From Blastopirellula sp. J2-11 (lineage in GTDB: Bacteria > Planctomycetota > Planctomycetia > Pirellulales > Pirellulaceae): a DNA stretch of 64,000 bases. Below are positions 1 through 64,000 of the stretch, piece after piece; position 1 is the stretch's first letter; every line of letters begins with the position of its first letter. The notes under the pieces are model-generated. The model did not search any database, was not told the DNA's origin, and saw nothing but the letters and a program-made list of their open reading frames with translations. Location of the stretch: the NCBI RefSeq assembly GCF_024584705.1, contig NZ_CP097384.1, forward strand, positions 5,890,001-5,954,000. The letters run 5' to 3'. The translations under genes and the position numbers were made by a program.

Positions 1-144
1 GCAGTCGACGGCGCCTCCGTCCAATCTTCCGACGACCTACTGACCGCGATCGAGCGAAAAAATCCTGGGGAAGTTGTGACTCTGAGCGTTCTGCGTGAGG
101 GAAAAAAAGTCGACATTCCCGTCACGTTAGGCGTCGGCGATTAG
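1..144 (+). CDS. C-terminal end of a PDZ-domain protein (partial)
   Basis: The window opens inside a reading frame that runs to a TAG at 142-144. The 47 visible residues (AVDGASVQSSDDLLTAIERK, then a GEVVTLSVLREGKK stretch) match the second half of a PDZ domain: 'dG..v.s..DL...i....pG..v.l.v.R.G' is the usual end of HtrA/DegP-type or site-2-protease-type PDZ domains. In HtrA-like proteases this domain binds substrate C-termini. The catalytic part lies outside the window, so the protease class cannot be decided. A gap of 141 bases separates it from the rhomboid gene on the same strand. Confidence 0.75.
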   Translation, partial: AVDGASVQSSDDLLTAIERKNPGEVVTLSVLREGKKVDIPVTLGVGD

Positions 145-285
145 CGCTCTGAGCCGCGGATCCCAACAACGTGCTAAACTGGACTGCACTTAGAGCGTCT
201 TGGCGCCTAAGATGATGATGGCGCCGCCGGTGATAACGATTATGCCAGCGGCCAGACCTCTAGCGGCCGAAGTGCGTTACGGAAC

Positions 286-1188
286 ATGGGAATCTACGAC
301 CGCGAATATTATCAAGACGAACCGCGCTCGATGTCTTTCGGCTCGGGCGGGCGCTCGATGGTAAACACGTTGGTGATCATCAACGTGATCGCCTTTTTCG
401 TCGACTGGCTCGTCTTTGGCAGCCGGCTCGCCGGCCATTTTGATCTGCAGGCAGGCGGCTTTGTGCCTGGCCTGGCGTCGGTTCATGCCGATACGTTGCT
501 CCACCCGCTGATGTGGTGGCGGTTTCTGACCTACGGCTTTCTGCATAGTCAATCCGACATTTGGCACATCATCGGCAACATGTTTGTGCTGTGGATGTTC
601 GGTCGGCAGATCGAAGAACGTTACGGCGGCGCCGAGTTTCTGCGGATCTACCTGGTCAGCGTCATCCTGGGGGGCGTTTTCTGGTCGGCCGTCTGTTTGG
701 CGACCGGCGCCATCAACGGCTCGGTTGTCGGCGCCTCGGGCGCGGTGACGACGGTTTTGATTCTGTTTATTTGCAACTACCCGCGCGTCACGATTTATGT
801 GAGTCTGCTCTTTCCCGTCCCGGCTTGGTTGGTGGGCGTCGTGCTGATCGGCTTCAATGTCATGGGCGCTTTTGGGAATGGACAAAGCAACGTCGCGTTC
901 ACAGTTCACTTGGCCGGCGCCGCATTTGGCTTGGCCTACTTTTATGGCGGCTGGAATCTAGGTTTCCTCACCTTTGGCGGTCTGCCAGAGCGACTGCGCG
1001 AATCGATGAAGCGAAAGCCGAATCTGAAGGTGCATTCGCCCCCAGAAGATGATCCCTATTACGATTCCAACGATGAAGCGGAGCGGATCCTCGATAAAAT
1101 CCGGGACGAAGGAATGAGCAGTCTGACAGCGACCGAAAAACGGAAGCTCGAAGCATACAGCCGTCGGATGAAACAAAAGCATAGCTAA
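286..1188 (+). CDS. Rhomboid family intramembrane serine protease
   Basis: Predicted 300-residue polytopic membrane protein. The rhomboid signature is present: HIIGN with His94 and Asn98 in the second core helix, the catalytic serine in GASG (Ser151), and the catalytic His208 in TVHLAGAAFG. Rhomboids cleave transmembrane segments of substrate proteins within the bilayer using this Ser-His dyad. The R-x-x-E motif (GRQIEERYG, about 106-114) of the L1 loop region also fits. After the last membrane segment there is a soluble, charged C-terminal tail (about 235-300). The ATG at 286 is the first in frame; no strong ribosome site is visible. The next gene starts 32 bases downstream on the same strand, so co-transcription is likely. 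Confidence 0.9.
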   Translation: MGIYDREYYQDEPRSMSFGSGGRSMVNTLVIINVIAFFVDWLVFGSRLAGHFDLQAGGFVPGLASVHADTLLHPLMWWRFLTYGFLHSQSDIWHIIGNMFVLWMFGRQIEERYGGAEFLRIYLVSVILGGVFWSAVCLATGAINGSVVGASGAVTTVLILFICNYPRVTIYVSLLFPVPAWLVGVVLIGFNVMGAFGNGQSNVAFTVHLAGAAFGLAYFYGGWNLGFLTFGGLPERLRESMKRKPNLKVHSPPEDDPYYDSNDEAERILDKIRDEGMSSLTATEKRKLEAYSRRMKQKHS

Positions 1189-1220
1189 CTGCGCAAAGTC
1201 GATGCGGCAAGGAGGCCGTC

Positions 1221-2243
1221 GTGACCAAATCAACGCCAAGGCTTCAGTACATGCGACAGTTGGCCGCTGGCAAACCGCCGGGCCAACCGCGCCGCAGTTA
1301 CTTGCTGCCGATTGCCGGCCTGGTGATTCTCAGCCTAGGCGTCGGCTTCTATTTCTTTCCGCCGGAAGGCGGTTTTCCTGCGCTGAGCATCGCTGGTCTC
1401 ACCGGATCGACGCACAGCACGCCGCGCGCTGAAGTGATGGAGAGCGACGACGACGGCATGATCTCGCTCGCCGGCGGGCTCTTTCTATTGGGGAAGCCCG
1501 ATGGTCCGCTCGACGCGCAGCCGGTCGTGAAGGTGAACATCTCGCCGCTACGGATTGATCAACACGAAACAACCAACGCCCAGTTCGCGGCCTTCGTCGA
1601 AGCGACCCAATATCTAACCGACGCCGAACGGCGGGGGCGGTCGTGGGTTTTCGACGCCAAGACCGGAGAAGCGTCGATTGTCGACGGCGCCCAGTGGCGA
1701 TATCCAACCGGCCCCGGCAGTACGATCATTGGGCGCGAAGATTATCCGGTCCTCCAAGTTTCCTGGTATGACGCTCGGGCCTATGCCGAGTGGGCCGGCA
1801 AACGGTTGCCGACCGAAGCCGAATGGGAATTCGCGGCTCGCGGCGGTCAAAACGTCGGCGAATACCCGGCGCATGATGCCGAGGGAAAAATTGGCAACGT
1901 CTGGCAAGGACGATTTCCGTTTGCAGACGCCGCTAGCGACGGCTATGCCGAAGTAGCGCCGGTCGGCAAATTCGCCGCCAACGGATTTGGGATCTACGAC
2001 ATGGCGGGCAACGCTGCCGAATGGTGCAGCGATCACTATGCCGAAGACAGCTATCAATTGGCCGATCGCGTTGATCCCGTCGGCCCGGTCGATGGTGAAG
2101 AACGGGTTATCCGCGGCGGCAGTTGGCTCTCTAGCGAACAAGACGGCGTGAGCGAAGCGATGGTCTGGTATCGCTCTCACTCCGTCCCCCGCTCACCCAA
2201 CAACTTTACGGGGTTTCGCTGCGTGCAGTCGGTGACGCGGTAG
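1221..2243 (+). CDS. Membrane-anchored formylglycine-generating-enzyme (SUMF1) fold protein lacking the active-site cysteines
   Basis: 340 residues with GTG start preceded by a strong AAGGAGG site. One membrane segment at about 29-46 (LLPIAGLVILSLGVGFYFF) places the rest outside the cytoplasm. The FGE-sulfatase domain follows from about 70: VSWYDARAYAEWAGKRLPTE, EAEWEFAARGG, YDMAGNAAEW, RVIRGGSW and a terminal GFRCV. Genuine formylglycine-generating enzymes carry catalytic cysteines just after RGGS (as in GGSYLCxxxxC); here the segment is GGSWLSSEQDG, so both are missing. This suggests a C-type-lectin-fold binding or structural role, not sulfatase maturation. It overlaps the convergent rhodanese gene by 38 bases at its 3' end. 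Confidence 0.85.
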   Translation: MTKSTPRLQYMRQLAAGKPPGQPRRSYLLPIAGLVILSLGVGFYFFPPEGGFPALSIAGLTGSTHSTPRAEVMESDDDGMISLAGGLFLLGKPDGPLDAQPVVKVNISPLRIDQHETTNAQFAAFVEATQYLTDAERRGRSWVFDAKTGEASIVDGAQWRYPTGPGSTIIGREDYPVLQVSWYDARAYAEWAGKRLPTEAEWEFAARGGQNVGEYPAHDAEGKIGNVWQGRFPFADAASDGYAEVAPVGKFAANGFGIYDMAGNAAEWCSDHYAEDSYQLADRVDPVGPVDGEERVIRGGSWLSSEQDGVSEAMVWYRSHSVPRSPNNFTGFRCVQSVTR

Positions 2244-2829
2244 TTTTCTCGGCGTTGATGATTGTCCCGGCAAATTTAATCTTCGTCGTGTTGCGATCTA
2301 ATAACGGTTTCAATTCATAGATGTTCTTGTAGCCATAGCTGTACAGCGCGACATAAGTGTTGATGTTGAGCGACACGAACGCATTCTTGGGAGCGAGCGC
2401 CACCGGAGCGTTCTTGAAGTTGTTGTTGCAGTAAATCAGCACGCGCGTCTCTGGGGTCGGAATTACCTCCGCCAGCGACGCTGCAGTAAAGTCGGTATAG
2501 GGCAAATTAACGGCGCCCTCGACATGCAGCAGCTTGTACTTACCGGCGCTGCGCGCATCCAGCACCAGCGTCGCCGGATCCTGCGCCATTTCGATGAATT
2601 CCTTTTCGGAGACGCGACGCTTCGCGCGAATCTCTCTTGCCTGCAGCGCTTGCTTAAGATGCCCGTCAAAATCAATCAATGGATTCGCCAGTTGGGAGTT
2701 GCTGGTCAGACCCTCTGAATTTTCGGATTCGGCCGCTTTGACTTCACTGGTCCGCATCGTATTGGTAACCCAAACGCCGGCAAGTACGATCCCCCCGATC
2801 AACGCCCAGCTAATGGTCCATTTGCGCAT
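2206..2829 (-). CDS. Secreted or membrane-anchored rhodanese-like domain protein
   Basis: 207 residues. Residues 7-24 form a signal or anchor helix (ISWALIGGIVLAGVWVTN). A rhodanese domain spans roughly 75-180: LVLDARSAGKYKLLHVEGAV and the loop LIYCNNNF, whose cysteine sits where the persulfide-forming Cys is expected. Single-domain rhodaneses transfer sulfane sulfur or act as thiol sensors; the substrate is unknown. The loop is followed by Asn-rich CNNNF instead of the usual CxxGxR, so activity is uncertain. ATG at 2829 has GAGGGAGC just upstream. The 3' end overlaps the SUMF1-fold gene tail-to-tail. Confidence 0.75.
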   Translation of the reverse strand: MRKWTISWALIGGIVLAGVWVTNTMRTSEVKAAESENSEGLTSNSQLANPLIDFDGHLKQALQAREIRAKRRVSEKEFIEMAQDPATLVLDARSAGKYKLLHVEGAVNLPYTDFTAASLAEVIPTPETRVLIYCNNNFKNAPVALAPKNAFVSLNINTYVALYSYGYKNIYELKPLLDRNTTKIKFAGTIINAEKTTASPTARSETP

Positions 2830-3040
2830 GACATGCTCCCTCGTCGAAATCGCGTGCGAAAATCTAACTAATCAGGAAGACGAACGATCCCGCGCCGCTG
2901 TTTTTCAAAAATTGGCCCCGCTCGTGCGATGCGATCTCCATTTGCATGGCGGAAAGCCCTGAAAGAAGAACGGAAAAGGTGGCTAGGAGTTTTATTCTTC
3001 AGTTCTTCACTTCTAATTCCGGACGTGATGCTCTTCTCAC

Positions 3041-3116
3041 GAAGACGCTACTTTTGCGGAGCAAAAGGGGACTATCGGTTCGGACCGGAAAGGTTGGACC
3101 GGACAGGACCGTTTTT
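3041..3116. repeat. 75-bp direct repeat, copy 1
   Basis: Starts GAAGACGCTACTTTTGCGGA and ends GGACAGGACCGTTTT. A second copy at 3480-3554 differs at three positions over about 74 bases. The two copies flank the palindromic element at 3163-3431. Its tail contains GGACAGGACC, which is also the core of the 14-bp minisatellite at 33131-33385. Confidence 0.85.
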
Positions 3117-3162
3117 TTTCGTCCAACGAATTCAACCAATCCAACACCAGCCCGAGTGGGCA

Positions 3163-3431
3163 AGTTTTGTGGTTGCGCTATTTGGCCGAACGGATTCCGG
3201 TTGGCCCGGATAGCTCCGCTATCGGGGCCGACGAAGTCGGTAGGAGGCGTCGAGTCGCGATTGGGCTTACTTCGGTGGTCGCTACATCGTTTGAAATGGC
3301 GAAAAGACCCTGAACTGCTTATGGGGAACCAATGCCTCCTACGGCTGCGCCGCCCCGATAGCGGAGCTATCGCGGCCAACCAGGGAAATCGCGCAACCTC
3401 AAAACTCGCGCGTCGGGATACGAAGAATAAG
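3163..3431 (+). repeat. MITE-like inverted-repeat element, copy A
   Basis: About 265 bp. The outer arms are GTGGTTGCGCTATTTGG at the left and AAATCGCGCAACCTCAAAA at the right. A second inverted pair lies inside: GGATAGCTCCGCTATC at about 3208-3223 against GATAGCGGAGCTATCGCGG at 3358-3376. The reverse complement of 13441-13707 matches this segment over nearly its full length. It has no coding capacity, so it looks like a non-autonomous mobile or palindromic element. Confidence 0.8.
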
Positions 3432-3479
3432 GCCGATTGGATCCACAATCGCCTTTCGCTCCCGCGAAAGTAACGGAAG

Positions 3480-3554
3480 GAAGACGCTACTTTTGCGGAG
3501 CAAAAGGGGACTATCGGTTTGGACCAGAAAGGTTGGACAGGACAGGACCGTTTT
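3480..3554. repeat. 75-bp direct repeat, copy 2
   Basis: Near-identical to 3041-3116 (three mismatches). It ends in GGACAGGACCGTTTT. Confidence 0.85.
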
Positions 3555-4388
3555 GAATTTGGCATACGGGACTCGTCGCTCCAGTTGGAACGTTGATTTT
3601 CAACCGAATCACAGAGGCGCATAGAATCTCCACCCCCAGCGACCTATTTGGCCGCCGCGCGAACGTGATTCACGTGAATAATGCTTCACTGAAATTGACC
3701 CGAAGTCCGTGCGTTTTGTCTACGGACAATCTTTTCGCAACGAAGGCTGCCCCAGTCGGGGACGGGTAGACGCGCAGTAACGCAATTGCATCGATCGGTT
3801 GCGTTCCCTCGCGGGGGGGCGAGTCGCTACGTGAATTGAGCGCCGATGGCGCGGTAAAAGCAACCCAATCAGTCTTGGACTAACAGGGAGGGCCCCCCAG
3901 CGTAATCTGCGTTTCTACTTTGCCTACTTCGTCCTAAGTCGTTGACGGATAGATAGATCGACGCTGAAGCAAAGCCGCCAGGTCGACAGGCGACAGCGAC
4001 TGGGCCGCTATACTTCGCAAGCGTAAAATCGTCTGGCCTGGCCGCCTGTGTTGTTTTCCAGCAACCATGCCGTCCAATCCGAAGTGAAATACGTGACTGT
4101 CGTAACGACCAGCATGCCCCGATCGGCGGGTTCTGGGTTTGAATTTGGCGTACCGAGCCGGTTTGCTTGTGTTCGTCAAAAAGCGCAACTACGATATACG
4201 CTGGAAGTTGCCGCTATTTTGCTGGGTGCTATAGGATCGCTAGAGCGGGCTTTTTCGCCTCTCTTTTCTCAGGATGAGTCCCACCTACGGCCCTTCCAAC
4301 ATCGGGTGCAAGTGACTTCTTGACCCACTTATCTTGTCAACTATTCAATTCAATCGCTTCGGTTTGAATCTGTAGGGAGATTCGTTTG

Positions 4389-6179
4389 ATGACGAGGAAC
4401 GTTGTCTCGGCGTCGGCTGTCGCCGCACTGCTGTGGCTAGGAAACCCGTGCGTCGTTTCGGCTCAAGAGCCGATCGTCGTCGAGCTTTACGGCCAAGGGG
4501 TGCATCAGTTCAATCGCGGAGAAATGACCGAGGCGTTTATGACGCTCTCGACCGCCATCGACCAGGGTTCGAAAGATCCGCGCGCCTTTTACTTCCGAGG
4601 GCTCGCCCTGTGGAATATGGGGCGACCGGAACAAGCCGAACTCGATTTCCAGGAAGGCGCCAAATTGGAGCTGACCGCGGATCGCTCTTATGCGATCGGG
4701 AAATCACTAGAGCGAGTTCAAGGCTCAGCTCGTTTGAAACTAGAAGACTATCGCCAAAAAATCCGCGTCCAGGAGTTCATCGCTCGTAAACAGTGGGAAC
4801 GCCAACGCTATGAGATGCGGAAAGCGGCCGAAGAAGAAGTACTTCGCGGCGCCGTTCCAGCCAGCGCCACTTTGCCGGTCGAGCCGAAAGCTTCTGATCC
4901 GACCGATCCGTTTGGGAGCAGTGAAGCGGTCTCGCCAGGCGCGTCGACACCAACGACTCCTGCCGAACCGGCGATGCCGGCTCCGATGAACGACGACCCG
5001 TTTGGCGGTTCGACCCAACCGGCAACCGATGATCCTTTCGCGGCGCCGACCAAGCCAGCGATGGAATCGGCCCCGCCTGCTCCGGCGACCAACGATCCCT
5101 TTGACGCGGGCGCCGGCACAACTCCCGCTCCCAACAATGTTCCCGCGATGGAAAACGCCGAAGCGACTCCTTCGCTGGACGATCCGTTTGGCGGTTCGAC
5201 CCAACCGGCGACCGATGATCCTTTCGCAGCGCCGACCAAGCCGGCGATGGAATCGGCCCCGCCTGCTCCGGCGACCAACGATCCCTTTGACGCGGGCGCC
5301 GGCACGACTCCTGCGCCCAACAATGTTCCCGCGATGGAAAACGCCGAAGCGACTCCTTCGCTGGACGATCCGTTTGGCGGTTCGACCCAACCGGCGACCG
5401 ATGATCCTTTCGCGGCGCCGACCAAGCCAGCGATGGAATCGGCGCCCGGCGCTCCGGCGACCAACGATCCCTTTGACGCGGGTGAAGCCCCGACCAAGAC
5501 TTTGCCGCTCGTTCCCGATCCAACCGCCAAACCGGCGATGGAAGCGGCTCCGGCCAGTGATGATCCTTTCGCCGCTCCGGCTGACTTGGTCCCGACGCCG
5601 AGCGTTGAACCGGCGATGCAGTCGCCTCCTGCGCAGCCGGCTGTCAACGATCCGTTTGGAACGGGCGCACCGAGCGAAGACAAATTTGGCCCAGCGGTGA
5701 CACCGGCAACGACCAACCTGGAAATGCCGGAAGACGCCGTCGCCAAACGTGCGCCGCTCCGTGGAACCGCCAATGTGATGGAAGGCGCTGCAGCCGCCGG
5801 CGGATCAACCACCCGCGTCGTTGGCGCCGCGATCAGCGCGATCGGCAGCGCCCTGACGCCGAAGCTGAAAACTCCGAGTTTGCCCGGCATGAGCGGACAA
5901 TCGACTCCTGCCAACGACGATCCGTTCGCCGCTCCGGCCGAGACGAAGCCAGCTGCTTCCGATGACCCATTCGCGACTCCGGCTCCGGCTGGTGATGATC
6001 CGTTTGGTGCAACTCCTCCGGCCGGGATGAAACCGGCTCCGGCGACGACGCCGGCCAGCGACGATCCCTTCGCTGTTCCCGCTGCGGATGACCCGTTTGG
6101 CGCGGCTCCGGCGAAAGACATGGAAGCGAAGCCAGCCCCCGATAACTCGGACCCATTCGCCGATCCTTTCGCCAACTAA
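4389..6179 (+). CDS. Secreted TPR protein with a long Pro/Ala-rich tail carrying 19 DPF motifs
   Basis: ATG at 4389 follows AGGGAG with 9 bases between; an in-frame TTG lies one codon earlier. A signal peptide ends near VVSA/QEP (about residue 26). Residues 33-105 form two TPR-like helical hairpins (YGQGVHQFNRGEMTEAFMTL, then FYFRGLALWNMGRPEQAELD). A charged helical segment follows to about 155. The remaining 440 residues are Pro/Ala-rich with 19 DPF tripeptides, mostly in the contexts DDPFG, DDPFA and NDPFD. Within the tail a 62-residue unit is repeated in tandem almost without change (DNA period exactly 186 bp at 4992, 5178 and 5364). TPRs mediate protein binding; the tail resembles disordered linear-motif arrays. 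Function unknown. Confidence 0.8.
   Translation: MTRNVVSASAVAALLWLGNPCVVSAQEPIVVELYGQGVHQFNRGEMTEAFMTLSTAIDQGSKDPRAFYFRGLALWNMGRPEQAELDFQEGAKLELTADRSYAIGKSLERVQGSARLKLEDYRQKIRVQEFIARKQWERQRYEMRKAAEEEVLRGAVPASATLPVEPKASDPTDPFGSSEAVSPGASTPTTPAEPAMPAPMNDDPFGGSTQPATDDPFAAPTKPAMESAPPAPATNDPFDAGAGTTPAPNNVPAMENAEATPSLDDPFGGSTQPATDDPFAAPTKPAMESAPPAPATNDPFDAGAGTTPAPNNVPAMENAEATPSLDDPFGGSTQPATDDPFAAPTKPAMESAPGAPATNDPFDAGEAPTKTLPLVPDPTAKPAMEAAPASDDPFAAPADLVPTPSVEPAMQSPPAQPAVNDPFGTGAPSEDKFGPAVTPATTNLEMPEDAVAKRAPLRGTANVMEGAAAAGGSTTRVVGAAISAIGSALTPKLKTPSLPGMSGQSTPANDDPFAAPAETKPAASDDPFATPAPAGDDPFGATPPAGMKPAPATTPASDDPFAVPAADDPFGAAPAKDMEAKPAPDNSDPFADPFAN
4992..5480 (+). repeat. In-frame 186-bp tandem repeats
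   Basis: Two full copies (4992-5177, 5178-5363) and a shorter third copy from 5364 are nearly identical at the nucleotide level, encoding 62-residue units that begin DDPFGGSTQPATDDPFAAPT. The near-identity of synonymous positions points to recent duplication or ongoing gene conversion. Confidence 0.95.
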
Positions 6180-6228
6180 AGTCTCGCAAGATTTTGCGGG
6201 ACTCAAGCAAAAAAATGGATTAAAATAA

Positions 6229-6260
6229 AGGACGCCGGAATTACTCTGGCGTCCTTTTTT
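6229..6260 (+). terminator. Rho-independent terminator of the DPF-repeat gene
   Basis: Perfect 7-bp stem GGACGCC (6230-6236) / GGCGTCC (6248-6254) followed by TTTTTT. A further hairpin AGTCTCGCAA/TTGCGGGACT lies just before it at 6180-6203. Confidence 0.9.
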
Positions 6261-6320
6261 CGTATCCACCCCGGCTTCCCCCTTTGGAAGTTGCGCATTT
6301 GGGAAACACGACTATCATTT

Positions 6321-6445
6321 TCTTCGTAGCCCGAAGCGCCAGCGAGGGAAAGACGCTCGGCAATGCTGATACGGCTTGAAGTAGTCAGGCGCATTTCCCT
6401 CGCTGGCGCTTCGGGCTATGAAGAAAGGCCTCGGGCTACGAAGAA
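6321..6445. repeat. REP-like hairpin element (family R1), copy a
   Basis: Perfect 25-bp inverted repeat: the left arm begins TAGCCCGAAGCGCCAGCGAG at 6327 and the right arm ends at 6418. The loop reads, in reverse complement, GCGCCTGACTACTTCAAGCC, matching the loops of copies b, c and d (GCGGCTCGCCACTTCAATCC). A second GGGCTACGAAGAA lies at 6433-6445. The adjacent GCGCAACCTCAAAAACTC (6473-6490) is an arm of the palindromic element family. Confidence 0.85.
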
Positions 6446-6526
6446 AGATAGACGCCTGCGATTTCCATGGCGCAACCTCAAAAACTCCCGCCTGTCCTCC
6501 TGCTAATTCGAAGAGAGCCACGAACC

Positions 6527-8800
6527 ATGCTGCGCGCCGCATCGCTATCGCTCGCCTTCTCTCTGCTGACTACCCTTAGTTGGGCCGCTCCCGCCATTCA
6601 AAACGTTGCACCGCGCGGTCTGCAAATTGGGGGCGTCACGCGCATCACCATCACTGGATCGGAACTCGCTGCCGAACCGCAGTTGCTGCTTCCGGACGGC
6701 GGGACGGCGGAGTTGGTCGGCGAAGCGAAACCGAATCAATTGCAATTTGACGTCACGCTGCCGGCGAAAGCGGCGCCAGGGATCTTCAATTTGCGCGTCA
6801 GCAGCGCCGCGGGAATTTCGGCCCCCGCTCAAGTTGGCGTCGATGATTTGCCGCAAGCAGCGGTCACCGAAGCGATCGAGCAATTGCCAATCGCGCTGAC
6901 CGGTAACTTGACCGGCGCGCAACTGGTCAAAACCTCCTTTGCCGGCAAGCAAGGGGAACGCGTGGTGGTGGATGTCGAGGCGCAGCGACTGGGAAGCAAA
7001 CTGCGCCCCGTCGTCCGTCTGCTCGACGAGCGCGGATCGCAAATCGCCTTCTCACCACAGCTGGAAACGATCGCCGGCGATGCTCGACTGGAGTTTATTC
7101 TGCCGCATGACGGACAGTACTTGATTCAGCTGCAAGACGCGCTCTACAAAGGCGCCGGCCCCGGTTACTTTCGGATGAAAATCGGCGATCTTCACTATGC
7201 GGATCTTACGTTTCCTTTGGGCGTCGCACGCGAGTCAGCGGTCGAAATTGAGCCGCTTAGCGCGAGTCTGGGCGACATCCAACTGACGACGGCGCCGGTC
7301 GCCAATTTTGCACCGATCGTTTCGCCGGCGATCACCGTACCCCATTTCACGGGCGCGGTTCCTCGCCTGCCGGTCAACCAAGGCGCCGAGTTCATCGAAC
7401 AACGTGGGAAGCCTGGCGAACGCATCGAAACGCCGGCGGCGCCGGTGACGATCAACGGGCGTTTCCTCGGCGAAAATGAACGAGACGAGTATCTTGTTCC
7501 GATTGAGCCCGGTAAGAAATATCGGGTTGAAGTTCTAGCCCAACGTTTGGGTACGCCGGTCGACGGCGTGCTGGAAGTTCACAAATCGCAAGGCGGGAGT
7601 CTCGGCTCCAACGATGACCAAGCCAATACGCCCGATCCCGGTTTGACGTTCGACGCGCCAAGCGATGTCGACAAGCTGTTGATCGTGCTGCGTGACCTGC
7701 AAGGTCGCTATGGCGCCGAGTTCGTTTATCGCATCGAAGTAACGCCGTTGTCGGTCGGCGATTTTACGCTCACCGCAGGCGCCAACGTCTGGAATGTTCC
7801 GGCCAGCGGCGTGCTGACATTGCCGGTCACCGTCAAACGACGCGGATACGGCGGGCCGATCGACCTGTCGTGGGATGGCGACCACGAAAACTTTACGCTC
7901 TCCGGCGCGACGATTCCCTCGGGCGCAACGGCGACGCTGCTGTCGATTTCGGCGAAAGCGCCTGGCCAATTTGAGGTCGCTCGACTGATCGGCAAAGCGA
8001 CCATTGGTGGTCGAGACGTGGTGAAAAATGTCGTCGTTCAACCGCACGACGACGGCTACATCACCGCCGACGAAGTCGAGATCGGCTTGGGAGTCGATCA
8101 ACATCCGAAGATCGGCGTCGCTTTGACGAGCGCGTTTCCAAGTGACAAGTTGTCACTGGGCGAAACGTTCAGCGTGCCGGTTCAGATCGTTCGCGGCGAA
8201 GGCGTCACAGGCCCAGTTCGACTGAAATTGCTGACGACGCAGGTGACGCCCCAAAAGGAAGTTCCCGATCCCAAAGACAAAAAGAAGAAGATCAAAGTTG
8301 ACGACGTCGAGCGAACGCTTCGCCTGGCGGCGGACGTGATCCTTCCGGCCGATCAATCTGACGCCACCGTACAGATCGCCACGCCGCAAGATTTGGCCGA
8401 TCACAGCTGGGACCTGGCCCTGGTCGCCGAGTTGCTCTCGGCCGATCAGAAGAAAGTAATCGCTACGGCGACCACTTCGGCTCAACGATTTTCATTGGCC
8501 TCGCCGATCTTCCTGCAACTTGCCGGCGAGACCACGTTTCGCATGAGCGGCAAGCTCGTTCGCGCCGGCGGATTCCAAGGCGCCGCAAAAATTTCGGTCA
8601 GCGGATTGCCGGAAGGCGCGACCGCTGAACCGGTCGAAGTGCCGGCCGATAAAAGCGACTACACGCTGGAAATCAAGCTCCCGGCAGGCGTCTCGGTCGC
8701 CGCATTAGCCAACGTCCAAGTGACTGCGACCTCGAAAAAAGGAGAGGCCGACGTCACGAGCAATGTGATCGCGCTTCCTCCATTGACTGCTCCGAACTGA
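6527..8800 (+). CDS. Secreted multi-domain protein with IPT/TIG-like start and pre-peptidase-type domains
   Basis: I place the start at the ATG 6527 because it begins a clear signal peptide (MLRAASLSLAFSLLTTLSWA) and follows AAGAGAG; the upstream in-frame ATG at 6467 lies in a repeat sequence. The product has 757 residues. The first mature segment (IQNVAPRGLQIGGVTRITIT, GSELAAEPQLLLPDG) is an IPT/TIG-like immunoglobulin fold. Two regions resemble bacterial pre-peptidase C-terminal (PPC) beta-sandwiches, near 140-220 (DVEAQRLGSKLRPVVRLLDE) and 310-400 (EVLAQRLGTPVDGVLEVHKS). The rest is beta-rich repeats. No catalytic residues are recognisable. Similar architectures are abundant among planctomycete exported proteins. 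It converges on the metalloprotease gene 24 bases away. Confidence 0.75.
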   Translation: MLRAASLSLAFSLLTTLSWAAPAIQNVAPRGLQIGGVTRITITGSELAAEPQLLLPDGGTAELVGEAKPNQLQFDVTLPAKAAPGIFNLRVSSAAGISAPAQVGVDDLPQAAVTEAIEQLPIALTGNLTGAQLVKTSFAGKQGERVVVDVEAQRLGSKLRPVVRLLDERGSQIAFSPQLETIAGDARLEFILPHDGQYLIQLQDALYKGAGPGYFRMKIGDLHYADLTFPLGVARESAVEIEPLSASLGDIQLTTAPVANFAPIVSPAITVPHFTGAVPRLPVNQGAEFIEQRGKPGERIETPAAPVTINGRFLGENERDEYLVPIEPGKKYRVEVLAQRLGTPVDGVLEVHKSQGGSLGSNDDQANTPDPGLTFDAPSDVDKLLIVLRDLQGRYGAEFVYRIEVTPLSVGDFTLTAGANVWNVPASGVLTLPVTVKRRGYGGPIDLSWDGDHENFTLSGATIPSGATATLLSISAKAPGQFEVARLIGKATIGGRDVVKNVVVQPHDDGYITADEVEIGLGVDQHPKIGVALTSAFPSDKLSLGETFSVPVQIVRGEGVTGPVRLKLLTTQVTPQKEVPDPKDKKKKIKVDDVERTLRLAADVILPADQSDATVQIATPQDLADHSWDLALVAELLSADQKKVIATATTSAQRFSLASPIFLQLAGETTFRMSGKLVRAGGFQGAAKISVSGLPEGATAEPVEVPADKSDYTLEIKLPAGVSVAALANVQVTATSKKGEADVTSNVIALPPLTAPN

Positions 8801-8823
8801 AAAAAGGGGATCTTTCGCTTCGT

Positions 8824-10668
8824 TTAGCGGCCGAGAACCGGCTCGAGCCAGACGCTCCAGTCGCCGTCTTTGCCGTCGCCGCCATCTTCAACGACCAACT
8901 CCAGTCGACTGACATTTTCGACTTCCACCCAAAAATCACGCAGCTGGCCCGGCTTCGTCTTGGGACTGCGCCATAGTTCTTTGCCATCGGCGTTGATTAC
9001 AAAGACGACCTGGCCTCTGGTCCCTGCGACGCCGGCCGATCCCGAAAAATTCTTCCAGGCTCCGCCCAGATCATACGTGTGCTGGGCAGGCGCGTGCGCC
9101 CAAATCCCATGCCGGAAGATCCGGCCGCGTACTTCCAGCAGCGGCTGATCATGCGGCAAACGGTCATAGGCCGGGCGACCATATCCAAGATGGGCCGTTT
9201 CTGGTTGGCAGTCGGACAAGGGAACTTCGGTAATCTCTTTCGGCACGTAGAGCGGCGAAATATGGGGGCGTTTGGCTGCGGGCGATGCGGTTAATCGCTT
9301 GGCGACTTCCGCCACCAGCTTGTCATCAGAGGCCTGCAGCTTCTCGCTGATCGCTTGAATCTTTTCTTGGTCTTTGGATTTCAACGCGTCGGCTAGCGGC
9401 AGCAGTTGCAACTTCTGCTGAATCACTTGCAGTTGCGGCTCTCCTTTGGCGTTGGTCAGCAGATCAAATCCCCACCGCGAATTATCGCCGGAATAGGTTG
9501 TCGCCGCGCCATTCGCCTGGCACAGATCGATACGAATCCGCCCATGAAAATTGGGCGTCAGCGGTCGATAGCGAAGCGTGAATTCGCCTGACGCATTCGG
9601 TACGGCGACTGCGGAGAATGCGTCGTAGTTGCTGCCGCCATCAGGATCGAGATAGCCGAGCACGGCATAAACCGGAGGTGAGCCTGTAACGCGGCCGGTC
9701 AGTTCGACGGTGCGATCCACGGCTTCCACTTGGAGGATCTCGACGTTGGCGTCGCTTTTGGAACTGAGTCCTTTGTTCGATCCTGAGAACTGCGGGTGCG
9801 AAGCCAGCTTCAAGCCGTGCGCGAGCGTCAAAAATGTGCCGCGACCTTCACCGCGCAAATTGTCGCCATAGCTGCGATTGCCTGAACCCATTAGCGCCGT
9901 GCCAAACTGGGCTTTTTCATCAGGGCGTTCACGGCAATGAGGCAACCCCAGCGCGTGTCCCAGCTCATGACAGATTCCGCCGATGAAGATCGAGTTGTAT
10001 TTGCCAACCGAAATGTTTCCGTATTGCCCGTCACGCACTTTCCTCTCTTTGTTGTTGAGGAGTTGCAGATCGAGAATCGGCGAGTCGACTTGCCAGGCGG
10101 TACCGCCGGTCGGAGAACCTCCAGCGTAATAGGGACTGTTTTGCTTGATCTCCGCTTTGTCCGGATCCCAGTTCGACATATTGCAGAAGATGACGATCGT
10201 CTCTTCGTCGGGATTGACGCCTGCTTGGCGGAGTGTGGGGATACACTCTTGACGAATCTTGCGACCATCTGGAGTATCGTACTGCGCGTAGGGGCCTTCT
10301 CCCTTTACCACGTGAATGTTCAGTAGGCCATCTTCCTTGACGTCTAACCGAATCGACCGCGGGCCAAAGCCAAGTCGCGACATTTCCTGCGCGTAGAAGT
10401 TTTGAATATGAAGCAGGATCTCTGAGAGTCGCTCGCGATAGCGGGGCGCCGGCTCACGGTCGCTAGGAGTCCAATAGACCACATGCATTTTGCGCTTCCC
10501 GGGGACCGGATTCTCTTGCTCCCACTTCTCGATGATCTGCAGCGCCTGGGGAACCAGCAGATCGATCTCTTGCTGCGGAGTCGGCCCCGCAGCGGCGACC
10601 AGCGTAACGAAACTGAGCCAATAGAATGGCGTAAATGCAACGGCGATAGTTTGCAACATCGAGGACAT
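8824..10668 (-). CDS. Secreted metzincin-like zinc metalloprotease with C-terminal NPCBM domain
   Basis: 614 residues with an N-terminal signal segment (about 6-27). The zinc site is HELGHALGLPH, the long metzincin form HExxHxxGxxH, and a likely Met-turn ALMGSGN follows about 25 residues later. The C-terminal 130 residues match an NPCBM/NEW2 carbohydrate-binding module (LEVRGRIFRHGIWAHAPAQH, then GKELWRSP and LELVVEDGGDGKDGDWSVW). Such modules are usually on secreted glycan-active or glycoprotein-directed enzymes, so a glycosylated substrate is a reasonable inference. A middle region (about 310-400) holds beta domains. Met4 (10659) is an alternative start. Confidence 0.85.
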   Translation of the reverse strand: MSSMLQTIAVAFTPFYWLSFVTLVAAAGPTPQQEIDLLVPQALQIIEKWEQENPVPGKRKMHVVYWTPSDREPAPRYRERLSEILLHIQNFYAQEMSRLGFGPRSIRLDVKEDGLLNIHVVKGEGPYAQYDTPDGRKIRQECIPTLRQAGVNPDEETIVIFCNMSNWDPDKAEIKQNSPYYAGGSPTGGTAWQVDSPILDLQLLNNKERKVRDGQYGNISVGKYNSIFIGGICHELGHALGLPHCRERPDEKAQFGTALMGSGNRSYGDNLRGEGRGTFLTLAHGLKLASHPQFSGSNKGLSSKSDANVEILQVEAVDRTVELTGRVTGSPPVYAVLGYLDPDGGSNYDAFSAVAVPNASGEFTLRYRPLTPNFHGRIRIDLCQANGAATTYSGDNSRWGFDLLTNAKGEPQLQVIQQKLQLLPLADALKSKDQEKIQAISEKLQASDDKLVAEVAKRLTASPAAKRPHISPLYVPKEITEVPLSDCQPETAHLGYGRPAYDRLPHDQPLLEVRGRIFRHGIWAHAPAQHTYDLGGAWKNFSGSAGVAGTRGQVVFVINADGKELWRSPKTKPGQLRDFWVEVENVSRLELVVEDGGDGKDGDWSVWLEPVLGR

Positions 10669-10856
10669 ATGACATCGGCGGGGTGAAATGCGGGCATGCG
10701 TCGAGCAGATTGCGACTTGCTTCCATTTTATTCTACGTCACGACGTTTTTTCAGATAGTTGATTCTCCACGCGGTTTATCGCGACTTTTTCAACATTCCG
10801 CCGTCATTTGCGCCCCTTCCGCTTTCGTTTCTCCAGAAGGCTGGATGTCGTTGCGA

Positions 10857-11255
10857 TCAAAAATCAACCGCGACGTGCCACATCACTTGATGCTTGTCGG
10901 CGGTCTGCAGCAGCGATTGCCATTGCCGCAACTCTCGCCGGACCGAATCCTCCGCTGAAATCGTGGCTGGCTCCGCTTCGAGATGCGCCAACAGCGCGGC
11001 GATCGTGATCAAACCAGCGGCCGGAGCGAACCAGGTTTCTTGCGGCAATTCAAAACCTTCTCCCAACTCGAGTTCGTCTTCCAAAAAGAAGTCGGTTTCG
11101 TCGGCGCCTTGGCCAAAGAAATCCATCAGCGGCGTTACGCCCAGCGATTGGGCTAACTGCGCGAGCTCTTCTTCGCGCTCTGACAAGGCATGTCCATGCA
11201 CATACGACTGGACATCGGGGATTTCCCGCTGCAAGGCGATCATCAACGTCGGCAT
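10857..11255 (-). CDS. Conserved-looking hypothetical protein, 132 aa
   Basis: Open frame that can begin at ATG 11345 or 11255; I prefer 11255 (MPTLMIALQREIPDVQSYVH) because the extra 30 residues overlap the terminator of the slipin-like gene upstream. The protein is acidic in the middle (DETDFFLEDELELGEGFELP) and ends in a helical segment with two tryptophans (LRQWQSLLQTADKHQVMWHV). No domain recognised. It is the last gene of the leftward group that includes the SPFH gene and the tRNA-like array, but the terminator at 11347-11383 separates it from them. Confidence 0.6.
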   Translation of the reverse strand: MPTLMIALQREIPDVQSYVHGHALSEREEELAQLAQSLGVTPLMDFFGQGADETDFFLEDELELGEGFELPQETWFAPAAGLITIAALLAHLEAEPATISAEDSVRRELRQWQSLLQTADKHQVMWHVAVDF

Positions 11256-11346
11256 GGAGGTCTCTATATTTACGGAGAAGCGCGCGTCAAGAAAACTTCT
11301 CAAATCGTACCGGATGCCGACCGCGGCGCCAGATGGATTCCGCAAA

Positions 11347-11383
11347 CGAAAAAACGCCCTGGAAACTTTCGCTTCCAGGGCGT
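11347..11383 (-). terminator. Terminator downstream of the SPFH gene
   Basis: On the minus strand ACGCCCTGGAA, a loop of about 7, TTTCCAGGGCGT and then TTTTTT. It lies 6 bases past the stop codon of the SPFH gene. Confidence 0.9.
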
Positions 11384-11388
11384 CAGGT

Positions 11389-12492
11389 TTACAGCAAGTT
11401 GACGATTCGGTCGGCCAAGCCTTTTTCGCCTACGACGATGTTCAGCTTGCCTTCGGCGGCGATCTTTTCCAAGACCTCCAGCTCCCGGAGCCGCATCAAC
11501 GTGGGGTTATCGGCCAACAGTCGCGCCGTGTTCACCTGGCTGCGCATCGCGGCCGTCTCTTCCCGGCGGAAGATCAGGTTCGCTTCAGCCGCCTTCTTGG
11601 CCTGCGTCACCTTGTTCAACAGGTCTTTCATTTCACCAGGCAAGATCGCATCGCGAACGCCGACCGTGATCAGTTCCAGACCCAGCGTTTCGGCTCGGCG
11701 GCGCGTGATCGCGGCAATCTCGTCCGCGACGTTCTCTTTGTCGGTGAGAAACGCGTCCAGCTCGCGAGCGCCGATCACCGCTCGCGCGGCGAGCTGCGCT
11801 TCGCGATACAGCGCCTGTTGCACGTCGACCGTCGCCGCCGCCGCTTTCAGCGGATCGATCACCCGATAGGTCGCGACCAGGTTCAGCCGGAGCGTCACCT
11901 TGTCGGCCGTCATGATGTCTTGACCTGCTACGTCGAGCGTTTGCTCACGCAGATCAATCTCGACCACGCGAGCATCGACCGTTTCCTTCCAGAACGCGTA
12001 GACGCCTGGCTCTAGCGTCTCGACGTACTTGCCGTCGTAGAACAGCACGCCGCGGTGGAAACGCTGCACTTCGCAAACGTCCAGCGCCAGTCGAACCGCC
12101 GGTTCGCGGGCAATCCGCGACAAGTGATCGCGCTGCAGTCGTACTTCGCGAGCGTCGTAGCGCTCGATTTCCACCTTGCGCACGCCGTTCCAGTAGACAT
12201 ACAGACCTGGCTTCAGGATCCGGTCAAACCGACCATCGATCATGACGATCGCACGCTCGTGCTCGGTCAAGTCAACAACCACCGCTTGATCGGCCAGCTT
12301 GCCGCTGCGCGCGATCACGTCCAGCTTGTCGTGACGCAGCCAAGGATCACGTCGCGAGACGATATCGACTTGCTGCTTGCGCAGCCACGCGAACAGGTAA
12401 TGACGACCCGGCTCCAGCACGCCGGCGAACTCGCCGTCGACAAAGTACAGGCCTGCCTCGTAGGTTTGAATCTGAATTTGCTTGTAGATCAT
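11389..12492 (-). CDS. SPFH/Band 7 (slipin-like) protein, next to tRNA-like array
   Basis: 367 residues; ATG 12492 has a strong GGAGGTAAC site. Residues 1-170 contain three copies of a short motif of the form 'G.. .vdG.f..vLePG.y.f': YFVDGEFAGVLEPGRHYLFA, VMIDGRFDRILKPGLYVYWN, and LFYDGKYVETLEPGVYAFWK. The SPFH domain follows (about 180-310: VEIDLREQTLDVAGQDIMTA, TLRLNLVATYRV, GLELITVGVRDAILPGEMKD). A charged helical tail with a coiled-coil look ends the protein. No transmembrane segment is visible, unlike classical slipins. SPFH proteins oligomerise into membrane-associated rings or cages. From memory, slipin-type genes have been noted near RtcB-type RNA-repair genes in other bacteria; no ligase gene is visible in this window. 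Confidence 0.85.
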   Translation of the reverse strand: MIYKQIQIQTYEAGLYFVDGEFAGVLEPGRHYLFAWLRKQQVDIVSRRDPWLRHDKLDVIARSGKLADQAVVVDLTEHERAIVMIDGRFDRILKPGLYVYWNGVRKVEIERYDAREVRLQRDHLSRIAREPAVRLALDVCEVQRFHRGVLFYDGKYVETLEPGVYAFWKETVDARVVEIDLREQTLDVAGQDIMTADKVTLRLNLVATYRVIDPLKAAAATVDVQQALYREAQLAARAVIGARELDAFLTDKENVADEIAAITRRRAETLGLELITVGVRDAILPGEMKDLLNKVTQAKKAAEANLIFRREETAAMRSQVNTARLLADNPTLMRLRELEVLEKIAAEGKLNIVVGEKGLADRIVNLL

Positions 12493-12940
12493 CGTAGTTA
12501 CCTCCTGTTCCGCTCGTGTGGTTAACGCATCGGAAGCTGCTCCTCGTAAAAAAGTGGAAACGTAAGTCAGGTTATTCCATTCGGTCGTGATTCAATGCGT
12601 GAAAAAAAATGCCGTCCAGGACGCAAGCGATCGTCGCGATCCCATCCACTGTGACGGAGGATCGTTGGCGCGCATCGCGAACGATTGGAGACGTTCCGCT
12701 TGAGCGACCCTTTTGCCCCAGGGGCGAAAAAGACCGCTGCCGCAGGCGTCGAGCAATCGAACCTTCGATGCGGGCCGGTCATCCCGCAAAGCCGCAGGCG
12801 TATGGTGTCGCCGACACGATGCATGTCATTCCAGGCATCTCCGCCAAATGGCCGAAACCGCTTGGCGTAGTTGCGCAAGACCGACAAGTCGCCGCGTCGA
12901 CAACGGATCGTCTGAAAGTCACGTCCCTTTCGGCGGTTGT
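12493..12940. other. Gene-free stretch between SPFH gene and tRNA-like array
   Basis: About 450 bases. The SPFH ribosome site is at 12500-12505. An open frame on minus (12567-12887) has no support. On minus, 12805-12735 contains GAAGGTTCGATTGCTCG, a T-loop-like string, and just 5' of it a potential anticodon-type hairpin CCTGC/GCGGG; together these might be a further decayed tRNA-like element, but the arms cannot be closed convincingly. Confidence 0.4.
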
Positions 12941-13011
12941 GAACCGTGCAAGATTCGAACTTGCTACAGCCAGATCCATAATCTGGTGCTCTACCATTGA
13001 GCTAACGGAAA
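12941..13011 (-). tRNA. tRNA-like element, His-type body, anticodon ATG
   Basis: D-arm TAGCTCAATGGTAGAGC, anticodon stem CCAGA/TCTGG with loop TTATGGA, T-arm GCAAG-TTCGAAT-CTTGC. The body resembles bacterial tRNA-His, but the anticodon is AUG where GUG is expected. The acceptor ends TTTCCGT and ACGGTTC pair over only the inner 4 bp. No CCA. Confidence 0.75.
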
Positions 13012-13040
13012 TGGTGGATATGCCGAAGGCATACCTTGCG

Positions 13041-13111
13041 CATGTGGATGGGAATCGAACCCATGTCTCCGGCGCGGCGCCGGTGTCTGTACCTCACTAG
13101 ACGACCACCAA
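13041..13111 (-). tRNA. tRNA-like element, Glu-like body, anticodon unreadable
   Basis: D-arm GTCTAGTGAGGTACAGAC and T-arm ATGGG-TTCGATT-CCCAT are good and Glu/Gln-like. The anticodon arm is CCGGC-GCCGC-GCCGG: a 5-base loop without T33, so no normal anticodon. Acceptor TTGGTGG/CCACATG pairs for 4 bp only. Confidence 0.65.
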
Positions 13112-13112
13112 A

Positions 13113-13198
13113 GAAACGCGACCATCGAACCCGTTTTCGCGGAACACCGCGAATCGATCTATTGAAGAGACCGCGGCGCCGCCGGAGTATCGCGTTTC
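13113..13198 (-). tRNA. tRNA-like element with anticodon TCA and long variable arm (Sec-like)
   Basis: 86 bases. Extended acceptor GAAACGCG/CGCGTTTC (8 bp, plus one flanking pair on each side), D-region CTCCGGCGGCG, anticodon arm GGTCT-CTTCAAT-AGATC giving anticodon UCA, and a variable arm that is a perfect 7-bp hairpin TTCGCGG-TGTT-CCGCGAA. These are selenocysteine-tRNA features (UCA reads UGA; 8-bp acceptor; long variable arm). The T-arm keeps GGGTTCGATGG but its stem hardly pairs, so a working tRNA-Sec is doubtful. Confidence 0.6.
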
Positions 13199-13218
13199 TT
13201 CGTTGCTTGCATCAAAAA

Positions 13219-13290
13219 AACGTCGGCGGGAGTCGAACCCACAAGCGAGTTGCTTTGCAGGCAGCCGGCCGAACCATCAGCGGCGACGTT
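13219..13290 (-). tRNA. tRNA-like element, anticodon GCA (Cys)
   Basis: Acceptor AACGTCG/CGACGTT (7 bp, starting with A-T), D-arm GCTGATGGTTCGGC, anticodon arm GCTGC-CTGCAAA-GCAAC (one mismatch), T-arm GTGGG-TTCGACT-CCCGC. Positions 8-9 are CC instead of T plus purine. A T-run follows the acceptor; no CCA. Confidence 0.8.
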
Positions 13291-13302
13291 AGAAAAATAT
13301 AG

Positions 13303-13440
13303 ACACTAGCCCGCAGCGCGAGCTTTGAAGTTGCGCTATTTCGAATCAATCGAACACTAGCCCGCCAGCGCCAGCGAGGGAATACGGTTCGCCACTTCAA
13401 TCCGTGTTCGGATCGCCAACTCTATTCCCTCGCTGGCGCT
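13303..13440. repeat. REP-like hairpin element (family R1), copy b
   Basis: Perfect 18-bp inverted repeat AGCGCCAGCGAGGGAATA (13367-13384) / TATTCCCTCGCTGGCGCT (13423-13440) with loop CGGTTCGCCACTTCAATCCG. It is preceded by CTAGCCCGCAGCGCGAGC at 13306. Confidence 0.85.
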
Positions 13441-13707
13441 TTTTGAGGTTGCGCTATTTCCCTGGTTGGCCGCGATAGCTCCGCTATCCGCGGCGGCGCA
13501 GCCGTAAGAGGTATTGGTTCCCGGTAAGCAGTTCAGGGGCTTTTCGCCATTTCCAACGGTATAGCGACCACCGAAGTAAGTCCGACCGCGGCTCGATGCC
13601 TCCTACCGACTTCGTCGGCCCTGATAGCGTAGCTATCCGGGCCAACCCGAATCCGTTCGGCCAAATAGCGCAACCTCAAAACTCGCGTTTCGGTTACGAA
13701 GAATAAG
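13441..13707 (-). repeat. MITE-like inverted-repeat element, copy B
   Basis: The reverse complement of this segment matches 3163-3431 with scattered substitutions, including the outer arms TTTTGAGGTTGCGCTATTT and AAATAGCGCAACCTCAAAA and the inner hairpin around GATAGCTCCGCTATC. Both copies are followed by TACGAAGAATAAG. Confidence 0.8.
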
Positions 13708-13722
13708 TGTTGAAAATTGGAA

Positions 13723-13788
13723 GCGGACGCGGGAGTTGAACCCGCTGCGCGAAGCTTATGAGACTTCGCCGAGCGCCGGCTCGTCCGC
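13723..13788 (-). tRNA. tRNA-like element, anticodon CAT (Met), truncated D-arm
   Basis: Only 66 bases. Acceptor GCGGACG/CGTCCGC (perfect), anticodon arm GAAGT-CTCATAA-GCTTC, T-arm GCGGG-TTCAACT-CCCGC. The D region is reduced to CCGGCGCTCGGC, about a 3-bp stem with a 5-base loop and no GG pair, so the normal D-loop/T-loop elbow cannot form. Confidence 0.8.
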
Positions 13789-13816
13789 AATGATGAGCTT
13801 TGAAAAGAAGTGGAGT

Positions 13817-13896
13817 GCGCCGGGACGGAATTGAACCGCCACAGTATGAAACGAGTGGTTTACAGCCACCGGGGCTCGCCAATGCCCAGCCGACGC
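13817..13896 (-). tRNA. tRNA-like element, anticodon GTA (Tyr)
   Basis: Acceptor GCGTCGG/CCGGCGC (7 bp with one G-T), D-arm GGGCATTGGCGAGCCC, anticodon arm GGTGG-CTGTAAA-CCACT, 13-base variable region as in bacterial tRNA-Tyr, T-arm GGCGG-TTCAATT-CCGTC. This is the most regular member; position 8 is C and CCA is absent. Confidence 0.85.
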
Positions 13897-13909
13897 GAAT
13901 AAAAATAGT

Positions 13910-13986
13910 GGCACGAGTGAGAGTCGAACTCACAAAGTCACGAAGGTCTGAGCTTCGCCGCTTTGCCAAGGTTTGCGTACCGTGCC
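13910..13986 (-). tRNA. tRNA-like element, anticodon CAG (Leu), short variable loop
   Basis: Acceptor GGCACGG/TCGTGCC, D-arm CGC-AAACCTTGGCAAA-GCG, anticodon arm CGAAG-CTCAGAC-CTTCG, T-arm GTGAG-TTCGACT-CTCAC. The variable region is 7 bases (TGACTTT); bacterial leucine tRNAs normally have a long class II arm. Confidence 0.8.
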
Positions 13987-14037
13987 TAAGTAAGTAAGCG
14001 TGCACCGCTGCGGATTGTTACACGCATTTTTTCGAGC

Positions 14038-14110
14038 GCCCCTGACAGGATTTGAACCTGCGTCTCCGCCGTGACAAAGCGGCGAGCATTCCAGACTGCT
14101 CCGCAAGGGC
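14038..14110 (-). tRNA. tRNA-like element, anticodon GTC (Asp)
   Basis: Acceptor GCCCTTG/CAGGGGC (one G-T), D-arm GAGC-AGTCTGGAAT-GCTC, anticodon arm CCGCT-TTGTCAC-GGCGG (closing T-G), T-arm GCAGG-TTCAAAT-CCTGT. Positions 8-9 are CG. No CCA. Confidence 0.8.
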
Positions 14111-14129
14111 TTGTTCGATCGTACAGGCT

Positions 14130-14202
14130 GCGAGAGCCGCCAGTCGAACCAGCAGCGACCTGATTCAAAGTCAGGCGTCACTACCAACAGCGAACCTCTC
14201 AC
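14130..14202 (-). tRNA. tRNA-like element, anticodon TTG (Gln), broken T-stem
   Basis: Acceptor GTGAGAG/CTCTCGC, D-arm TCGC-TGTTGGTA-GTGA, anticodon arm CCTGA-CTTTGAA-TCAGG. The T-loop TTCGACT is present, but its standard stem (GCTGG against GGCGG) does not pair; a shifted stem GCTGC/GCGGC with an 11-base loop is possible. Confidence 0.75.
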
Positions 14203-14209
14203 AACAAAA

Positions 14210-14305
14210 ATCACGTACCGAATTTTCAAAGATCAAATCTGTCGCTGGCAGATTATCGAACTCCGCGGCGCGCTCCCCCGCCAGCTTTAGAATGGGAGCG
14301 CGCCG
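14210..14305 (-). ncRNA. Strong GC hairpin after the embedded ORF, possible tRNA-like remnant
   Basis: Just past the stop codon of the 97-codon gene the minus strand can form a 13-bp stem GCGGCGCGCTCCC/GGGAGCGCGCCGC around ATTCTAAAGC. It is followed by GCGGA-GTTCGATAA-TCTGC, which looks like a T-arm. No acceptor stem can be closed and there is no T-run, so it is neither a clear terminator nor a clear tRNA-like element. Confidence 0.4.
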
Positions 14306-14314
14306 CCGCGTCAG

Positions 14315-14608
14315 TTACTCAATCACATCGAAGTAGTCCTTCGACACTTCGAGCGCCAAACGACCACCTCCCAGTCGAAGTTCGCAAGCGGCGTTGTCGA
14401 TCCGGCTTTGCCGCAGATCGACGTCCAACTCTTCAACGCCGCAAAACTGTAAACGTTGCGGCTCGTCCGCTTCCTGCGGTCCCAGCACCACGGCGTAACG
14501 CTGGTCAGCGCCGCCTCGGAAGCGGATGCGAGCCGAACGGATCGCCGGCTGTCCGGGGATTTCAAAGCAGGCGGCGATCGCTTGCTGAAATAAACGTTGC
14601 TTGCTCAT
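14315..14608 (-). CDS. Hypothetical 97-aa protein embedded in the tRNA-like array
   Basis: ATG 14608 has GGAGAAAGAAG directly upstream and starts only 17 bases after the Phe tRNA-like element. The sequence (MSKQRLFQQAIAACFEIPGQ, then RFRGGADQRYAVVLGPQEAD, CGVEELDVDL, ending VSKDYFDVIE) suggests a small, beta-rich, acidic cytoplasmic protein; no family recognised. It lies between the Phe and Gln elements on the same strand, so it must be on the same primary transcript if the array is transcribed as one unit. That makes a role in processing, binding or sensing of these RNAs a reasonable guess, not a finding. Confidence 0.75.
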   Translation of the reverse strand: MSKQRLFQQAIAACFEIPGQPAIRSARIRFRGGADQRYAVVLGPQEADEPQRLQFCGVEELDVDLRQSRIDNAACELRLGGGRLALEVSKDYFDVIE

Positions 14609-14625
14609 CTTCTTTCTCCGGTAAG

Positions 14626-14698
14626 TGGACGGGGGAGCGCTCGAATCTCCGTCTCCTGGTCTTCAGCCAGGCGCTATTCCATCTCAGCTATCCGTCCA
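14626..14698 (-). tRNA. tRNA-like element, anticodon GAA (Phe), abnormal T-loop
   Basis: Acceptor TGGACGG/CCGTCCA is a perfect 7 bp, D-loop GAGATGGAAT, anticodon arm CCTGG-CTGAAGA-CCAGG. The T-arm is GGAG-ATTCGAGCG-CTCC: a 4-bp stem with a 9-base loop instead of 5 bp and 7 bases. First element of the array. Confidence 0.8.
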
Positions 14699-14716
14699 GC
14701 GGTTCGGTACGTGCAC

Positions 14717-14750
14717 AAAAAAAGCCCGGCGTCTGTGGCGACCCGGGCTT
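14717..14750 (-). terminator. Terminator-like hairpin immediately upstream of the tRNA-like array
   Basis: On minus: AAGCCCGG, a 12-13-base loop, CCGGGCTT followed by TTTTT. It ends 19 bases before the first tRNA-like element and follows a 28-codon ORF by 28 bases. It may end an upstream transcript or act as an attenuator for the array. Confidence 0.8.
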
Positions 14751-14778
14751 GTGCAGTACATCCGCGCAAGTTTCCGCG

Positions 14779-14865
14779 TCACCAGCGAAAATCGAGATTC
14801 ATCCGTCGCATCAGGCGACAGCCCAAGATCGAATAGGATTCGTGTTGTCGATCGGTGAACGTCAT
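14779..14865 (-). CDS. Possible 28-codon leader ORF
   Basis: ATG 14865 opens MTFTDRQHESYSILGCRLMR, continues for 8 residues and stops at 14779. No clear ribosome site is seen. The only argument for it is position: short ORF, terminator, then the array on the same strand, which is the layout of transcription attenuation leaders. Could be chance. Confidence 0.3.
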   Translation of the reverse strand: MTFTDRQHESYSILGCRLMRRMNLDFRW

Positions 14866-15008
14866 TGCAGAAAGCGTTTCTCGGTAAAGGGTTGGGGATT
14901 CAATTCAGCGTTTCACCAGCGGCAGTCGCACAAGCGGCGTACCAGAAGTAGACGACCTACTACGACAAAGGTTCGAGGTTGAGCGAAAAAAATGCGAGAA
15001 AGCATTTC

Positions 15009-15421
15009 TCTTCGTAGCCCGCTTGCGCAATTTGAATGGAACACGGCCAGACCACGGATCAAGAACGGAAAAGCAGGGTCGGAAGCAAGCGGAAAACGTC
15101 TCACTAGAACGCTGCGACAGCAAGGGAAAGCGGCTCGCCACTTCAATCCGTGTTGGCGTCGCCATCCGCATTCCCTCGCTGGCGCAACGGGCTAGTGTTC
15201 TGTCACGCGACAATTTTCAGGAGCCATGATTTTATTAGCCGTAGTGCGTTAGCACCGGTTTCTGATGGGAACTCATTTGCGAAAGACAATTGGTAACAGA
15301 AACCGCGGCTAACGCCGTGCGGCTGATTTCGTGGAAGCCGAAAATAGCGATTTGACAGAACACTAGCGTTCAATCGGTTCGAGAAATCGCAGCTTCAAAA
15401 TGCGCAAGCGGGCTACGAAGA
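15009..15421. repeat. Nested inverted-repeat element (R1 copy c with an inserted small TIR element)
   Basis: Outer perfect 21-bp inverted repeat: 15009-15029 (CTTCGTAGCCCGCTTGCGCA core) and 15401-15421. Inside, 15117-15190 carries the R1 loop sequence GCGGCTCGCCACTTCAATCC and the arm ATTCCCTCGCTGGCGC. Confidence 0.85.
15192..15366. mobile_element. 175-bp MITE-like element with perfect 14-bp terminal inverted repeats
   Basis: CTAGTGTTCTGTCA (15192-15205) and TGACAGAACACTAG (15353-15366) are exact reverse complements. Inside is a second imperfect pair (GGTTTCTGATGG near 15260 and GTAACAGAAACCGCGGC near 15294). There is no transposase frame. It sits within the larger R1 copy c. Confidence 0.65.
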
Positions 15422-15453
15422 AAAAAAGCCTGCTCGGTTGGGAGCAGGCTTTG
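15421..15453 (-). terminator. Terminator of the di-heme peroxidase gene
   Basis: Minus strand AAAGCCTGCTC, loop CCAACC, GAGCAGGCTTTTTTT. About 30 bases after the stop codon. Confidence 0.9.
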
Positions 15454-15483
15454 TCGTTGGTTTCCATTTTCCGCCGCGGCGAA

Positions 15484-16722
15484 CTACTTGGGCAGTCGCT
15501 CGGTTTCGACCGGCGGAAATTCGCCGGTTAACGCTTCCATAAATGCGACCAAATCTTCTTTGTCCTGCTGGGTCAGATCGAGCTTTTTCACTTTGTCGCT
15601 GAGGTAGGGATTCGGATGGCCCCCCTTGGCGTACCACTCGACCACTTCCATCAGCGTCTTCTGACTGCCGTCATGCATGTACGGTGCGGTCTGGGCGATG
15701 TTACGCAGCGTCGGAGTTTTGAAGGCGCCTTTGTCCTTCTCTTCTTTGGTCACTTCGTAACGGCCGAGATCCGGCTTCTCGACATCCATGCCAACGCCCA
15801 GGTTGTGATACTGCTCGTCGGTGAAGTTGGCGCCGGCGTGACATGCGGTGCACTTTCCCTTTTCGCTGAAGAAGATTTCGCGTCCGCGACGGGCCGATTC
15901 AGACATCGGCTTGGCGCCGGCGACGGCGGCCTTGTACTTCTCGTACAGATCGGGATCATCTTCTTCCAAGTACTCAATGTCTTCGCCCAGCTGATTCTCG
16001 AAGTTGCGTTGCACTTCGTAGTAGTCGTACGGAGCCGGTCCGGTGACGATGGCCCGTTCAAACGTGGCGAGCGCTTTGCCGACGTTTTCGATGGTGATCT
16101 TGTCGTCGCCAAACACCTTTTTGAACTGCAGTTCGTAGCCGGGAATCTCGTTCAGGCAGAGCACGCAAGCGTCATGCGTATGCCCCATTTCAATCGGGTT
16201 GGCGATCGGACCAATCGCTTGATCTTCGAGCGTCGCCGCGCGACCATCCCAGAACTGCGGGCCGCTGAGGATTCGATTGAAGCTGACCGGCGAGTTACGA
16301 TTGCCCTCTTGTCCTAGCACGCCGACGCCAAATTGCGTTTCTTTCGCCCAACCGTTGGTCGGGTGATGGCAATCGGCGCAGCTGATCGTTTGATCAATCG
16401 AGAGACGTTTGTCGAAGTAGAGCTGACGACCGAGTTCGATCTTAGCGCGGGTCATCGGATTCTTGTCGAGTCCGGTAATGTTGCCGGCTTGGGCGGCGAT
16501 GCCGTAGGGAAGCTCCACTTCCAGCGGCTCATGATTGGCCGGGTCAGCCAACCATTTGGTCAGCGCTTCGACTTCGATCGGGCCTTCGCCCGGGACGCCG
16601 GCGGTTAGCGACGGATCGCCCAGCTTCACTTGATTCGATTTGGCGGCAGGTTCCTCGGCAAACAGGCCGGCGCCGCACGCGACTAACGCGATTAGCAGAG
16701 CGCCCGATAGATGACGTTTCAT
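15484..16722 (-). CDS. Di-heme cytochrome c peroxidase (CCP/MauG family)
   Basis: I start at ATG 16722 (MKRHLSGALLIALVACGAGL) because it begins a signal peptide and has AGGAG upstream; this gives 412 residues. Two c-type heme sites are present, CADCH in ISCADCHHPTNGW and CTACH in KGKCTACHAGANFTDEQYHN, as in bacterial cytochrome c peroxidases, with the typical PLYNTA-like 'SFNRILSGPQFWDGRAATLE' signature. The family reduces peroxide in the periplasm with electrons from small cytochromes, or oxidises protein partners (MauG). The peroxiredoxin gene lies upstream on the same strand, with its own terminator, which suggests separate but possibly related oxidative-stress roles. Confidence 0.9.
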   Translation of the reverse strand: MKRHLSGALLIALVACGAGLFAEEPAAKSNQVKLGDPSLTAGVPGEGPIEVEALTKWLADPANHEPLEVELPYGIAAQAGNITGLDKNPMTRAKIELGRQLYFDKRLSIDQTISCADCHHPTNGWAKETQFGVGVLGQEGNRNSPVSFNRILSGPQFWDGRAATLEDQAIGPIANPIEMGHTHDACVLCLNEIPGYELQFKKVFGDDKITIENVGKALATFERAIVTGPAPYDYYEVQRNFENQLGEDIEYLEEDDPDLYEKYKAAVAGAKPMSESARRGREIFFSEKGKCTACHAGANFTDEQYHNLGVGMDVEKPDLGRYEVTKEEKDKGAFKTPTLRNIAQTAPYMHDGSQKTLMEVVEWYAKGGHPNPYLSDKVKKLDLTQQDKEDLVAFMEALTGEFPPVETERLPK

Positions 16723-16810
16723 CGATGTTCTCCTAGGCAGCAAAGAGAGGACAGGTGGGGAGGGATTTTTGGAATATCCGTTCGCGATAGGTCACTACAA
16801 GGATATAGGT

Positions 16811-16846
16811 AAAAAAAGGCGTCGGAGCAAATGCCGACGCCTTTTT
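16811..16846 (-). terminator. Terminator of the peroxiredoxin gene
   Basis: Minus strand AAAAAGGCGTCGGC, loop ATTTGCT, CCGACGCCTTTTTTT. Confidence 0.9.
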
Positions 16847-16904
16847 CGTGGTTCATCCGTGACCGCTACGTCGAATCGACCGCGATAGGCGCGGTGCGAC
16901 CGAT

Positions 16905-17498
16905 CTAGCCGGCGTATTCGGCGCCGAAGAATTCTTTTGAATCGCTCGGGGTCGGCTTGATCGTGCGGGAGCCTTCTTTCCAGTTGGCCGGGCAAACTTC
17001 GCCGTTCACTTCGTGGAACTGGAGCGCTTTGACCATGCGCAGCGCTTCGTCAACGCTACGGCCCAGCGGCAGATCGTTGACCACCTGGTGACGAACGACC
17101 CCTTTGGTGTCGATCAGGAACAAGCCGCGAAGCGCGATCCCGCCTGACAACAGAACGTCGTACTTGGTCGCGATGCTCTTATCGAGGTCGGCGAGAAGCG
17201 GGTATTGGATGTCGCCGATACCACCTTCGCCGCGAGGAGTGTTGCGCCAAGCCAGGTGCGAGAAGTGGCTGTCAATCGAGCAGCCCAAGACCTGCACGCC
17301 GAGCGCTTTAAAATCTTCGATGCGATCCGAGAATGCGATGATCTCGGTCGGGCAAACGAAGGTGAAATCGAGCGGGTAGAAGAACAACAGGACGTACTGT
17401 CCTTTGTAGTCCGACAGGCTGACTTCTTTGAACTCGCCGGTCTCCGTAACCGCGGTGGCGGTGAAATCAGGCGCTTCCTTCGTAACCAATACGCTCAT
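16905..17498 (-). CDS. 2-Cys peroxiredoxin (AhpC/Prx1 type)
   Basis: 197 residues, the usual length of typical 2-Cys peroxiredoxins. The peroxidatic cysteine is Cys49 in [10 protein letters not shown] and the resolving cysteine is Cys169 in GEVCPANW. The GGIG and YF-type features that make some eukaryotic enzymes sensitive to over-oxidation are partly seen ([18 protein letters not shown]). It reduces hydrogen peroxide and organic peroxides in the cytoplasm using thioredoxin or AhpF-like donors. Start ATG 17498 follows GGAGACAAGACCC. Single-gene transcript, bounded by terminators. Confidence 0.95.
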
Positions 17499-17684
17499 GG
17501 GTCTTGTCTCCGTTTCCGAAACTCTGCTACTGGCGGGAACCTGCTCGCTACGTCGAGACTGGATAGGCTCACAAATAATTCCCTATTATCATGACGCTTA
17601 GCGGACCCATTCGGCAAGTGCCGAAAGGGTAATGCCTGCGATAACTTTTGGTTATGGCAAATCGTTCGGTTCGATTGCGAACCA

Positions 17685-17732
17685 TAAAAAACGCCGCACA
17701 GGCGATTATCCTCGCAAGGCGGCGTAAAAAAT
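17685..17732 (-). terminator. Terminator of the DUF1501 gene
   Basis: ACGCCGC (17691-17697) pairs with GCGGCGT (17719-17725); A/T-runs lie on both outer sides, so it could work in both directions. It is about 25 bases past the DUF1501 stop. Confidence 0.8.
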
Positions 17733-17754
17733 GAATCGTGAGATTTCGCGATAG

Positions 17755-19071
17755 TTAGCTAAACAACTCTGCAATGGGTCGCCCGCCATCGGAGATCGGT
17801 ACAGGGCGATCACCGGCGTACAGTTCTTCGTGCGGGTTGATCCCCATCGTCTGGAAGATCGTCGCGAACAGATCAGGCACCGAGACGCGGCGATCGAGCG
17901 CTTTCATCGCCAATTCGTCGGTCTCGCCGATCGCTTTGCCGGTTTGCAGTCCGCCGCCAGCCAGTACGACGGTGAATGCGCCGCCGTGGTGACCACGTCC
18001 GCCGCCGCCGTCAAACTGGGCGGGTCGTCCAAACTCGGACGAGATCACGATCAACGTTTTGTCGAGCAGTTTTTTCTCTTCCAGGTCGGTCACCAAGGTC
18101 GCAATCGCGCCGTCCAACTCTTGAATCAACAAGTGCTGATTCAGCTGTCCTTCGTTGTGCGTATCCCAACCGGTGCCGTTGACGAAGTTCAGGTTATGCG
18201 ACACTTCGATAAAGCGGACGCCTCGTTCGACCAATCGTCGCGAAAGCAGGCAGCGTTGACCAAACTCGCCGCCGTATTTGTTGCGCAGGTCATCCGGCTC
18301 GTTGTCCAGATCAAACGCCTTCATGAACTCGGGGCCCGAGAGACGCAGCGCCGCCTGGCCTGCTTCGGCGTAGTCTTCGATCAGTTGCTTCTCTTCCGCT
18401 TTGGTCAGATAACGATCGCGCAATTTGCCCAACACATTCTCGCGACGCGCGGCGCGCTCGTCCGAAATATGCGGCATGCGGGCCAAGCCGTTCGGGCCTT
18501 GCGCGGTGTCGGTCAAATAGACGTAACCAGCGCTGGCGCCCAGGAATCCGGGACCACGCGTTACGTTGGGGTAACCAATCAACATGTAAGCGGGGGCAAT
18601 GTCGCTCGCCGCGCCACGCTGGTAGGCGATCGCCGAACCGATCGACGGATAGACGATCGTGCCGGACGTATCGCGGCCGGTGTGCATGCGGTTCGTGGCC
18701 GCCGCATGCTCGTCGATCACATCATGGTGAACGGTCCGAATCGGATTGAAACGCTCCATCAGCGGCGCACAGCGTTTGAGGTGCTCGCACACTTGCAGAC
18801 CAGGAACCGCTGTGTCGATCGCGTCGTAATAGCTGCCAGCCTTCTTTAGCTTGGCGTCCCCTTTCGCCTTCGGATCCCACGTATCAATCTGGGCGGCGCC
18901 GCCCCCCAGCCAGACCATGATGCAATGCTCGGCCTTGCCCATCGGCACGACGGGATGCGGCTCTTTGGCTTCTTCGGCAAACAGCGGCAAGCCGCCGGCC
19001 ATCGCCATCGCGCCTGCGGTAGCGGCTGATTGCTTCAGAAAGGAACGACGATTGGTAGAGTTGCTGGACAT
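17755..19071 (-). CDS. DUF1501 family protein, Tat-exported
   Basis: 438 residues when started at ATG 19071 ([20 protein letters not shown]), which gives a twin-arginine signal with RRSFLK; upstream in-frame codons do not fit. DUF1501 proteins have an alkaline phosphatase/sulfatase-like fold, seen here in the C-terminal block [20 protein letters not shown] and [18 protein letters not shown]. The exact reaction is not known. The gene lies 55 bases after the LamG-DUF1549-DUF1553 gene on the same strand; this pairing is a hallmark of planctomycetes and implies a joint extracytoplasmic function, perhaps polysaccharide handling. Confidence 0.9.
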
Positions 19072-19126
19072 TGCGTTAGCGTCCTTGTCTTGATCGGTGG
19101 GATAGCATAATGGGGAGCAGCAGCGT

Positions 19127-22100
19127 CTACGGCAAGAAAACAAATTCGGGCGTATTCAACAGCGCCCACAGCCCATCTTCCAGCCGCGTGCGCCACTGGG
19201 GATTCAGTCGCTGCGTTGGCAAATCGCCATGACGCACGACCTGTTCTAGCTCCAGCACAATTTCATTGGCGCGGGGATCCAAGTGGTTGGTCCAGGAGAC
19301 CAAGCCGCGCGGCAGCGGTTCGCGTTTCACCAGCGGAGCGTCAACGCGACGCGTTTCATACCCGGGCGAAAGGAGCTCGCGGAAGACCGCCAACTCTTCG
19401 GCGTCCGGCTCACGCGTCAGCACGCGTAAGTAGAGACGTCGCACCAATTCGTCCAGTTTGACATCTTCGAGCGCCATTGCCGTGAAGACGCTGTCGTCGC
19501 TCAATCGCGTGAAGCGCTCTCCCAGTTCGCCGTTGGCGAGAATCGCCGGTTGCAAGACGTTCGGTTCTTTGTCTCGCTCGGCGATCGGATTTTGCCGCGA
19601 ACCGGTCCAGCCAAACGACTCCATCGTCACGATAAAGGGAGCGGCGAACGGCAGCGACAAGCTGGGGCGATCCCGTTCGTTCGAGAGAGAGACAAATTCC
19701 CAGGCCCGGGTCGGCACGCCAAAGTCGGAAGAGTTGTTCACGTCACGCGAACCATCCAGGTCGATATTCAAAGGCCCTACGTCGAGCGATTTCTCGCACG
19801 CTAGGAAGAGCGAGTCGACAATCTGTTCAGCTGTCATTCGACGCGGCGCAGGACCGGCGAAGTTAAACCCAAACGGCGACGGTTCGCTAGTCGCGCGTTG
19901 ATAAGCGTCCGACGAGACGATCTGTCGGGTCAAATGTTTCAGGTCGTAGCCATGTGCGACAAAGTCGCGGGCCAGATACGCCAGCAGTTCGGGATGCGAA
20001 GGATCGGCGTTTTCCCAGTCGTCAAGCATTTCGACGAAACCGCGTCCCATCAGTCGCTGCCAGACGCGATTGACCATCACCTGAGCAAATCGGGTATTCT
20101 CCGGCGCGGTCATGAGCAAAGCCAAGCGTTCACGCGAGTCATCGGCGTCGTTCAGATAAGCCTCGTCCGGCTCGCTTTGCAGTTGTTCAAAGGCCCAGTG
20201 GGGCGAAATTTTTTCGCCTGCCTTCAAGACCGATTTGACGATTCCTTCACGTCCGCCGCCAGGAACGGTGCTCGATTTTGGCACGGCGATTTGGCTGCGG
20301 TTGAGCATCGCTCCCATGCCAAAGAGATCGGCCTGGGCGATATCGTGATAAGGCGCATCATGGCAGCGAGCGCACTTCATCTGCACGCCGAGAAAGGCTT
20401 GACCGAGAACAAACGCTTTGGCCGCCATCGGTGCGTCGTTTTGCGAAGCCATCGCGAAGCCGGCCGTACCGCCGCCGCGAGAGCTTCCTTCCATCATGAC
20501 TAACTCCGTCACCATCCGGTCGAGCGCTTTATTGTCTTGAAACGCTTCGTATAAGTACCAGCGGAAGGGTCCAGTGTTGTTGAGCGTTGGGTTGATGATG
20601 TTGGGGTTCTCGGCCAGCGCGTCTTGCCAATACGAAACCCAGTGATCGGCCCAGCCGCTATCGGCGAGCAAGTGATCGATCGCCCATGCGCGACGCTGCG
20701 CGGACGGTTGCTGCTCGTACTGCGCGATCAACGCGGGAGAGGGGATCCGTCCGACGATGTCGAGCGACAAGCGGCGTAGGAAGGCCAAATCGTCGATCTG
20801 TCCGGTCGGCGTCTCCTCGGCTTCGGCCAGAGCAACATTTAAAAATCGGTCGATGTCGCCGCGAACCGCTTTCTGATAGGGAGGAGCCAATTCGGCGACC
20901 GCAGGAACCTGGATCGCCGCTTGGCCGGCGATATGCTTTTTCGCATGCGCGTGACGCTTGTCCCAATACGGCTTCGCTTCGTCGACTTCGGCGCGGCGCA
21001 GACGATCAAGTTCGCGATACATCAGCCGCTGATCGGCGGCGAAGGGAACCCACGCTTCGTCGGTGATCGCAATCTGCATTTCGTCACGCGGCGAGAGGAG
21101 ATGGAAGTCTCCCTCCGGCGTTGCGATGCTGACCGACGATTCGCCAAACGTTTGCCGACGATTTCCACCGCCGACGATCATCTCATAGGCGACGATATGC
21201 TCTTGGCCGTCGCCGGTGACGGTAATCACTTTTTCTTGATCCCCGCGGGCCAGCGGGCGAATGTTGGGAGCCAGCGAACGATCCGGTTCGATCACCGTAC
21301 CGTGGGCCGAACCGCTGATGTTGTGAAACGGCGTTTGCACTTGCAGCTCGCCGTCGATGTAGACGCGCGCCGAGTTCCGCGAGCGGACCAGCAGGCGATG
21401 TTCTCCCTCAGGCAAAGTAACGCGACCGGCGGCACGCAGTAGATAGGGACTACTGCGATCGGTGCGAACAGCGTCGCCGTTGTATTTTTGGCGAGCGTCC
21501 AAAAAGGCGAACGCCGGGATTTCGTACGCTTCGACAAAGCGCGGCTGACGGAAGTCCCACGACTTGCGATTGGGGATCCCTTCGTACAGTTCGATTCGGA
21601 CGGCGTCACGCGGAAGCTGCGCAACGTCAAAAGTCGGTTTGGGCGCTTCGTAGCGAAATCGCTTTTTGATCGCACCGGCCGAAAGAACGTTGCGGTACAA
21701 AGCGACCTCGTCGATCTGGCCATGGAAAGAACTGCCGGCCTGGCCTCCCAACGCCGATCCAATCCAGACCTGATCGTTATCCACCAGCGGCGCGGCGCCG
21801 GTGTCACCACCCATGTCCCACTTACCTTTAACCGGCTGGCCATCGATATAACCGTGCAGCGATCCTTTTTTTCCAAAGACATAGGTCAACGCGACATGAT
21901 GCCAACCGTCGCCAACGGCGATTATTTTTTCGCTATCCCAGCGGTGATAAGTCGCGTTCTCCGCATCTCGATACAAAAAGCTGATGCCGACCGAATCGCC
22001 GCCGCATAGACGGAGCGACCAGTTTTGATTGTCGGGCGAGAACCCGGCGCGATGGGTCCGGCCTTTACCGATGATGTACATATAGCTGCCGCTACGATGC

Positions 22101-22483
22101 TGCGGAGAGACCCAGGCTTCGATCGTGATCGGATCGCCGGCCGCAAAATCCAACGGGCTCTCGGCGCCGGGATCGTCAATCACAAAGCGGCCAGGCTCTT
22201 TCGCCAATTCGAGCGCGCGATTGTCGACATCAAACAACGGATATTGCGGCGCGGCGGCGCCAACGGTCAGTTTGACCGGTCCATGCTCGGCGGCCGAAAG
22301 CTTCGGTCCGTCGGGCGCTTCGTTCTGGATCTTGGCCAGATCGTCCGCGTCAAAAGACAAGTACAAAACGGGACTATCGGTTTGGATCAGCTCACGGTAA
22401 GTCGCTCCCTGCGCATGGACCACCATCATGGCGATCACACAAAGAGTGGACAGAGCGGGGGAAAAACGGCCTCGAAACAGCAT
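19127..22483 (-). CDS. Secreted LamG - DUF1549 - DUF1553 protein
   Basis: 1118 residues with signal peptide (about 1-26, ending HAQG). A LamG/concanavalin-type jelly roll occupies about 40-285 ([44 protein letters not shown]). A beta-rich linker with PA14-like wording follows ([16 protein letters not shown]). DUF1549 begins near 545 ([31 protein letters not shown]) and contains a heme-type CARCH in [16 protein letters not shown]1553 follows near 800 ([34 protein letters not shown]). The glycan-binding LamG domain suggests surface or periplasmic polysaccharide binding. First gene of a two-gene operon with DUF1501. Confidence 0.9.
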
Positions 22484-22730
22484 GATGACTGCCTTGATGG
22501 TCAGATTCGAAACATAGGTAGGCGTTAAAGGTGGGCATCGCCAATTTGGCGACGAAACTCAATTCTAGCAAAAATCCTTTCGCCAGACCATGAAAAATTA
22601 CTTACAAACAGAAGGAGTTCTCTCCTCTTAGGGATCCGCTAGCGTCGGGTGGTTGACCCTTGGGCAGGCGAAGTCGTACAAAGGCGATTTGACACACCTC
22701 TTCCGATGACGAGCAGGGAGCTCTGGAACC

Positions 22731-24296
22731 TTGAATCCTTCGATCAAAAACGCACTCATCAGCGTCAGCGACAAGCTGGGTCTGGTCGACTTTGCTCGCG
22801 GTCTGTGCGCCTGCGGGATCACTGTCTACTCGACCGGCGGCACCAGAAAACACCTGGAAGGGGAGGGGATCGCGGTTCGCGACGTTTCCGAATACACCGG
22901 TTTTCCGGAAATGATGGATGGTCGCCTGAAAACGCTTCATCCGAAAATCTTTGGCGGCATCCTCTGCCGGCATGATCGCGAAGACGACATGCGTGCGATC
23001 GATCAACATCGGATCGAAGCTTTCCCGCTGGTCGTCGTCAATCTCTACCCGTTTGAAGCGACCATCGCCAAGTCGGGCGTCACCATGGCCGAAGCGATCG
23101 AGCAGATCGACATCGGCGGGCCAAGCTTGGTCCGTGCGGCGGCCAAAAATCATGCGTTCACCGCAATCGCATCGCGCCCCGAACATTACGCCGAAATCCT
23201 GGCCCAGATCGAAGCGACCGGCGGAACAACGTTTGAACTGCGACGGAAGTTGGCCAGCGAAGCGTTCGCACATACCGCCGCCTATGACCGCGCGATCTCC
23301 GACTACTTCGTGTCGCAATCGGCGCCAGAAGCTTTCCCGGCGACGATGCACATCGAGCTGAAACGGGAAGAAGTGTTGCGATACGGCGAAAATCCGCATC
23401 AGGAAGCGGCCGTCTATAGCAACCCGCGTGAAGTGGGCGCCAACCTGGTGACCGCTCGCCAGTTGAACGGCAAAGGGCTGTCGTACAACAACCTGCTCGA
23501 TCTCGACAGCGCCTTGGCGATTGCTCGCGGCTTGCCTGATTGCGGAGTCAGCGTGGTCAAGCACAACAACCCCTGCGGCGCAGCGTCCAGCGACAACATC
23601 GCCGACGCATGCCGCAAAGCGATGGACGGCGATCCGGTCAGCGCGTTCGGCAGCGTCCTCGGTTTCAATCATCCGGTCGACGCCGCAGCCGCCGAATATC
23701 TCTCGACGCCGGGCCTGTTTGTTGAAGCGATCGCGGCGCCCAGTTTTTCGGCCGAAGCGGTCGAGATTTTGACCAGCAAGCCGAAGTGGAAAGCGAACGT
23801 TCGCCTGATGCAGGTCGGCGAGTTCACCGATCGCCGCCCCCCTTTGCAAACCCGCTGGATCGAAGGGGGACTGCTGGTTCAGGGAACCGACTTCGAAGAT
23901 GATCCCGAAGCGGAGTGGACCGTCGCCACGAAGGCGCAAGTATCCCCGGAACTTTGGGCCGAACTCAAGTTCGCCTGGGCGGTCTGTCGCTATGTGAAGT
24001 CGAACGCGATCGTCCTGTGCAAAGAACGCGCCTTGATCGGCGCCGGCGCCGGCCAGATGAGCCGCGTCGATTCGGTCGAAATCGCGATCAAGAAGGGAGG
24101 CGAGCGTGGTCCCGGCAGCGTGTTGGCCAGCGACGCATTTTTCCCGTTCCCTGATTCGATTCATGAAGCGGCCAAAGCAGGCGTCGCCGCATTGATTCAG
24201 CCCGGCGGATCGAAACGAGACCAGGAAGTGATCGACGCGTGCAACGAGCACGGGCTGCCGATGATCTTCACAAATCGCCGTCACTTCCGCCATTAA
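22731..24296 (+). CDS. purH: Bifunctional AICAR formyltransferase / IMP cyclohydrolase
   Basis: 521 residues, the normal PurH length. The N-terminal IMP cyclohydrolase (MGS-like) domain shows KNALISVSDKLGLVDFARGL, TGGTRKHLEGEGI and MMDGRLKTLHPKIFGGILCR. The C-terminal AICAR transformylase has LRYGENPHQEAAVY, VVKHNNPCGAA and SDAFFPFPDSIHEAAKAGVA, with the Lys-His pair of the active site in VKHNN. It performs the last two steps of purine synthesis. Translation starts at TTG 22731 behind GGGAG; no ATG fits. A large open frame on the opposite strand across this gene is a shadow. trpC follows 22 bases later. Confidence 0.97.
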   Translation: MNPSIKNALISVSDKLGLVDFARGLCACGITVYSTGGTRKHLEGEGIAVRDVSEYTGFPEMMDGRLKTLHPKIFGGILCRHDREDDMRAIDQHRIEAFPLVVVNLYPFEATIAKSGVTMAEAIEQIDIGGPSLVRAAAKNHAFTAIASRPEHYAEILAQIEATGGTTFELRRKLASEAFAHTAAYDRAISDYFVSQSAPEAFPATMHIELKREEVLRYGENPHQEAAVYSNPREVGANLVTARQLNGKGLSYNNLLDLDSALAIARGLPDCGVSVVKHNNPCGAASSDNIADACRKAMDGDPVSAFGSVLGFNHPVDAAAAEYLSTPGLFVEAIAAPSFSAEAVEILTSKPKWKANVRLMQVGEFTDRRPPLQTRWIEGGLLVQGTDFEDDPEAEWTVATKAQVSPELWAELKFAWAVCRYVKSNAIVLCKERALIGAGAGQMSRVDSVEIAIKKGGERGPGSVLASDAFFPFPDSIHEAAKAGVAALIQPGGSKRDQEVIDACNEHGLPMIFTNRRHFRH

Positions 24297-24318
24297 ACCG
24301 CTTCGGGAAACTTATTTC

Positions 24319-25107
24319 GTGCCGACTGTTCTCGACAAAATCGTCGCTACCAAACGGGAAGAGATCGCCGTCGCGAAATCGCAATACCCGGTCGAACTGC
24401 TCGAGAGCATGATCGCCGACGCGCCGCCGGTCCGCGATTTTTTTGGGGCGCTCGCCGCGGCTGGTCCGATCAAACTGATCGCCGAAGTGAAAAAAGCGAG
24501 CCCCTCCAAGGGGATCATTCGCGAAGACTTCAACCCGGTCGACATCGCGCTGGCCTACGAAGCGGCCGGCGCGACTTGCATTAGCTGCCTCACCGACGAA
24601 GTCTATTTTCAAGGCTCCCTCGATTACCTCCGCGAGATCCGCAAAGCGGTCAGCATTCCGGTCCTGCGGAAAGACTTCATCCTTGATCCCTATCAGCTGT
24701 TGGAGGCCCGCGTCGCCGGCGCCGACGCCGTGCTGTTGATCGCCGAATGCCTGGATGACTGTGCGCTCCGTTCGCTGCACAACGCCGCGATCGATCTGGG
24801 GATGACGCCGCTGGTCGAGCTTTATGATCCCGAAAATATCACTCGCGTCTTAGAAGCGGGCGCCGATTTGATCGGGGTCAACAATCGCGATCTGCGAACC
24901 TTCGAGATCGACTTGCAACATACGGTTCGCTTGCGTCAGCAAATCCCGAGCGACAAACTGCTGGTTGGCGAAAGCGGCATCTTCACCCACGACGACGTGC
25001 AGTTGCTCTCCACAGCCGGCGTCGACGCGATCTTGGTTGGCGAGAGCCTGATGCGCCAGGCAGATATCGGCGCGGCGGTTAAGGCGCTGCTGGGCACAGC
25101 GGGATGA
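24319..25107 (+). CDS. trpC: Indole-3-glycerol phosphate synthase
   Basis: 262 residues, GTG start. TrpC barrel motifs are present: IAEVKKASPSKGIIREDFNP (catalytic lysine and phosphate-site region), ISCLTDEVYFQGSLDYLREI, PVLRKDFILDPYQLLEARVA, GVNNRDLRTFEIDL and VGESGIFTHDDV. It converts CdRP to indole-3-glycerol phosphate in tryptophan synthesis. It is placed with purH and not with other trp genes, which is common in dispersed planctomycete pathways. The stop overlaps the start of the next gene (ATGA), indicating translational coupling. Confidence 0.96.
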   Translation: MPTVLDKIVATKREEIAVAKSQYPVELLESMIADAPPVRDFFGALAAAGPIKLIAEVKKASPSKGIIREDFNPVDIALAYEAAGATCISCLTDEVYFQGSLDYLREIRKAVSIPVLRKDFILDPYQLLEARVAGADAVLLIAECLDDCALRSLHNAAIDLGMTPLVELYDPENITRVLEAGADLIGVNNRDLRTFEIDLQHTVRLRQQIPSDKLLVGESGIFTHDDVQLLSTAGVDAILVGESLMRQADIGAAVKALLGTAG

Positions 25108-25559
25108 CGCTCACGTTGATCCTGCTAGGACTGCTGTGCGGGCCATGGCTGATCGCAACTTTGCTGCGATTATCGCCGGCCAGCAAGCATCTGGCCGGAA
25201 CCATCGGCGTCACGCTGCTCTTTCTGTTTGCCGGCCTGGGTCACTTTATCGTGACAGACGAGATGGTCTCGATGCTGCCCGAGTTCTTGCCGCTTCGTCG
25301 AATCGCCGTCTATCTCTCAGGCATCGTCGAATGGATCGCCGCGATCTTCGTATTGATTCCGTTGCTGCGCAAATCGACCGGCTGGTTCCTGATTGCGCTG
25401 CTCGTTTTACTACTGCCGGTCAATATTTATGCCGCGATGATGCACGCCCCGGCAGGCGGCCATGCCTGGGGACCGATCTATCTGCTGATTCGCGTGCCGT
25501 TGCAAACGATCATGATCGTGTGGGTCTATTATTTTGCGGTCCGTCCGGCAGACCAATAG
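25104..25559 (+). CDS. DoxX-like small integral membrane protein
   Basis: 151 residues, four predicted membrane helices (about 2-18, 28-47, 70-92, 96-115/125-145). LLFLFAGLGHFIVTDEMVSM and VYLSGIVEWIAAIFVLIPLL are typical of DoxX/DoxD-like membrane proteins, whose physiological role is poorly known. It is coupled to trpC by a 4-base overlap; that need not mean a role in tryptophan synthesis. Confidence 0.8.
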   Translation: MTLTLILLGLLCGPWLIATLLRLSPASKHLAGTIGVTLLFLFAGLGHFIVTDEMVSMLPEFLPLRRIAVYLSGIVEWIAAIFVLIPLLRKSTGWFLIALLVLLLPVNIYAAMMHAPAGGHAWGPIYLLIRVPLQTIMIVWVYYFAVRPADQ

Positions 25560-25848
25560 GCGGAACCAAGACTCCGTTCGCTACTCTTCGTAGCCCGTTG
25601 CGCGAGTTTTGAGGTTGCGCTTTTTCGAACCGATTGAACACTAGCCCGCCAGCGCCAGCGAGGGAATGCGGCTCGCCACTTCAAACCGTGTTAGAATTGC
25701 TGACCGTATTCCATCGGCTTGCGCCTCTGGCTGGTGTAACGATTTCCGGTTGATTCTGGCCCTGTTTTACCGTCCTTCATCTGTGACTTGGTCGTGTTCA
25801 ATGCTTGCTACCGAAAATAGCGCAACGGGCTATGAAGAGAAAGAGCGT
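25560..25848. repeat. REP-like hairpin element (family R1), copy d
   Basis: Outer inverted pair TCTTCGTAGCCCGTTGCGC (25585-25603) and GCGCAACGGGCTATGAAGA (25820-25838), one mismatch. Inside lie TTTTGAGGTTGCGCTTTTT, CTAGCCCGCCAGCGCCAGCG and the conserved loop GCGGCTCGCCACTTCAAACC, whose right hairpin arm has degenerated. It fills the whole gap between the DoxX-like gene and terC. Confidence 0.8.
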
Positions 25849-26643
25849 CTATCGCTTCTCAACCGGTTTACGACTCACGGTCTTCATCCGCAGATTGAGC
25901 ATTTCGACGACCAGCGCGAACGCCATGGCGAAGTAGACGTAGCCCTTGTCGAAATGGGCGCCGGTTCCTTCGGCGACCAGCATGACGCCGATCAAAATCA
26001 GAAAGCTGAGCGCCAGCATCTTCAGGGTTGGATGCCGTTCTACAAAGTTCGAGATCGGATTGGCGAAAATAATCATCACGGCGACGGCGGCGATGACCGC
26101 CGCGATCATCACATAGATCCCGGGGATGACGCCGCCGATATCTCCTTTGACCATCCCGACCGCAGTGATCACCGAGTCGAGTGAGAAGATGATGTCGAGC
26201 AGTACAATTTGCGTGATCACTCCGCTAAAGGTGATCGCCGCTTTGGGAGTCTCCGATTCTTTGTGCGGTTCATGCTCCAGCTTTTCATGAATCTCATGGA
26301 CGCTTTTCCAGATCAGAAATAGCCCGCCAAAAAAGAGGATCAGATCTTTGATAGAGACATGATTCAACTCTTCGTGCTCGGTGAGGTAATTCAGCTGGAT
26401 CCCTAGATCGGTCCAGCTGAACAGCGGAAAGGTGGCTTTCATCACCCACGATATCGTCAGCAACAGCAAGATACGCATCCCGAGCGCCGCCAATAGGCCC
26501 ACCTTGCGCGCCTTGGGACGCTCCGACTCCGGCAGTCGCCCCGAGACGATCGCAATAAAGACGATGTTATCGATCCCCAAGACGATTTCGAGCGCAGTCA
26601 GCGTTACCAGGGCGATTAAGGCTTCGATCCATGCGTCCATCAA
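25849..26643 (-). CDS. TerC family integral membrane protein
   Basis: 264 residues, seven or more membrane segments. TerC-family motifs: EIVLGIDNIVFIAIVSGRLP near residue 20, DLILFFGGLFLIWKSVHEIH near 105 and DIIFSLDSVITAVGMVKGDI near 150, with the paired membrane aspartates that mark this family. TerC proteins have been linked to tellurite resistance and, in others, to manganese export; the substrate here is not known. Its stop codon sits at the edge of repeat copy d, and no separate terminator is seen. Confidence 0.9.
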   Translation of the reverse strand: MMDAWIEALIALVTLTALEIVLGIDNIVFIAIVSGRLPESERPKARKVGLLAALGMRILLLLTISWVMKATFPLFSWTDLGIQLNYLTEHEELNHVSIKDLILFFGGLFLIWKSVHEIHEKLEHEPHKESETPKAAITFSGVITQIVLLDIIFSLDSVITAVGMVKGDIGGVIPGIYVMIAAVIAAVAVMIIFANPISNFVERHPTLKMLALSFLILIGVMLVAEGTGAHFDKGYVYFAMAFALVVEMLNLRMKTVSRKPVEKR

Positions 26644-26852
26644 GCGGCGGTCCTGTAGCGGCGAAATTGATTCTAAGGCGGTAGTTCGTCAGCGGGGCGA
26701 CGATCTTGGGCTTCTTCCCCGGCAACGCGAGTATCATAGCCCAGACTCCCTGCGGCGCATACCAAAACTCGACGGCGTTGAATTTAGGGCGGCGGCGGTT
26801 CAGAATAGATCGACCCACACCTTTTGCCCGCACTCACTCGGAATTGCCTGCT

Positions 26853-27803
26853 ATGTCTACTTTGCTCGATCGTCGTGACGCTTTTCGTTTGGCAGGCCTG
26901 GCTGGCGCCAGTTTTTGGCTCGGCGCTGCGGCAAGCCAAGCGGCGGAGACTCCGGCGACCGACGATTTTGGCATTCGCTACTGCTTGAACATGTCGACGA
27001 TCCGCGGACAAGACCTGCCGCTTGACCAGGAAGTCGAAATCGCCGCTCAGGCGGGCTACAGCGGCGTCGAACCATGGATCAGCAAGGTCGCCGCCTACCA
27101 ACAGTCGGGCGGCAGCCTAGACGACCTGCGGAAGCGGATGGAGGATCGCGGCATGCAGGTGGAAAGCGCCATCGGCTTCGCTCCATGGATTGTGGATGAC
27201 GATGCGGCCCGTAAGAAGGGTCTCGAAGACGCCCGCCGCGACATGCTGCTGATCAAGTCGCTGGGCGGTACGCGAATCGCCGCCCCCCCGTCCGGAGCGA
27301 CCAAAGGAGCGAAGTTGGATCTGCTGACCGTCGCCGATCGCTATCGCGCCTTGTGCGAAGTTGGAGAAGAAGTGGGCGTGACGCCGGAACTGGAACTGTG
27401 GGGCTTCTCGGCCAATCTCAGCCGCTTGGGAGAAGTCGCCTGCGTCGCAACCGAAGCGGCTCACCCGCGGGCTTGCATCATGCCGGACGTCTACCACATC
27501 TACAAAGGGGGATCCGATTTCTCGGGCCTCCGCGTGATCAACGGCGCGGCGATGCCGGTCTTTCACATGAACGACTACCCTGCCGATCCCCCGCGCAACA
27601 CGATCAACGATAGCGACCGCGTCTTTCCCGGCGATGGGGTCGCTCCGTTGACGCAGATCATTCGCGATCTGCACGCCGGCGGTTTCCGCGGCGCGTTTTC
27701 GTTAGAGCTGTTTAACGCCGGCTATTGGAAGCGAGACGCACTGGAAGTGGCCCAAGAGGGGTTAGCGAAGATGAAAGCGTCGGTCCGCAAGGCGATGGGT
27801 TAA
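26853..27803 (+). CDS. Tat-exported sugar phosphate isomerase/epimerase-like TIM barrel
   Basis: 316 residues from ATG 26853; the frame extends further upstream but the start at MSTLLDRRDAFRLAGLAGAS gives an export signal with a twin-arginine-like RRDAFRL. The AP-endonuclease-2/xylose-isomerase-like barrel shows VEIAAQAGYSGVEPWISKVA, GTRIAAPPSG, ELELWGFSANLSRLGE, MPDVYHIYKGG, VFHMNDYPADPP and FSLELFNAGYW, with the His/Asp/Glu set expected to bind a metal. Many such planctomycete proteins act on exported sugars or lactones; the substrate is unknown. Confidence 0.88.
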   Translation: MSTLLDRRDAFRLAGLAGASFWLGAAASQAAETPATDDFGIRYCLNMSTIRGQDLPLDQEVEIAAQAGYSGVEPWISKVAAYQQSGGSLDDLRKRMEDRGMQVESAIGFAPWIVDDDAARKKGLEDARRDMLLIKSLGGTRIAAPPSGATKGAKLDLLTVADRYRALCEVGEEVGVTPELELWGFSANLSRLGEVACVATEAAHPRACIMPDVYHIYKGGSDFSGLRVINGAAMPVFHMNDYPADPPRNTINDSDRVFPGDGVAPLTQIIRDLHAGGFRGAFSLELFNAGYWKRDALEVAQEGLAKMKASVRKAMG

Positions 27804-27815
27804 AGCGCCGCCGAT

Positions 27816-28529
27816 CTACTCCTCTCTGGCGAAGCGGCAGTTGGTGACGTACCACTCGTAGTCAAAATCACTTCCTTTCGTGCCGGCCAAACGACACATC
27901 TCCACCGCGATCTCACGATGGAGATCGCCAGCGGTCGCGTCAAAGATGCAGGTCGTGTAGGGCCTGCCGGCGTCGTAGCGAGTTTGCGCGACGCGTAAAA
28001 ACTTGAAGTGCGGCTTGGGGCTCTGATGCTCTTGCAGCCATTTGACAGGGGCCAAGCCTGTGAATTCGCCAAACTTCTCCAGCGCTTCGGGGTTTTCGCT
28101 GTAGTAGACGTTGAGATTGCCATCCAGCGCAACGCGGCCTCCCGGCGCCAACGTGAGTTGATGCGCCTCTTGCGAATTCTCCACCACCAACGGCAACCAG
28201 GCCGAGGCGAACTTCACGGCGTTGCTTTCAATCGCTTGCGCAGTGATCAAGTCGTGAGCGACGCCGGTGGCGCCCAAAACGCCGGAGAGGATCAACCCAG
28301 CGGTCGCGACTCCTTTACCGGTCAGATGATCGCTGTTGGCGATGTTGCGCAGTGCGATCAAAGCGACGATCACGCCGACAATCGGCACGAACCAAAAAAT
28401 TTGGTTGGAAATCGCGAGAATGGAAGCGAACCCCAAAATGACCGCGGCGATCGCTGCGCGACTCGGTTCGCGATAATTGACGAGGTCTTCGTTTCCGGCG
28501 GAAAGTTCTGGAGAGGAGAATTCGGTCAT
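27816..28529 (-). CDS. DUF4190-type membrane protein
   Basis: 237 residues from ATG 28529 (MTEFSSPELSAGNEDLVNYR). Residues 27-90 hold two to three membrane helices with the DUF4190-like pattern AIAAVILGFASILAISNQIF, VIVALIALRNI and GKGVATAGLILSGVLG. The remaining 150 residues form a soluble domain with no recognised family. It is the last gene of a leftward run with a CvpA-like protein, a GspE-like protein and PilT. Confidence 0.75.
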   Translation of the reverse strand: MTEFSSPELSAGNEDLVNYREPSRAAIAAVILGFASILAISNQIFWFVPIVGVIVALIALRNIANSDHLTGKGVATAGLILSGVLGATGVAHDLITAQAIESNAVKFASAWLPLVVENSQEAHQLTLAPGGRVALDGNLNVYYSENPEALEKFGEFTGLAPVKWLQEHQSPKPHFKFLRVAQTRYDAGRPYTTCIFDATAGDLHREIAVEMCRLAGTKGSDFDYEWYVTNCRFAREE

Positions 28530-28559
28530 TGTTTCACAACAAAGCAAGTCCACGAAAAG

Positions 28560-29147
28560 TTACGGGGTGACGAACAATCCGTCTTTTGTCTTCAATTCGG
28601 CTGCACGTTTCACGCGCGAGTCAGCGTATGCTTCGGTGTCGAAAGGAGCGCCTAACAACCCCATTCCCAACTTGGAAGGAAATTCAACATACCATTTGGC
28701 GTACATGATGCCGCCGGTACGAACGAATCCGCTCTGGCCGACCATCGTTTGAAAGCCGTCGGCTCCGACAGGCGCGGAAAAGAACGTGAAGATGCACCAG
28801 CACAAAAAGGTGCAACAAGCTCCGCCGCAAAAAAGGTAGTCAGTCGCCTGCTCGACGGGACCGCCGCCGATACGGACCGGCACCGGCGACAGCTTGTCGG
28901 TGATCGCTCGGCTGATCCCGAAAAACACGAGGAATAAAACCCATATCGACAAAAACTCCGCGAAGTAATACATCCCGTCGTATAGGCCCACCAGCAAATT
29001 GGCCAATGGCGTCGAATAGTTGAACGCGGCGACGCCGGCGAAGGTGATGTTAAACATCATCAACGCGCAGCTCCAAAAGCCTTGATTGAACGTCAAAGCG
29101 ATGAACGCGAAGACCAGGATGATCAAGACGATAAAGTTCATATCCAT
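28560..29147 (-). CDS. CvpA-like membrane protein
   Basis: 195 residues with four membrane segments. The arrangement MNFIVLIILVFAFIALTFNQ, GFWSCALMMF, ANLLVGLYDGMYYFAEFLS and WVLFLVFFGISRAITDKL resembles CvpA/colicin V production family proteins, although similarity is loose. An unusual cysteine cluster, FCGGACCTFLCWC, lies in the fourth helix. Located between the GspE-like gene (40 bases upstream) and the DUF4190-type gene. Confidence 0.6.
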   Translation of the reverse strand: MDMNFIVLIILVFAFIALTFNQGFWSCALMMFNITFAGVAAFNYSTPLANLLVGLYDGMYYFAEFLSIWVLFLVFFGISRAITDKLSPVPVRIGGGPVEQATDYLFCGGACCTFLCWCIFTFFSAPVGADGFQTMVGQSGFVRTGGIMYAKWYVEFPSKLGMGLLGAPFDTEAYADSRVKRAAELKTKDGLFVTP

Positions 29148-29186
29148 GGCGAGATCGCCTTTCTGAGCATCAGGCTCTCGAAAATT

Positions 29187-30935
29187 CTATTCTTTCAGTG
29201 CGCGACCAACTTCTTCCAGCGACGTGACGCCGCTGACGGCCAGCAATATGCCTTCCTCTTGCATCGTGCGATTGCCGGCCTGTTTGGCGGCGGCGCGCAA
29301 CGTTTCGAGACGCGGTTGCGATACGAGCGCTTTGCGGAAGGCGTCATCGACTTTGACAAGTTCAAAGATCCCGACGCGTCCATAGAAACCGAGGCCGCCG
29401 CACTTGGTGCAGATCGACTTGGGATCTTCTGGATTAGGTTTTCCTGCTCGATAGAGCGTGTCGACGCGCCCGGCCGGAATTCCCAGCTTTTGCAACATTT
29501 GCGGAGTCGGCTGAAACGGCTCGCGACACTTGTCGCACAAGCGACGGCAAAGCCGCATGTTGAGCGAAGCGAGCATCGCTTTGGCGAATTCTTTCGGCTC
29601 AGCGCCGATCGCCATGACGCGCAAAATCGCTTCGACCGCCTCTTTGGCCCGGGTGGTCGTAAACAGCAAGTTCTTTTCTTGCGCCCGCTCGATCAAAATT
29701 TCCATCGTCGTCGCATTGTCGATCTCGCGAAACACAAGCACGTCGGGCTGCTTACGAATCAACGCCGGCAGCAAACTCTCCTGCGTCACCTTCGCCGGAT
29801 CGTACTCCACCATCGTGACATTCAGGATATCAGGCTCGTTCGCCGTCGTCTTTTCGAGACCGGTGAAGTCGCGAACCAAGCGGTCCGTGGAGTTCAGACC
29901 GATCGAATAGAGCGTCGAGAGTCCTCCTTCCGGCCGCGCCGAAAAGATAAAGAGCCCGTGCGTTTCCAGCATCAACTCTTTGACTTCTTCGAGCAGCTTT
30001 TCACGCATGCCCAGGTCGATCAGCGTCGCCAGCTTCGGATCGTTTCCCGAAAATTCCAGCAAGACCCGCTCGCCGGTGGGAACCCCTTGGCTAGAAATCT
30101 TGCAGACATATTTTTTCTTCTCGCAGTTGGCGCCAAACGTCCCTTGTTGCCGCGAACGACGATCCTCGGGCTTCAGGTTGGCGAGCAGTTTCATTAAGGC
30201 CAGCATTAAATCGCTTGATTCGCGATCGCGCGCTTCGCCGGCATGCCAGACGCCGTCGATAAAGTACTTCATCACGACGGTGTCTTTGCCGTAATCCATC
30301 AAGATCTTGCTGGAACGCCGCTCGTTCATTTCGGCGATCAGCTCTTTGACCCAGACATAGGCGTCCGGCGCTTTACGCGCGTTATAAAGATTGGCGTTGT
30401 TCTTTTCGCCGTCTCCCCCTTGGGCGACCAACTCGACGCTGGGCCCCATTTCCCACGCCTCTTTGCGTTCGGCGGCAAGTTTGCCGCCGGATAAGTTGGA
30501 CATGACGAACCGAATATGGTCCGCTGTCATCACGCGCAAATGCGGATCGAGCATCCCATTCCGCTTGTTGATATAGAGCCCCAGCGGCACCGCGTAGAGC
30601 GCCACGGCAAACAGAAAGCCGACAAAAAACGGCACCAGCGCGACAAACGCCCAACTCAGCAAAAAGAAGGGCCAAAAATTGGCCGCAACCCACACGTTTT
30701 GGGGCAGCTTTAGTTTCTCACAATCTTCGCTGATCCAAGTCGTGGAATAGACCCAACAAAGAAAGAGACACCACAACAGGAAGAGCATGACCGGATTGAC
30801 GAAGCCGTATTGGCCCGGCTCTCCGATCCTGGGCCCCGTCGGCGCAGCATCCTGCGCCAGAGCGTAGACCGGCGTCAAAGCAACGACCGCAATTGCCGCC
30901 GCCGCGAGTGAGATAAGCGAAGAAGTGCGCTGCAT
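29187..30935 (-). CDS. Membrane-anchored GspE/PilB-family protein with degenerate ATP site
   Basis: 582 residues. An N-terminal signal-like segment (1-28) and three membrane helices (about 47-63 and 86-120) precede a T2SSE/GspE domain. The N2-type subdomain (190-300) and the C-terminal zinc site are kept: CDKC at 467-470 and CTKC at 509-512 followed by GGLGFYGRVGIFE. The Walker A region, normally GPTGSGKTTTLY, reads SARPEGGLSTLYS (332-344), without the GK[ST] lysine. The Walker B region PDVLVFREIDNATT (397-410) is altered from the usual GEIRD. It therefore probably does not hydrolyse ATP. It overlaps the intact PilT gene by one base (TAATG), so the two are translationally coupled and may act as a complex. 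Confidence 0.85.
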   Translation of the reverse strand: MQRTSSLISLAAAAIAVVALTPVYALAQDAAPTGPRIGEPGQYGFVNPVMLFLLWCLFLCWVYSTTWISEDCEKLKLPQNVWVAANFWPFFLLSWAFVALVPFFVGFLFAVALYAVPLGLYINKRNGMLDPHLRVMTADHIRFVMSNLSGGKLAAERKEAWEMGPSVELVAQGGDGEKNNANLYNARKAPDAYVWVKELIAEMNERRSSKILMDYGKDTVVMKYFIDGVWHAGEARDRESSDLMLALMKLLANLKPEDRRSRQQGTFGANCEKKKYVCKISSQGVPTGERVLLEFSGNDPKLATLIDLGMREKLLEEVKELMLETHGLFIFSARPEGGLSTLYSIGLNSTDRLVRDFTGLEKTTANEPDILNVTMVEYDPAKVTQESLLPALIRKQPDVLVFREIDNATTMEILIERAQEKNLLFTTTRAKEAVEAILRVMAIGAEPKEFAKAMLASLNMRLCRRLCDKCREPFQPTPQMLQKLGIPAGRVDTLYRAGKPNPEDPKSICTKCGGLGFYGRVGIFELVKVDDAFRKALVSQPRLETLRAAAKQAGNRTMQEEGILLAVSGVTSLEEVGRALKE

Positions 30936-32080
30936 TAGACCATACCAGGTTGCGAAACATTGATGCCTTTGAGCGACATCTTCAAAGCTTCCAAATTCGG
31001 CGCGATGGCGAAAGCGGTTTCGCGATCGATCAGGTCGTCTTCGATCAGCTTTTTCAAGCTCATCGTAAAGTCCTGCATGCCATCGTCTTTGCCGATTCGG
31101 ATCGCGTCGGGCAGTTTGCTGTCTTTGCCTTCCAGAATTAGCTTCTGCACCATCGGCGTCATTGTCATGATCTCGACCGTCGGCACGCGACCGACCCCGG
31201 GCTTGATCGATTTTAACAGCTTCTGAGCGACGATGCCGCGCATATTGAACGCCATGGCGCTGCGGATCGAACCATGCATTTCTTCCGGGAATAAGTCGAG
31301 AATACGACCGATCGTGCTCGGAGCGCTTGAAGCGTGAATCGTCCCAAACACCAAGTGACCGGTTTCCGCCGCGTGAATCGCGGTCAGGAACGTTTCTTGA
31401 TCACGCATTTCGCCGATGAGGATGATGTCGGGATCTTCACGCACCGCGTGCCCCATCGCGATTTCAAAATTCTTGACGTCCTGCCCAATCTCGCGCTGGT
31501 TGATCAGGCACTTGTCTTCGGAGTAGACAAATTCGATCGGGTCTTCCAGGGTCAGGATATGCTTCGAATAGTTCGCATTGATCCAGTTCAGCATCGACGC
31601 GATCGTCGTACTTTTACCAGAACCGGTCACGCCGGCCAGCAGCACCATGCCCTGGTCGAACTTGCACAGCGACTCCATGATCGGCGGCAGATTCAAACCA
31701 TCAAACTGGGGAATCCAGTTGTTAATACGCCGCGCGACCAGGCCAAGATTGCCCAACTGCGTCAGCATGTTCACACGAAATCGCCAGCGCACTCCATCGA
31801 CCTGAATCTGGTGGGCGAAGTCCGCTCCCCCGTTTTCTTCCAAAATCTTTTTGTTACGCTCATCCAGCAGCGGCAACAACAAGCGAACCATCTCTTCCGC
31901 TTCGACCGGCTCTCGATTCAACTCGCGCAGCGTACCGCTGATGCGCACGATCGGCGGTCGCCCGACCTTCATGTGCAAGTCGGAGCCTTCCAGCTTGACG
32001 CAGGCCCGGAAGATCTTGTCGACCTCCAATTCCTCGCGCTTTTGTAGGTATTTGTTTTTTAGTTCTTCAGGGGTCGACAT
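30935..32080 (-). CDS. PilT-like secretion/twitching ATPase
   Basis: 381 residues; GGAG precedes ATG 32080. All ATPase motifs are intact: Walker A GVTGSGKSTT, the Asp box TLEDPIEF, Walker B PDIILIGEMRD and the His box TGHLVFGTIHAS, plus the PilT-type AIRIGKDDGMQDFTMSLKKL near the C-terminus (the usual AIREGK-type sequence is AIRIGK here). PilT ATPases power pilus retraction. The gene leads the run that contains the GspE-like pseudo-ATPase; no pilin or pilus assembly genes lie beside it, although the DUF1559 genes at 33.7-36.2 kb encode pilin-like N-termini. Confidence 0.92.
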   Translation of the reverse strand: MSTPEELKNKYLQKREELEVDKIFRACVKLEGSDLHMKVGRPPIVRISGTLRELNREPVEAEEMVRLLLPLLDERNKKILEENGGADFAHQIQVDGVRWRFRVNMLTQLGNLGLVARRINNWIPQFDGLNLPPIMESLCKFDQGMVLLAGVTGSGKSTTIASMLNWINANYSKHILTLEDPIEFVYSEDKCLINQREIGQDVKNFEIAMGHAVREDPDIILIGEMRDQETFLTAIHAAETGHLVFGTIHASSAPSTIGRILDLFPEEMHGSIRSAMAFNMRGIVAQKLLKSIKPGVGRVPTVEIMTMTPMVQKLILEGKDSKLPDAIRIGKDDGMQDFTMSLKKLIEDDLIDRETAFAIAPNLEALKMSLKGINVSQPGMV

Positions 32081-32103
32081 CTGTTCGTTCTCCGTCCTGT
32101 CCG

Positions 32104-32874
32104 TTAGATCCGCACCGCGACTCCGCGCTCGGCCATGATCCGCTTGGTTTCCGCAATCGTAAATTCGCCGAAATGAAAGATGCTGGCCGCCAGCGCCGCA
32201 TCGGCTTTCCCCTGTTGAATCGCGTCGGCCAGATGCTCGGGCTTGCCGGCGCCGCCGCTCGCGACCACCGGAATCGAGACCGCCTGGCTAACTGCTTTCG
32301 TCACTTCAAGATCGTATCCGTCTTTGGAGCCGTCGCAGTCCATGCTGGTCAGCACAATCTCACCGGCGCCGAGCTCTTCTACAACTTTCGCCCACGATAC
32401 CGCTTCGAGTCCGGTCGGCGTGCGGCCGCCGTTGATGTGGACTTCCCAGATATCTTCACCCTCTTCATTTTTGACCCGCTTCGGATCGATGTTGACCACG
32501 ATGCACTGACTGCCAAAGCGCCGCGCCGCTTCTCGGACAAACTCGGGGTTTTTACAGGCCGCCGAATTGATCGAGACTTTGTCGCTACCGGCATTAAGTA
32601 AAGCGCGAATATCTTCAATCGTACGGATCCCGCCCCCCACGGTCAGCGGCATAAATACCTGCTCCGCCGTTCGTTGCACCACGTCCAGCATAATCGCGCG
32701 CTCTTCGTGACTGGCGCAAATGTCCAAAAAGACCAGTTCGTCGGCGCCTTCTTGCTCATACCGCGAAGCGACTTGCACAGGGTCGCCGGCATCGCGCAGG
32801 TTGACGAAATTGGTTCCTTTCACGACGCGACCGCGATCGACGTCGAGACAAGGAATCACGCGATGAGCCAGCAT
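32104..32874 (-). CDS. hisF: Imidazole glycerol phosphate synthase subunit HisF
   Basis: 256 residues, standard HisF length. Motifs: [20 protein letters not shown] (catalytic Asp11-type region), [61 protein letters not shown] (Asp130-type) and [20 protein letters not shown]. It closes the imidazole ring in histidine synthesis with HisH, which is not in this window. It starts the leftward run before pilT, with 23 bases between. Confidence 0.97.
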
Positions 32875-33130
32875 CGGCGACTTTCGAGTTAAATAGTTGC
32901 GTAAGCGGGAGTTCCGACCAGCCGCCAGCAGAAGTTTGGCGACCGAAGAGGTGCAAATCTACTGTAAGCCGAGTCAGGGAAAGGGTCAACTAACCCAGCC
33001 CCCTTCCTAACGCCGATCTGGCCGATTTACCTGGGCTTTGCCACACAGCCAAAGGCGCCACCGCCTGGCTTGCCGAGCACCGCTTTGGGATGATGGATCG
33101 TCAAATTCTAATTTCAAGCTCTCCCAAAAG

Positions 33131-33385
33131 TGGGACAGGACCGGTGGGACAGGACCGGTGGGACAGGACCGGTGGGACAGGACCGGTGGGACAGGACCGG
33201 TGGGACAGGACCGGTGGGACAGGACCGGTGGGACAGGACCGGTAGGACAGGACTGGTAGGACAGGACTGGTGGGACAGGACTGGTGGGACAGGACTGGTG
33301 GGACAGGACTGGTGGGACAGGACTGGTAGGACAGGACTGGTAGGACAGGACTGGTAGGACAGGACTGGTAGGACAGGACCGGACC
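33131..33385. repeat. 14-bp tandem repeat (minisatellite), about 18 copies
   Basis: Unit TGGGACAGGACCGG in the first half; variants TGGGACAGGACTGG and TAGGACAGGACTGG are grouped in blocks in the second half, with ACCGG again at the very end. Block-wise variants indicate repeated local duplication. Confidence 0.95.
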
Positions 33386-33664
33386 GCGATATTTTTTTAT
33401 CAAGCCGCCCAGGTTGCCTAGGTGGTGGTTGGGAGTTGCGATTAGCACAGGCAGTACTACGGGGTTAGGTGATAGGGGGGGCGGCGTCAGGCTGCGTCCT
33501 GCTGATGCCGGTTCCCTTCCGACTCCTAATCGACCAGAATTCCGTCCGCTTTGTCCAGCGACAAAATTCGGCGTAAACCACCAGGCCAAGCCGGAGACGC
33601 TTGAAAGAACGATCGCAATGACCCGTCAAACGTCAGCGCCCTCCGTCAATCCTCCTCAGGTCAT

Positions 33665-33702
33665 AAAAAAAGCTCGCGAGCACCCTTTGGCGCTCGCGAG
33701 CT
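33665..33702 (-). terminator. Terminator of DUF1559 gene 1
   Basis: AGCTCGCGAGC/GCTCGCGAGCT stem with a T7 run on the minus strand. Confidence 0.9.
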
Positions 33703-33750
33703 GTATTTTGCTGTTCATCGCATCGCTGCCCCGCGGGGCGAGCAAGTCGA

Positions 33751-34815
33751 TTAATATTCGCCGATGACTTGGCCGTCGTTGCGGATGCCAAGCTTTTGGT
33801 AGACGCCCAACTCCAAGGCGGTGCCCAAGGTCACAGCCTCATTGTAGTCCTCAACACCCTTAATCGGAAAGCTCGCTGTCGTCGTGCCAATATTGAACTG
33901 AATCGTTTCGGCAATGGACTTTACCGAAGCGTCACCCATCGTAAACTGCGTCACGCCCGGGTGATTGCTGCTGAAGCCGCCCCACGGGTTATAGGTGCTG
34001 CTCTTTTGATCCTTGAAGTTTGGCGGAGTACCGACGGTACCCATCGAATTGCCAGAATCCGCATCAGCGGCAGAGAAAGCATTGCTGGTTCCCCGAATTG
34101 CGGATGTGCCAACCCATGTCCCGGCAGCGCTGTATTCAGCTCGCTCGCCGACTAGGAAGGTGTTGCTCGTACCGTCGGTCATGGACTGGAAACCGGTCTT
34201 GCTTTGAGCATACATCACGCCGTTGTTCTTTTGATTTTGCGCGTCAAAGATGCCGGCGCAAGCGACGTAATTGGACGTGCTGCTCTGAAAGTCGTCTGTC
34301 GAGTCAAAAGGACGAACCGGAGTGGGCGGGCATTGGCCTGTAACGGTGCCAAACTTTACGACACGGCAAGAGGGCAAAATAGCCGCGGTATCGCTGGGAC
34401 AGCGGAACGCGTCAATCTCGGATTGGAGGGCCGACTCCAGTGCCGAACCGCTTGTCGCAAGCGGAATCGCGACGCTCAGGTTCCGGCTGGAAACTCCCAG
34501 CGTGTCATACCGGTTGTTCTGTTCGATTTGCGGCAAGATCAACGCTGCCCAGCCCCACGTATCCACAGTGGACGAAGGTGTGGAGTTCGTGAAATCCAGC
34601 CCACCACTGGGGAAGGTCTTGAAAGTGTCAGCGTAGTTATGGCAAGCCAAACCAAGCTGCTTCAGGTTGTTCGTGCAGTTAATGCGGCGAGCCGCTTCAC
34701 GGGCTTGCTGAACGGCCGGTAATAATAGTGCGATCAACACGCCGATGATGGCGATAACGACCAGAAGTTCGACGAGTGTAAAACCTCGTCGGCGCGTAAC
34801 AAGAGCGATAGACAT
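33751..34815 (-). CDS. DUF1559 protein with type IV pilin-like N-terminus (paralogue 1)
   Basis: 354 residues from ATG 34815 ([20 protein letters not shown]). [11 protein letters not shown] is a prepilin-type cleavage/methylation site (G/F), followed by the hydrophobic helix [19 protein letters not shown] and EAARRINCTNNLKQLGLACH, all standard for DUF1559. The C-terminal domain ends in GDASVKSIAETIQF and GIRNDGQVIGEY; the family has an H-X9-DG motif, represented here by HPGVTQFTMGDASV. These are abundant exported pseudopilin-like proteins of planctomycetes with unknown function. The paralogue at 35163-36215 lies 347 bases upstream on the same strand. Confidence 0.9.
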   Translation of the reverse strand: MSIALVTRRRGFTLVELLVVIAIIGVLIALLLPAVQQAREAARRINCTNNLKQLGLACHNYADTFKTFPSGGLDFTNSTPSSTVDTWGWAALILPQIEQNNRYDTLGVSSRNLSVAIPLATSGSALESALQSEIDAFRCPSDTAAILPSCRVVKFGTVTGQCPPTPVRPFDSTDDFQSSTSNYVACAGIFDAQNQKNNGVMYAQSKTGFQSMTDGTSNTFLVGERAEYSAAGTWVGTSAIRGTSNAFSAADADSGNSMGTVGTPPNFKDQKSSTYNPWGGFSSNHPGVTQFTMGDASVKSIAETIQFNIGTTTASFPIKGVEDYNEAVTLGTALELGVYQKLGIRNDGQVIGEY

Positions 34816-35162
34816 TGCCTCTCCAGAGATAAGCGAAGGGAAGAACTGTTCCGGTGTGCGTAGTAAGAAAGTACGCCGCCCAAGATGGGGCCACTTAACC
34901 ACCGAAAGTAGGTCCATCGAAAAGGCGCTTTTCTAATGTAAGCAAGTCTTTGGGGAGGGTCAACCAATTTTCGCCCCCCAAATAACGCCGTCCTTGCCCG
35001 CGTTACCGGCCCCAAGCCCATAAAGGCCCCAGTAGCACCTATCCGAACGATCTGAACACTCGTCCCCAAAAAAAAGCTCGCAAGCACCAAAATGGCGCTC
35101 GCGAGCTGGCATTTCAACTAAATTCTTCCCATCACTCACCCTGGATAGGGAGAGCGAATCGA
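34816..35162. other. Intergenic region between DUF1559 paralogues
   Basis: 347 bases with the terminator of paralogue 2 at 35068-35107 and presumably the promoter of paralogue 1; a TCTCTGGAGAGGCAAT sequence before the ATG at 34815 supplies its ribosome site. Nothing else seen. Confidence 0.6.
35068..35107 (-). terminator. Terminator of DUF1559 gene 2
   Basis: Minus strand AGCTCGCGAGC, loop GCCATTTTGGT, GCTTGCGAGCT, T8. Nearly the same stem sequence as the terminator of paralogue 1. Confidence 0.9.
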
Positions 35163-36215
35163 TTAATATTCGCCGATGACTTGGCCATCGTTGCGGATGC
35201 CAAGCTTTTGGTAGACGCCCAAGCTTGCGGGCGTCGCACCGAGCGCGGGAGAAGAGTTGTAGAGACCGGCGCCAGCGACAAAGGTTGCGTTATTGTTGCT
35301 GTAGTTGATCGTTTCGGCGATGAATTTCACCGAAGCGTCACCGAAGACGAACTGAGTACCACCCGGGTGATTGCTGCTGAAGCCCGACCAAATGTTGGTG
35401 GTGGACTGATCTTTGTAATTCGGAGGGACCGAAACTCGCCCCATCGTCATGTTGGCCTCAGTGCCCGAGACCGGAGTAACGGCAGTCGCAGTTTGGATCG
35501 ACGAATTACCGGCCCAAGTACCAGCCGCTTGATATTCCGCACGTTCGCCAACCAGGAACGTATTACTCGTTCCGTCGGTCATGGACTGAAAGCCGGTCTT
35601 GCTTTGAGCATACATGACGCCATTGTTTTTCTGAATGTTGACGTCATGGATACCGGCGACGGCAATGTAGTTCGACGTGCTCGCTTGATAGGGAGCGGAG
35701 GTCGAAAACATGTGAATCGCCGCCGTCGCGGAAGTCGCGGGACAGTTGCCAGTGCTGTTGCCAAACTTGACGTTGCGGCAAGACGGCAACACCGAGGCGG
35801 TGTCACTCGGGCAGCGGAAAGCGTCAATTTCAACTTTCATCGCGGCATTTGCGGTTGTGTTACCAATCGCGACACTCAAATTTTGCTTCGAAACGCCGAT
35901 CGTGTCGTACAGATTGTTTTGTTCGATTTGCGGCAGGATCAAAGCCCCCCAGCCCCAGGTATCGACAGTGGATGAGGGAGTGGAATTTGAGAAATCGAGC
36001 CCGCCGCTGGGGAAGACCCGGAAGGTGTCAGCGTAGTTGTGGGTAGCCAAGCCAAGCTGTTTCAGATTGTTCGTGCAGTTGATGCGGCGAGCCGCTTCAC
36101 GGGCCTGCTGAACGGCCGGTAATAAAAGTGCGATCAACACGCCGATGATGGCGATAACGACCAGAAGTTCGACGAGTGTGAAACCTCGTCGGCGCGTACC
36201 TTGAGCGATAGACAT
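35163..36215 (-). CDS. DUF1559 protein with type IV pilin-like N-terminus (paralogue 2)
   Basis: 350 residues starting [20 protein letters not shown]. The first 85 residues and the last 20 (LGVYQKLGIRNDGQVIGEY) are nearly the same as in paralogue 1; the middle differs more. HPGGTQFVFGDASVKFIAET is the H-X9-DG-type motif. The pair, with matching terminators, is a tandem duplication. Export through the prepilin peptidase route is expected, and the PilT/GspE-like genes at 29-32 kb could serve that machinery; this link is inference. Confidence 0.9.
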   Translation of the reverse strand: MSIAQGTRRRGFTLVELLVVIAIIGVLIALLLPAVQQAREAARRINCTNNLKQLGLATHNYADTFRVFPSGGLDFSNSTPSSTVDTWGWGALILPQIEQNNLYDTIGVSKQNLSVAIGNTTANAAMKVEIDAFRCPSDTASVLPSCRNVKFGNSTGNCPATSATAAIHMFSTSAPYQASTSNYIAVAGIHDVNIQKNNGVMYAQSKTGFQSMTDGTSNTFLVGERAEYQAAGTWAGNSSIQTATAVTPVSGTEANMTMGRVSVPPNYKDQSTTNIWSGFSSNHPGGTQFVFGDASVKFIAETINYSNNNATFVAGAGLYNSSPALGATPASLGVYQKLGIRNDGQVIGEY

Positions 36216-36757
36216 TGCCTCTCCAAAGAAAGCGAAGGGAAGAACTGTTCCGAGTGTGTGCAGAGATGAAACGAAGAGATTCGTTCTAGGTTCCGAACTT
36301 TTGCGTTTGCTTATAGAAGATGCGCAAGGCAGGTCCTATAACACTCATTCAAGATTTGAACGCGAAAATTGTCAAGCGTTCGATCATGAAAAATTATTAA
36401 TCTGCAATCTCTGGCAAAACCGGTAATCCCATAACATTTTCCTATACAAGCCCCGCGACGTCTGCATTGATATTTCTTTGCCGCAACCCGTGCGAAAAAT
36501 CGCGCCAATCCCCCATAAAATCGCGGTGACGATTGCTAGAACACGTCGATAGATTCGGGAAATTGCGGGATACCGAGGAGGGAAATAAACTTTTTTATCT
36601 CCTGCCTTTGGGGATGCTCTCTTCGCATGTCCCCACCCAAGAGAGTAGAGCGGCGCTCGAGAAACAGAGGCGTTTTTTTCCGCTCCGCGCACGAAAAAAG
36701 CCTGACGATTTGTCGACAGGCGCTTTTCGTGATCTTTCTTCGGCGGCGGCTAGAAGG
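36216..36757. other. AT-richer gene-free stretch upstream of DUF1559 gene 2
   Basis: About 540 bases. The short open frames on the minus strand have no support. Contains the infC terminator (36694-36724) and should contain the promoter of the DUF1559 gene. Confidence 0.55.
36694..36724 (-). terminator. Terminator of infC
   Basis: Minus strand GCCTG, loop TCGACAAATCGT, CAGGC, TTTTTT. The stem is short, but the loop can extend it (GTCGACAAATCGTC). Confidence 0.7.
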
Positions 36758-37351
36758 TTATGCGCCGGTCTTGGGGGCGATCGTGCACATCATGCGTCGC
36801 CCCATCTGTTTCGGGGTCGATTCGACCTTGCCGAATTCTTCCAAGAGCGCGATCACCTGCTTCATGACGCGGTGACCTTCGTCGACGTGCGCCATTTCGC
36901 GACCGCGAAACTGGATCGACACTTGGACTTTGTCTTTGTGCTTCAGAAAGGTGATCGCCTGCTTCACTTTGAATTCGATATCGTGATCCCCGGTCTTGGG
37001 GCGCAGGCGAATCTCTTTGGTTTTCGCGTGGTGCGAGTGAGATTTGTGCTGTTTTTTGTTTTGCTGATATTTGTATTTGCCGTAGTCCATGATACGGCAA
37101 ACAGGAGGAGCGGCCAGCGGAGCAACCTCCACCAGGTCCAATCCAACAGCGCGCGCTTTGGTTAGCGCTTCTTCGGTGGGAATAATTCCGAGTTGTTCTC
37201 CCTCCTCGTCGATGACGCGCACCGGAGATTTACGTATTCTCTCGTTGATGCGTGTTTGATCGCGTTCACGTTCGCGATCCCGTGAATTCCGGTCTAAGAT
37301 GGTAGTTGATCCTTCTTCGTGGATGGAAATGGGTAAATCTTGGCGCAGCAT
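36758..37351 (-). CDS. infC: Translation initiation factor IF-3
   Basis: The ATG-started frame has 197 residues. IF-3 motifs: [80 protein letters not shown] and [22 protein letters not shown]-3 binds the 30S subunit and checks start codons. An AUC codon at 37300 is preceded by AAGGA at a 9-base distance and would give 180 residues, exactly the E. coli length; infC in many bacteria uses AUU/AUC starts for autoregulation, so this may be the real start. rpmI and rplT, its usual partners, are not adjacent. Confidence 0.95.
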
Positions 37352-37683
37352 CAGCCGCTAGTTTTGACAAGTCTAGCATTGTAGCTATTTTCGGAACAGT
37401 TTGCCTCCCGATTTTCAACTCCCCCAAAAATAACGATTCTTTCGGGCAATCTGCGGGGCGAATCAGGCCCGGCTGTCGGCCAAACAGCCCTTCTGCATGA
37501 GGGAATCTTCGCAAATCGCCGCCGATTTCCCAAAATTGGGCACGATTGCTCTTGTCGCACTCGCCGATGCAGCCGACATTGTTCCGACCTCGCGAACGAT
37601 CGAGGCAAGGATGCTATCACGTTCGCGCAGTTTCGGTATCGAATTGGGCGTCTTTTCGCCCCCACGCTCCAGGGAGGGACGCG
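37352..37683. other. Divergent intergenic region infC / thioredoxin-protease gene
   Basis: 332 bases that must hold both promoters. Only the ribosome site AGGGAGGG (37671-37678) of the rightward gene is clear. Confidence 0.5.
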
Positions 37684-39087
37684 ATGAACGCAGTCTCCGC
37701 ACTACTGTTCACGATCGCGCTGTCGGCCGCTCCGGCCGGCGAATCGCAATCGCCTGTTCTGTATTACGTGACCGCCGATTGGTGCGTCTATTGCCGCGAA
37801 ATGAAGCCGGCCATCGAGCGCCTCCAAGCGGCCGGTTACCCCGTGGTGGTGATCGATCAGGCGCGTGATGCGGAGATGGCACAGCGCCTGGGGGTTCGCG
37901 GGCTTCCTGCTTATCGCATGGTGCATCAAGGAAAAATCGTCGCTCAGGCGGAAGGACGCACCAGTTACGATTCACTAGTCGCGATGTTTCCGCAAAAATC
38001 GCCGGCAAGTCCCCAGGCGACTCCCAGCGCCGCGCCAAGGCAAACTCCCAAGAATCAATCTCCTGTGTCGCCTGTCGTGCGGGGCCAATCCCCTGGCGCG
38101 GCCCCATCGAACGTCAATCCCGCCGCGGCTCGTCAAAAAGCGTTGGCGGCGACGGTTCGGCTGAAAGTGATCGATCCAGACGGATACTCGTACGGCACCG
38201 GAACCATCGTCCATTCGCATCATGGCGAAGCCCTGGTCCTGACCTGCGGTCATTTGTTTCGTGACTGCCAAGGACGGGGCGAAATCGAGATTGAATCCTT
38301 CGCCCCAGGCGCCGCCGGCGCTACCCCAGGGCGATTGCTGACCTACGATCTGGACCGCGACGTGGCGCTGGTGACCTTTCAACCCAGCGTGTCAATTGAA
38401 GCCGTTTCGGTGCGAAGTCCTCAAATGCCGATCTCGGTCGGTGAAAAAGCGTTTACCGTGGGCTGCGACAAAGGGGCGGACGCGACGATTCGCGAAAGCC
38501 GAATCAACAGCCTGAACCGCTATCAAGGTCCCGACAATCTGCAGGCCGCCGGCGCTCCGATCGACGGGAGAAGCGGCGGGGGATTGTTCAACGACTCTGG
38601 TCAGTTGATCGGCGTCTGCAATGCCGCTGATCCCGAATATGACGAAGGTTATTACGCCGCATTAAAGACGATTTTCGGCTTGCTGGAAGAGAAGCAAATC
38701 GCCCACCTCTTCACCCACGCGGCCCAACCTCCAATGGCGCAAAACGCCCCCGCTGGTCGGATGCCGGAAACGCCGTCGATGTCAGAGATGCCGCCGGTTC
38801 AACCGATCTCGAATCCCGCCGCCCCCAGCGGCGCTTCGCTGGCGGGAAACGCCCCTCTGACCGGCAACGGCGAATTGACTCCCCGCGAACGGGAAGTGCT
38901 GGAATACCTGCGACGGCATGGCGATGAAGCCAACATCACGCTGCTGTTTCACTCGAAATCGAATCCTGACGCTCAGCCCGCCGCGTTTACGCTGCCGAGT
39001 CGCCCTTCGCCCCAATTTTTAGAGCGAGTTCTAGGAACCGCAGCGGGGCAAAATAGAGCGATGGTCGTTCGTGGACAAAGCCAATAG
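37684..39087 (+). CDS. Secreted thioredoxin-domain / trypsin-like serine protease fusion
   Basis: 467 residues from ATG 37684, directly behind AGGGAGGG. Signal peptide MNAVSALLFTIALSAAPAGE. A thioredoxin-like domain covers about 25-100 with the redox motif WCVYC in YVTADWCVYCREMKPAIERL and the cis-proline segment RGLPAYRM. After a Pro/Gln-rich linker a chymotrypsin-fold domain follows (about 155-345): His in LVLTCGHLFRDC, Asp in YDLDRDVALVTF, Ser in DGRSGGGLFN. The C-terminal 110 residues include a Pro-rich stretch and TPREREVLEYLRRHG. The union of a disulfide/redox domain with a protease points to envelope protein quality control; this is inference. Confidence 0.88.
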   Translation: MNAVSALLFTIALSAAPAGESQSPVLYYVTADWCVYCREMKPAIERLQAAGYPVVVIDQARDAEMAQRLGVRGLPAYRMVHQGKIVAQAEGRTSYDSLVAMFPQKSPASPQATPSAAPRQTPKNQSPVSPVVRGQSPGAAPSNVNPAAARQKALAATVRLKVIDPDGYSYGTGTIVHSHHGEALVLTCGHLFRDCQGRGEIEIESFAPGAAGATPGRLLTYDLDRDVALVTFQPSVSIEAVSVRSPQMPISVGEKAFTVGCDKGADATIRESRINSLNRYQGPDNLQAAGAPIDGRSGGGLFNDSGQLIGVCNAADPEYDEGYYAALKTIFGLLEEKQIAHLFTHAAQPPMAQNAPAGRMPETPSMSEMPPVQPISNPAAPSGASLAGNAPLTGNGELTPREREVLEYLRRHGDEANITLLFHSKSNPDAQPAAFTLPSRPSPQFLERVLGTAAGQNRAMVVRGQSQ

Positions 39088-39277
39088 TGCGGCTTATCGG
39101 GATCACAAATTCGCGCCAAATTGCGCATATTGATTAAATATTGCCACGCCCCCACCATGGCGGTGGGTAGCGGCTTCCCGTATGGCGCAATCTGCTGATT
39201 TGCCTTGCCGACGACCTATATTTGCTTCGCAGTCTACGTAAGTAGCTGAATTGTAAAGGCCGTCACGAGGATTTCCG

Positions 39278-40051
39278 TTGCTTCTATTTGCGCTCATTTC
39301 CGTTCTGAATCTCATCCTGGGATTCGCCGCCGCCGTGATGCTGGGATACGGCCCGCGTCCTTGGTGGATCTTGTTCGCCGATGCTGAGTCGGTAGGGACG
39401 GTTCGCATCGAAAAGCTTGAGGACGAGCTCCCGACCGCGGACGAAGCAAACGCTGAGCCGAACGATACCGACGACGAGGAAGAGGAAAGTGACGACAGCG
39501 ATCTCGACGACGAAGACGACGCCGAGGAAGCCGATGACAAGTCTGCTCGACTTCAAGAGATCAATGCCGAAAAGTTAGCCAAACGCCTAGAGGAAGAACA
39601 GCGCCGAGTAGCGGCGAAAGAAGCGAAGAAGTCAGCCGAGAAACAGGCCCCCCCCACCAAGCAACAGGTTCCGCCTCCGGCCCCAGCGAAAGTGGAAGCC
39701 GTGGAAGAAGCTGCTCTAGGCTCCGATGGCATCATTGAAGAAAACGATATGTCGTCGCTAATCAGTGAAGACGCGCTAGAATCTTCGGCAGACGATGAGG
39801 TCGAAAGTCTGTTGCGCGCTGCGGAACCTGAAGCCGCGCCCTTGGACGCCGATGAGTCGTTGGACGAAATCGAAACGCTTCTACAGGCCGCTGGCCAACT
39901 AGAAGCCGAGTCTGCCGCAGCAGCGCCGGCTGAAGACAATACCGAAGAAAAGGCCGATGGCGCGTCTGTCGCCTCCGCTGAGGAGCCCCAATCAGAGCCG
40001 ACCGACCGCGAACTGACCGCCGCCGAGATCGAAGCGATGTTTAACAACTAG
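39278..40051 (+). CDS. Single-pass membrane protein with acidic tail and repeated EIxxLL-type motifs
   Basis: 257 residues; TTG start at 39278 behind GAGG. Membrane helix at 2-24 (LLFALISVLNLILGFAAAVM). The rest is very acidic: a DDEEEESDDSDLDDEDD tract, then a charged helical segment (about 88-125, KLAKRLEEEQRRVAAKEAKK) and a Pro-rich linker. Three short motifs recur: DDEVESLLRAAE, LDEIETLLQAAG and the C-terminal LTAAEIEAMFNN; they resemble the FliM-type LSQDEIDALL peptide. No family recognised. Confidence 0.65.
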   Translation: MLLFALISVLNLILGFAAAVMLGYGPRPWWILFADAESVGTVRIEKLEDELPTADEANAEPNDTDDEEEESDDSDLDDEDDAEEADDKSARLQEINAEKLAKRLEEEQRRVAAKEAKKSAEKQAPPTKQQVPPPAPAKVEAVEEAALGSDGIIEENDMSSLISEDALESSADDEVESLLRAAEPEAAPLDADESLDEIETLLQAAGQLEAESAAAAPAEDNTEEKADGASVASAEEPQSEPTDRELTAAEIEAMFNN

Positions 40052-40072
40052 GCGATCATGTTGGCGCTCCTT

Positions 40073-40104
40073 CTGGCCATCGTCAGCGAAACTGCGCGAT
40101 TTCT
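40073..40104. repeat. 32-bp direct repeat, left copy
   Basis: CTGGCCATCGTCAGCGAAAC followed by TGCGCGATTTCT. The right copy at 41461-41492 differs at one base. The pair encloses the hypothetical membrane-protein gene 40294-41316. Confidence 0.9.
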
Positions 40105-40293
40105 AGAGCAAGTCTGCCGAGTTCTAAACTTTTCCGGCGTTCTTCTCTTGGGCAGCTGATTTTCACGATCACATCTACGAAACTTCATTCGCGTGTGCTG
40201 AACTGTGGGGGATGAAGATCCCCTCTTTCAGAGCGGGCTTTCGCTTCGTTTCTCTCTCCATTTTCACGCAAAAGCTCCGAGAGTCGCCGCGCC

Positions 40294-41316
40294 ATGAATT
40301 CCTCTTTACGATCGGATGGATGGGCTGTCCTCAGCGTTTCCATCGTATGGTTCTGCCTAGTTTCGATCTCGGACGGAGCGGCTCCCAAGGTGGAGTCGTT
40401 TCCAGAGTTCATTTCCTGGGAGGAGGCGATACTTCCGGAAGCGACAGTGACTGGAGGCACGCCCCCTTACGAATTGACATATCGGGTGGCCGAAACCAAA
40501 GTTCCCATCGGTTTTGACTTTCGAGTGGATCCAGCCAACGGTCCCTTGGTCGATGCGATGAAACGAGAGTTAGGCTATCGGGACATCGGCCCGCGGCGAA
40601 TTCAGGAATTCAAGGAACGAGCGGGGCGCGTTCCCAACGGCGTGCCTCTCTATACGCATATCTTTGTGACCGGATTGGACGCATCCGGAGCCAAGCTGGG
40701 AAACCGATTTACTACATGGATCGAGATCCCAGACGATGTCCGGGATGAACTTGTCTCGGTCATTCAGGCTGAACAAGACGTGGTACGTCAGAAGCAAGAG
40801 GCGGAACGAGAAAAGGAGAGGAATCGACTGGCCGCAGAAAAGCTGGCTGTAGAGGCCAAGCAACTGGCCGATTGGAGACCAAGCTGGGGGGCGATCTTAC
40901 TCCTGTTTGGTATTTCCCTTGTCCTGGGAAGCCTGGTGAATTCCCTCTGCCTGAAAGCGACCGACGGCGTCGAGTCTCTGTTTAATCGTGATATGCAGTG
41001 GATGTCGAGCGGTATGATTGCGCAAGGGGCGATCGGCATCTCGATCGCAGCATTTGTCGCAGCGGGGCTGTTGGGCATGGGGGCTCGGCAATTCGCGTAT
41101 TACGTGGCGCAAGCACGAACTCCTACCGAGATCGTGATCTGGGGGACGGTGGCGGCTGCTATTGGGACGCTGCTTGCGGTCGCGTGGATACTCAGGGCGG
41201 GATGCCGCTTTCGTGGAATGCGGCTCATCGCGAGAACGCTTTGCTTTTTGGTAGCAAACGTAATTCTCACGTTTGGAATCGGGCTGCTGGCATCCGAGAT
41301 TATGTCACTGGTTTGA
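40294..41316 (+). CDS. Hypothetical membrane protein, 340 aa
   Basis: Signal peptide at about 12-29 (VLSVSIVWFCLVSISDGA). An extracytoplasmic region follows (30-150), beginning with a cadherin-like VTGGTPPYELTY string that recalls Ig-like folds with 'GG.PPYty'. A charged coiled coil (about 152-190, QDVVRQKQEAEREKERNRLA) leads to four membrane helices between 198 and 340. No family recognised. The gene stands alone, with 240 bases before it and 380 after it, and lies between 32-bp direct repeats. Start ATG 40294; no strong ribosome site. Confidence 0.65.
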   Translation: MNSSLRSDGWAVLSVSIVWFCLVSISDGAAPKVESFPEFISWEEAILPEATVTGGTPPYELTYRVAETKVPIGFDFRVDPANGPLVDAMKRELGYRDIGPRRIQEFKERAGRVPNGVPLYTHIFVTGLDASGAKLGNRFTTWIEIPDDVRDELVSVIQAEQDVVRQKQEAEREKERNRLAAEKLAVEAKQLADWRPSWGAILLLFGISLVLGSLVNSLCLKATDGVESLFNRDMQWMSSGMIAQGAIGISIAAFVAAGLLGMGARQFAYYVAQARTPTEIVIWGTVAAAIGTLLAVAWILRAGCRFRGMRLIARTLCFLVANVILTFGIGLLASEIMSLV

Positions 41317-41697
41317 CCAGCTTTCCTGCTGGAAAACGCGTCGTTAGTCGAGCGGTAGCCGTGGAATGCACTTGACGCTCAGCTGAGGTCAGATACCGCG
41401 CAGCGGCTAAAGCTGGTCTGCACAGAGCGGCACGGCCACGCTTTGCACCGATGCTGGTTTCTGACCATCGTCAGCGAAACTGCGCGATTTCTCTTTTAAA
41501 ACTGCGGCCAGTCTCATCTTTTGCGAAGATCCGATCTTCGCGTTACGCTCGCAAAAACCAGCGCTGCGCTGGTTGCAACTACTTCTTTCCACGCGGTCGG
41601 CATATTTCACCCGCCGCCTAATCCGAGTAGCCTAATACGCGCCCCGGTCAATTCTTTTTCTCAGACAAGCCTCTTTGCAAAACGAGGTCCAGGCGGC
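41317..41697. other. Gene-free stretch with direct repeat and small palindromes
   Basis: Contains the right 32-bp repeat (41461-41492), a hairpin CCAGCGCTGCGCTGG at 41559-41573 and GAAGATCCGATCTTCG at 41524-41539. No ribosome site for the next gene stands out except GAGGTCCAGGCGGC before 41698. Confidence 0.5.
41461..41492. repeat. 32-bp direct repeat, right copy
   Basis: One mismatch (A for G at the fourth base) to 40073-40104. Confidence 0.9.
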
Positions 41698-44382
41698 ATG
41701 GCGATTCGTAATCTCTCTAAGATCTTTCACCCGAAATCGGTCGCGGTGATCGGAGCTAGCCGTACCCTGGGGAGCGTTGGCAATACCGTCATCAAAAATC
41801 TGCTCGGCGCCGGCTACCAGGGGAAAATCTATCCCATCAATCCCAAGTACGACACGATCGAAGACTTGCCGGCGTTTGGCAAGGTCGCCGATCTGCCCGA
41901 GGCCCCAGATCTAGCGGTGATCTGCATTCCGGCCGCCGGCGTTCCCAGATTGATTGAAGAGATCGGCGCCAAGGGAACCCGCGGCGTCGTCATCATCTCG
42001 GCCGGATTTCGCGAAACGGGCGCAGCCGGAATGGAGTTGGAAAATCAAATCCTCGCCGCCGCCGCCAAGTTTGACGGCCTACGGATCATCGGCCCCAACT
42101 GCCTAGGCGTGATGTCGACTTCGGTCCACCTGAACGCCAGCTTCGCCGCAAGCAGCCCGCTGCCGGGTCGCGTTGGGTTTATCTCGCAGTCGGGCGCGCT
42201 CTGCACTTCGGTGCTCGACTGGTCGCTGCAGAAGAACATTGGTTTTTCGCACTTCATCTCGGTCGGCAATATGCTCGACGTGCAGATCGGCGACTTGATC
42301 GATTACATGGCGAACGATCCCCACACCGATTCAATCATCTTGTACGTTGAGTCAATCAGCGAATCGCGCGAGTTCATGTCGGCCGCGCGGGCATTCGCGC
42401 GGCAAAAACCGATCATCGCCTACAAAGCGGGACGTTTCGCCGAGTCGGCCCAAGCCGCCGCTTCGCATACCGGTGCGCTCGCCGGCGTCGACGCCGTGTA
42501 CGAAGCGGCGTTCAAGCGGGCCGGCATCGTGCGCGTCTTTGACAGCGACAACATGTTCATCTGCGCCGAACTGCTGGCCAGCAAAAAGCTGCCGACCGGC
42601 GACCGCTTGGCGATTGTCACCAACGCCGGCGGTCCCGGCGTGATGGCGACCGACATGCTGCTTGAGAAAAACGGCCGCCTGGCGAAGCTCGCCCCGGAGA
42701 CGACCGATGCGCTCACGGCGTTTCTTCCCGCCGCCTGGTCGCACAACAACCCGGTCGATGTCCTGGGGGACGCCGACCCAACGCGCTATGCCGAAGCGCT
42801 GAAGGTCACCTTGGCCGACAAGGGAGTTGACGCCGCACTGGTGATCTTGACTCCCCAGGCGATGACCGATCCGATGGGGACCGCGCGAGAAGTCGCCCAG
42901 ATCGTACAGAAGAGCCCGAAGCCGGTCTTGTGCGTCTGGATGGGAGGCGAAATGATTCGCGCCGCGGTCAACCATCTCGACGAACAAGGCGTGCCCACGT
43001 TCACTTCGCCCGAACTGGCGGTTCGCTCTTTCATGCATCTTGTCTCGTATGCCCGCAATCGAGAGATCTTGTACGAAACGCCGCGCGACATGCCGGTCAA
43101 GTTTCCGTTGGATCGCGTCAAGCTGCGAGCCGTCTTCAACACGATCCTTAGCGAAGGCCGCGAAGTGCTGTCGGAAAGCACGTCGAAGGCGCTGCTCGAA
43201 GCGTACGAGATTCCGGTCACCAAGCCGCACGTCGCCTGGTCGAAACAAGACGCGGTCATCCTGGCCGAACGACTCGGCTACCCCGTCGTGATGAAGATCT
43301 TCTCGCCGCAAATCACGCACAAGACCGACGTCGACGGCGTGAAGCTGAATCTCTCGAACGCCGGACGCGTCGAAGCGGCGTTTGATGCGATGATCGCTTC
43401 CGCCAAAGCAAAACGCCCCGACGCGATGATCGAAGGGGTGACGATCCAAAAGATGATCTCGGCCCCCAACGCCCATGAGCTGATCGTCGGCGCCAAACGA
43501 GACGACGTCTTTGGCACGGTATTGATGGTCGGCGCCGGCGGCATCGCAGCCGAAATCTTCCGCGATCGCGCTCTGGAACTTCCGCCGGTTAACGAACGCT
43601 TGGCGCGGCGGATGCTCGAATCGCTTCGCAGTTGGCCGCTGCTGGAAGGTTATCGCGGGCGCAAGGGAGTGAACGTTGATCGCCTGATCGAAACGCTGAT
43701 GCGGATCTCGTACCTGGTCGCCGACTACCCCGAGATTAAAGAGCTCGACATCAATCCGCTGCTGGCGACCGAAGACGATGTTGTGGCGCTCGACGCGCGG
43801 ATCATTCTCGATCGCGATGCGTTCCTCAATCCGCCGCGTCCTTACTCGCATCTAGCGATTCGTCCTTATCCGGAAGAACTGACCCGCACCGCCTATTTGA
43901 GCGATGGAACCGAGATCTTGCTGCGGGCGGTCAAGCCCGAGGATGAGCCGCTCTGGATCGACCTGCACAATAACTGCTCTGAGCAAACCATCTGGTTCCG
44001 CTTCCGCTATCTCTTCAAAGAAACGACGCACGACATGGCGTCGCGGTTTTGCTATATCGACTACGACCGCGAACTGGCGTTAGTCGCCGAGATCGTCGAG
44101 AACGGCGAGCGCAAGCTGATCGGCACGTCGCGTCTGGTCGCCGATCCCGATCGCCGCGAAGCCGATTACGGCGTCCTCGTCTCCGACGCCTACCAAGGGC
44201 GCGGACTCGGCTCGATCCTGACCAACTATTCGCTCAAGATCTGCAAAGACTGGGGCATGAAAGAAATGGTCGCCGAAACGACGCCCGACAATAACCGCAT
44301 GATCGAGATCTTCCGGAAGTGGAAGTTTGAGCTGGACTTTAAGACGGCGGATGATGCGGTGTTGGCGCGGAAGCTGGTGTAG
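41698..44382 (+). CDS. NDP-forming acyl-CoA synthetase with C-terminal GNAT domain (Pat/AcsAB-like)
   Basis: 894 residues from ATG 41698 (MAIRNLSKIFHPKSVAVIGA). Order of domains: CoA-binding (1-130, VIGASRTLGSVGNTVIKNLL), two succinyl-CoA-ligase-like domains (about 145-455), ATP-grasp (about 480-700, LLEAYEIPVTKPHVAWSKQD, YPVVMKIFSPQITHKTDVDG) and a GNAT acetyltransferase (about 730-890, YGVLVSDAYQGRGLGSILTN). This is the architecture of Pat/YfiQ protein acetyltransferases. The phosphohistidine of true NDP-forming synthetases is present in AASHTGALAG, while Pat enzymes that only acetylate usually lose it, so both activities may be kept. Role likely in acetyl-CoA metabolism or protein acetylation. 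Confidence 0.9.
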   Translation: MAIRNLSKIFHPKSVAVIGASRTLGSVGNTVIKNLLGAGYQGKIYPINPKYDTIEDLPAFGKVADLPEAPDLAVICIPAAGVPRLIEEIGAKGTRGVVIISAGFRETGAAGMELENQILAAAAKFDGLRIIGPNCLGVMSTSVHLNASFAASSPLPGRVGFISQSGALCTSVLDWSLQKNIGFSHFISVGNMLDVQIGDLIDYMANDPHTDSIILYVESISESREFMSAARAFARQKPIIAYKAGRFAESAQAAASHTGALAGVDAVYEAAFKRAGIVRVFDSDNMFICAELLASKKLPTGDRLAIVTNAGGPGVMATDMLLEKNGRLAKLAPETTDALTAFLPAAWSHNNPVDVLGDADPTRYAEALKVTLADKGVDAALVILTPQAMTDPMGTAREVAQIVQKSPKPVLCVWMGGEMIRAAVNHLDEQGVPTFTSPELAVRSFMHLVSYARNREILYETPRDMPVKFPLDRVKLRAVFNTILSEGREVLSESTSKALLEAYEIPVTKPHVAWSKQDAVILAERLGYPVVMKIFSPQITHKTDVDGVKLNLSNAGRVEAAFDAMIASAKAKRPDAMIEGVTIQKMISAPNAHELIVGAKRDDVFGTVLMVGAGGIAAEIFRDRALELPPVNERLARRMLESLRSWPLLEGYRGRKGVNVDRLIETLMRISYLVADYPEIKELDINPLLATEDDVVALDARIILDRDAFLNPPRPYSHLAIRPYPEELTRTAYLSDGTEILLRAVKPEDEPLWIDLHNNCSEQTIWFRFRYLFKETTHDMASRFCYIDYDRELALVAEIVENGERKLIGTSRLVADPDRREADYGVLVSDAYQGRGLGSILTNYSLKICKDWGMKEMVAETTPDNNRMIEIFRKWKFELDFKTADDAVLARKLV

Positions 44383-44506
44383 TGGGAGTCGCCTCCAAAG
44401 TAGATTGCTTGAATTTCTATCAAAATCGCTTGCATATTCATTAGTGGGTGCTAATATGACCCCTTTTCTGGGAGGCTAGGAATCCGCCTTAAAGAAGGGG
44501 TGTCTC

Positions 44507-46108
44507 ATGGCCATTGAATCGGACTGGAGCAAACGCGATCAGTTTGTAGAGCATCTGCTCGCCAATTCACGCGATTCCTTGAAGTGGGGCTGGCAAATCG
44601 TGATGGCATTTTCGTTGGTGTCGGCCGTCATGCAGATGGTCGCAATTACGGAATCATTAACAGGAGCCACTCTACCCACTCCCACAGGGGAAGCGTTTGC
44701 CAATTTACCATTTCAAACCCATGCCTTTTCGATTCTTCTTTTTGTCTTCGTGTTTCTGCCGACTTTCGTGCGCTTCTACTTTGGAGACAGTCGATATTTG
44801 GATCAATACTATTATGAATTGACGTGGGCGAAAGCGAGCAGCAGTCAAGAACAATTCTTACAACACGAACTCCAGAACTTCACCGGGAGGAGGCGGCTTT
44901 TTGACATCATCGTCCTACTGAGTCACGGTATATTCTTCGTATTCATGGGACGATTTGTCAGTGCACCAAGACTATTTATTGCGTTCTTCACTTGCTTGTT
45001 ACTTACCAATTCGCTTTGGCTTTTCGTTGTTACTTGCCTTGGAAGACATACGAAAGACCTTGCGCCGGAAGAAAAACTAATTCCCGATCTTGGCGAGTCA
45101 ATCCGAATCTTACTTCACCCAAGCCGAGATTTTGCGCCACAGGTTTGGATCGCCAACAATACATTCCATTCGATACTCATCCTGATTTTAACGCTTGCGT
45201 ACACTCAGCTCGAGTTATCGGATCTGACATTTCTGTCGATTGCGTCCGCACTCTGCGTCACAAATTCAGTCATCGATTTGCGATTGACTTGGAAATTCTA
45301 TTTTCCCGATGTCTACGCGATTTACATGGCCAAAAAAGCCCGTGCTTATACATCCGATACTGAGATGTATCACAACGCGTTTAAAAATTTCCTGGCCCAT
45401 ACCGATCAAAAAGATAAGGCTTGTGAATGGATGGATTCTCGCCTTATCGAATTGGTGGATGCGAAAACTTTGATCGACGCCGGGGCCGGCAGTGGAGAAT
45501 TAACAGCACATCTTGCCGAACAATTCAAGTCGGTAATTGCGATCGAACCAAATCCGTTTCTGCGGAGAAAATTGCGAAACGCCTGCCCAAAAGCAAAAGC
45601 CCTCCAAGACAATATTTTGACTGCCGATATTCCTCCAAACACGGCATGTTTAGTGATTTGTTCACATGTCTTTTACTACCTTCCTCAAGAATCTTGGGCC
45701 AAACATCTTCAGCGAATCGCGTCGTGGATTCGGCCCGGGGGAAGAGCCTGGATTATCCTGCAGCAGTCGGATACCGACTGCATGAAGATGCTGGAAAAGT
45801 TTCGCCACATTAAGTTCGACCTGCTTTCCTTAAGTGATGCTTTTCTAGTGGAGAAGGGAGACGAGTTTGAAGCCTCCATTCACCGCATCGAAAGCTACGT
45901 AACCGCCAACAGTCTTTCCACGACGTACGAAATCGCGGAATTCATGCTAAATCTGTTTCCCATGGGATCATCGGGATCGCCACCGAAGCTAGAACTCGAG
46001 GAATATATCCGTAATAACTTTGAAGAGTCAGCGACACGCTATCGCTTTTCTTGTTCCCAAAATATTCTCGAACTACGGCGAAAAGATATTCCCAGTTCCG
46101 TGGTGTAA
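44507..46108 (+). CDS. Polytopic membrane protein fused to a SAM-dependent methyltransferase
   Basis: 533 residues. The first 290 contain about six membrane helices in pairs (for example IVMAFSLVSAVMQMVAI, FSILLFVFVFLPTFVRFYFG, IVLLSHGIFFVFMGRFV). A class I methyltransferase domain follows (about 320-440): motif I LIDAGAGSGELTAHL, acidic IAIEPNPFLRR, and VICSHVFYYLPQ with WIRPGGRAWIIL. Substrate unknown. The gene and its flanks (44.4-46.7 kb) are clearly more AT-rich and use more A/T-ending codons than neighbours, which suggests acquisition by transfer. AAAGAAGGGG upstream (44491-44500) supplies a ribosome site. Confidence 0.8.
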   Translation: MAIESDWSKRDQFVEHLLANSRDSLKWGWQIVMAFSLVSAVMQMVAITESLTGATLPTPTGEAFANLPFQTHAFSILLFVFVFLPTFVRFYFGDSRYLDQYYYELTWAKASSSQEQFLQHELQNFTGRRRLFDIIVLLSHGIFFVFMGRFVSAPRLFIAFFTCLLLTNSLWLFVVTCLGRHTKDLAPEEKLIPDLGESIRILLHPSRDFAPQVWIANNTFHSILILILTLAYTQLELSDLTFLSIASALCVTNSVIDLRLTWKFYFPDVYAIYMAKKARAYTSDTEMYHNAFKNFLAHTDQKDKACEWMDSRLIELVDAKTLIDAGAGSGELTAHLAEQFKSVIAIEPNPFLRRKLRNACPKAKALQDNILTADIPPNTACLVICSHVFYYLPQESWAKHLQRIASWIRPGGRAWIILQQSDTDCMKMLEKFRHIKFDLLSLSDAFLVEKGDEFEASIHRIESYVTANSLSTTYEIAEFMLNLFPMGSSGSPPKLELEEYIRNNFEESATRYRFSCSQNILELRRKDIPSSVV

Positions 46109-46717
46109 GGCAATGCTCAACTCGGCGCTAGATGCTCGCAAAGAGGCGATTGCACTGGGGGACCGTCCGATCATCGGTTGTCTCGTTTAACATCTGGTTG
46201 GCATGCGTGTCTCGCCTTTCTTTACTGCAGTTGAAAACAATTTCGACTGGCCCAGACGTCGCTTTATTCGGACAATGCCGTTTAAACCTCCCCCCGAATT
46301 TGCCCCACCGTACGCGTAACCCGCAATCCGCAAATTCGTCTCATTCTTGAGGGCGCCGCTTGTCGAGTATCGCTTTACGGGAAGATCCGATGTCGGTCCA
46401 ACGGCTCGCTGGTTGCAATTTCTGTGGGCAGGTTTTTGCCTGAATTCATGCAGTTGCGCAGCGAGTATCGCCCGAAAGTGGTTGCTCTGTCGAGGGAGCG
46501 CCAGTTACGGGCAAATTGGCATATCGTTTGCGTTCTTCGCTCGTGCTGAGAACTTGACTCGTCCCGTGTGTAGCGTCTGGTGCGGCGGAGTTGATCCTGT
46601 CAGGAACTTAACAATGGGATCTCTTGACATGGTTTGCGGCTCATTCGCTACACTGAATATGGCAATTTCACCTAAGCTGCAAGCTCGGTTTCCTCTCCGT
46701 CCTCCCTACGAACCACA
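46109..46717. other. Gene-free stretch with promoter candidate
   Basis: About 610 bases. Open frames at 46132-46350 and 46347-46742 have no ribosome sites or protein features and are not accepted. Part of the AT-richer segment. Confidence 0.5.
46624..46654 (+). promoter_or_regulatory. Candidate sigma-70 promoter
   Basis: TTGACA at 46624-46629 and TACACT at 46649-46654, with a 19-base spacer (longer than the ideal 17). It lies 64 bases before the GTG of the next gene. Confidence 0.35.
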
Positions 46718-48181
46718 GTGCTCAACTTGCAAAATCGCATGATCGAATCGTCAGCTATCAAGTCTGTTGAAACTCGCCAGAAGGCGCTCAGCGTCAACCT
46801 CGATACGCGACGCTACGGCACCTTCGCCGAAATCGGCGCTGGTCAGGAAGTCGTTCGTTGGTTCTTCCGTGCCGGGGCCGCCTCCGGCACGATTGCAAAA
46901 AGCATGTCCGCCTACGACATGCAGGTGAGCGACGCAATTTACGGACGCGCCGGGCGCTATGTCTGCCGCGAGCGTCTGCAGGCGATGTTGGATCAAGAGC
47001 ATCAGCTCAACCTGGACCGACTGACCGAGATTCGGGGCGAAACCAGCACCTTTTTCGCATTCGCCGATACGGTCGCCGCTCGCGGCTATAAAGGGGGAAG
47101 TGAATGTCATGGTTGGATGGGGATCAAATTTCAGGCCCATCCGCGTGACGAAGATAGCCAGGTGATCATCCATGTGCGGATGCTCGATAACGAGACCGCG
47201 CTGCAGCAAGAAGCGCTCGGCATCGTCGGCGTGAACCTTGTTTACGGCGCGTTCGCCTTCAATCACGAACCAGAACTGCTGGTCGATTCGCTGCTCGATG
47301 GTCTGACGACCTCGCGTATCGAGATCGATATGATCGAGTTCTCGGGGATCGCGTTTCGTCGCGTCGACAATCGCCTGATGAGTTTGAAGCTGGTCGAGCT
47401 GGGCCTTAGCGGCGCGGCGATGTTCGCCGCCAACGGCGAAGTGCTGCAACCTTCTGAGTTCCTCTATCGCAAGCCGATCCTGGTCGAACGCGGCAGCTTT
47501 CGCCCGGTCTGCAATGTCAACCTCGACATGTTGCAGTGCGCCCATGAAAAGTTCTCAGAACTTCCCGCCGTCAAAGGGAAAGAAGTTGCGCAGATCATGG
47601 AGATCACCATGCGGAACCTCAAAGCCCAAGGCGAAATCGATCGCCGCGACTTTCTCGCACGCGTCGACATCATGGCCTCTTGCGGGATGAATGTTCTGAT
47701 CTCCGACTATTTTGAATACTATCGTCTGGCCGCCTATCTTTCGCAGTGCACCAAAGAAAAAATCGCCATCACGATGGGCGCCGGGAGTCTGCGTGAACTG
47801 TTTGACGAGAAGTACTACACCGAACTGGCCGGCGGCATCCTCGAATCGTTTGGACGCTTGTTCAAAAACGACCTGAAGATCTTCTGCTATCCGCTGCTAG
47901 ACAACCAGACGGGTGAACTGACCACCTGCGAAAATCTGGAAATCAAACCAGAACTGCAGCCGCTGTACGGCTACTTGTTGGGGCGCGGCGGCATCAATAA
48001 CCTCGACAACTATGATAAAGAGTGTCTGGGGATCTTCTCTCGCGATGTCCTGCGTAAGATCGGCGATTGCGACGCGGCCTGGGAAAAGATGGTGCCGGCA
48101 TCGGTCGCCCGCGTGATCAAAGACCGCAAGTTCTTCGACTATCACTGCCCCGAAGACGAAAACTGCGCCATCCCAAAGTAG
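46718..48181 (+). CDS. Conserved protein of unknown function (YGTFAEIGAGQEV family)
   Basis: 487 residues from GTG 46718 (ATG 46739 is possible). The N-terminus RRYGTFAEIGAGQEVVRWFF followed by AAGTIAKSMSAYDM and the block FFAFADTVAARGYKGGSECH define a family I recall as widespread in cyanobacteria and other bacteria, often with unreliable names. No membrane segments or known catalytic motifs. Other strongly family-like segments: VLVERGSFRP-type VERGSFRPVCNVNLDMLQCA, EITMRNLKAQGEI and LISDYFEYYRLAAYLSQCTK. Cytoplasmic. Probably a monocistronic gene with its own promoter. Confidence 0.8.
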   Translation: MLNLQNRMIESSAIKSVETRQKALSVNLDTRRYGTFAEIGAGQEVVRWFFRAGAASGTIAKSMSAYDMQVSDAIYGRAGRYVCRERLQAMLDQEHQLNLDRLTEIRGETSTFFAFADTVAARGYKGGSECHGWMGIKFQAHPRDEDSQVIIHVRMLDNETALQQEALGIVGVNLVYGAFAFNHEPELLVDSLLDGLTTSRIEIDMIEFSGIAFRRVDNRLMSLKLVELGLSGAAMFAANGEVLQPSEFLYRKPILVERGSFRPVCNVNLDMLQCAHEKFSELPAVKGKEVAQIMEITMRNLKAQGEIDRRDFLARVDIMASCGMNVLISDYFEYYRLAAYLSQCTKEKIAITMGAGSLRELFDEKYYTELAGGILESFGRLFKNDLKIFCYPLLDNQTGELTTCENLEIKPELQPLYGYLLGRGGINNLDNYDKECLGIFSRDVLRKIGDCDAAWEKMVPASVARVIKDRKFFDYHCPEDENCAIPK

Positions 48182-48258
48182 TCGCGTCTCTTGTTTGGCC
48201 CGCAGCAACTTGCTTGCGTTTTTTGAAGTTGCGCTGCGGGCCGGTGTGACAATTTCGC

Positions 48259-51200
48259 CTACTTCGTTGGAATCACGTTCAACGTGTAGTGCGCCTCGGC
48301 CGGGAAGAGCTGCTTGCCTTCGCCGGCGAGAAGATCATCGACATGCAATTCGTACACGAATCCGGCGCGTAGCTCATCGAGTCGCAGGCGGACTTCCTTT
48401 TTGTCGGCGCTGATTTCGATCAGGTCAATCGTCTCGGGACGCGAGTCAATATCATCGCCGCCGTACGCAGGCGTTGATTGGCGACGATACGAATTGAGCG
48501 TATAGCTCTGCTTGTCGGCGGCCGCCGGTGCGTTGATCGGTTGCGTAAAGCGAATCACAAAGCCATCGCTGGTCGCGCGGACTTCATCGATGCCGCTGGG
48601 CATCGTCTTTTCGAGCGGTCGCATCTTCACCAGCGAGCCGACGTTGGCGCCTCCGCCCCAACCGCCGTCGCGCATGTTGCCGATCACCAGCTCTCCGCTC
48701 GGCGAGACGGCGCAGGCGATTGGCCCTAGCAGCGCGTTCTTCACTTCGTCGCCGGGATCGTGGGTAAAGGGATAGATGGCGCCTTGGATGGCGTCTCCCA
48801 CATGATCCAGACTCATGCGAACCAATCGACGCGTGTCGTACTCGCAGCCGATCAGATCCCCTTCAAACGGGCCGAAATAGTCTGCTCCGATCTTTTGTCG
48901 CAGCGCCGCCGACGTTTCGAGGAAACAGATGCCGTTCACGCTGCGGGTCCAAGGATGCGGAATCGCGATCGACGGCGTCGTCTCTACCGGCGCAAAGCCT
49001 GGCTTGCGATCGATCTTGTTGATGAATCCGTATCGTTTGCCCGGCACGATATGGTTCAATTCGTTGTATGGGTTGTAGTTCCCTTGATTGTCTGTCACAA
49101 ACAGTTCGCCAGCCTGGTTGCGGGCGATACCAATCGGAAAGCGATGCCCCGCCGTAAGTTCTTCAATCTTAAAATAGCTCGGATCGTCGGCGGTCGGCTC
49201 GCGCGGGATCAACTTCAGCACGACTCCGCGCCACTTGGAAGCGGCCTGCGAGCGGCCATCTTGCTGACAAGCGGTCGAGATATAGTAGGCGCCGTCCTTG
49301 TCTTGCGGCAGTCCCATCGCCCAGTCGTGATAGTCGGCGGTATGTCCCCAACCATCGACTAACGTTTCGATCCGCTCCACATGTCCGGCGTCATCGTGGA
49401 AGATCCGGAGCAACGAATACTTGTTGATCACGTCAAGATAGCCGTCGTAAGCGGCCAAACCAAAAGGCGCCGCCAATTCGATATCAAGCGGGATCAGCGT
49501 TTCTTGTTTCCCATCTCCATCGGCGTCGCGCACCAACCAGATTCGCCCTTTGAGCGAAGCGACTACCATGTCCCCATTCGGACGCCAGGCGATCGCCGTC
49601 GGCATCAGTTCGACCGTCAGCGGCAAGCGCTGCGCTGACCAACCCGGCGTGATCGTCAACTCGGCCGCGGCGGCGATCGACGGCTCTATTTGCGGTCGCG
49701 GCGGATAACGATCTTCCGGCAAGCTCGAGAGATAGCGGGCCGAAAAGTTCGCCTCTTGACTGGTCGGCGTGATTTGCACGACGCCGGACGATAGCAGCTT
49801 GGCGTCGCCGGCGACGGAGATCGACAGTTTTTGTTTGGCGATCGTCAGCGTGTCGCCGTTGATTTCGACCGATGGCGTTTGCTTGGAATCTAACAGCCGC
49901 AGCGCCAGTTGATAGCCGGCAGGCATCTCTTGCACTTGAAACGTGCGGACGAATCCATGAGCGCCTTGTTCGTCCCAGACCGGCGTGATGGCTTGTCGTA
50001 CTTGCAACGTTTGCGGCTTCTCTTCGCCAAACGTCAAACGATAGTCGGCCGAAACGCCTCCGTCACTGTTGCGCCGCCAACGGTCTACGCTGGTAATAAA
50101 CTGGCCCGTAGTCTGCGGCGCGAGCGACTTTCCGCTGGGCTCCACCAGCGCAAGTTCCGGCGTGTCGTCGCCGATAGCGAGCAACTCGGCGCCGGCCAAT
50201 TCCCAGAACCATGATTTTCCTTCGCTCCGCTCATACGCGGCGTCGCCCAATGTCCATGACGCTAGACGACCTGTTTCGAGATCAAACAGCACGTTATGCC
50301 GGTTCGGCAACCCAACAAGCAGCGGTTTGATGAATTGCAAATTGCGATCGACATCACGCAGCACGTCGGTCAGCACCAATCCAGTTTCGTTATCGCTGAC
50401 GATTCCGCTGCGGCGGGCCACTCGTACTGGGTTCGGTTTCGGCGGCTGAAAATCAGGCGTGTTCAACACGTGCCAAACGGCGGCGAGTTGATCATCGATC
50501 TCGTCATGCAGCACGCCGCTGACCGGAACGGTGACGCTCGGCATTTCCATCTGCGGCACGATTCGCGCCGGTTTTCGCACCCAACGATCAAACCAATCGC
50601 GGCGAATCCGATCTCCCAGCATCGAGAGAGTCGGCCCCTTCGCATTCAACGGCGCGTCCGACGGCCGCCAATCGCCGACCGCATGGCAACTGGTGCAGTT
50701 GAACCCTTCACCGCCGACCAAGCGCTGGCCGGCGATCGCCAGCGCCGCGGGATCCACTTCGGAAGGGCGTCCGACCAGCGGGTGTGTGGGGATCCGATCT
50801 TGCTCGACCAGATAATCCTTGATCGCTGTCAACTCCGTTTCCTGGAGTCGGAACCGCGGCATCTGCACTTTGAGCCAAGGACGATGGACCGGGTCTTTGC
50901 GCAGAATGATGTCCATCAGCGCCTGGTCATGCAGTTTGTCTCCCACGCTGTTCAGCGACGGAGGAGTGAGCGTCGGCAGAACCGCGCTGAGCGCCGAGTC
51001 AGCGGCCGCCGCCTGCGCGGCGGTCGGCGCCAGGCCTTTGCCGATGCCGCGAGCATGACACGAAAGGCAATTGCGTTCGCGCACGATTTGAGCGCCGGAA
51101 ACTTCAGCCGCAGCGGATCGCTTGCCGGGCGCCTTTTGGCGCAGATAGGTACGAATCGCTTCCTGCTCTTCCGCCGGCAAGCGATAGCCGGGATGCTTTT

Positions 51201-52452
51201 CAACCATGGGCGCCGCCAAGCAAGCGTCGCGCCACAAGTCGCCGGAGGTCAACGTCGATAACGGCTTCCGCGCGTCGTCCTTCAAATCGCCCGGCAAGCG
51301 GTGACATGCGTCACAGCGATTGGCCAGGACAAGGTCGCGGCCTTGCTTGACTTTTAGCGCGTTTTGTTTTTGCTGCGGCGTCGACGCGAGTTTGCCTGAC
51401 TTGGATAGAGTCGCCAAGTAGGCGCCCAAATGCTTGCGAGAATCGCCATCCAGTTGATAAACGGGCATCCGGTGATCGGCGTTCAACGCCGCCGGATCTT
51501 CCAGCCATTTTGCAAAAAAGTGGGGCGGTCGCTTGGCCGCGATGTCACTGAGATCGCCGCCGCTAAAAGGTCCAGCCGCTCCCAACTCTCCGACACGATG
51601 ACAGGCCAGACAGCCGAGCGACTCAAACATTCGTTTGCCGGCACCAACCGAGCCCCCCTTGTCTGGCTTCCCCTTTTCTCCCACCAAGTCCGATTCCGCC
51701 ACCAAATAGGCGGCGATCGCTTCGGCATCCCCTGGGGGCAGATTGTAGTGAGGCATCTTGCGCGTCGAATCTTCGCTTTCTCTGGCGGCGCTCATCAGTC
51801 GATCGACAATCCAAGGTTGCGACAGATGGCCGGCGACTCGGTTGAGCGCCGGGGCCGGCAACTCGGTTGAGCGATCTCCACCATGGCAAGCGCCGCAGCG
51901 ATGCGATCGCACCAGATCGCGCCCGGTATCAAACGGCTGTGCGAACGTATCGTCGATTTCATGAAAGAGCCACTCGGGCGTGATCGGCTCTAGCGAGTAA
52001 TCTGGTCCGGTCCAATAGATGGCAATCTGTGCGTCAGGAGAGGTCTTGGAGAATTCGACCTGCAGCGGATGCCAATCAAATTTCAGATGGATCGATTTGG
52101 CGGTCAGCCAACCAGGCGTCTTCGCTTCGGCGTCCAGCACCACTTCGTCTTCGATCTGAATCCGGACTTTCCCTTGGGCGTAAACATACAGCGTGTAAGG
52201 GCCCGGCGTTTTGGTCAGCAGCAAACCATCCCACTTGGCGGTGAACTTGCCGCCGCTCACCCGGTCGTCGGGCGCAGCAGCGCCAAAGTTGAAAGCGATC
52301 TGCGGATCGATCCGACGGCATTGCGTTCCGTCGGCGGCGACGTAGTCAGCGATCAACCCCGAGGCGAATTCGTCCTCAAATTGGGCGGAGACCAGCGAAA
52401 CCGAACCGAAAACAAACAAGCAAACGGCGGCGAGAATGCGATAGGCAGGCAT
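48259..52452 (-). CDS. Giant secreted PA14 - multi-heme cytochrome c - beta-propeller protein
   Basis: 1397 residues from ATG 52452 (MPAYRILAAVCLFVFGSVSL, a signal peptide); an in-frame TTG four codons earlier is less likely. A PA14-like domain occupies about 30-160. Five CxxCH heme sites follow: CGACH, CLACH, CDACH, CLSCH and CTSCH (between about 185 and 600). A middle beta region precedes a glucose/sorbosone-dehydrogenase-like propeller (about 930-1260: PTAIAWRPNGDMVVASLKGR, AGELFVTDNQGNYNPYNELN). The last 120 residues resemble an Ig-like or Big domain. It is predicted to be an exported electron-transfer dehydrogenase acting on sugars or polysaccharides. It diverges from the sulfatase gene, with 213 bases between, which fits a sulfated-polysaccharide role. 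Confidence 0.88.
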   Translation of the reverse strand: MPAYRILAAVCLFVFGSVSLVSAQFEDEFASGLIADYVAADGTQCRRIDPQIAFNFGAAAPDDRVSGGKFTAKWDGLLLTKTPGPYTLYVYAQGKVRIQIEDEVVLDAEAKTPGWLTAKSIHLKFDWHPLQVEFSKTSPDAQIAIYWTGPDYSLEPITPEWLFHEIDDTFAQPFDTGRDLVRSHRCGACHGGDRSTELPAPALNRVAGHLSQPWIVDRLMSAARESEDSTRKMPHYNLPPGDAEAIAAYLVAESDLVGEKGKPDKGGSVGAGKRMFESLGCLACHRVGELGAAGPFSGGDLSDIAAKRPPHFFAKWLEDPAALNADHRMPVYQLDGDSRKHLGAYLATLSKSGKLASTPQQKQNALKVKQGRDLVLANRCDACHRLPGDLKDDARKPLSTLTSGDLWRDACLAAPMVEKHPGYRLPAEEQEAIRTYLRQKAPGKRSAAAEVSGAQIVRERNCLSCHARGIGKGLAPTAAQAAAADSALSAVLPTLTPPSLNSVGDKLHDQALMDIILRKDPVHRPWLKVQMPRFRLQETELTAIKDYLVEQDRIPTHPLVGRPSEVDPAALAIAGQRLVGGEGFNCTSCHAVGDWRPSDAPLNAKGPTLSMLGDRIRRDWFDRWVRKPARIVPQMEMPSVTVPVSGVLHDEIDDQLAAVWHVLNTPDFQPPKPNPVRVARRSGIVSDNETGLVLTDVLRDVDRNLQFIKPLLVGLPNRHNVLFDLETGRLASWTLGDAAYERSEGKSWFWELAGAELLAIGDDTPELALVEPSGKSLAPQTTGQFITSVDRWRRNSDGGVSADYRLTFGEEKPQTLQVRQAITPVWDEQGAHGFVRTFQVQEMPAGYQLALRLLDSKQTPSVEINGDTLTIAKQKLSISVAGDAKLLSSGVVQITPTSQEANFSARYLSSLPEDRYPPRPQIEPSIAAAAELTITPGWSAQRLPLTVELMPTAIAWRPNGDMVVASLKGRIWLVRDADGDGKQETLIPLDIELAAPFGLAAYDGYLDVINKYSLLRIFHDDAGHVERIETLVDGWGHTADYHDWAMGLPQDKDGAYYISTACQQDGRSQAASKWRGVVLKLIPREPTADDPSYFKIEELTAGHRFPIGIARNQAGELFVTDNQGNYNPYNELNHIVPGKRYGFINKIDRKPGFAPVETTPSIAIPHPWTRSVNGICFLETSAALRQKIGADYFGPFEGDLIGCEYDTRRLVRMSLDHVGDAIQGAIYPFTHDPGDEVKNALLGPIACAVSPSGELVIGNMRDGGWGGGANVGSLVKMRPLEKTMPSGIDEVRATSDGFVIRFTQPINAPAAADKQSYTLNSYRRQSTPAYGGDDIDSRPETIDLIEISADKKEVRLRLDELRAGFVYELHVDDLLAGEGKQLFPAEAHYTLNVIPTK

Positions 52453-52665
52453 GAAGAACCGCAAGTAAGGAAGGAGGGTAGAGGGGGGGGTCTACAGCGT
52501 TTCCAGTCTACTGCGCCGCTCCGTAAATTGCACCTGATATCTCGTGACATTAAGAATAAACGAACACAGACCGGAACCAAGCTATTCGCAAACGGTTTCT
52601 GACTGGGCTAAACTTGAGGGCGATCGTCGCCCTTAGTTCATGATACCCTGCCTTGCGAGTCTGTG

Positions 52666-54183
<1,518 letters not shown>

Positions 54184-54207
54184 CTTCCGCTTCCTGAATC
54201 CAACGAC

Positions 54208-54241
54208 CAAGGCGTCCATGAAGGGCGCCTTGTTGTTTTTC
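54208..54241 (+). terminator. Terminator of the sulfatase gene
   Basis: CAAGGCG (54208-54214) / CGCCTTG (54226-54232) stem followed by TTGTTTTTC. Confidence 0.85.
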
Positions 54242-54334
54242 TTGTCGTAAGATCCGCGGTGAGGCCCAAGAGCCACGTTCAAATCAGATTTGCGCAACAT
54301 CTAGCAATTCAAGCAGTCCGCACAGCGGACCCAA

Positions 54335-54373
54335 CAAAAAAAGGGCTCGCCTGAAGTTAGACGAGCCCTTTTG
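54335..54373 (-). terminator. Terminator of the HhH/HTH protein gene
   Basis: AAGGGCTCG/CGAGCCCTT 9-bp stem with T-runs on both sides (AAAAAAAAGGG at the left), so it may act on both strands; it ends the leftward gene 27 bases after its stop. Confidence 0.9.
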
Positions 54374-54399
54374 AGTTTTGTTACCGAAAAATCGTCTGC

Positions 54400-55491
54400 T
54401 TAGATTTGCGGATCTTCTTCAAACGATTCGAGCTTGGTCGGGAAGAACAGCTCGCGAACGGCGATCAGCAGGCGTTGTTCGATCGGCGAGTGACCGGCGT
54501 TGATTCCTTTTTGAACCAGCGTGGCCAACAGCGCCTGACCTTCGGGCCAGCGAACGCTCATCACTTTGCTGCAATCTTCCAACAGTTGATAGATGCGAGC
54601 CCGGGTGACGCCCAGCATGCGAGCTTGCATGCGAACGCTTTGCGGCTTGCCTCCCAGGCCGAGACGTCCGACCGCGAGGTCAAAGACGGTGTCGCCGGCG
54701 TCTAGTTTGATTTGCTTCAGCAGCGCGTCGGCGATGTAAGCGCGGACGTCATCTTCCGAAGGCTGGTTGTCGTCGACCAGTTTGTCGAGGACGAAGCGTT
54801 CGACGGTTGGCACAAAGTTCGGCTGCAGCTTCAGGGCGAACTGAGTTTGCGGTTGGACGTTCTCCAGCATCTGGTGGATGCGGAAGAAGACTTCCAGCAC
54901 GACGCGAACGCGCTTTTCGCCGTGGGTTTTGAGACGACGGATCTCGGCGACGGTGTAGTCGAGATAGAAGCTGAGCGGCGTGTTCCAGATCACGGTCGGC
55001 ACTTCGGCGAGCGAAGAGGCCAAGCGGCCGAGCTTCTCGTGCTGCAGGTTGTGCAGGCGAACCGAATCGCGCCACTTGGCCCACAACAGTTCGGAAACGA
55101 GCGTATGGTCAAACTGACCATCCGGCGAGCAAGGCATGCCCAGGATCTCGTCCCCCTGAGTCGCGGGAGCTTGCTCTTGGGCGCCGTACGGCGTTGAATG
55201 GGGTTCTTCCTTCGTGGCGCGATGCAGAAGGCGAACGAGCGAACTGATTTTCTTCTGGCCGATGCCAGGAGTCGCCGAGAGCTCTTCAAACGGGGTCGCT
55301 AGTAGGTCACCTAGCGAGCGTCCGAGAAAAGCAAGCGGCAAGCGGCGATCGTTTGGCAGCGCCCAATAGGCGAGCGGCTTTTCCAGTCGATCCGAAAATT
55401 TGTTTTCATCCAGCAGCGCTCGTTTCACTTCGTCGAAGCTGCTGATTAATTGGTAATCTTCCGCCGATGCGACCTTAGTCACTCGCATCAT
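54400..55491 (-). CDS. Predicted DNA-binding protein with helix-hairpin-helix / alpha-CTD-like and HTH segments
   Basis: 363 residues; AAGAGGAG lies before ATG 55491. Residues 50-90 (LGRSLGDLLATPFEELSATP, GIGQKKISSLVRLL) form a helix-hairpin-helix. A second similar segment near 130-205 (SELLWAKWRDSVRLHNLQHE, VAEIRRLKTHGEKRVRVVLE) resembles RNA polymerase alpha C-terminal domains. The C-terminal part holds a predicted HTH (VRMQARMLGVTRARIYQLLE) like sigma region 4. This combination suggests a transcription-associated factor, and I believe it is conserved in planctomycetes, but its function is not known to me. Confidence 0.65.
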   Translation of the reverse strand: MMRVTKVASAEDYQLISSFDEVKRALLDENKFSDRLEKPLAYWALPNDRRLPLAFLGRSLGDLLATPFEELSATPGIGQKKISSLVRLLHRATKEEPHSTPYGAQEQAPATQGDEILGMPCSPDGQFDHTLVSELLWAKWRDSVRLHNLQHEKLGRLASSLAEVPTVIWNTPLSFYLDYTVAEIRRLKTHGEKRVRVVLEVFFRIHQMLENVQPQTQFALKLQPNFVPTVERFVLDKLVDDNQPSEDDVRAYIADALLKQIKLDAGDTVFDLAVGRLGLGGKPQSVRMQARMLGVTRARIYQLLEDCSKVMSVRWPEGQALLATLVQKGINAGHSPIEQRLLIAVRELFFPTKLESFEEDPQI

Positions 55492-55932
55492 AATGATCTG
55501 CTCCTCTTAATTCGCGTTTCTGTTCCGAGTAGCACTTCTCTCAAGGGTACGTCGATATTGAGACTCGATGGACCTCTTCCGATAAGTGCAGCGCCTACTG
55601 CTTTGTCAGCAAAGTATTATTTAATCTTTGCTAATTCAGAGAAGTTGTCCAGTGATTTTCATTCCCTCGATCGTTAAATTTTCATCCGCCTCTTTGGATG
55701 GCAAGTTTTCGATATGTTGAGAAAGTGTTAATTTCCGACGCTTTCCGCTTCTGTGGTAAGCCGAACGGAGTTAAAAACCACCTTGCAGCTATCTGTTAGA
55801 TTGTCCAACCGTATCACTGGGATGTCAAGCGAAATTGAATCGGCGAAACGAAAAATGTATTCGTTTGCCTGTCGAGTAATCCCACCCCCAGTTACCCTAT
55901 TGAGACCGAAACAATCTTGTTAAGGCAATCTA
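55492..55932. other. AT-richer divergent intergenic region
   Basis: 441 bases with promoters expected for both neighbours; the leftward ribosome site is at 55498-55505. No clear -35/-10 pair or RNA gene seen. Confidence 0.5.
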
Positions 55933-57288
55933 TTGTCCGTAAGTCCAACATCTAAGCTGTCGATACAGGCAACCGAATCGACTTACTGCGTTATTGGCGC
56001 AGGTCCGTCGGGATTAGCCGTGCTTAAAAATCTTTTGCAAATGGGAGTGCAATGTCACGCGCTAGAACGTGAAGATGATGTCGGGGGGAACTGGAATTTT
56101 GGCAAAGCGTCCAGCAGCGTCTACCAATCGACGCATCTCATCTCCTCCAAGCGGATGACCGCTTATGACGAATTCCCCATGCCTGAGTCGTTTTCGTCCT
56201 ACCCCAGCCATCAAGAGGCGCAGCAGTATCTACGCAGTTATGCGCGCGAGTTTGATCTTTATTCGCACATCGAGTTGGGGGCTACGGTAAACCACATTTC
56301 GCCTGTCGGACCGGACGCTTGGGAAATCAACGTCGCCGGTGAGGATTCGCCTCGTAAATATGCCGGGGTGATCATCGCCAACGGGCATCATTGGGATCCT
56401 CTGTCGCCGCAAATCCCCGGCAATTTCAACGGAGAAGTGATTCATTCGCGGCAGTTCAAATCAGGGGAGCAGCTTCGCGGCAAGCGTGTTTTAGTGGTCG
56501 GCGCCGGCAATACCGGCTGCGATATCGCCGTCGAAGCGGCGATTCACGCTGATTACGCCGCGCTCAGCATGCGACGGGGATATCATTTTCTCCCCAAGTT
56601 CATCCGAGGGAAACCGTCGGATGTGATCGGCGATCGCCTGCGCGGGTTGCCGATCCCCAAATTGTGGAAGCGGTGGATCGTTCGTCATGCGGTCGCGTTT
56701 GTGTTGGGGCGTCCCGAGAGATACGGTCTCCCCCGCCCTGATCACGAGATCTTCGCGACGCATCCGATCATCAATTCACAGCTTCCATACTACGTCGGGC
56801 ATGGCCGCGTGCAGGTCTTTTCGGACGTCAAGCAGTTCGACGGCGATGAGGTGGTCTTTGCCGACGAGCGCCGTCAGGCGTTTGATCTGGTTATCTTGGC
56901 GACCGGCTACAAGCTCTCGTTTCCGTTTATCGACCTGAAGCAGTTGAACGCGCAAGAGGGAACGCCGCGTCTGTTTTTGCATGCGTTTCATCCCGACAAA
57001 GACAATCTGTTTGTCGCCGGTATGATTCAACCCAACAGCGGACAGTGGCCCTTGAGCGAACTGCAGGCCAAGATCATGGCCCGCTTCATCGTCGCTCAGA
57101 AGACGCAGCCGCAGTTGGCCGATTGGTTTCGAGCGCTAAAACACTCCAGCGCCGCCGGCTGGCCGCAGAAAGACGAATTTATCGCATCCCCGCGCCATCG
57201 ACTGGAAGTCGACTATTACGACTATCGGAAAACGCTGCAGAAGATCTTGCGGCGGATGGATGGGGTGAAGCCGCTCTCGCGGAAATGA
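55933..57288 (+). CDS. Flavin-containing monooxygenase (FMO-like)
   Basis: 451 residues. TTG start at 55933 with AAGG 7 bases upstream. FAD site VIGAGPSGLAVLKNLLQM near residue 20, NADPH site VLVVGAGNTGCDIAVEA near 190, and the FMO fingerprint region FNGEVIHSRQFK between them. DLVILATGYKLSFP matches the 'ATGY' linker of FMO and N-hydroxylating enzymes. FMOs oxygenate nitrogen or sulfur atoms of small molecules with NADPH. No membrane anchor. Ends 7 bases from the convergent MBL-fold gene. Confidence 0.9.
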   Translation: MSVSPTSKLSIQATESTYCVIGAGPSGLAVLKNLLQMGVQCHALEREDDVGGNWNFGKASSSVYQSTHLISSKRMTAYDEFPMPESFSSYPSHQEAQQYLRSYAREFDLYSHIELGATVNHISPVGPDAWEINVAGEDSPRKYAGVIIANGHHWDPLSPQIPGNFNGEVIHSRQFKSGEQLRGKRVLVVGAGNTGCDIAVEAAIHADYAALSMRRGYHFLPKFIRGKPSDVIGDRLRGLPIPKLWKRWIVRHAVAFVLGRPERYGLPRPDHEIFATHPIINSQLPYYVGHGRVQVFSDVKQFDGDEVVFADERRQAFDLVILATGYKLSFPFIDLKQLNAQEGTPRLFLHAFHPDKDNLFVAGMIQPNSGQWPLSELQAKIMARFIVAQKTQPQLADWFRALKHSSAAGWPQKDEFIASPRHRLEVDYYDYRKTLQKILRRMDGVKPLSRK

Positions 57289-57295
57289 CGAATGT

Positions 57296-58033
57296 CTAAA
57301 ACTCAATCACCATTTCATCTTCAGCCAAGATCGTGTTGGGGAAGATCTTCTGGGCGATTTCGATTCCGATCGGGTCGGCGATGTCATCCAGCGGATTGAC
57401 GTGGGTCAGCACTAAGCGGCCGACTCCGGCCGCTTGGGCGACCTGGGCGACCGGCGTGACGCAACTGTGTCCGGTCGTCTCGGCGAAGTCGTCGACGCCG
57501 TCGGTAAAATAGCATTCGTGCAACAGCAGATCGACGCCGCGGATTTTTTCGAGATAGTCGGCGCCGATCTCGGCCGTCGTGTCGGTGACGTAAGCCATCG
57601 AGCGATCCGCCAAGTCGAGTCGATAGCCGACGCTGCCGCCGGGATGTTTCAAGGGGAACCAACTCAAGCGTCCGCCGCCGGCCAGCGGGACATCGCCTGT
57701 CAGCGGAACAAACTCGCAGGGAGGCGCCACCGGAAAGAGCAACGGCGAGAGCAAGTGTTGACGGATTGCGTCGATCTTGTCTTGTTCGGCATGTACGCGG
57801 ACGGACGTCTCTTTTTGGTAGAGCGTATCAAACAGAAACGTCACGCCGATCACATGATCGAGATGCGCATGCGACAGAAAGATGTCGAGCTGCGGCGTTT
57901 CGATCCGACTGCGAACGCGATGCAGCCCTGTGCCTGCGTCCAGCACGACGCCGATCTCAGGCAACATAAAACAGGCGGTTTGTCGGGTCTGGCTCGGGTG
58001 ATAGCCAGAAACGCCGAGACAATGAAGTTGCAT
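57296..58033 (-). CDS. Metallo-beta-lactamase-fold hydrolase (RNase Z-like)
   Basis: 245 residues. The dinuclear metal motif is SHAHLDHVIGV (HxHxDH), with further ligands in LKHPGGSVGYRL, AYVTDTTAEIG, LLHECYF, HSCVTP and LTHVNPLD. The overall order fits the RNase Z/ElaC branch of the fold, but the extended exosite arm is absent, so activity on tRNA 3' ends is not implied. The cognate substrate could be a cyclic nucleotide or a small ester. Confidence 0.85.
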   Translation of the reverse strand: MQLHCLGVSGYHPSQTRQTACFMLPEIGVVLDAGTGLHRVRSRIETPQLDIFLSHAHLDHVIGVTFLFDTLYQKETSVRVHAEQDKIDAIRQHLLSPLLFPVAPPCEFVPLTGDVPLAGGGRLSWFPLKHPGGSVGYRLDLADRSMAYVTDTTAEIGADYLEKIRGVDLLLHECYFTDGVDDFAETTGHSCVTPVAQVAQAAGVGRLVLTHVNPLDDIADPIGIEIAQKIFPNTILAEDEMVIEF

Positions 58034-58240
58034 GACGGCGGCAAAACATGGTGCGAACGACAGGCAAGCGGCGACGCGCCGCTCATGGCTCTTCTATGGT
58101 AGAAGATGCCGCCGCCAGATGCGACGCCTTTCTTTCGGCGAAGCGGCAATGGAGGTCAGCGCAAAGAAAAAGCCGCCGCGACGCGGCCCGAAGGCTACGT
58201 CGCGACGACTGCTGCTAGGAGTTGGTATTGCGTCGACGGT

Positions 58241-58699
58241 TTAGCGGCGACGTTTGGAGCTGAGTTCAAACTTGAATTCGTTGGGGCCGTCGGCGACCAC
58301 ATCAGCGCTTAAAATACTCCGCTGGTTGTAGATCGGGGGGACAACGACACGCTGGGGCGGCTTGCGGCCTTCTTCGACCAGTCGGGCGACCGCCTTTTCG
58401 TCGTCGAAGGCAATACCGCCATCGTCGCGGGATTCAATCTCGATGCGGTGGTTTCCGACCAATGGTGCATAATCCCCTTCCGCCGAGAATGTTCCATCGG
58501 TCACAGTGGCAAACGCTTTCGGCCCGACGATCCCGCCCTTTGGAATGAAGTAGACGACACCTTCGGCGAGCGGCTTTCCGTCTAGCGTCACGATGCCGCT
58601 GGCATCTGCTCGATCAAATGGATCATCGGAACGACTGCAACCCATCGAGTACAGCGCCAGCAAGGCAATAACACCCAATTGGATTGACTTAGTACTCAC
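58241..58699 (-). CDS. Small lipoprotein overlapping a DUF1559 gene
   Basis: 152 residues from GTG 58699, which has GGAGG six bases upstream; the GTG lies inside the last codons of the DUF1559 gene (11-base overlap). [20 protein letters not shown] is followed by Cys, a lipoprotein signal (lipobox YSMGC). The mature part ([20 protein letters not shown], then [20 protein letters not shown]) is a transthyretin/carboxypeptidase-regulatory-like beta fold common beside DUF1559 genes in planctomycetes. Translational coupling implies the two products work together at the envelope. Confidence 0.85.
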
Positions 58700-59591
58700 C
58701 GATAACCTCCCCACCGCCACGCGTCGCCAAGTAGTCGAGCGTATCGGCGTCGATTGTGCTCGGAACAAAGTGAACCGAACCGTCGACGAACACGAACTGT
58801 ACGCCTCCAACGTGCTCGCTGCGGAATGATTGAACCCAGTCGGAGTCGAAGACTTCGTCGCCAGCTTTGTCTTTGGGGTTGAAAAGCGAAGAAGTGCTAA
58901 ACGCGGTGGATGTTGGGTAAGGATTGCCCCAGTAGGTAAATGAATACCGGGGAAGCCCGACGCATTCCGCCGCGCTATGGGAGCTAAACAGGTAGTCGGG
59001 CAGATTGTAAGCCGATTCGCCTACCAAGAATGTGTTGCTTGTCCCATCCGTAATATCACGAAAGGCAGTCTTGCCTGGCGATGAAATCGAATAAACGATT
59101 GCGCCATTCAACTGCTGGCCGACTGCAGTGCCGTAGGCCTCCGCTTTTTCTGTTCCGACGTTCAAGGCGTAATTTCCTGGCGCGCGACCGTCGTCACAAA
59201 CGGCATCGCCAACTTGCCGCGGCTCCGATGCGGATGGACAGAGGTACATTTCGATCCGTTGACCTGTTACGGCAACGTTGTGTGCGCTGCTATTCGATTG
59301 CGACGGATCGAAGATGTCGTAGGCGTTCCCTTGTTCTAAGTAGGGAAGGATTGCGGCAAAGTAGCTGCCTGCGCTCGTATTCGAATACCCATAGTCGACG
59401 TTCGGAAACTGGCGATGCGTGTCGTGGTAGTTGTGTGTCCCAAGTCCAATCTGCTTCAGATTGTTCGTGCAAGATATCCGCCGCGCCGCTTCGCGGGCTT
59501 GTTGCACGGCCGGCAACAGCAGGGCGATCAATACCCCAATAATGGCGATCACCACCAACAACTCAACTAACGTAAAACCTCGACGACGCAT
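58689..59591 (-). CDS. DUF1559 protein with type IV pilin-like N-terminus (paralogue 3)
   Basis: 300 residues from ATG 59591 ([20 protein letters not shown]) with AAAAAGGAG upstream. Prepilin-type G/F site and helix as in the other two copies, then [20 protein letters not shown]. The C-terminal motif is [20 protein letters not shown], a full H-X9-DG motif. It is shorter than and diverged from paralogues 1 and 2. Coupled to a lipoprotein gene, the classic planctomycete arrangement. Confidence 0.92.
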
Positions 59592-59853
59592 GGTCGGCTC
59601 TCCTTTTTGATTTCGCCCGGGCAGGCAACAAGGGGGGATTTCGCAACGCGAAACGGTTGTCGACCGTGTGGGCTGGCAGGAGAGCTGGCGAACGGAAGGC
59701 AAATTTTTGCGAGAAAACTCGGGGGAACGCGTTGCAAGTGAAACTGAGATCGAGTATCAATATCGATGTAAGAAGTTTAGCCGCCCATCCAAGGCGTTGT
59801 CAACGACTGACTCCAAAAAACTTCCCCCCGCGAAATTTCACCACTGATTGCCT

Positions 59854-60066
59854 ATGTCCAGCGACGAATCGCAACGCTCTGACGATGACGCAACCTTCCC
59901 TGCGGCCCAGGCCGCGTCCAGTGATTCTGCGGCGGCTGGTCCCCAGTCAAGAATCGTGGACTCGAACGAGTTGATGGACGGGAACAGCGAGATCTTGATT
60001 TCCCACAAAGGCGCCTTCTATCGACTTCGCGAGACGCGCAGCGGCAAGTTAATCCTGCAAAAGTAA
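59854..60066 (+). CDS. hemP: Hemin uptake protein HemP family
   Basis: 70 residues from ATG 59854. The C-terminal half (SRIVDSNELMDGNSEILISH then GAFYRLRETRSGKLILQK) matches HemP/HmuP: an 'I.H.G..Y.LR.T..gKLIL.K' pattern. The N-terminal 33 residues are Ser/Ala-rich and not part of the family. HemP proteins regulate or assist heme and iron uptake genes in other bacteria; no heme transporter is in this window. The macro-domain gene follows 54 bases later. Confidence 0.85.
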   Translation: MSSDESQRSDDDATFPAAQAASSDSAAAGPQSRIVDSNELMDGNSEILISHKGAFYRLRETRSGKLILQK

Positions 60067-60120
60067 GCAAGTCGCGCCGCTCGGTTGGCTTGCTCCCAGC
60101 GGCTTTGCTACAATCCAGCG

Positions 60121-60744
60121 ATGCCATTTCCTCTTACCTTGTGGTTGGTTCATCCCGACCCATCTATCTGCGAGCCGCTCATCGCTCGCTTTGACGGTTT
60201 GCCTGGCGTAATCGCCCAGGCTCGCCGCTTTGAAAACCTGCCGCCGCACGATTGCTTCGTGACTGCGGGCAATTCCTTCGGCATGATGACCGCCGGAATT
60301 GACGCGGCTGTTGTCGCATTCCACGGCGAGTCATTAATGACGCAGGTCCAGAATCGAATCTTGGACGAGTACCTGGGAGAGCAGCCGGTCGGAACTGCTT
60401 TTGTGGTAGAAACCAATACGCCCGGCTACCCGTTTGTAGTACATGCGCCCACGATGCGCGTGCCGGGCTCGATCGCTGGGACCGACAAAGTCTATGCCGC
60501 AACCTTGGCCGCGCTGGTTGTGATCTATCGCCATAACGTGACTCATCCGCAAAAAATCAGCACGGTCGCACTGCCGGCGATGGGCGCCGGTTTCGGCGGC
60601 GTAGCGCCCAGTGAAGTCGGGCGTCAAATGGCGGCAGCTTACCGCAACTATCTTGAGCCTCCACATCGTTTCGACTGGGATATGGTGGCGCGGCGGCAAA
60701 AGCAGATCTGCTACGACGGAAATCGTCAGGTGATCCGCGGCTAA
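60121..60744 (+). CDS. Macro domain (ADP-ribose/Appr-1''-p) protein
   Basis: 207 residues from ATG 60121 (MPFPLTLWLVHPDPSICEPL). Macro-domain signatures are CFVTAGNSFGMMTAGIDAAV (loop that normally has 'VN.AN....GGG.D.ai') and VALPAMGAGFGGVAPSEVGR. The family binds or removes ADP-ribose and related nucleotides; the altered AGNSFGMMTAG variant is similar to phage-tail-associated or DarG-like relatives but which reaction it performs cannot be told. No toxin partner is next to it. Confidence 0.85.
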   Translation: MPFPLTLWLVHPDPSICEPLIARFDGLPGVIAQARRFENLPPHDCFVTAGNSFGMMTAGIDAAVVAFHGESLMTQVQNRILDEYLGEQPVGTAFVVETNTPGYPFVVHAPTMRVPGSIAGTDKVYAATLAALVVIYRHNVTHPQKISTVALPAMGAGFGGVAPSEVGRQMAAAYRNYLEPPHRFDWDMVARRQKQICYDGNRQVIRG

Positions 60745-60839
60745 GGGGCGCCGCGGTCAAGGCTGTCCGTTTTTCCTGGTTCGGCGGCGTGTTAAGCTAT
60801 CCTTAGCCTTAGACATTTCCCCCCTCAGGAGCTCGCCGC

Positions 60840-61400
60840 GTGAGCGATGACACTATTTTGCTATTGGCCGCGTTATCGCGCGGTGAGACCGGCGCCGCCG
60901 AGAAGCTGTTGCCGTTGGTCTACAGCGAATTGAAGGGAATCGCCGGGCGGCAAATGCAGCGTGAACGGGCTGATCACACGCTGCAGCCAACGGCGCTTGT
61001 GCACGAGGCCTATCTGAAGTTGATCGATCAAAGCCGCGTTCAGTGGCAAGGCCGTACGCATTTTTGCGCCATCGCCGCCAACATCATGCGGCGCATCCTG
61101 GTCGACCACGCGCGGGGTCGCAACGCCGCCAAGCGCGGCGCCGGCGCCCAGAAGATCGCCATCGACGAGAATCTGACGCCTGACGAGCCGTCGCGCGAAG
61201 TCGACCTGGTCGCTTTGGACGACGCGCTCGAGCGCTTGGCACAACTCAATCCGCGGCACGCACGGATTGTCGAACTCCGCTACTTCGGCGGACTCACGGT
61301 CGAAGAGACCGCCGCTACGCTCGATATCTCCGCATCCACCGTCAAAAACGACTGGCGCGCCGCCAAAGCTTGGCTGCTGACTCAGTTGGAAGAACACTAG
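60840..61400 (+). CDS. ECF-family RNA polymerase sigma factor
   Basis: 186 residues, GTG start with AGGAG at good distance. Region 2 (about 25-90: LPLVYSELKGIAGRQMQRER, LQPTALVHEAYLKL, FCAIAANIMRRILVDHARG) and region 4 (130-185: RHARIVELRYFGGLTVEETA, LDISASTVKNDWRAAKAWL) match the planctomycete ECF group that sits beside Ser/Thr kinases. The downstream kinase gene (58 bases) is the probable signalling partner; there is no anti-sigma factor gene. The stop codon TAG lies within a CTAGCCCG sequence like that of the R1 repeats. Confidence 0.93.
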   Translation: MSDDTILLLAALSRGETGAAEKLLPLVYSELKGIAGRQMQRERADHTLQPTALVHEAYLKLIDQSRVQWQGRTHFCAIAANIMRRILVDHARGRNAAKRGAGAQKIAIDENLTPDEPSREVDLVALDDALERLAQLNPRHARIVELRYFGGLTVEETAATLDISASTVKNDWRAAKAWLLTQLEEH

Positions 61401-61458
61401 CCCGAGGCGCGAGCCGAAGGAATGCGTGCTCTCCTCCAATAGGGTTGCTATATTGCCA

Positions 61459-63093
61459 ATGAAGCCGGAAGACTATCAACAAGCATGCGACGCGTTTGAT
61501 CATGCGATCCAGCTATCGCCAACCGAGCGCAGCGCGTGGCTGGCTGCGCACTTCGCCGATCGTGTGGACTTGCAAGAGCAGGTCGACGCGATGCTCTCCC
61601 AAGCCGACGATAGCCGGCTCGATCGCTCTCCGCTGGAAGCGGCGTTGACGCCCGATAGTCCCACGATTGGTTGGGATACGATCACCGCGCTTCCCCTCTC
61701 CGCCGACAAGCTTCAGGTCACCGGTTATGAGATCGAAGCCGAGATCGCTCGCGGCGGGATGGGCGTGGTCTATCGCGCTCGACAGCAAAGCCCCAGCCGT
61801 ACGGTCGCACTAAAAATGATCCTGGCTGGGCAGTTCGCTTCGACCGACGAAGTCGCCCGGTTTCGGATCGAAGCGGAAGCAGCCGCCAACTTGACGCATC
61901 CCGGCATCGTGCCGATCTATGAAGTCGGCAGTCACGACGGTCGACATTACTTTTCGATGGGCTATGTCGCCGGCCAAAGTTTGGCGGCGGCGCTGAAGAC
62001 CCGCTCGTTCGCCCCCGAGGAAGCGGCCGATCTGGTTCGACAGATCGCCGAAGCGATTCAACACGCGCATCAACATGGCGTGATTCACCGCGACTTGAAG
62101 CCGTCGAACGTGTTATTGGATGAGCAAGGGCGTCCGCAGGTGACCGACTTCGGCTTGGCCAAACGGGTTGGCGACGACGCAGACCTGACCTGCACCGGGC
62201 AGATCATGGGAAGCCCCGGCTATATGGCGCCAGAGCAAGCGTCGGGCCGCGTCCATCAGGTTGGAGCTGCGACCGACGTCTATGGTTTGGGGGCGATCCT
62301 CTATGCGCTGCTGACCGGCAAGCCGCCGTTTGAAAGCGCCAACTTGCTCGATGCGATTGATCTCGTCTGCTCGTCCGACGTCACTCCGCCGCGCAAGCAC
62401 AATCGACAGATCCCGCGCAAGCTGGAGACGATCTGCTTGAAGTGTTTGCACAAATCGCCGAGCGCCCGGTATCACACCGCAGGCGAACTGGCCGCCGACT
62501 TACAGGCCTATCTCAGCAACGAGCCGATCCAGGCGCGTCCTTTATCTCCACTAGAGCGAATTGTCTTTTGGGCGCGGCGTCGTCCCGGATTGGCGATCAC
62601 CTGGGCGGCGATGTTGCTGTTTTACGCCTATCACTTATTTTGCGTCTGGGTCGTGCGGGATCCCGTATCGTCGGCGCCGCTATTTCAAGTGATCTCGATC
62701 GCGACCGCTTTGGGTTACGCGATTGGGGCTTGGTTCTTTCAGCGGATGTACGAAAAGCCGCGCCGCCGCAGCACCGCGATCTATCTGTGGATGACGATGA
62801 ACGTGGTGCTGCTGACGCTGTTGTTATTTTCCGCCAACGGCGCCGCTAGCCCCCTCGTGCTGGGATATGTGCTATTAGTGGCTGCAAGTGGGGCGCTCTA
62901 TCAAACGGGGCTCGTTGGTTACGTCACCACAATCTCGCTGATCGGCTATTACATCCACGTCTTCTTCTCGCTCGTTTTTCCCAAAGGTCCGCCGTTCGAC
63001 ATCCACTGGATGATCTGTCTAACGCTCTCCATTTTGCTGTTGGGGATGATTCAGTATTTCGTGGTGCGCAAAATCCGCATGGCTAACGCATAA
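61459..63093 (+). CDS. Membrane Ser/Thr protein kinase (Hanks type)
   Basis: 544 residues from ATG 61459. The kinase domain spans about 90-355: glycine loop IARGGMGVVYRARQ, catalytic lysine VALKMI, HRDLKPSNVLLDEQ, TDFGLAKR, and MGSPGYMAPEQASGR. Residues 380-544 hold about six membrane helices and no extracellular sensor domain. It pairs with the ECF sigma gene upstream, an arrangement frequent in planctomycetes, where phosphorylation may replace anti-sigma control. A short N-terminal helical region (1-60) may be a docking segment. Confidence 0.93.
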   Translation: MKPEDYQQACDAFDHAIQLSPTERSAWLAAHFADRVDLQEQVDAMLSQADDSRLDRSPLEAALTPDSPTIGWDTITALPLSADKLQVTGYEIEAEIARGGMGVVYRARQQSPSRTVALKMILAGQFASTDEVARFRIEAEAAANLTHPGIVPIYEVGSHDGRHYFSMGYVAGQSLAAALKTRSFAPEEAADLVRQIAEAIQHAHQHGVIHRDLKPSNVLLDEQGRPQVTDFGLAKRVGDDADLTCTGQIMGSPGYMAPEQASGRVHQVGAATDVYGLGAILYALLTGKPPFESANLLDAIDLVCSSDVTPPRKHNRQIPRKLETICLKCLHKSPSARYHTAGELAADLQAYLSNEPIQARPLSPLERIVFWARRRPGLAITWAAMLLFYAYHLFCVWVVRDPVSSAPLFQVISIATALGYAIGAWFFQRMYEKPRRRSTAIYLWMTMNVVLLTLLLFSANGAASPLVLGYVLLVAASGALYQTGLVGYVTTISLIGYYIHVFFSLVFPKGPPFDIHWMICLTLSILLLGMIQYFVVRKIRMANA

Positions 63094-63303
63094 GCGGCGC
63101 TAGAAGCGGAAGCAAATCGCGTGGGCATAATCGCTATCTCCGGCGCGAAAGACGGCGCGTTCCGAATTCTGGGGAAGCGCCGCTTTCATTTTCTGTTTTG
63201 TGATCTGGGCGGTGTCGATAAAATAAGCCGGAAGTCGCGACGGCGCACCCCACATCCGCCCGGCTCCTCCTTCCCGTGAATCTCGTTCAGGAGCGCCTCC
63301 CCC

Positions 63304-64000
63304 ATGCAAAACGTACTCTCCGTCATCCTCGCAGGCGGAAAAGGGTCGCGATTGGAACCGCTGACGCGCGATCGCGCGAAGCCGGCTGTTCCTTTCGGCG
63401 GCGTCTATCGCATCGTTGATTTCGCGCTCTCTAACTGTTTGAACAGTGGTCTGCGTCATATCCAATTGCTGACGCAGTACAAAGGTCAAAGTCTCGACCG
63501 GCACGCGAACACCGGCTGGCAGCGTTATTTTTGCCGCGAGTTGGGTGAATTTATCGACGTCATCCCGCCGCAGCAGCGTATTGATGAGCAGTGGTATCAA
63601 GGAACCGCCGACGCGGTTTACCAAAATATCTACGCGATGGAAAAGCATCGCCCTGACTATGTGATGATTCTCGCCGGCGACCACATCTATAAGATGAACT
63701 ACGCGTCGATGATCGATTATCACATCGAGAACGGCGCCGACTTGACGATTGGCGCGCTTCGCGTTTCGACCGAAGAAGCGAAGTCGTTTGGCGTGATGCA
63801 GGTCGATACCGATCAACGGATCGTCGGCTTTGAAGAAAAGTCGCCGACGCCGAAGACGATCCCCGGCGAACCCGACCATTGTCTGGCTTCGATGGGCATT
63901 TACGTCTTTAACGCTCACTTTTTGTTCGAGCAGCTTTGCCAAGACGCGACGCGCCGCGACAGCGCCCATGATTTTGGTAAAAACATCATTCCGTCGATCA
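63304..64000 (+). CDS. glgC: Glucose-1-phosphate adenylyltransferase (partial, 5' part)
   Basis: Starts ATG 63304 (MQNVLSVILAGGKGSRLEPL) and runs off the window. Motifs: nucleotide loop LAGGKGSRLEPLTRDRAKPA, YRIVDFALSNCLNSGLRHIQ, WQRYF and QGTADAVYQNIY, and ILAGDHIYKMNY. GlgC makes ADP-glucose for glycogen synthesis. The kinase and sigma genes end 210 bases upstream, so glgC probably has its own promoter. The regulatory C-terminal part is not visible. Confidence 0.96.
   Translation, partial: MQNVLSVILAGGKGSRLEPLTRDRAKPAVPFGGVYRIVDFALSNCLNSGLRHIQLLTQYKGQSLDRHANTGWQRYFCRELGEFIDVIPPQQRIDEQWYQGTADAVYQNIYAMEKHRPDYVMILAGDHIYKMNYASMIDYHIENGADLTIGALRVSTEEAKSFGVMQVDTDQRIVGFEEKSPTPKTIPGEPDHCLASMGIYVFNAHFLFEQLCQDATRRDSAHDFGKNIIPSI

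What the first reader, a model, noticed from the sequence alone, without database searches (positions are those of the whole stretch)
12941..14698. Compact array of ten aberrant tRNA-like RNAs leading into an SPFH gene
Ten minus-strand elements each have tRNA cloverleaf parts but differ from working tRNAs: no CCA, T8 missing in most, acceptor stems half-paired in two, and damaged D- or T-arms in others. Anticodons are all different (GAA, TTG, GTC, CAG, GTA, CAT, GCA, TCA, one unreadable, ATG). Elbow features (D-loop GG, T-loop TTCRA) are retained, which argues against free decay. Codirectional with the slipin-like gene and an embedded 97-codon gene. A decoy, sensor or bait for tRNA-targeting nucleases or RNA repair is a plausible inference.
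Basis: partly seen in the sequence, partly recalled or inferred. Interest (0 to 1): 0.95.

Follow-up and report, generated by a model that had tools for sequence, protein, structure and literature searches.

The report
tRNA-like array tied to RNA repair
A planctomycete bacterium carries a row of odd but conserved tRNA-like genes that leads, through a structured RNA with no match in the RNA family library, into an SPFH scaffold-protein gene, and related loci sit beside RNA-repair genes, so what looks like tRNA debris is probably part of a response to RNA damage.

Summary
The array is real: ten minus-strand tRNA-like elements at 12939-14702, anticodons as listed. "No CCA" is not aberrant (0 of 46 other tRNAs of the genome encode it); loss of U8 is (6 of 10 against 3 of 46, those three probably all serine). 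Most elements are under selection: 86% identity to G001/G003 against about 60% at four-fold sites of slipin. In 80 slipin loci ARAGORN finds 504 tRNAs upstream on the slipin strand, none on the other; arrays hold up to 36, in conserved order. The last element heads a covarying ~400-nt RNA without an Rfam match, found in all 75 loci with 300 nt or more upstream; 82 of 82 genomes where its model hits hold that slipin. Its anticodon is free, its elbow fixed. Sister arrays precede Ro60/TROVE genes, in two genus mates followed by rtcB; distant slipins adjoin rtcB or rtcR behind tRNA-like RNAs. Best reading: an RNA-damage-response locus giving surrogate tRNAs, a tRNA-headed RNA and an SPFH scaffold. 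Linkage, conservation and RNA structure are shown; induction and mechanism are inferred. Nearest known: the Anabaena trn array with its rtcB-slipin regulon, and rtc operons with YrlA. A new variant of a known kind, with one apparently new RNA family.

The parts
14715..14750 (-). terminator-like (attenuator-like) hairpin with T-run just 5' of the array
   Evidence: MFE -19.8 kcal/mol, z -3.5; similar hairpins (GCCCGGTGTCac..GACACCGGGC-TTTTTT) stand 5' of Phe in other arrays: strict test 13 of 18 leaders, 58 of 720 control windows; the window, its three genus mates and L062 fail the strict test because of bulges or mismatches
14626..14697 (-). tRNA-like element 1, Phe GAA
   Evidence: ARAGORN, Rfam tRNA 50.5 bits; 89-99% identity to genus mates
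14315..14608 (-). 97-codon ORF inside the array
   Evidence: homologues in genus mates only among loci held (80-88% aa); no Pfam, NCBIfam, PADLOC or PHROGs match
14129..14202 (-). tRNA-like element 2, Gln TTG (G8; damaged T stem here)
14036..14110 (-). tRNA-like element 3, Asp GTC (C8)
13908..13986 (-). tRNA-like element 4, Leu CAG
   Evidence: 97-99% identity to G001 and G003, absent from G002
13815..13896 (-). tRNA-like element 5, Tyr GTA (C8)
   Evidence: absent from G002
13720..13790 (-). tRNA-like element 6, anticodon CAT (G8)
13218..13291 (-). tRNA-like element 7, Cys GCA (C8)
13109..13201 (-). tRNA-like element 8, TCA (G8)
13044..13108 (-). tRNA-like element 9, no clear anticodon, short acceptor; ARAGORN reads GCG (G002), TGA (G001) or nothing (G003) at this place in genus mates
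12939..13011 (-). terminal tRNA-like element: canonical D and T arms, 4-bp acceptor, free anticodon (ATG here); 5' domain of the new RNA
12603..12936 (-). structured core of the new RNA (whole RNA about 12603-13012), ends in a T-rich tract
   Evidence: profile hit; covariation, 77 of 96 pairs with double changes; covariance model R1 hit 78.9 bits (the window row was one of 41 used to build R1)
11389..12492 (-). slipin-type SPFH protein, predicted as three tandem beta units leading into an SPFH domain and helices

Best explanation
The window holds the planctomycete form of an RNA-damage-response locus. A transcript starting near the conserved leader is held back by a terminator-like hairpin; on tRNA damage or translation stress read-through makes (a) a set of conserved surrogate tRNAs, reduced to ten here and near-complete (up to 33 anticodons) in relatives, which replace or shield cleaved tRNAs, (b) a ~400-nt RNA whose 5' domain copies the tRNA elbow with a free anticodon loop and a clipped acceptor, so that it binds a partner reading tRNA shape and not identity, and (c) the slipin, which probably assembles into a ring or cage that holds that RNA and repair enzymes. 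In relatives Ro60/TROVE, and in two genus mates RtcB behind it, follow sister arrays. Shown: array, conservation, linkage, RNA structure, leader hairpin, neighbours in relatives. Inferred: promoter, induction, attenuation, assembly, what the RNA binds.
For: Selection: elements present in both are 86% identical to G001 and G003 and 93% to G002, against 60, 61 and 79% at 4-fold sites of slipin and 54, 62 and 71% in spacers. Linkage: 504 ARAGORN tRNAs upstream on the slipin strand, 0 upstream on the other, 3+5 downstream, in the 80 best of 448 slipin loci found. Non-serine aberrations recur by isoacceptor: Arg-GCG lacks U8 in 26 of 26, Arg-TCG in 18 of 19, Cys-GCA in 19 of 21, while Leu-CAA, Gly-GCC and Val-TAC keep it in all (457 elements); with serine left out 134 of 417 lack U8 against 0 of 43 other tRNAs of the window genome. 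Order: mean tau 0.95 among slipin arrays (lowest 0.69), 0.88 against TROVE arrays (lowest 0.07). New RNA: all 75 loci with 300 nt or more upstream, 2 of 5 shorter ones; 55 of the 80 loci helped to build the profile, and 22 of the other 25 are hit; covariation 0.392 against 0.193 shuffled, 85.3% of cells paired against 35.5-42.7% slid; 72 of 72 model-positive genomes of a 297-genome class sample carry the slipin, 72 of 73 places lie upstream on its strand, median gap 109 nt; 10 of 10 further model-positive genomes from other classes likewise. Terminal element: 27 anticodons in 65 seven-nt loops, A34 in 25, U33 in only 45. Repair link: rtcB follows slipin in Burkholderia, Photobacterium and Subdoligranulum, with tRNA-like hairpins upstream; rtcR next to slipin in Citrobacter; TROVE-rtcB behind a 16-tRNA array in G003 and behind one element in G001. 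Precedent: Anabaena trn array, rtcB and a slipin gene share the repressor TrcR and are released by translation stress (PMC10272220, abstract and passages).
Against: No expression data. In the window genome rtcB lies 2.69 Mb away, and an opposite-strand ORF stands between it and its three tRNA-like elements. No TROVE and no RtcR in this genome. A ten-tRNA set cannot replace a full one, and elements 7-9 are less conserved (64-81% to G001/G003). The RNA core itself is only 70% identical to G001/G003, not far above 4-fold sites. Within the 80 slipin loci rtcB lies in the fetched flank of 1, TROVE of 2. Serine tRNAs with A8 are normal here, so that part of the oddity is no signal. In three of ten loci of other classes 1-8 same-strand tRNAs lie downstream of slipin as well, so the array-RNA-slipin order is not absolute. 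10 of 21 TROVE loci show no same-strand tRNA upstream (three of them have next to no upstream DNA). The leader hairpin might just end the upstream gene. 16 of 88 slipin genomes gave no RNA hit under strict filters.
Confidence: 0.6

Rival explanations
1. Spare tRNA set: the array is an inducible L-array of working tRNAs that keep translation going when housekeeping tRNAs are damaged; slipin and the RNA are co-regulated helpers.
For: Up to 33 anticodons in one array, mean acceptor pairing 6.9 of 7, D-loop GG 0.96, T-loop TTC 0.95 over 457 elements; Anabaena trn operon silent and stress-induced (PMC10272220 passages).
Against: Conserved loss of U8 and A14 in several non-serine isoacceptors; only ten elements here, several damaged; the terminal element cannot be an ordinary decoding tRNA.
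Confidence: 0.4
2. Decoys: the tRNA-likes soak up anticodon nucleases or other tRNA-targeting enzymes, sparing real tRNAs.
For: Shape kept while identity or core features drift; Hughes et al. [quoted passage not shown] anticodon loop shrunk to 3-4 nt in Burkholderia relatives leaves only the elbow.
Against: Anticodons of the array body are conserved with their order, more than a bait needs; a loop of 3-4 nt is no anticodon bait.
Confidence: 0.3
3. tRNA punctuation: the terminal element only marks an RNase P or RNase Z cut that frees the slipin mRNA; the rest is a passenger array.
For: Nearly fixed place 5' of the RNA core and slipin.
Against: The element heads a covarying RNA and stays with it where the RNA lies 0.7-2.5 kb from slipin; kept where ARAGORN sees no other element upstream (L099, L119, L120, L126).
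Confidence: 0.12
4. Degenerate tRNA cluster gained by horizontal transfer and dispensable (view of PMC4807772 for planctomycetes).
For: Clusters vary in size between relatives; elements 7-9 are less conserved.
Against: Purifying selection on most elements, conserved order, linkage to slipin and the RNA.
Confidence: 0.05

Closest known systems
Anabaena sp. PCC 7120 trn operon / L-array with the TrcR regulon (PMC10272220, abstract and passages; PMC9938897, one passage)
   Same: Long array of supernumerary tRNA genes; a slipin gene (alr0740) and rtcB belong to the same stress-released regulon.
   Different: There the array is on a megaplasmid and rtcB on the chromosome; no tRNA-headed structured RNA is mentioned in the passages read; here array, RNA and slipin are one locus. 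TrcR was not looked for.
rtc RNA-repair operon with Rsr and YrlA (Salmonella rsr-yrlBA-rtcBA, PMC7790460, passages)
   Same: tRNA-like RNA in a repair locus; slipin next to rtcR or rtcB in relatives; an SPFH gene inside the rtc locus of P. aeruginosa (PMC13086221, one passage).
   Different: No RtcR in the genome and no adjacent rtcB; up to dozens of tRNA-likes; the RNA does not match Rfam.
Degenerate tRNA gene clusters of Planctomycetes (PMC4807772, passages)
   Same: Probably the same clusters; the tRNA-Ile UAU named there also sits in these arrays.
   Different: That paper reads them as often acquired by HGT and possibly dispensable; here most elements are under selection and tied to slipin, TROVE and rtcB.
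Major vault protein and other SPFH cages (stomatin, HflK/C, flotillin)
   Same: Predicted slipin fold: tandem beta units before an SPFH domain; Foldseek stomatin E 1.3e-16, vault protein E 8.9e-11 over 447 columns.
   Different: Only prediction, with modest TM-scores (0.37-0.41 to the query); no sequence-level match to vault protein; 367 aa against about 700-800.

Membership tests
L-array / inducible tRNA operon | many different tRNA genes in one codirectional cluster besides a housekeeping set | tested here: met
   Ten here; up to 36 in relatives; 48 of 53 tRNA hits of the own genome lie outside this array, 2 of them in the rtcB locus
L-array / inducible tRNA operon | silent normally, induced by translation stress | not testable with these tools
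   no expression data; a leader hairpin is compatible
L-array / inducible tRNA operon | TrcR-type repressor site | not tested
   not searched
rtc RNA-repair operon | rtcB in the operon | tested here: not met
   single rtcB of the genome 2.69 Mb away; met for slipin homologues in Burkholderia, Photobacterium, Subdoligranulum
rtc RNA-repair operon | RtcR regulator | tested here: not met
   0 in own genome, 3 of 40 genomes
Ro60 / Y RNA (YrlA) system | TROVE protein | tested here: not met
   none in own genome; 18 of 60 genomes have a match; 11 of 21 TROVE loci have same-strand tRNAs upstream
Ro60 / Y RNA (YrlA) system | match of the RNA to a known Y RNA family | tested here: not met
   no such Rfam match at E up to 10 in L066 or up to 5 in the window stretch
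decaying tRNA pseudogene cluster | neutral divergence | tested here: not met
   86% against 60-61% at 4-fold sites over all elements; elements 7-9 are weaker
SPFH / slipin | Band_7 domain and stomatin fold | tested here: met
vault (MVP) | MVP sequence | tested here: not met
   17 PDB sequences matched at E up to 0.01, none named vault protein; fold likeness only
T-box riboswitch | Rfam T-box match | tested here: not met
   only a short GTGGATACCGC string resembles the recalled T-box core; no T-box hit

The most novel reading that the evidence does not exclude
The slipin and its constant partner, the tRNA-headed RNA, form a bacterial vault-like ribonucleoprotein that senses or handles tRNA by its elbow: the RNA's tRNA copy, free of anticodon and acceptor identity, gates loading of damaged tRNAs into an SPFH cage where RtcB and Ro60 act, and the array supplies clean surrogates meanwhile.
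Probability: 0.2. Interest if true: 0.93.

Novelty: new variant of a known kind. Interest (0 to 1): 0.82.

Why it matters
It turns clusters that have been read as tRNA debris into a testable RNA-repair locus, gives the slipin of rtc-type loci a large structured RNA of its own (no Rfam match found; in the genome samples searched, 82 of 82 genomes with the RNA have that slipin), and shows a natural tRNA mimic whose anticodon is free while its elbow is fixed. If confirmed it would say what SPFH proteins do in RNA repair, a question raised by rtc loci, and supply a system in which survival of tRNA cleavage can be tested genetically.

Tried and rejected
The 97-codon ORF and the 162-aa ORF downstream of slipin: no family matches, and homologues only in genus mates among the loci held, so not core parts. 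The 106-aa ORF 12567-12887: frame broken between relatives; it lies in the RNA. T-box idea: no Rfam support. The RNA as Ro60's Y RNA: the profile gave only one chance-like hit (E 0.69, L203) in the TROVE loci. Phage origin: slipin hits in 3 phage records are weak, partial SPFH matches. PADLOC: nothing. The terminator scan tool did not report the leader hairpin, which has a bulge. My first anticodon count demanded U33 and was biased; redone without that demand. My first housekeeping control took the 40 best-scoring of 46 tRNA hits, and gave U8 in 40 of 40; the six lowest, fetched later, showed three with A8, so conserved A8 in array Ser elements is no aberration and I dropped it as evidence. 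In one search printed rtcB identities are the best of three queries; direct comparison gives 87% (G001) and 89% (G003).

Dropped before counts: L090 (same sequence as L082 in the stretch read), L093 and L132 (doubtful terminal element); elements 360-620 nt before slipin (taken as terminal) left out of the 457; only the 80 best of 448 slipin loci were held; A3 used 36 and A2 41 of about 80 RNA rows, chosen by hand for length and spread, which may favour clean rows, and the structure counted was derived from A3 itself. The loose-gap cases include partial slipin hits (G082, G086, G118), whose gaps are overstated.
Full report
The observation. The window is 5890001-5954000 of a 6.43-Mb single-contig genome; the closest named relative met here is Blastopirellula marina DSM 3645 (slipin 97% identical, L056). 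Ten minus-strand tRNA-like elements lie at 12939-14702. ARAGORN reports six, Rfam at gathering three, the whole-genome model search five, and a relaxed scan shows Gln-TTG, Cys-GCA and the CAT element weakly. Alignment to G001, G002 and G003 shows each element in at least two of the three; G002 lacks Leu and Tyr. As control I took the 46 tRNA hits of the same genome outside this array and the rtcB locus: none encodes CCA; 43 have U8; the other three, serine by my reading of the anticodon, have A8. So lack of CCA is ordinary, while lack of U8 in 6 of 10 elements, none of them a clear serine element, is not (p 4e-4). Acceptors are 7 of 7 in six elements, 6 of 7 in two and 4-5 in two.

Mostly not decay. 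Elements present in both are 86% identical between the window and G003 or G001 (93% to G002), against 61, 60 and 79% at four-fold sites of the slipin gene and 62, 54 and 71% in spacers, which also carry hundreds of gapped columns. Elements 7, 8 and 9 fall to 64-81% against G003 and G001 and may be relaxed; the core of the RNA described below is 70% there. Over 457 array elements of other slipin loci, faults recur by isoacceptor: Arg-GCG lacks U8 in 26 of 26, Arg-TCG in 18 of 19, Cys-GCA in 19 of 21, while Leu-CAA, Gly-GCC and Val-TAC keep U8 throughout; mean acceptor pairing 6.9, D-loop GG 0.96, TTC 0.95. Ser elements have A8 or C8, of which A8 is normal for serine in the window genome. With serine left out, 134 of 417 array elements lack U8 against 0 of 43. 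Random decay would not repeat itself by isoacceptor.

Linkage to the SPFH gene. Of 60 genomes (own included), 20 hold a full-length slipin of 55-100% identity and one more holds it in pieces. A scan of GTDB contigs gave 448 relatives, of which the best 80 were kept. In these, ARAGORN finds 504 tRNAs upstream on the slipin strand, none upstream on the other strand, and 3 plus 5 downstream, in 431 and 466 kb; of 66 loci with at least 1.5 kb upstream, 53 have one or more, 29 three or more, 17 ten or more. The longest holds 36; one array has up to 33 different anticodons and all together 46, in a conserved order (mean Kendall tau 0.95, lowest 0.69, over 64 pairs of 12 slipin arrays). The window's array is a reduced one.

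A new RNA. The last element sits about 380-600 nt before slipin in most loci. Its D arm, anticodon stem and T arm are nearly fixed within the class, its acceptor is about 4 bp, and its anticodon varies: of 71 parsed, 65 have seven-nt loops with 27 anticodons, A34 in 25, U33 in 45. On 36 sequences and 96 pairs, 85.3% of cells pair (35.5-42.7% when slid), 77 pairs have changes on both sides, covariation 0.392 against 0.193 shuffled; the structure was derived from the same alignment, which favours it over the slid versions. A profile built from 58 rows (55 of them from these loci) finds it in 77 of 80 slipin loci, 22 of 25 outside the profile set; all 75 loci with 300 nt or more upstream are hit, and the three without have 53, 166 and 295 nt. 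It stays when it lies 0.7-2.5 kb away, so it is more than a leader. A covariance model of the core (R1) finds it in 72 of 297 class genomes, some of them sources of the model; all 72 are among the 88 with the slipin, and no hit lies elsewhere: 72 of 73 places are upstream on the same strand and contig, median gap 109 nt, the 73rd on another contig. In a phylum sample of 343 genomes, 14 of the 24 positives were already counted; the ten others, from other classes and not used for the model, all have the slipin just downstream. Nine of these ten show a clear terminal-element look-alike 5' of the core, with another anticodon-stem sequence; three have 23-31 same-strand tRNAs, most upstream of slipin but 1-8 downstream. 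Sixteen slipin genomes of the class sample gave no RNA hit. No Rfam family matches.

The leader. Aligned leaders of 18 arrays that begin with Phe-GAA give TTGCGCTTGTGACGCTgGGCC and then a hairpin GCCCGGTGTCac..GACACCGGGC followed by a T-run. A strict test finds such a hairpin in 13 of 18 and in 58 of 720 control windows; the exact GTGACGCT-type string is in 8 of 18. The window, its three genus mates and L062 fail the strict test; the window's hairpin, with a bulge, folds at -19.8 kcal/mol, z -3.5. It also precedes a TROVE array (L192) and arrays with a divergent SPFH (L183, L182). It may be an attenuator or just the end of the upstream gene; no sigma-70-type promoter was found by the simple scan.

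The RNA-repair connection. Full-length homologues of this slipin (32-39% identity) lie just 5' of rtcB in three Burkholderia records, Photobacterium and Subdoligranulum, and next to rtcR and a nucleotidyltransferase gene in Citrobacter. Upstream of slipin ARAGORN calls one aberrant tRNA in each of three Burkholderia records and two in Photobacterium; in Burkholderia the anticodon loop is reduced to GAAA or AAA, and T-arm-like hairpins are also seen by eye in Citrobacter, E. coli and Subdoligranulum. TGGCAC boxes there look like sigma-54 promoters (motif recalled). Within the 60 genomes a sister set of arrays precedes a TROVE (Ro60) gene: 11 of 21 TROVE loci examined have same-strand tRNAs upstream, 7 have six or more; in G003 the order is array, TROVE, rtcB, and G001 has one element, TROVE, rtcB. 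The window genome has no TROVE match, keeps an rtcB 87-89% identical to those of G001 and G003, and three tRNA-likes near it with an opposite-strand ORF between. RtcR is absent. Passages of PMC10272220 show that in Anabaena a 26-gene tRNA operon, rtcB and the slipin gene alr0740 are repressed by TrcR and released by translation stress; PMC13086221 notes an SPFH gene inside the rtc locus of P. aeruginosa; [quoted passage not shown] PMC4807772 calls planctomycete clusters degenerate and possibly dispensable (passages only in each). Two papers central here (doi gkab661 on the Anabaena array, gkw722 on RNA-repair systems) are not held and are known to me only by recall; gkw722 may describe slipin or tRNA-like links, so priority for those links is not claimed.

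The protein. AlphaFold2 gives mean pLDDT 84.6, pTM 0.62: three tandem five-strand units, the third merging into the SPFH domain, then long helices. Foldseek's best are stomatins (E 1.3e-16); major vault protein chains match over 396-463 columns (best E 8.9e-11) with modest TM-scores. By sequence only stomatins, HflK, QmcA, flotillin and a hypothetical membrane protein match. A cage or ring is therefore likely, a vault likeness suggestive.

Mechanism. Shown: conserved elements, order, leader hairpin, RNA structure, linkage. Inferred: that damage or translation stress releases the leader, that the tRNA-likes replace or shield cleaved tRNAs, that the terminal element is read by shape, and that slipin holds the RNA. 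The free anticodon of the terminal element speaks against a bait for one nuclease; near-complete sets with good acceptors speak for spare tRNAs in relatives; the reduced set here speaks against full replacement. Novelty searches were in open-licence full texts, where no listed paper's title or abstract start joined tRNA-like arrays, slipin and a structured RNA; most subscription papers are not covered.

Noticed in passing
window 13300-13470 and 15100-15220: Repeated stretches (ctagcccgccagcgccagcgagggaat and its inverse, seen by eye) fill the array spacer where genus mates hold an Arg-GCG element; looks like a small mobile or REP-type repeat that erased an element.
   Followed up: no
L191, L192, L195, L196, L166, L167 upstream of TROVE: The stretch between array and TROVE holds T-arm hairpins and blocks of roughly 70-90% identity between genera, possibly planctomycete Y RNAs.
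   Followed up: partly
L182, L183, L184 (G041, G016, G045): A divergent SPFH gene (28-30% identity) sits among tRNA-like genes with elements on both sides: a second SPFH lineage in the same niche.
   Followed up: partly
L032 8108-8533: Three tRNA-like elements (Gly GCC, Asn GTT, Leu TAG) near the own genome's rtcB (10238-11629), apparently remains of a sister array.
   Followed up: partly
L209 (Photobacterium sp. GJ3 plasmid) 2677-2818: Two tandem tRNA-like RNAs between a TGGCAC box and slipin-rtcB.
   Followed up: partly
L040, L041, L183 and others: Arrays carry Ile-TAT, Arg-GCG and Leu-GAG, unusual (by recall) for bacterial decoding sets.
   Followed up: no
L262, L264, L266 (other classes): Same-strand tRNA-like genes lie on both sides of slipin, unlike in the window's class.
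   Followed up: no
G000 tRNA hits 4365244, 1593842, 2550035: Three tRNAs, serine by their anticodons, have A8 in place of U8.
   Followed up: no
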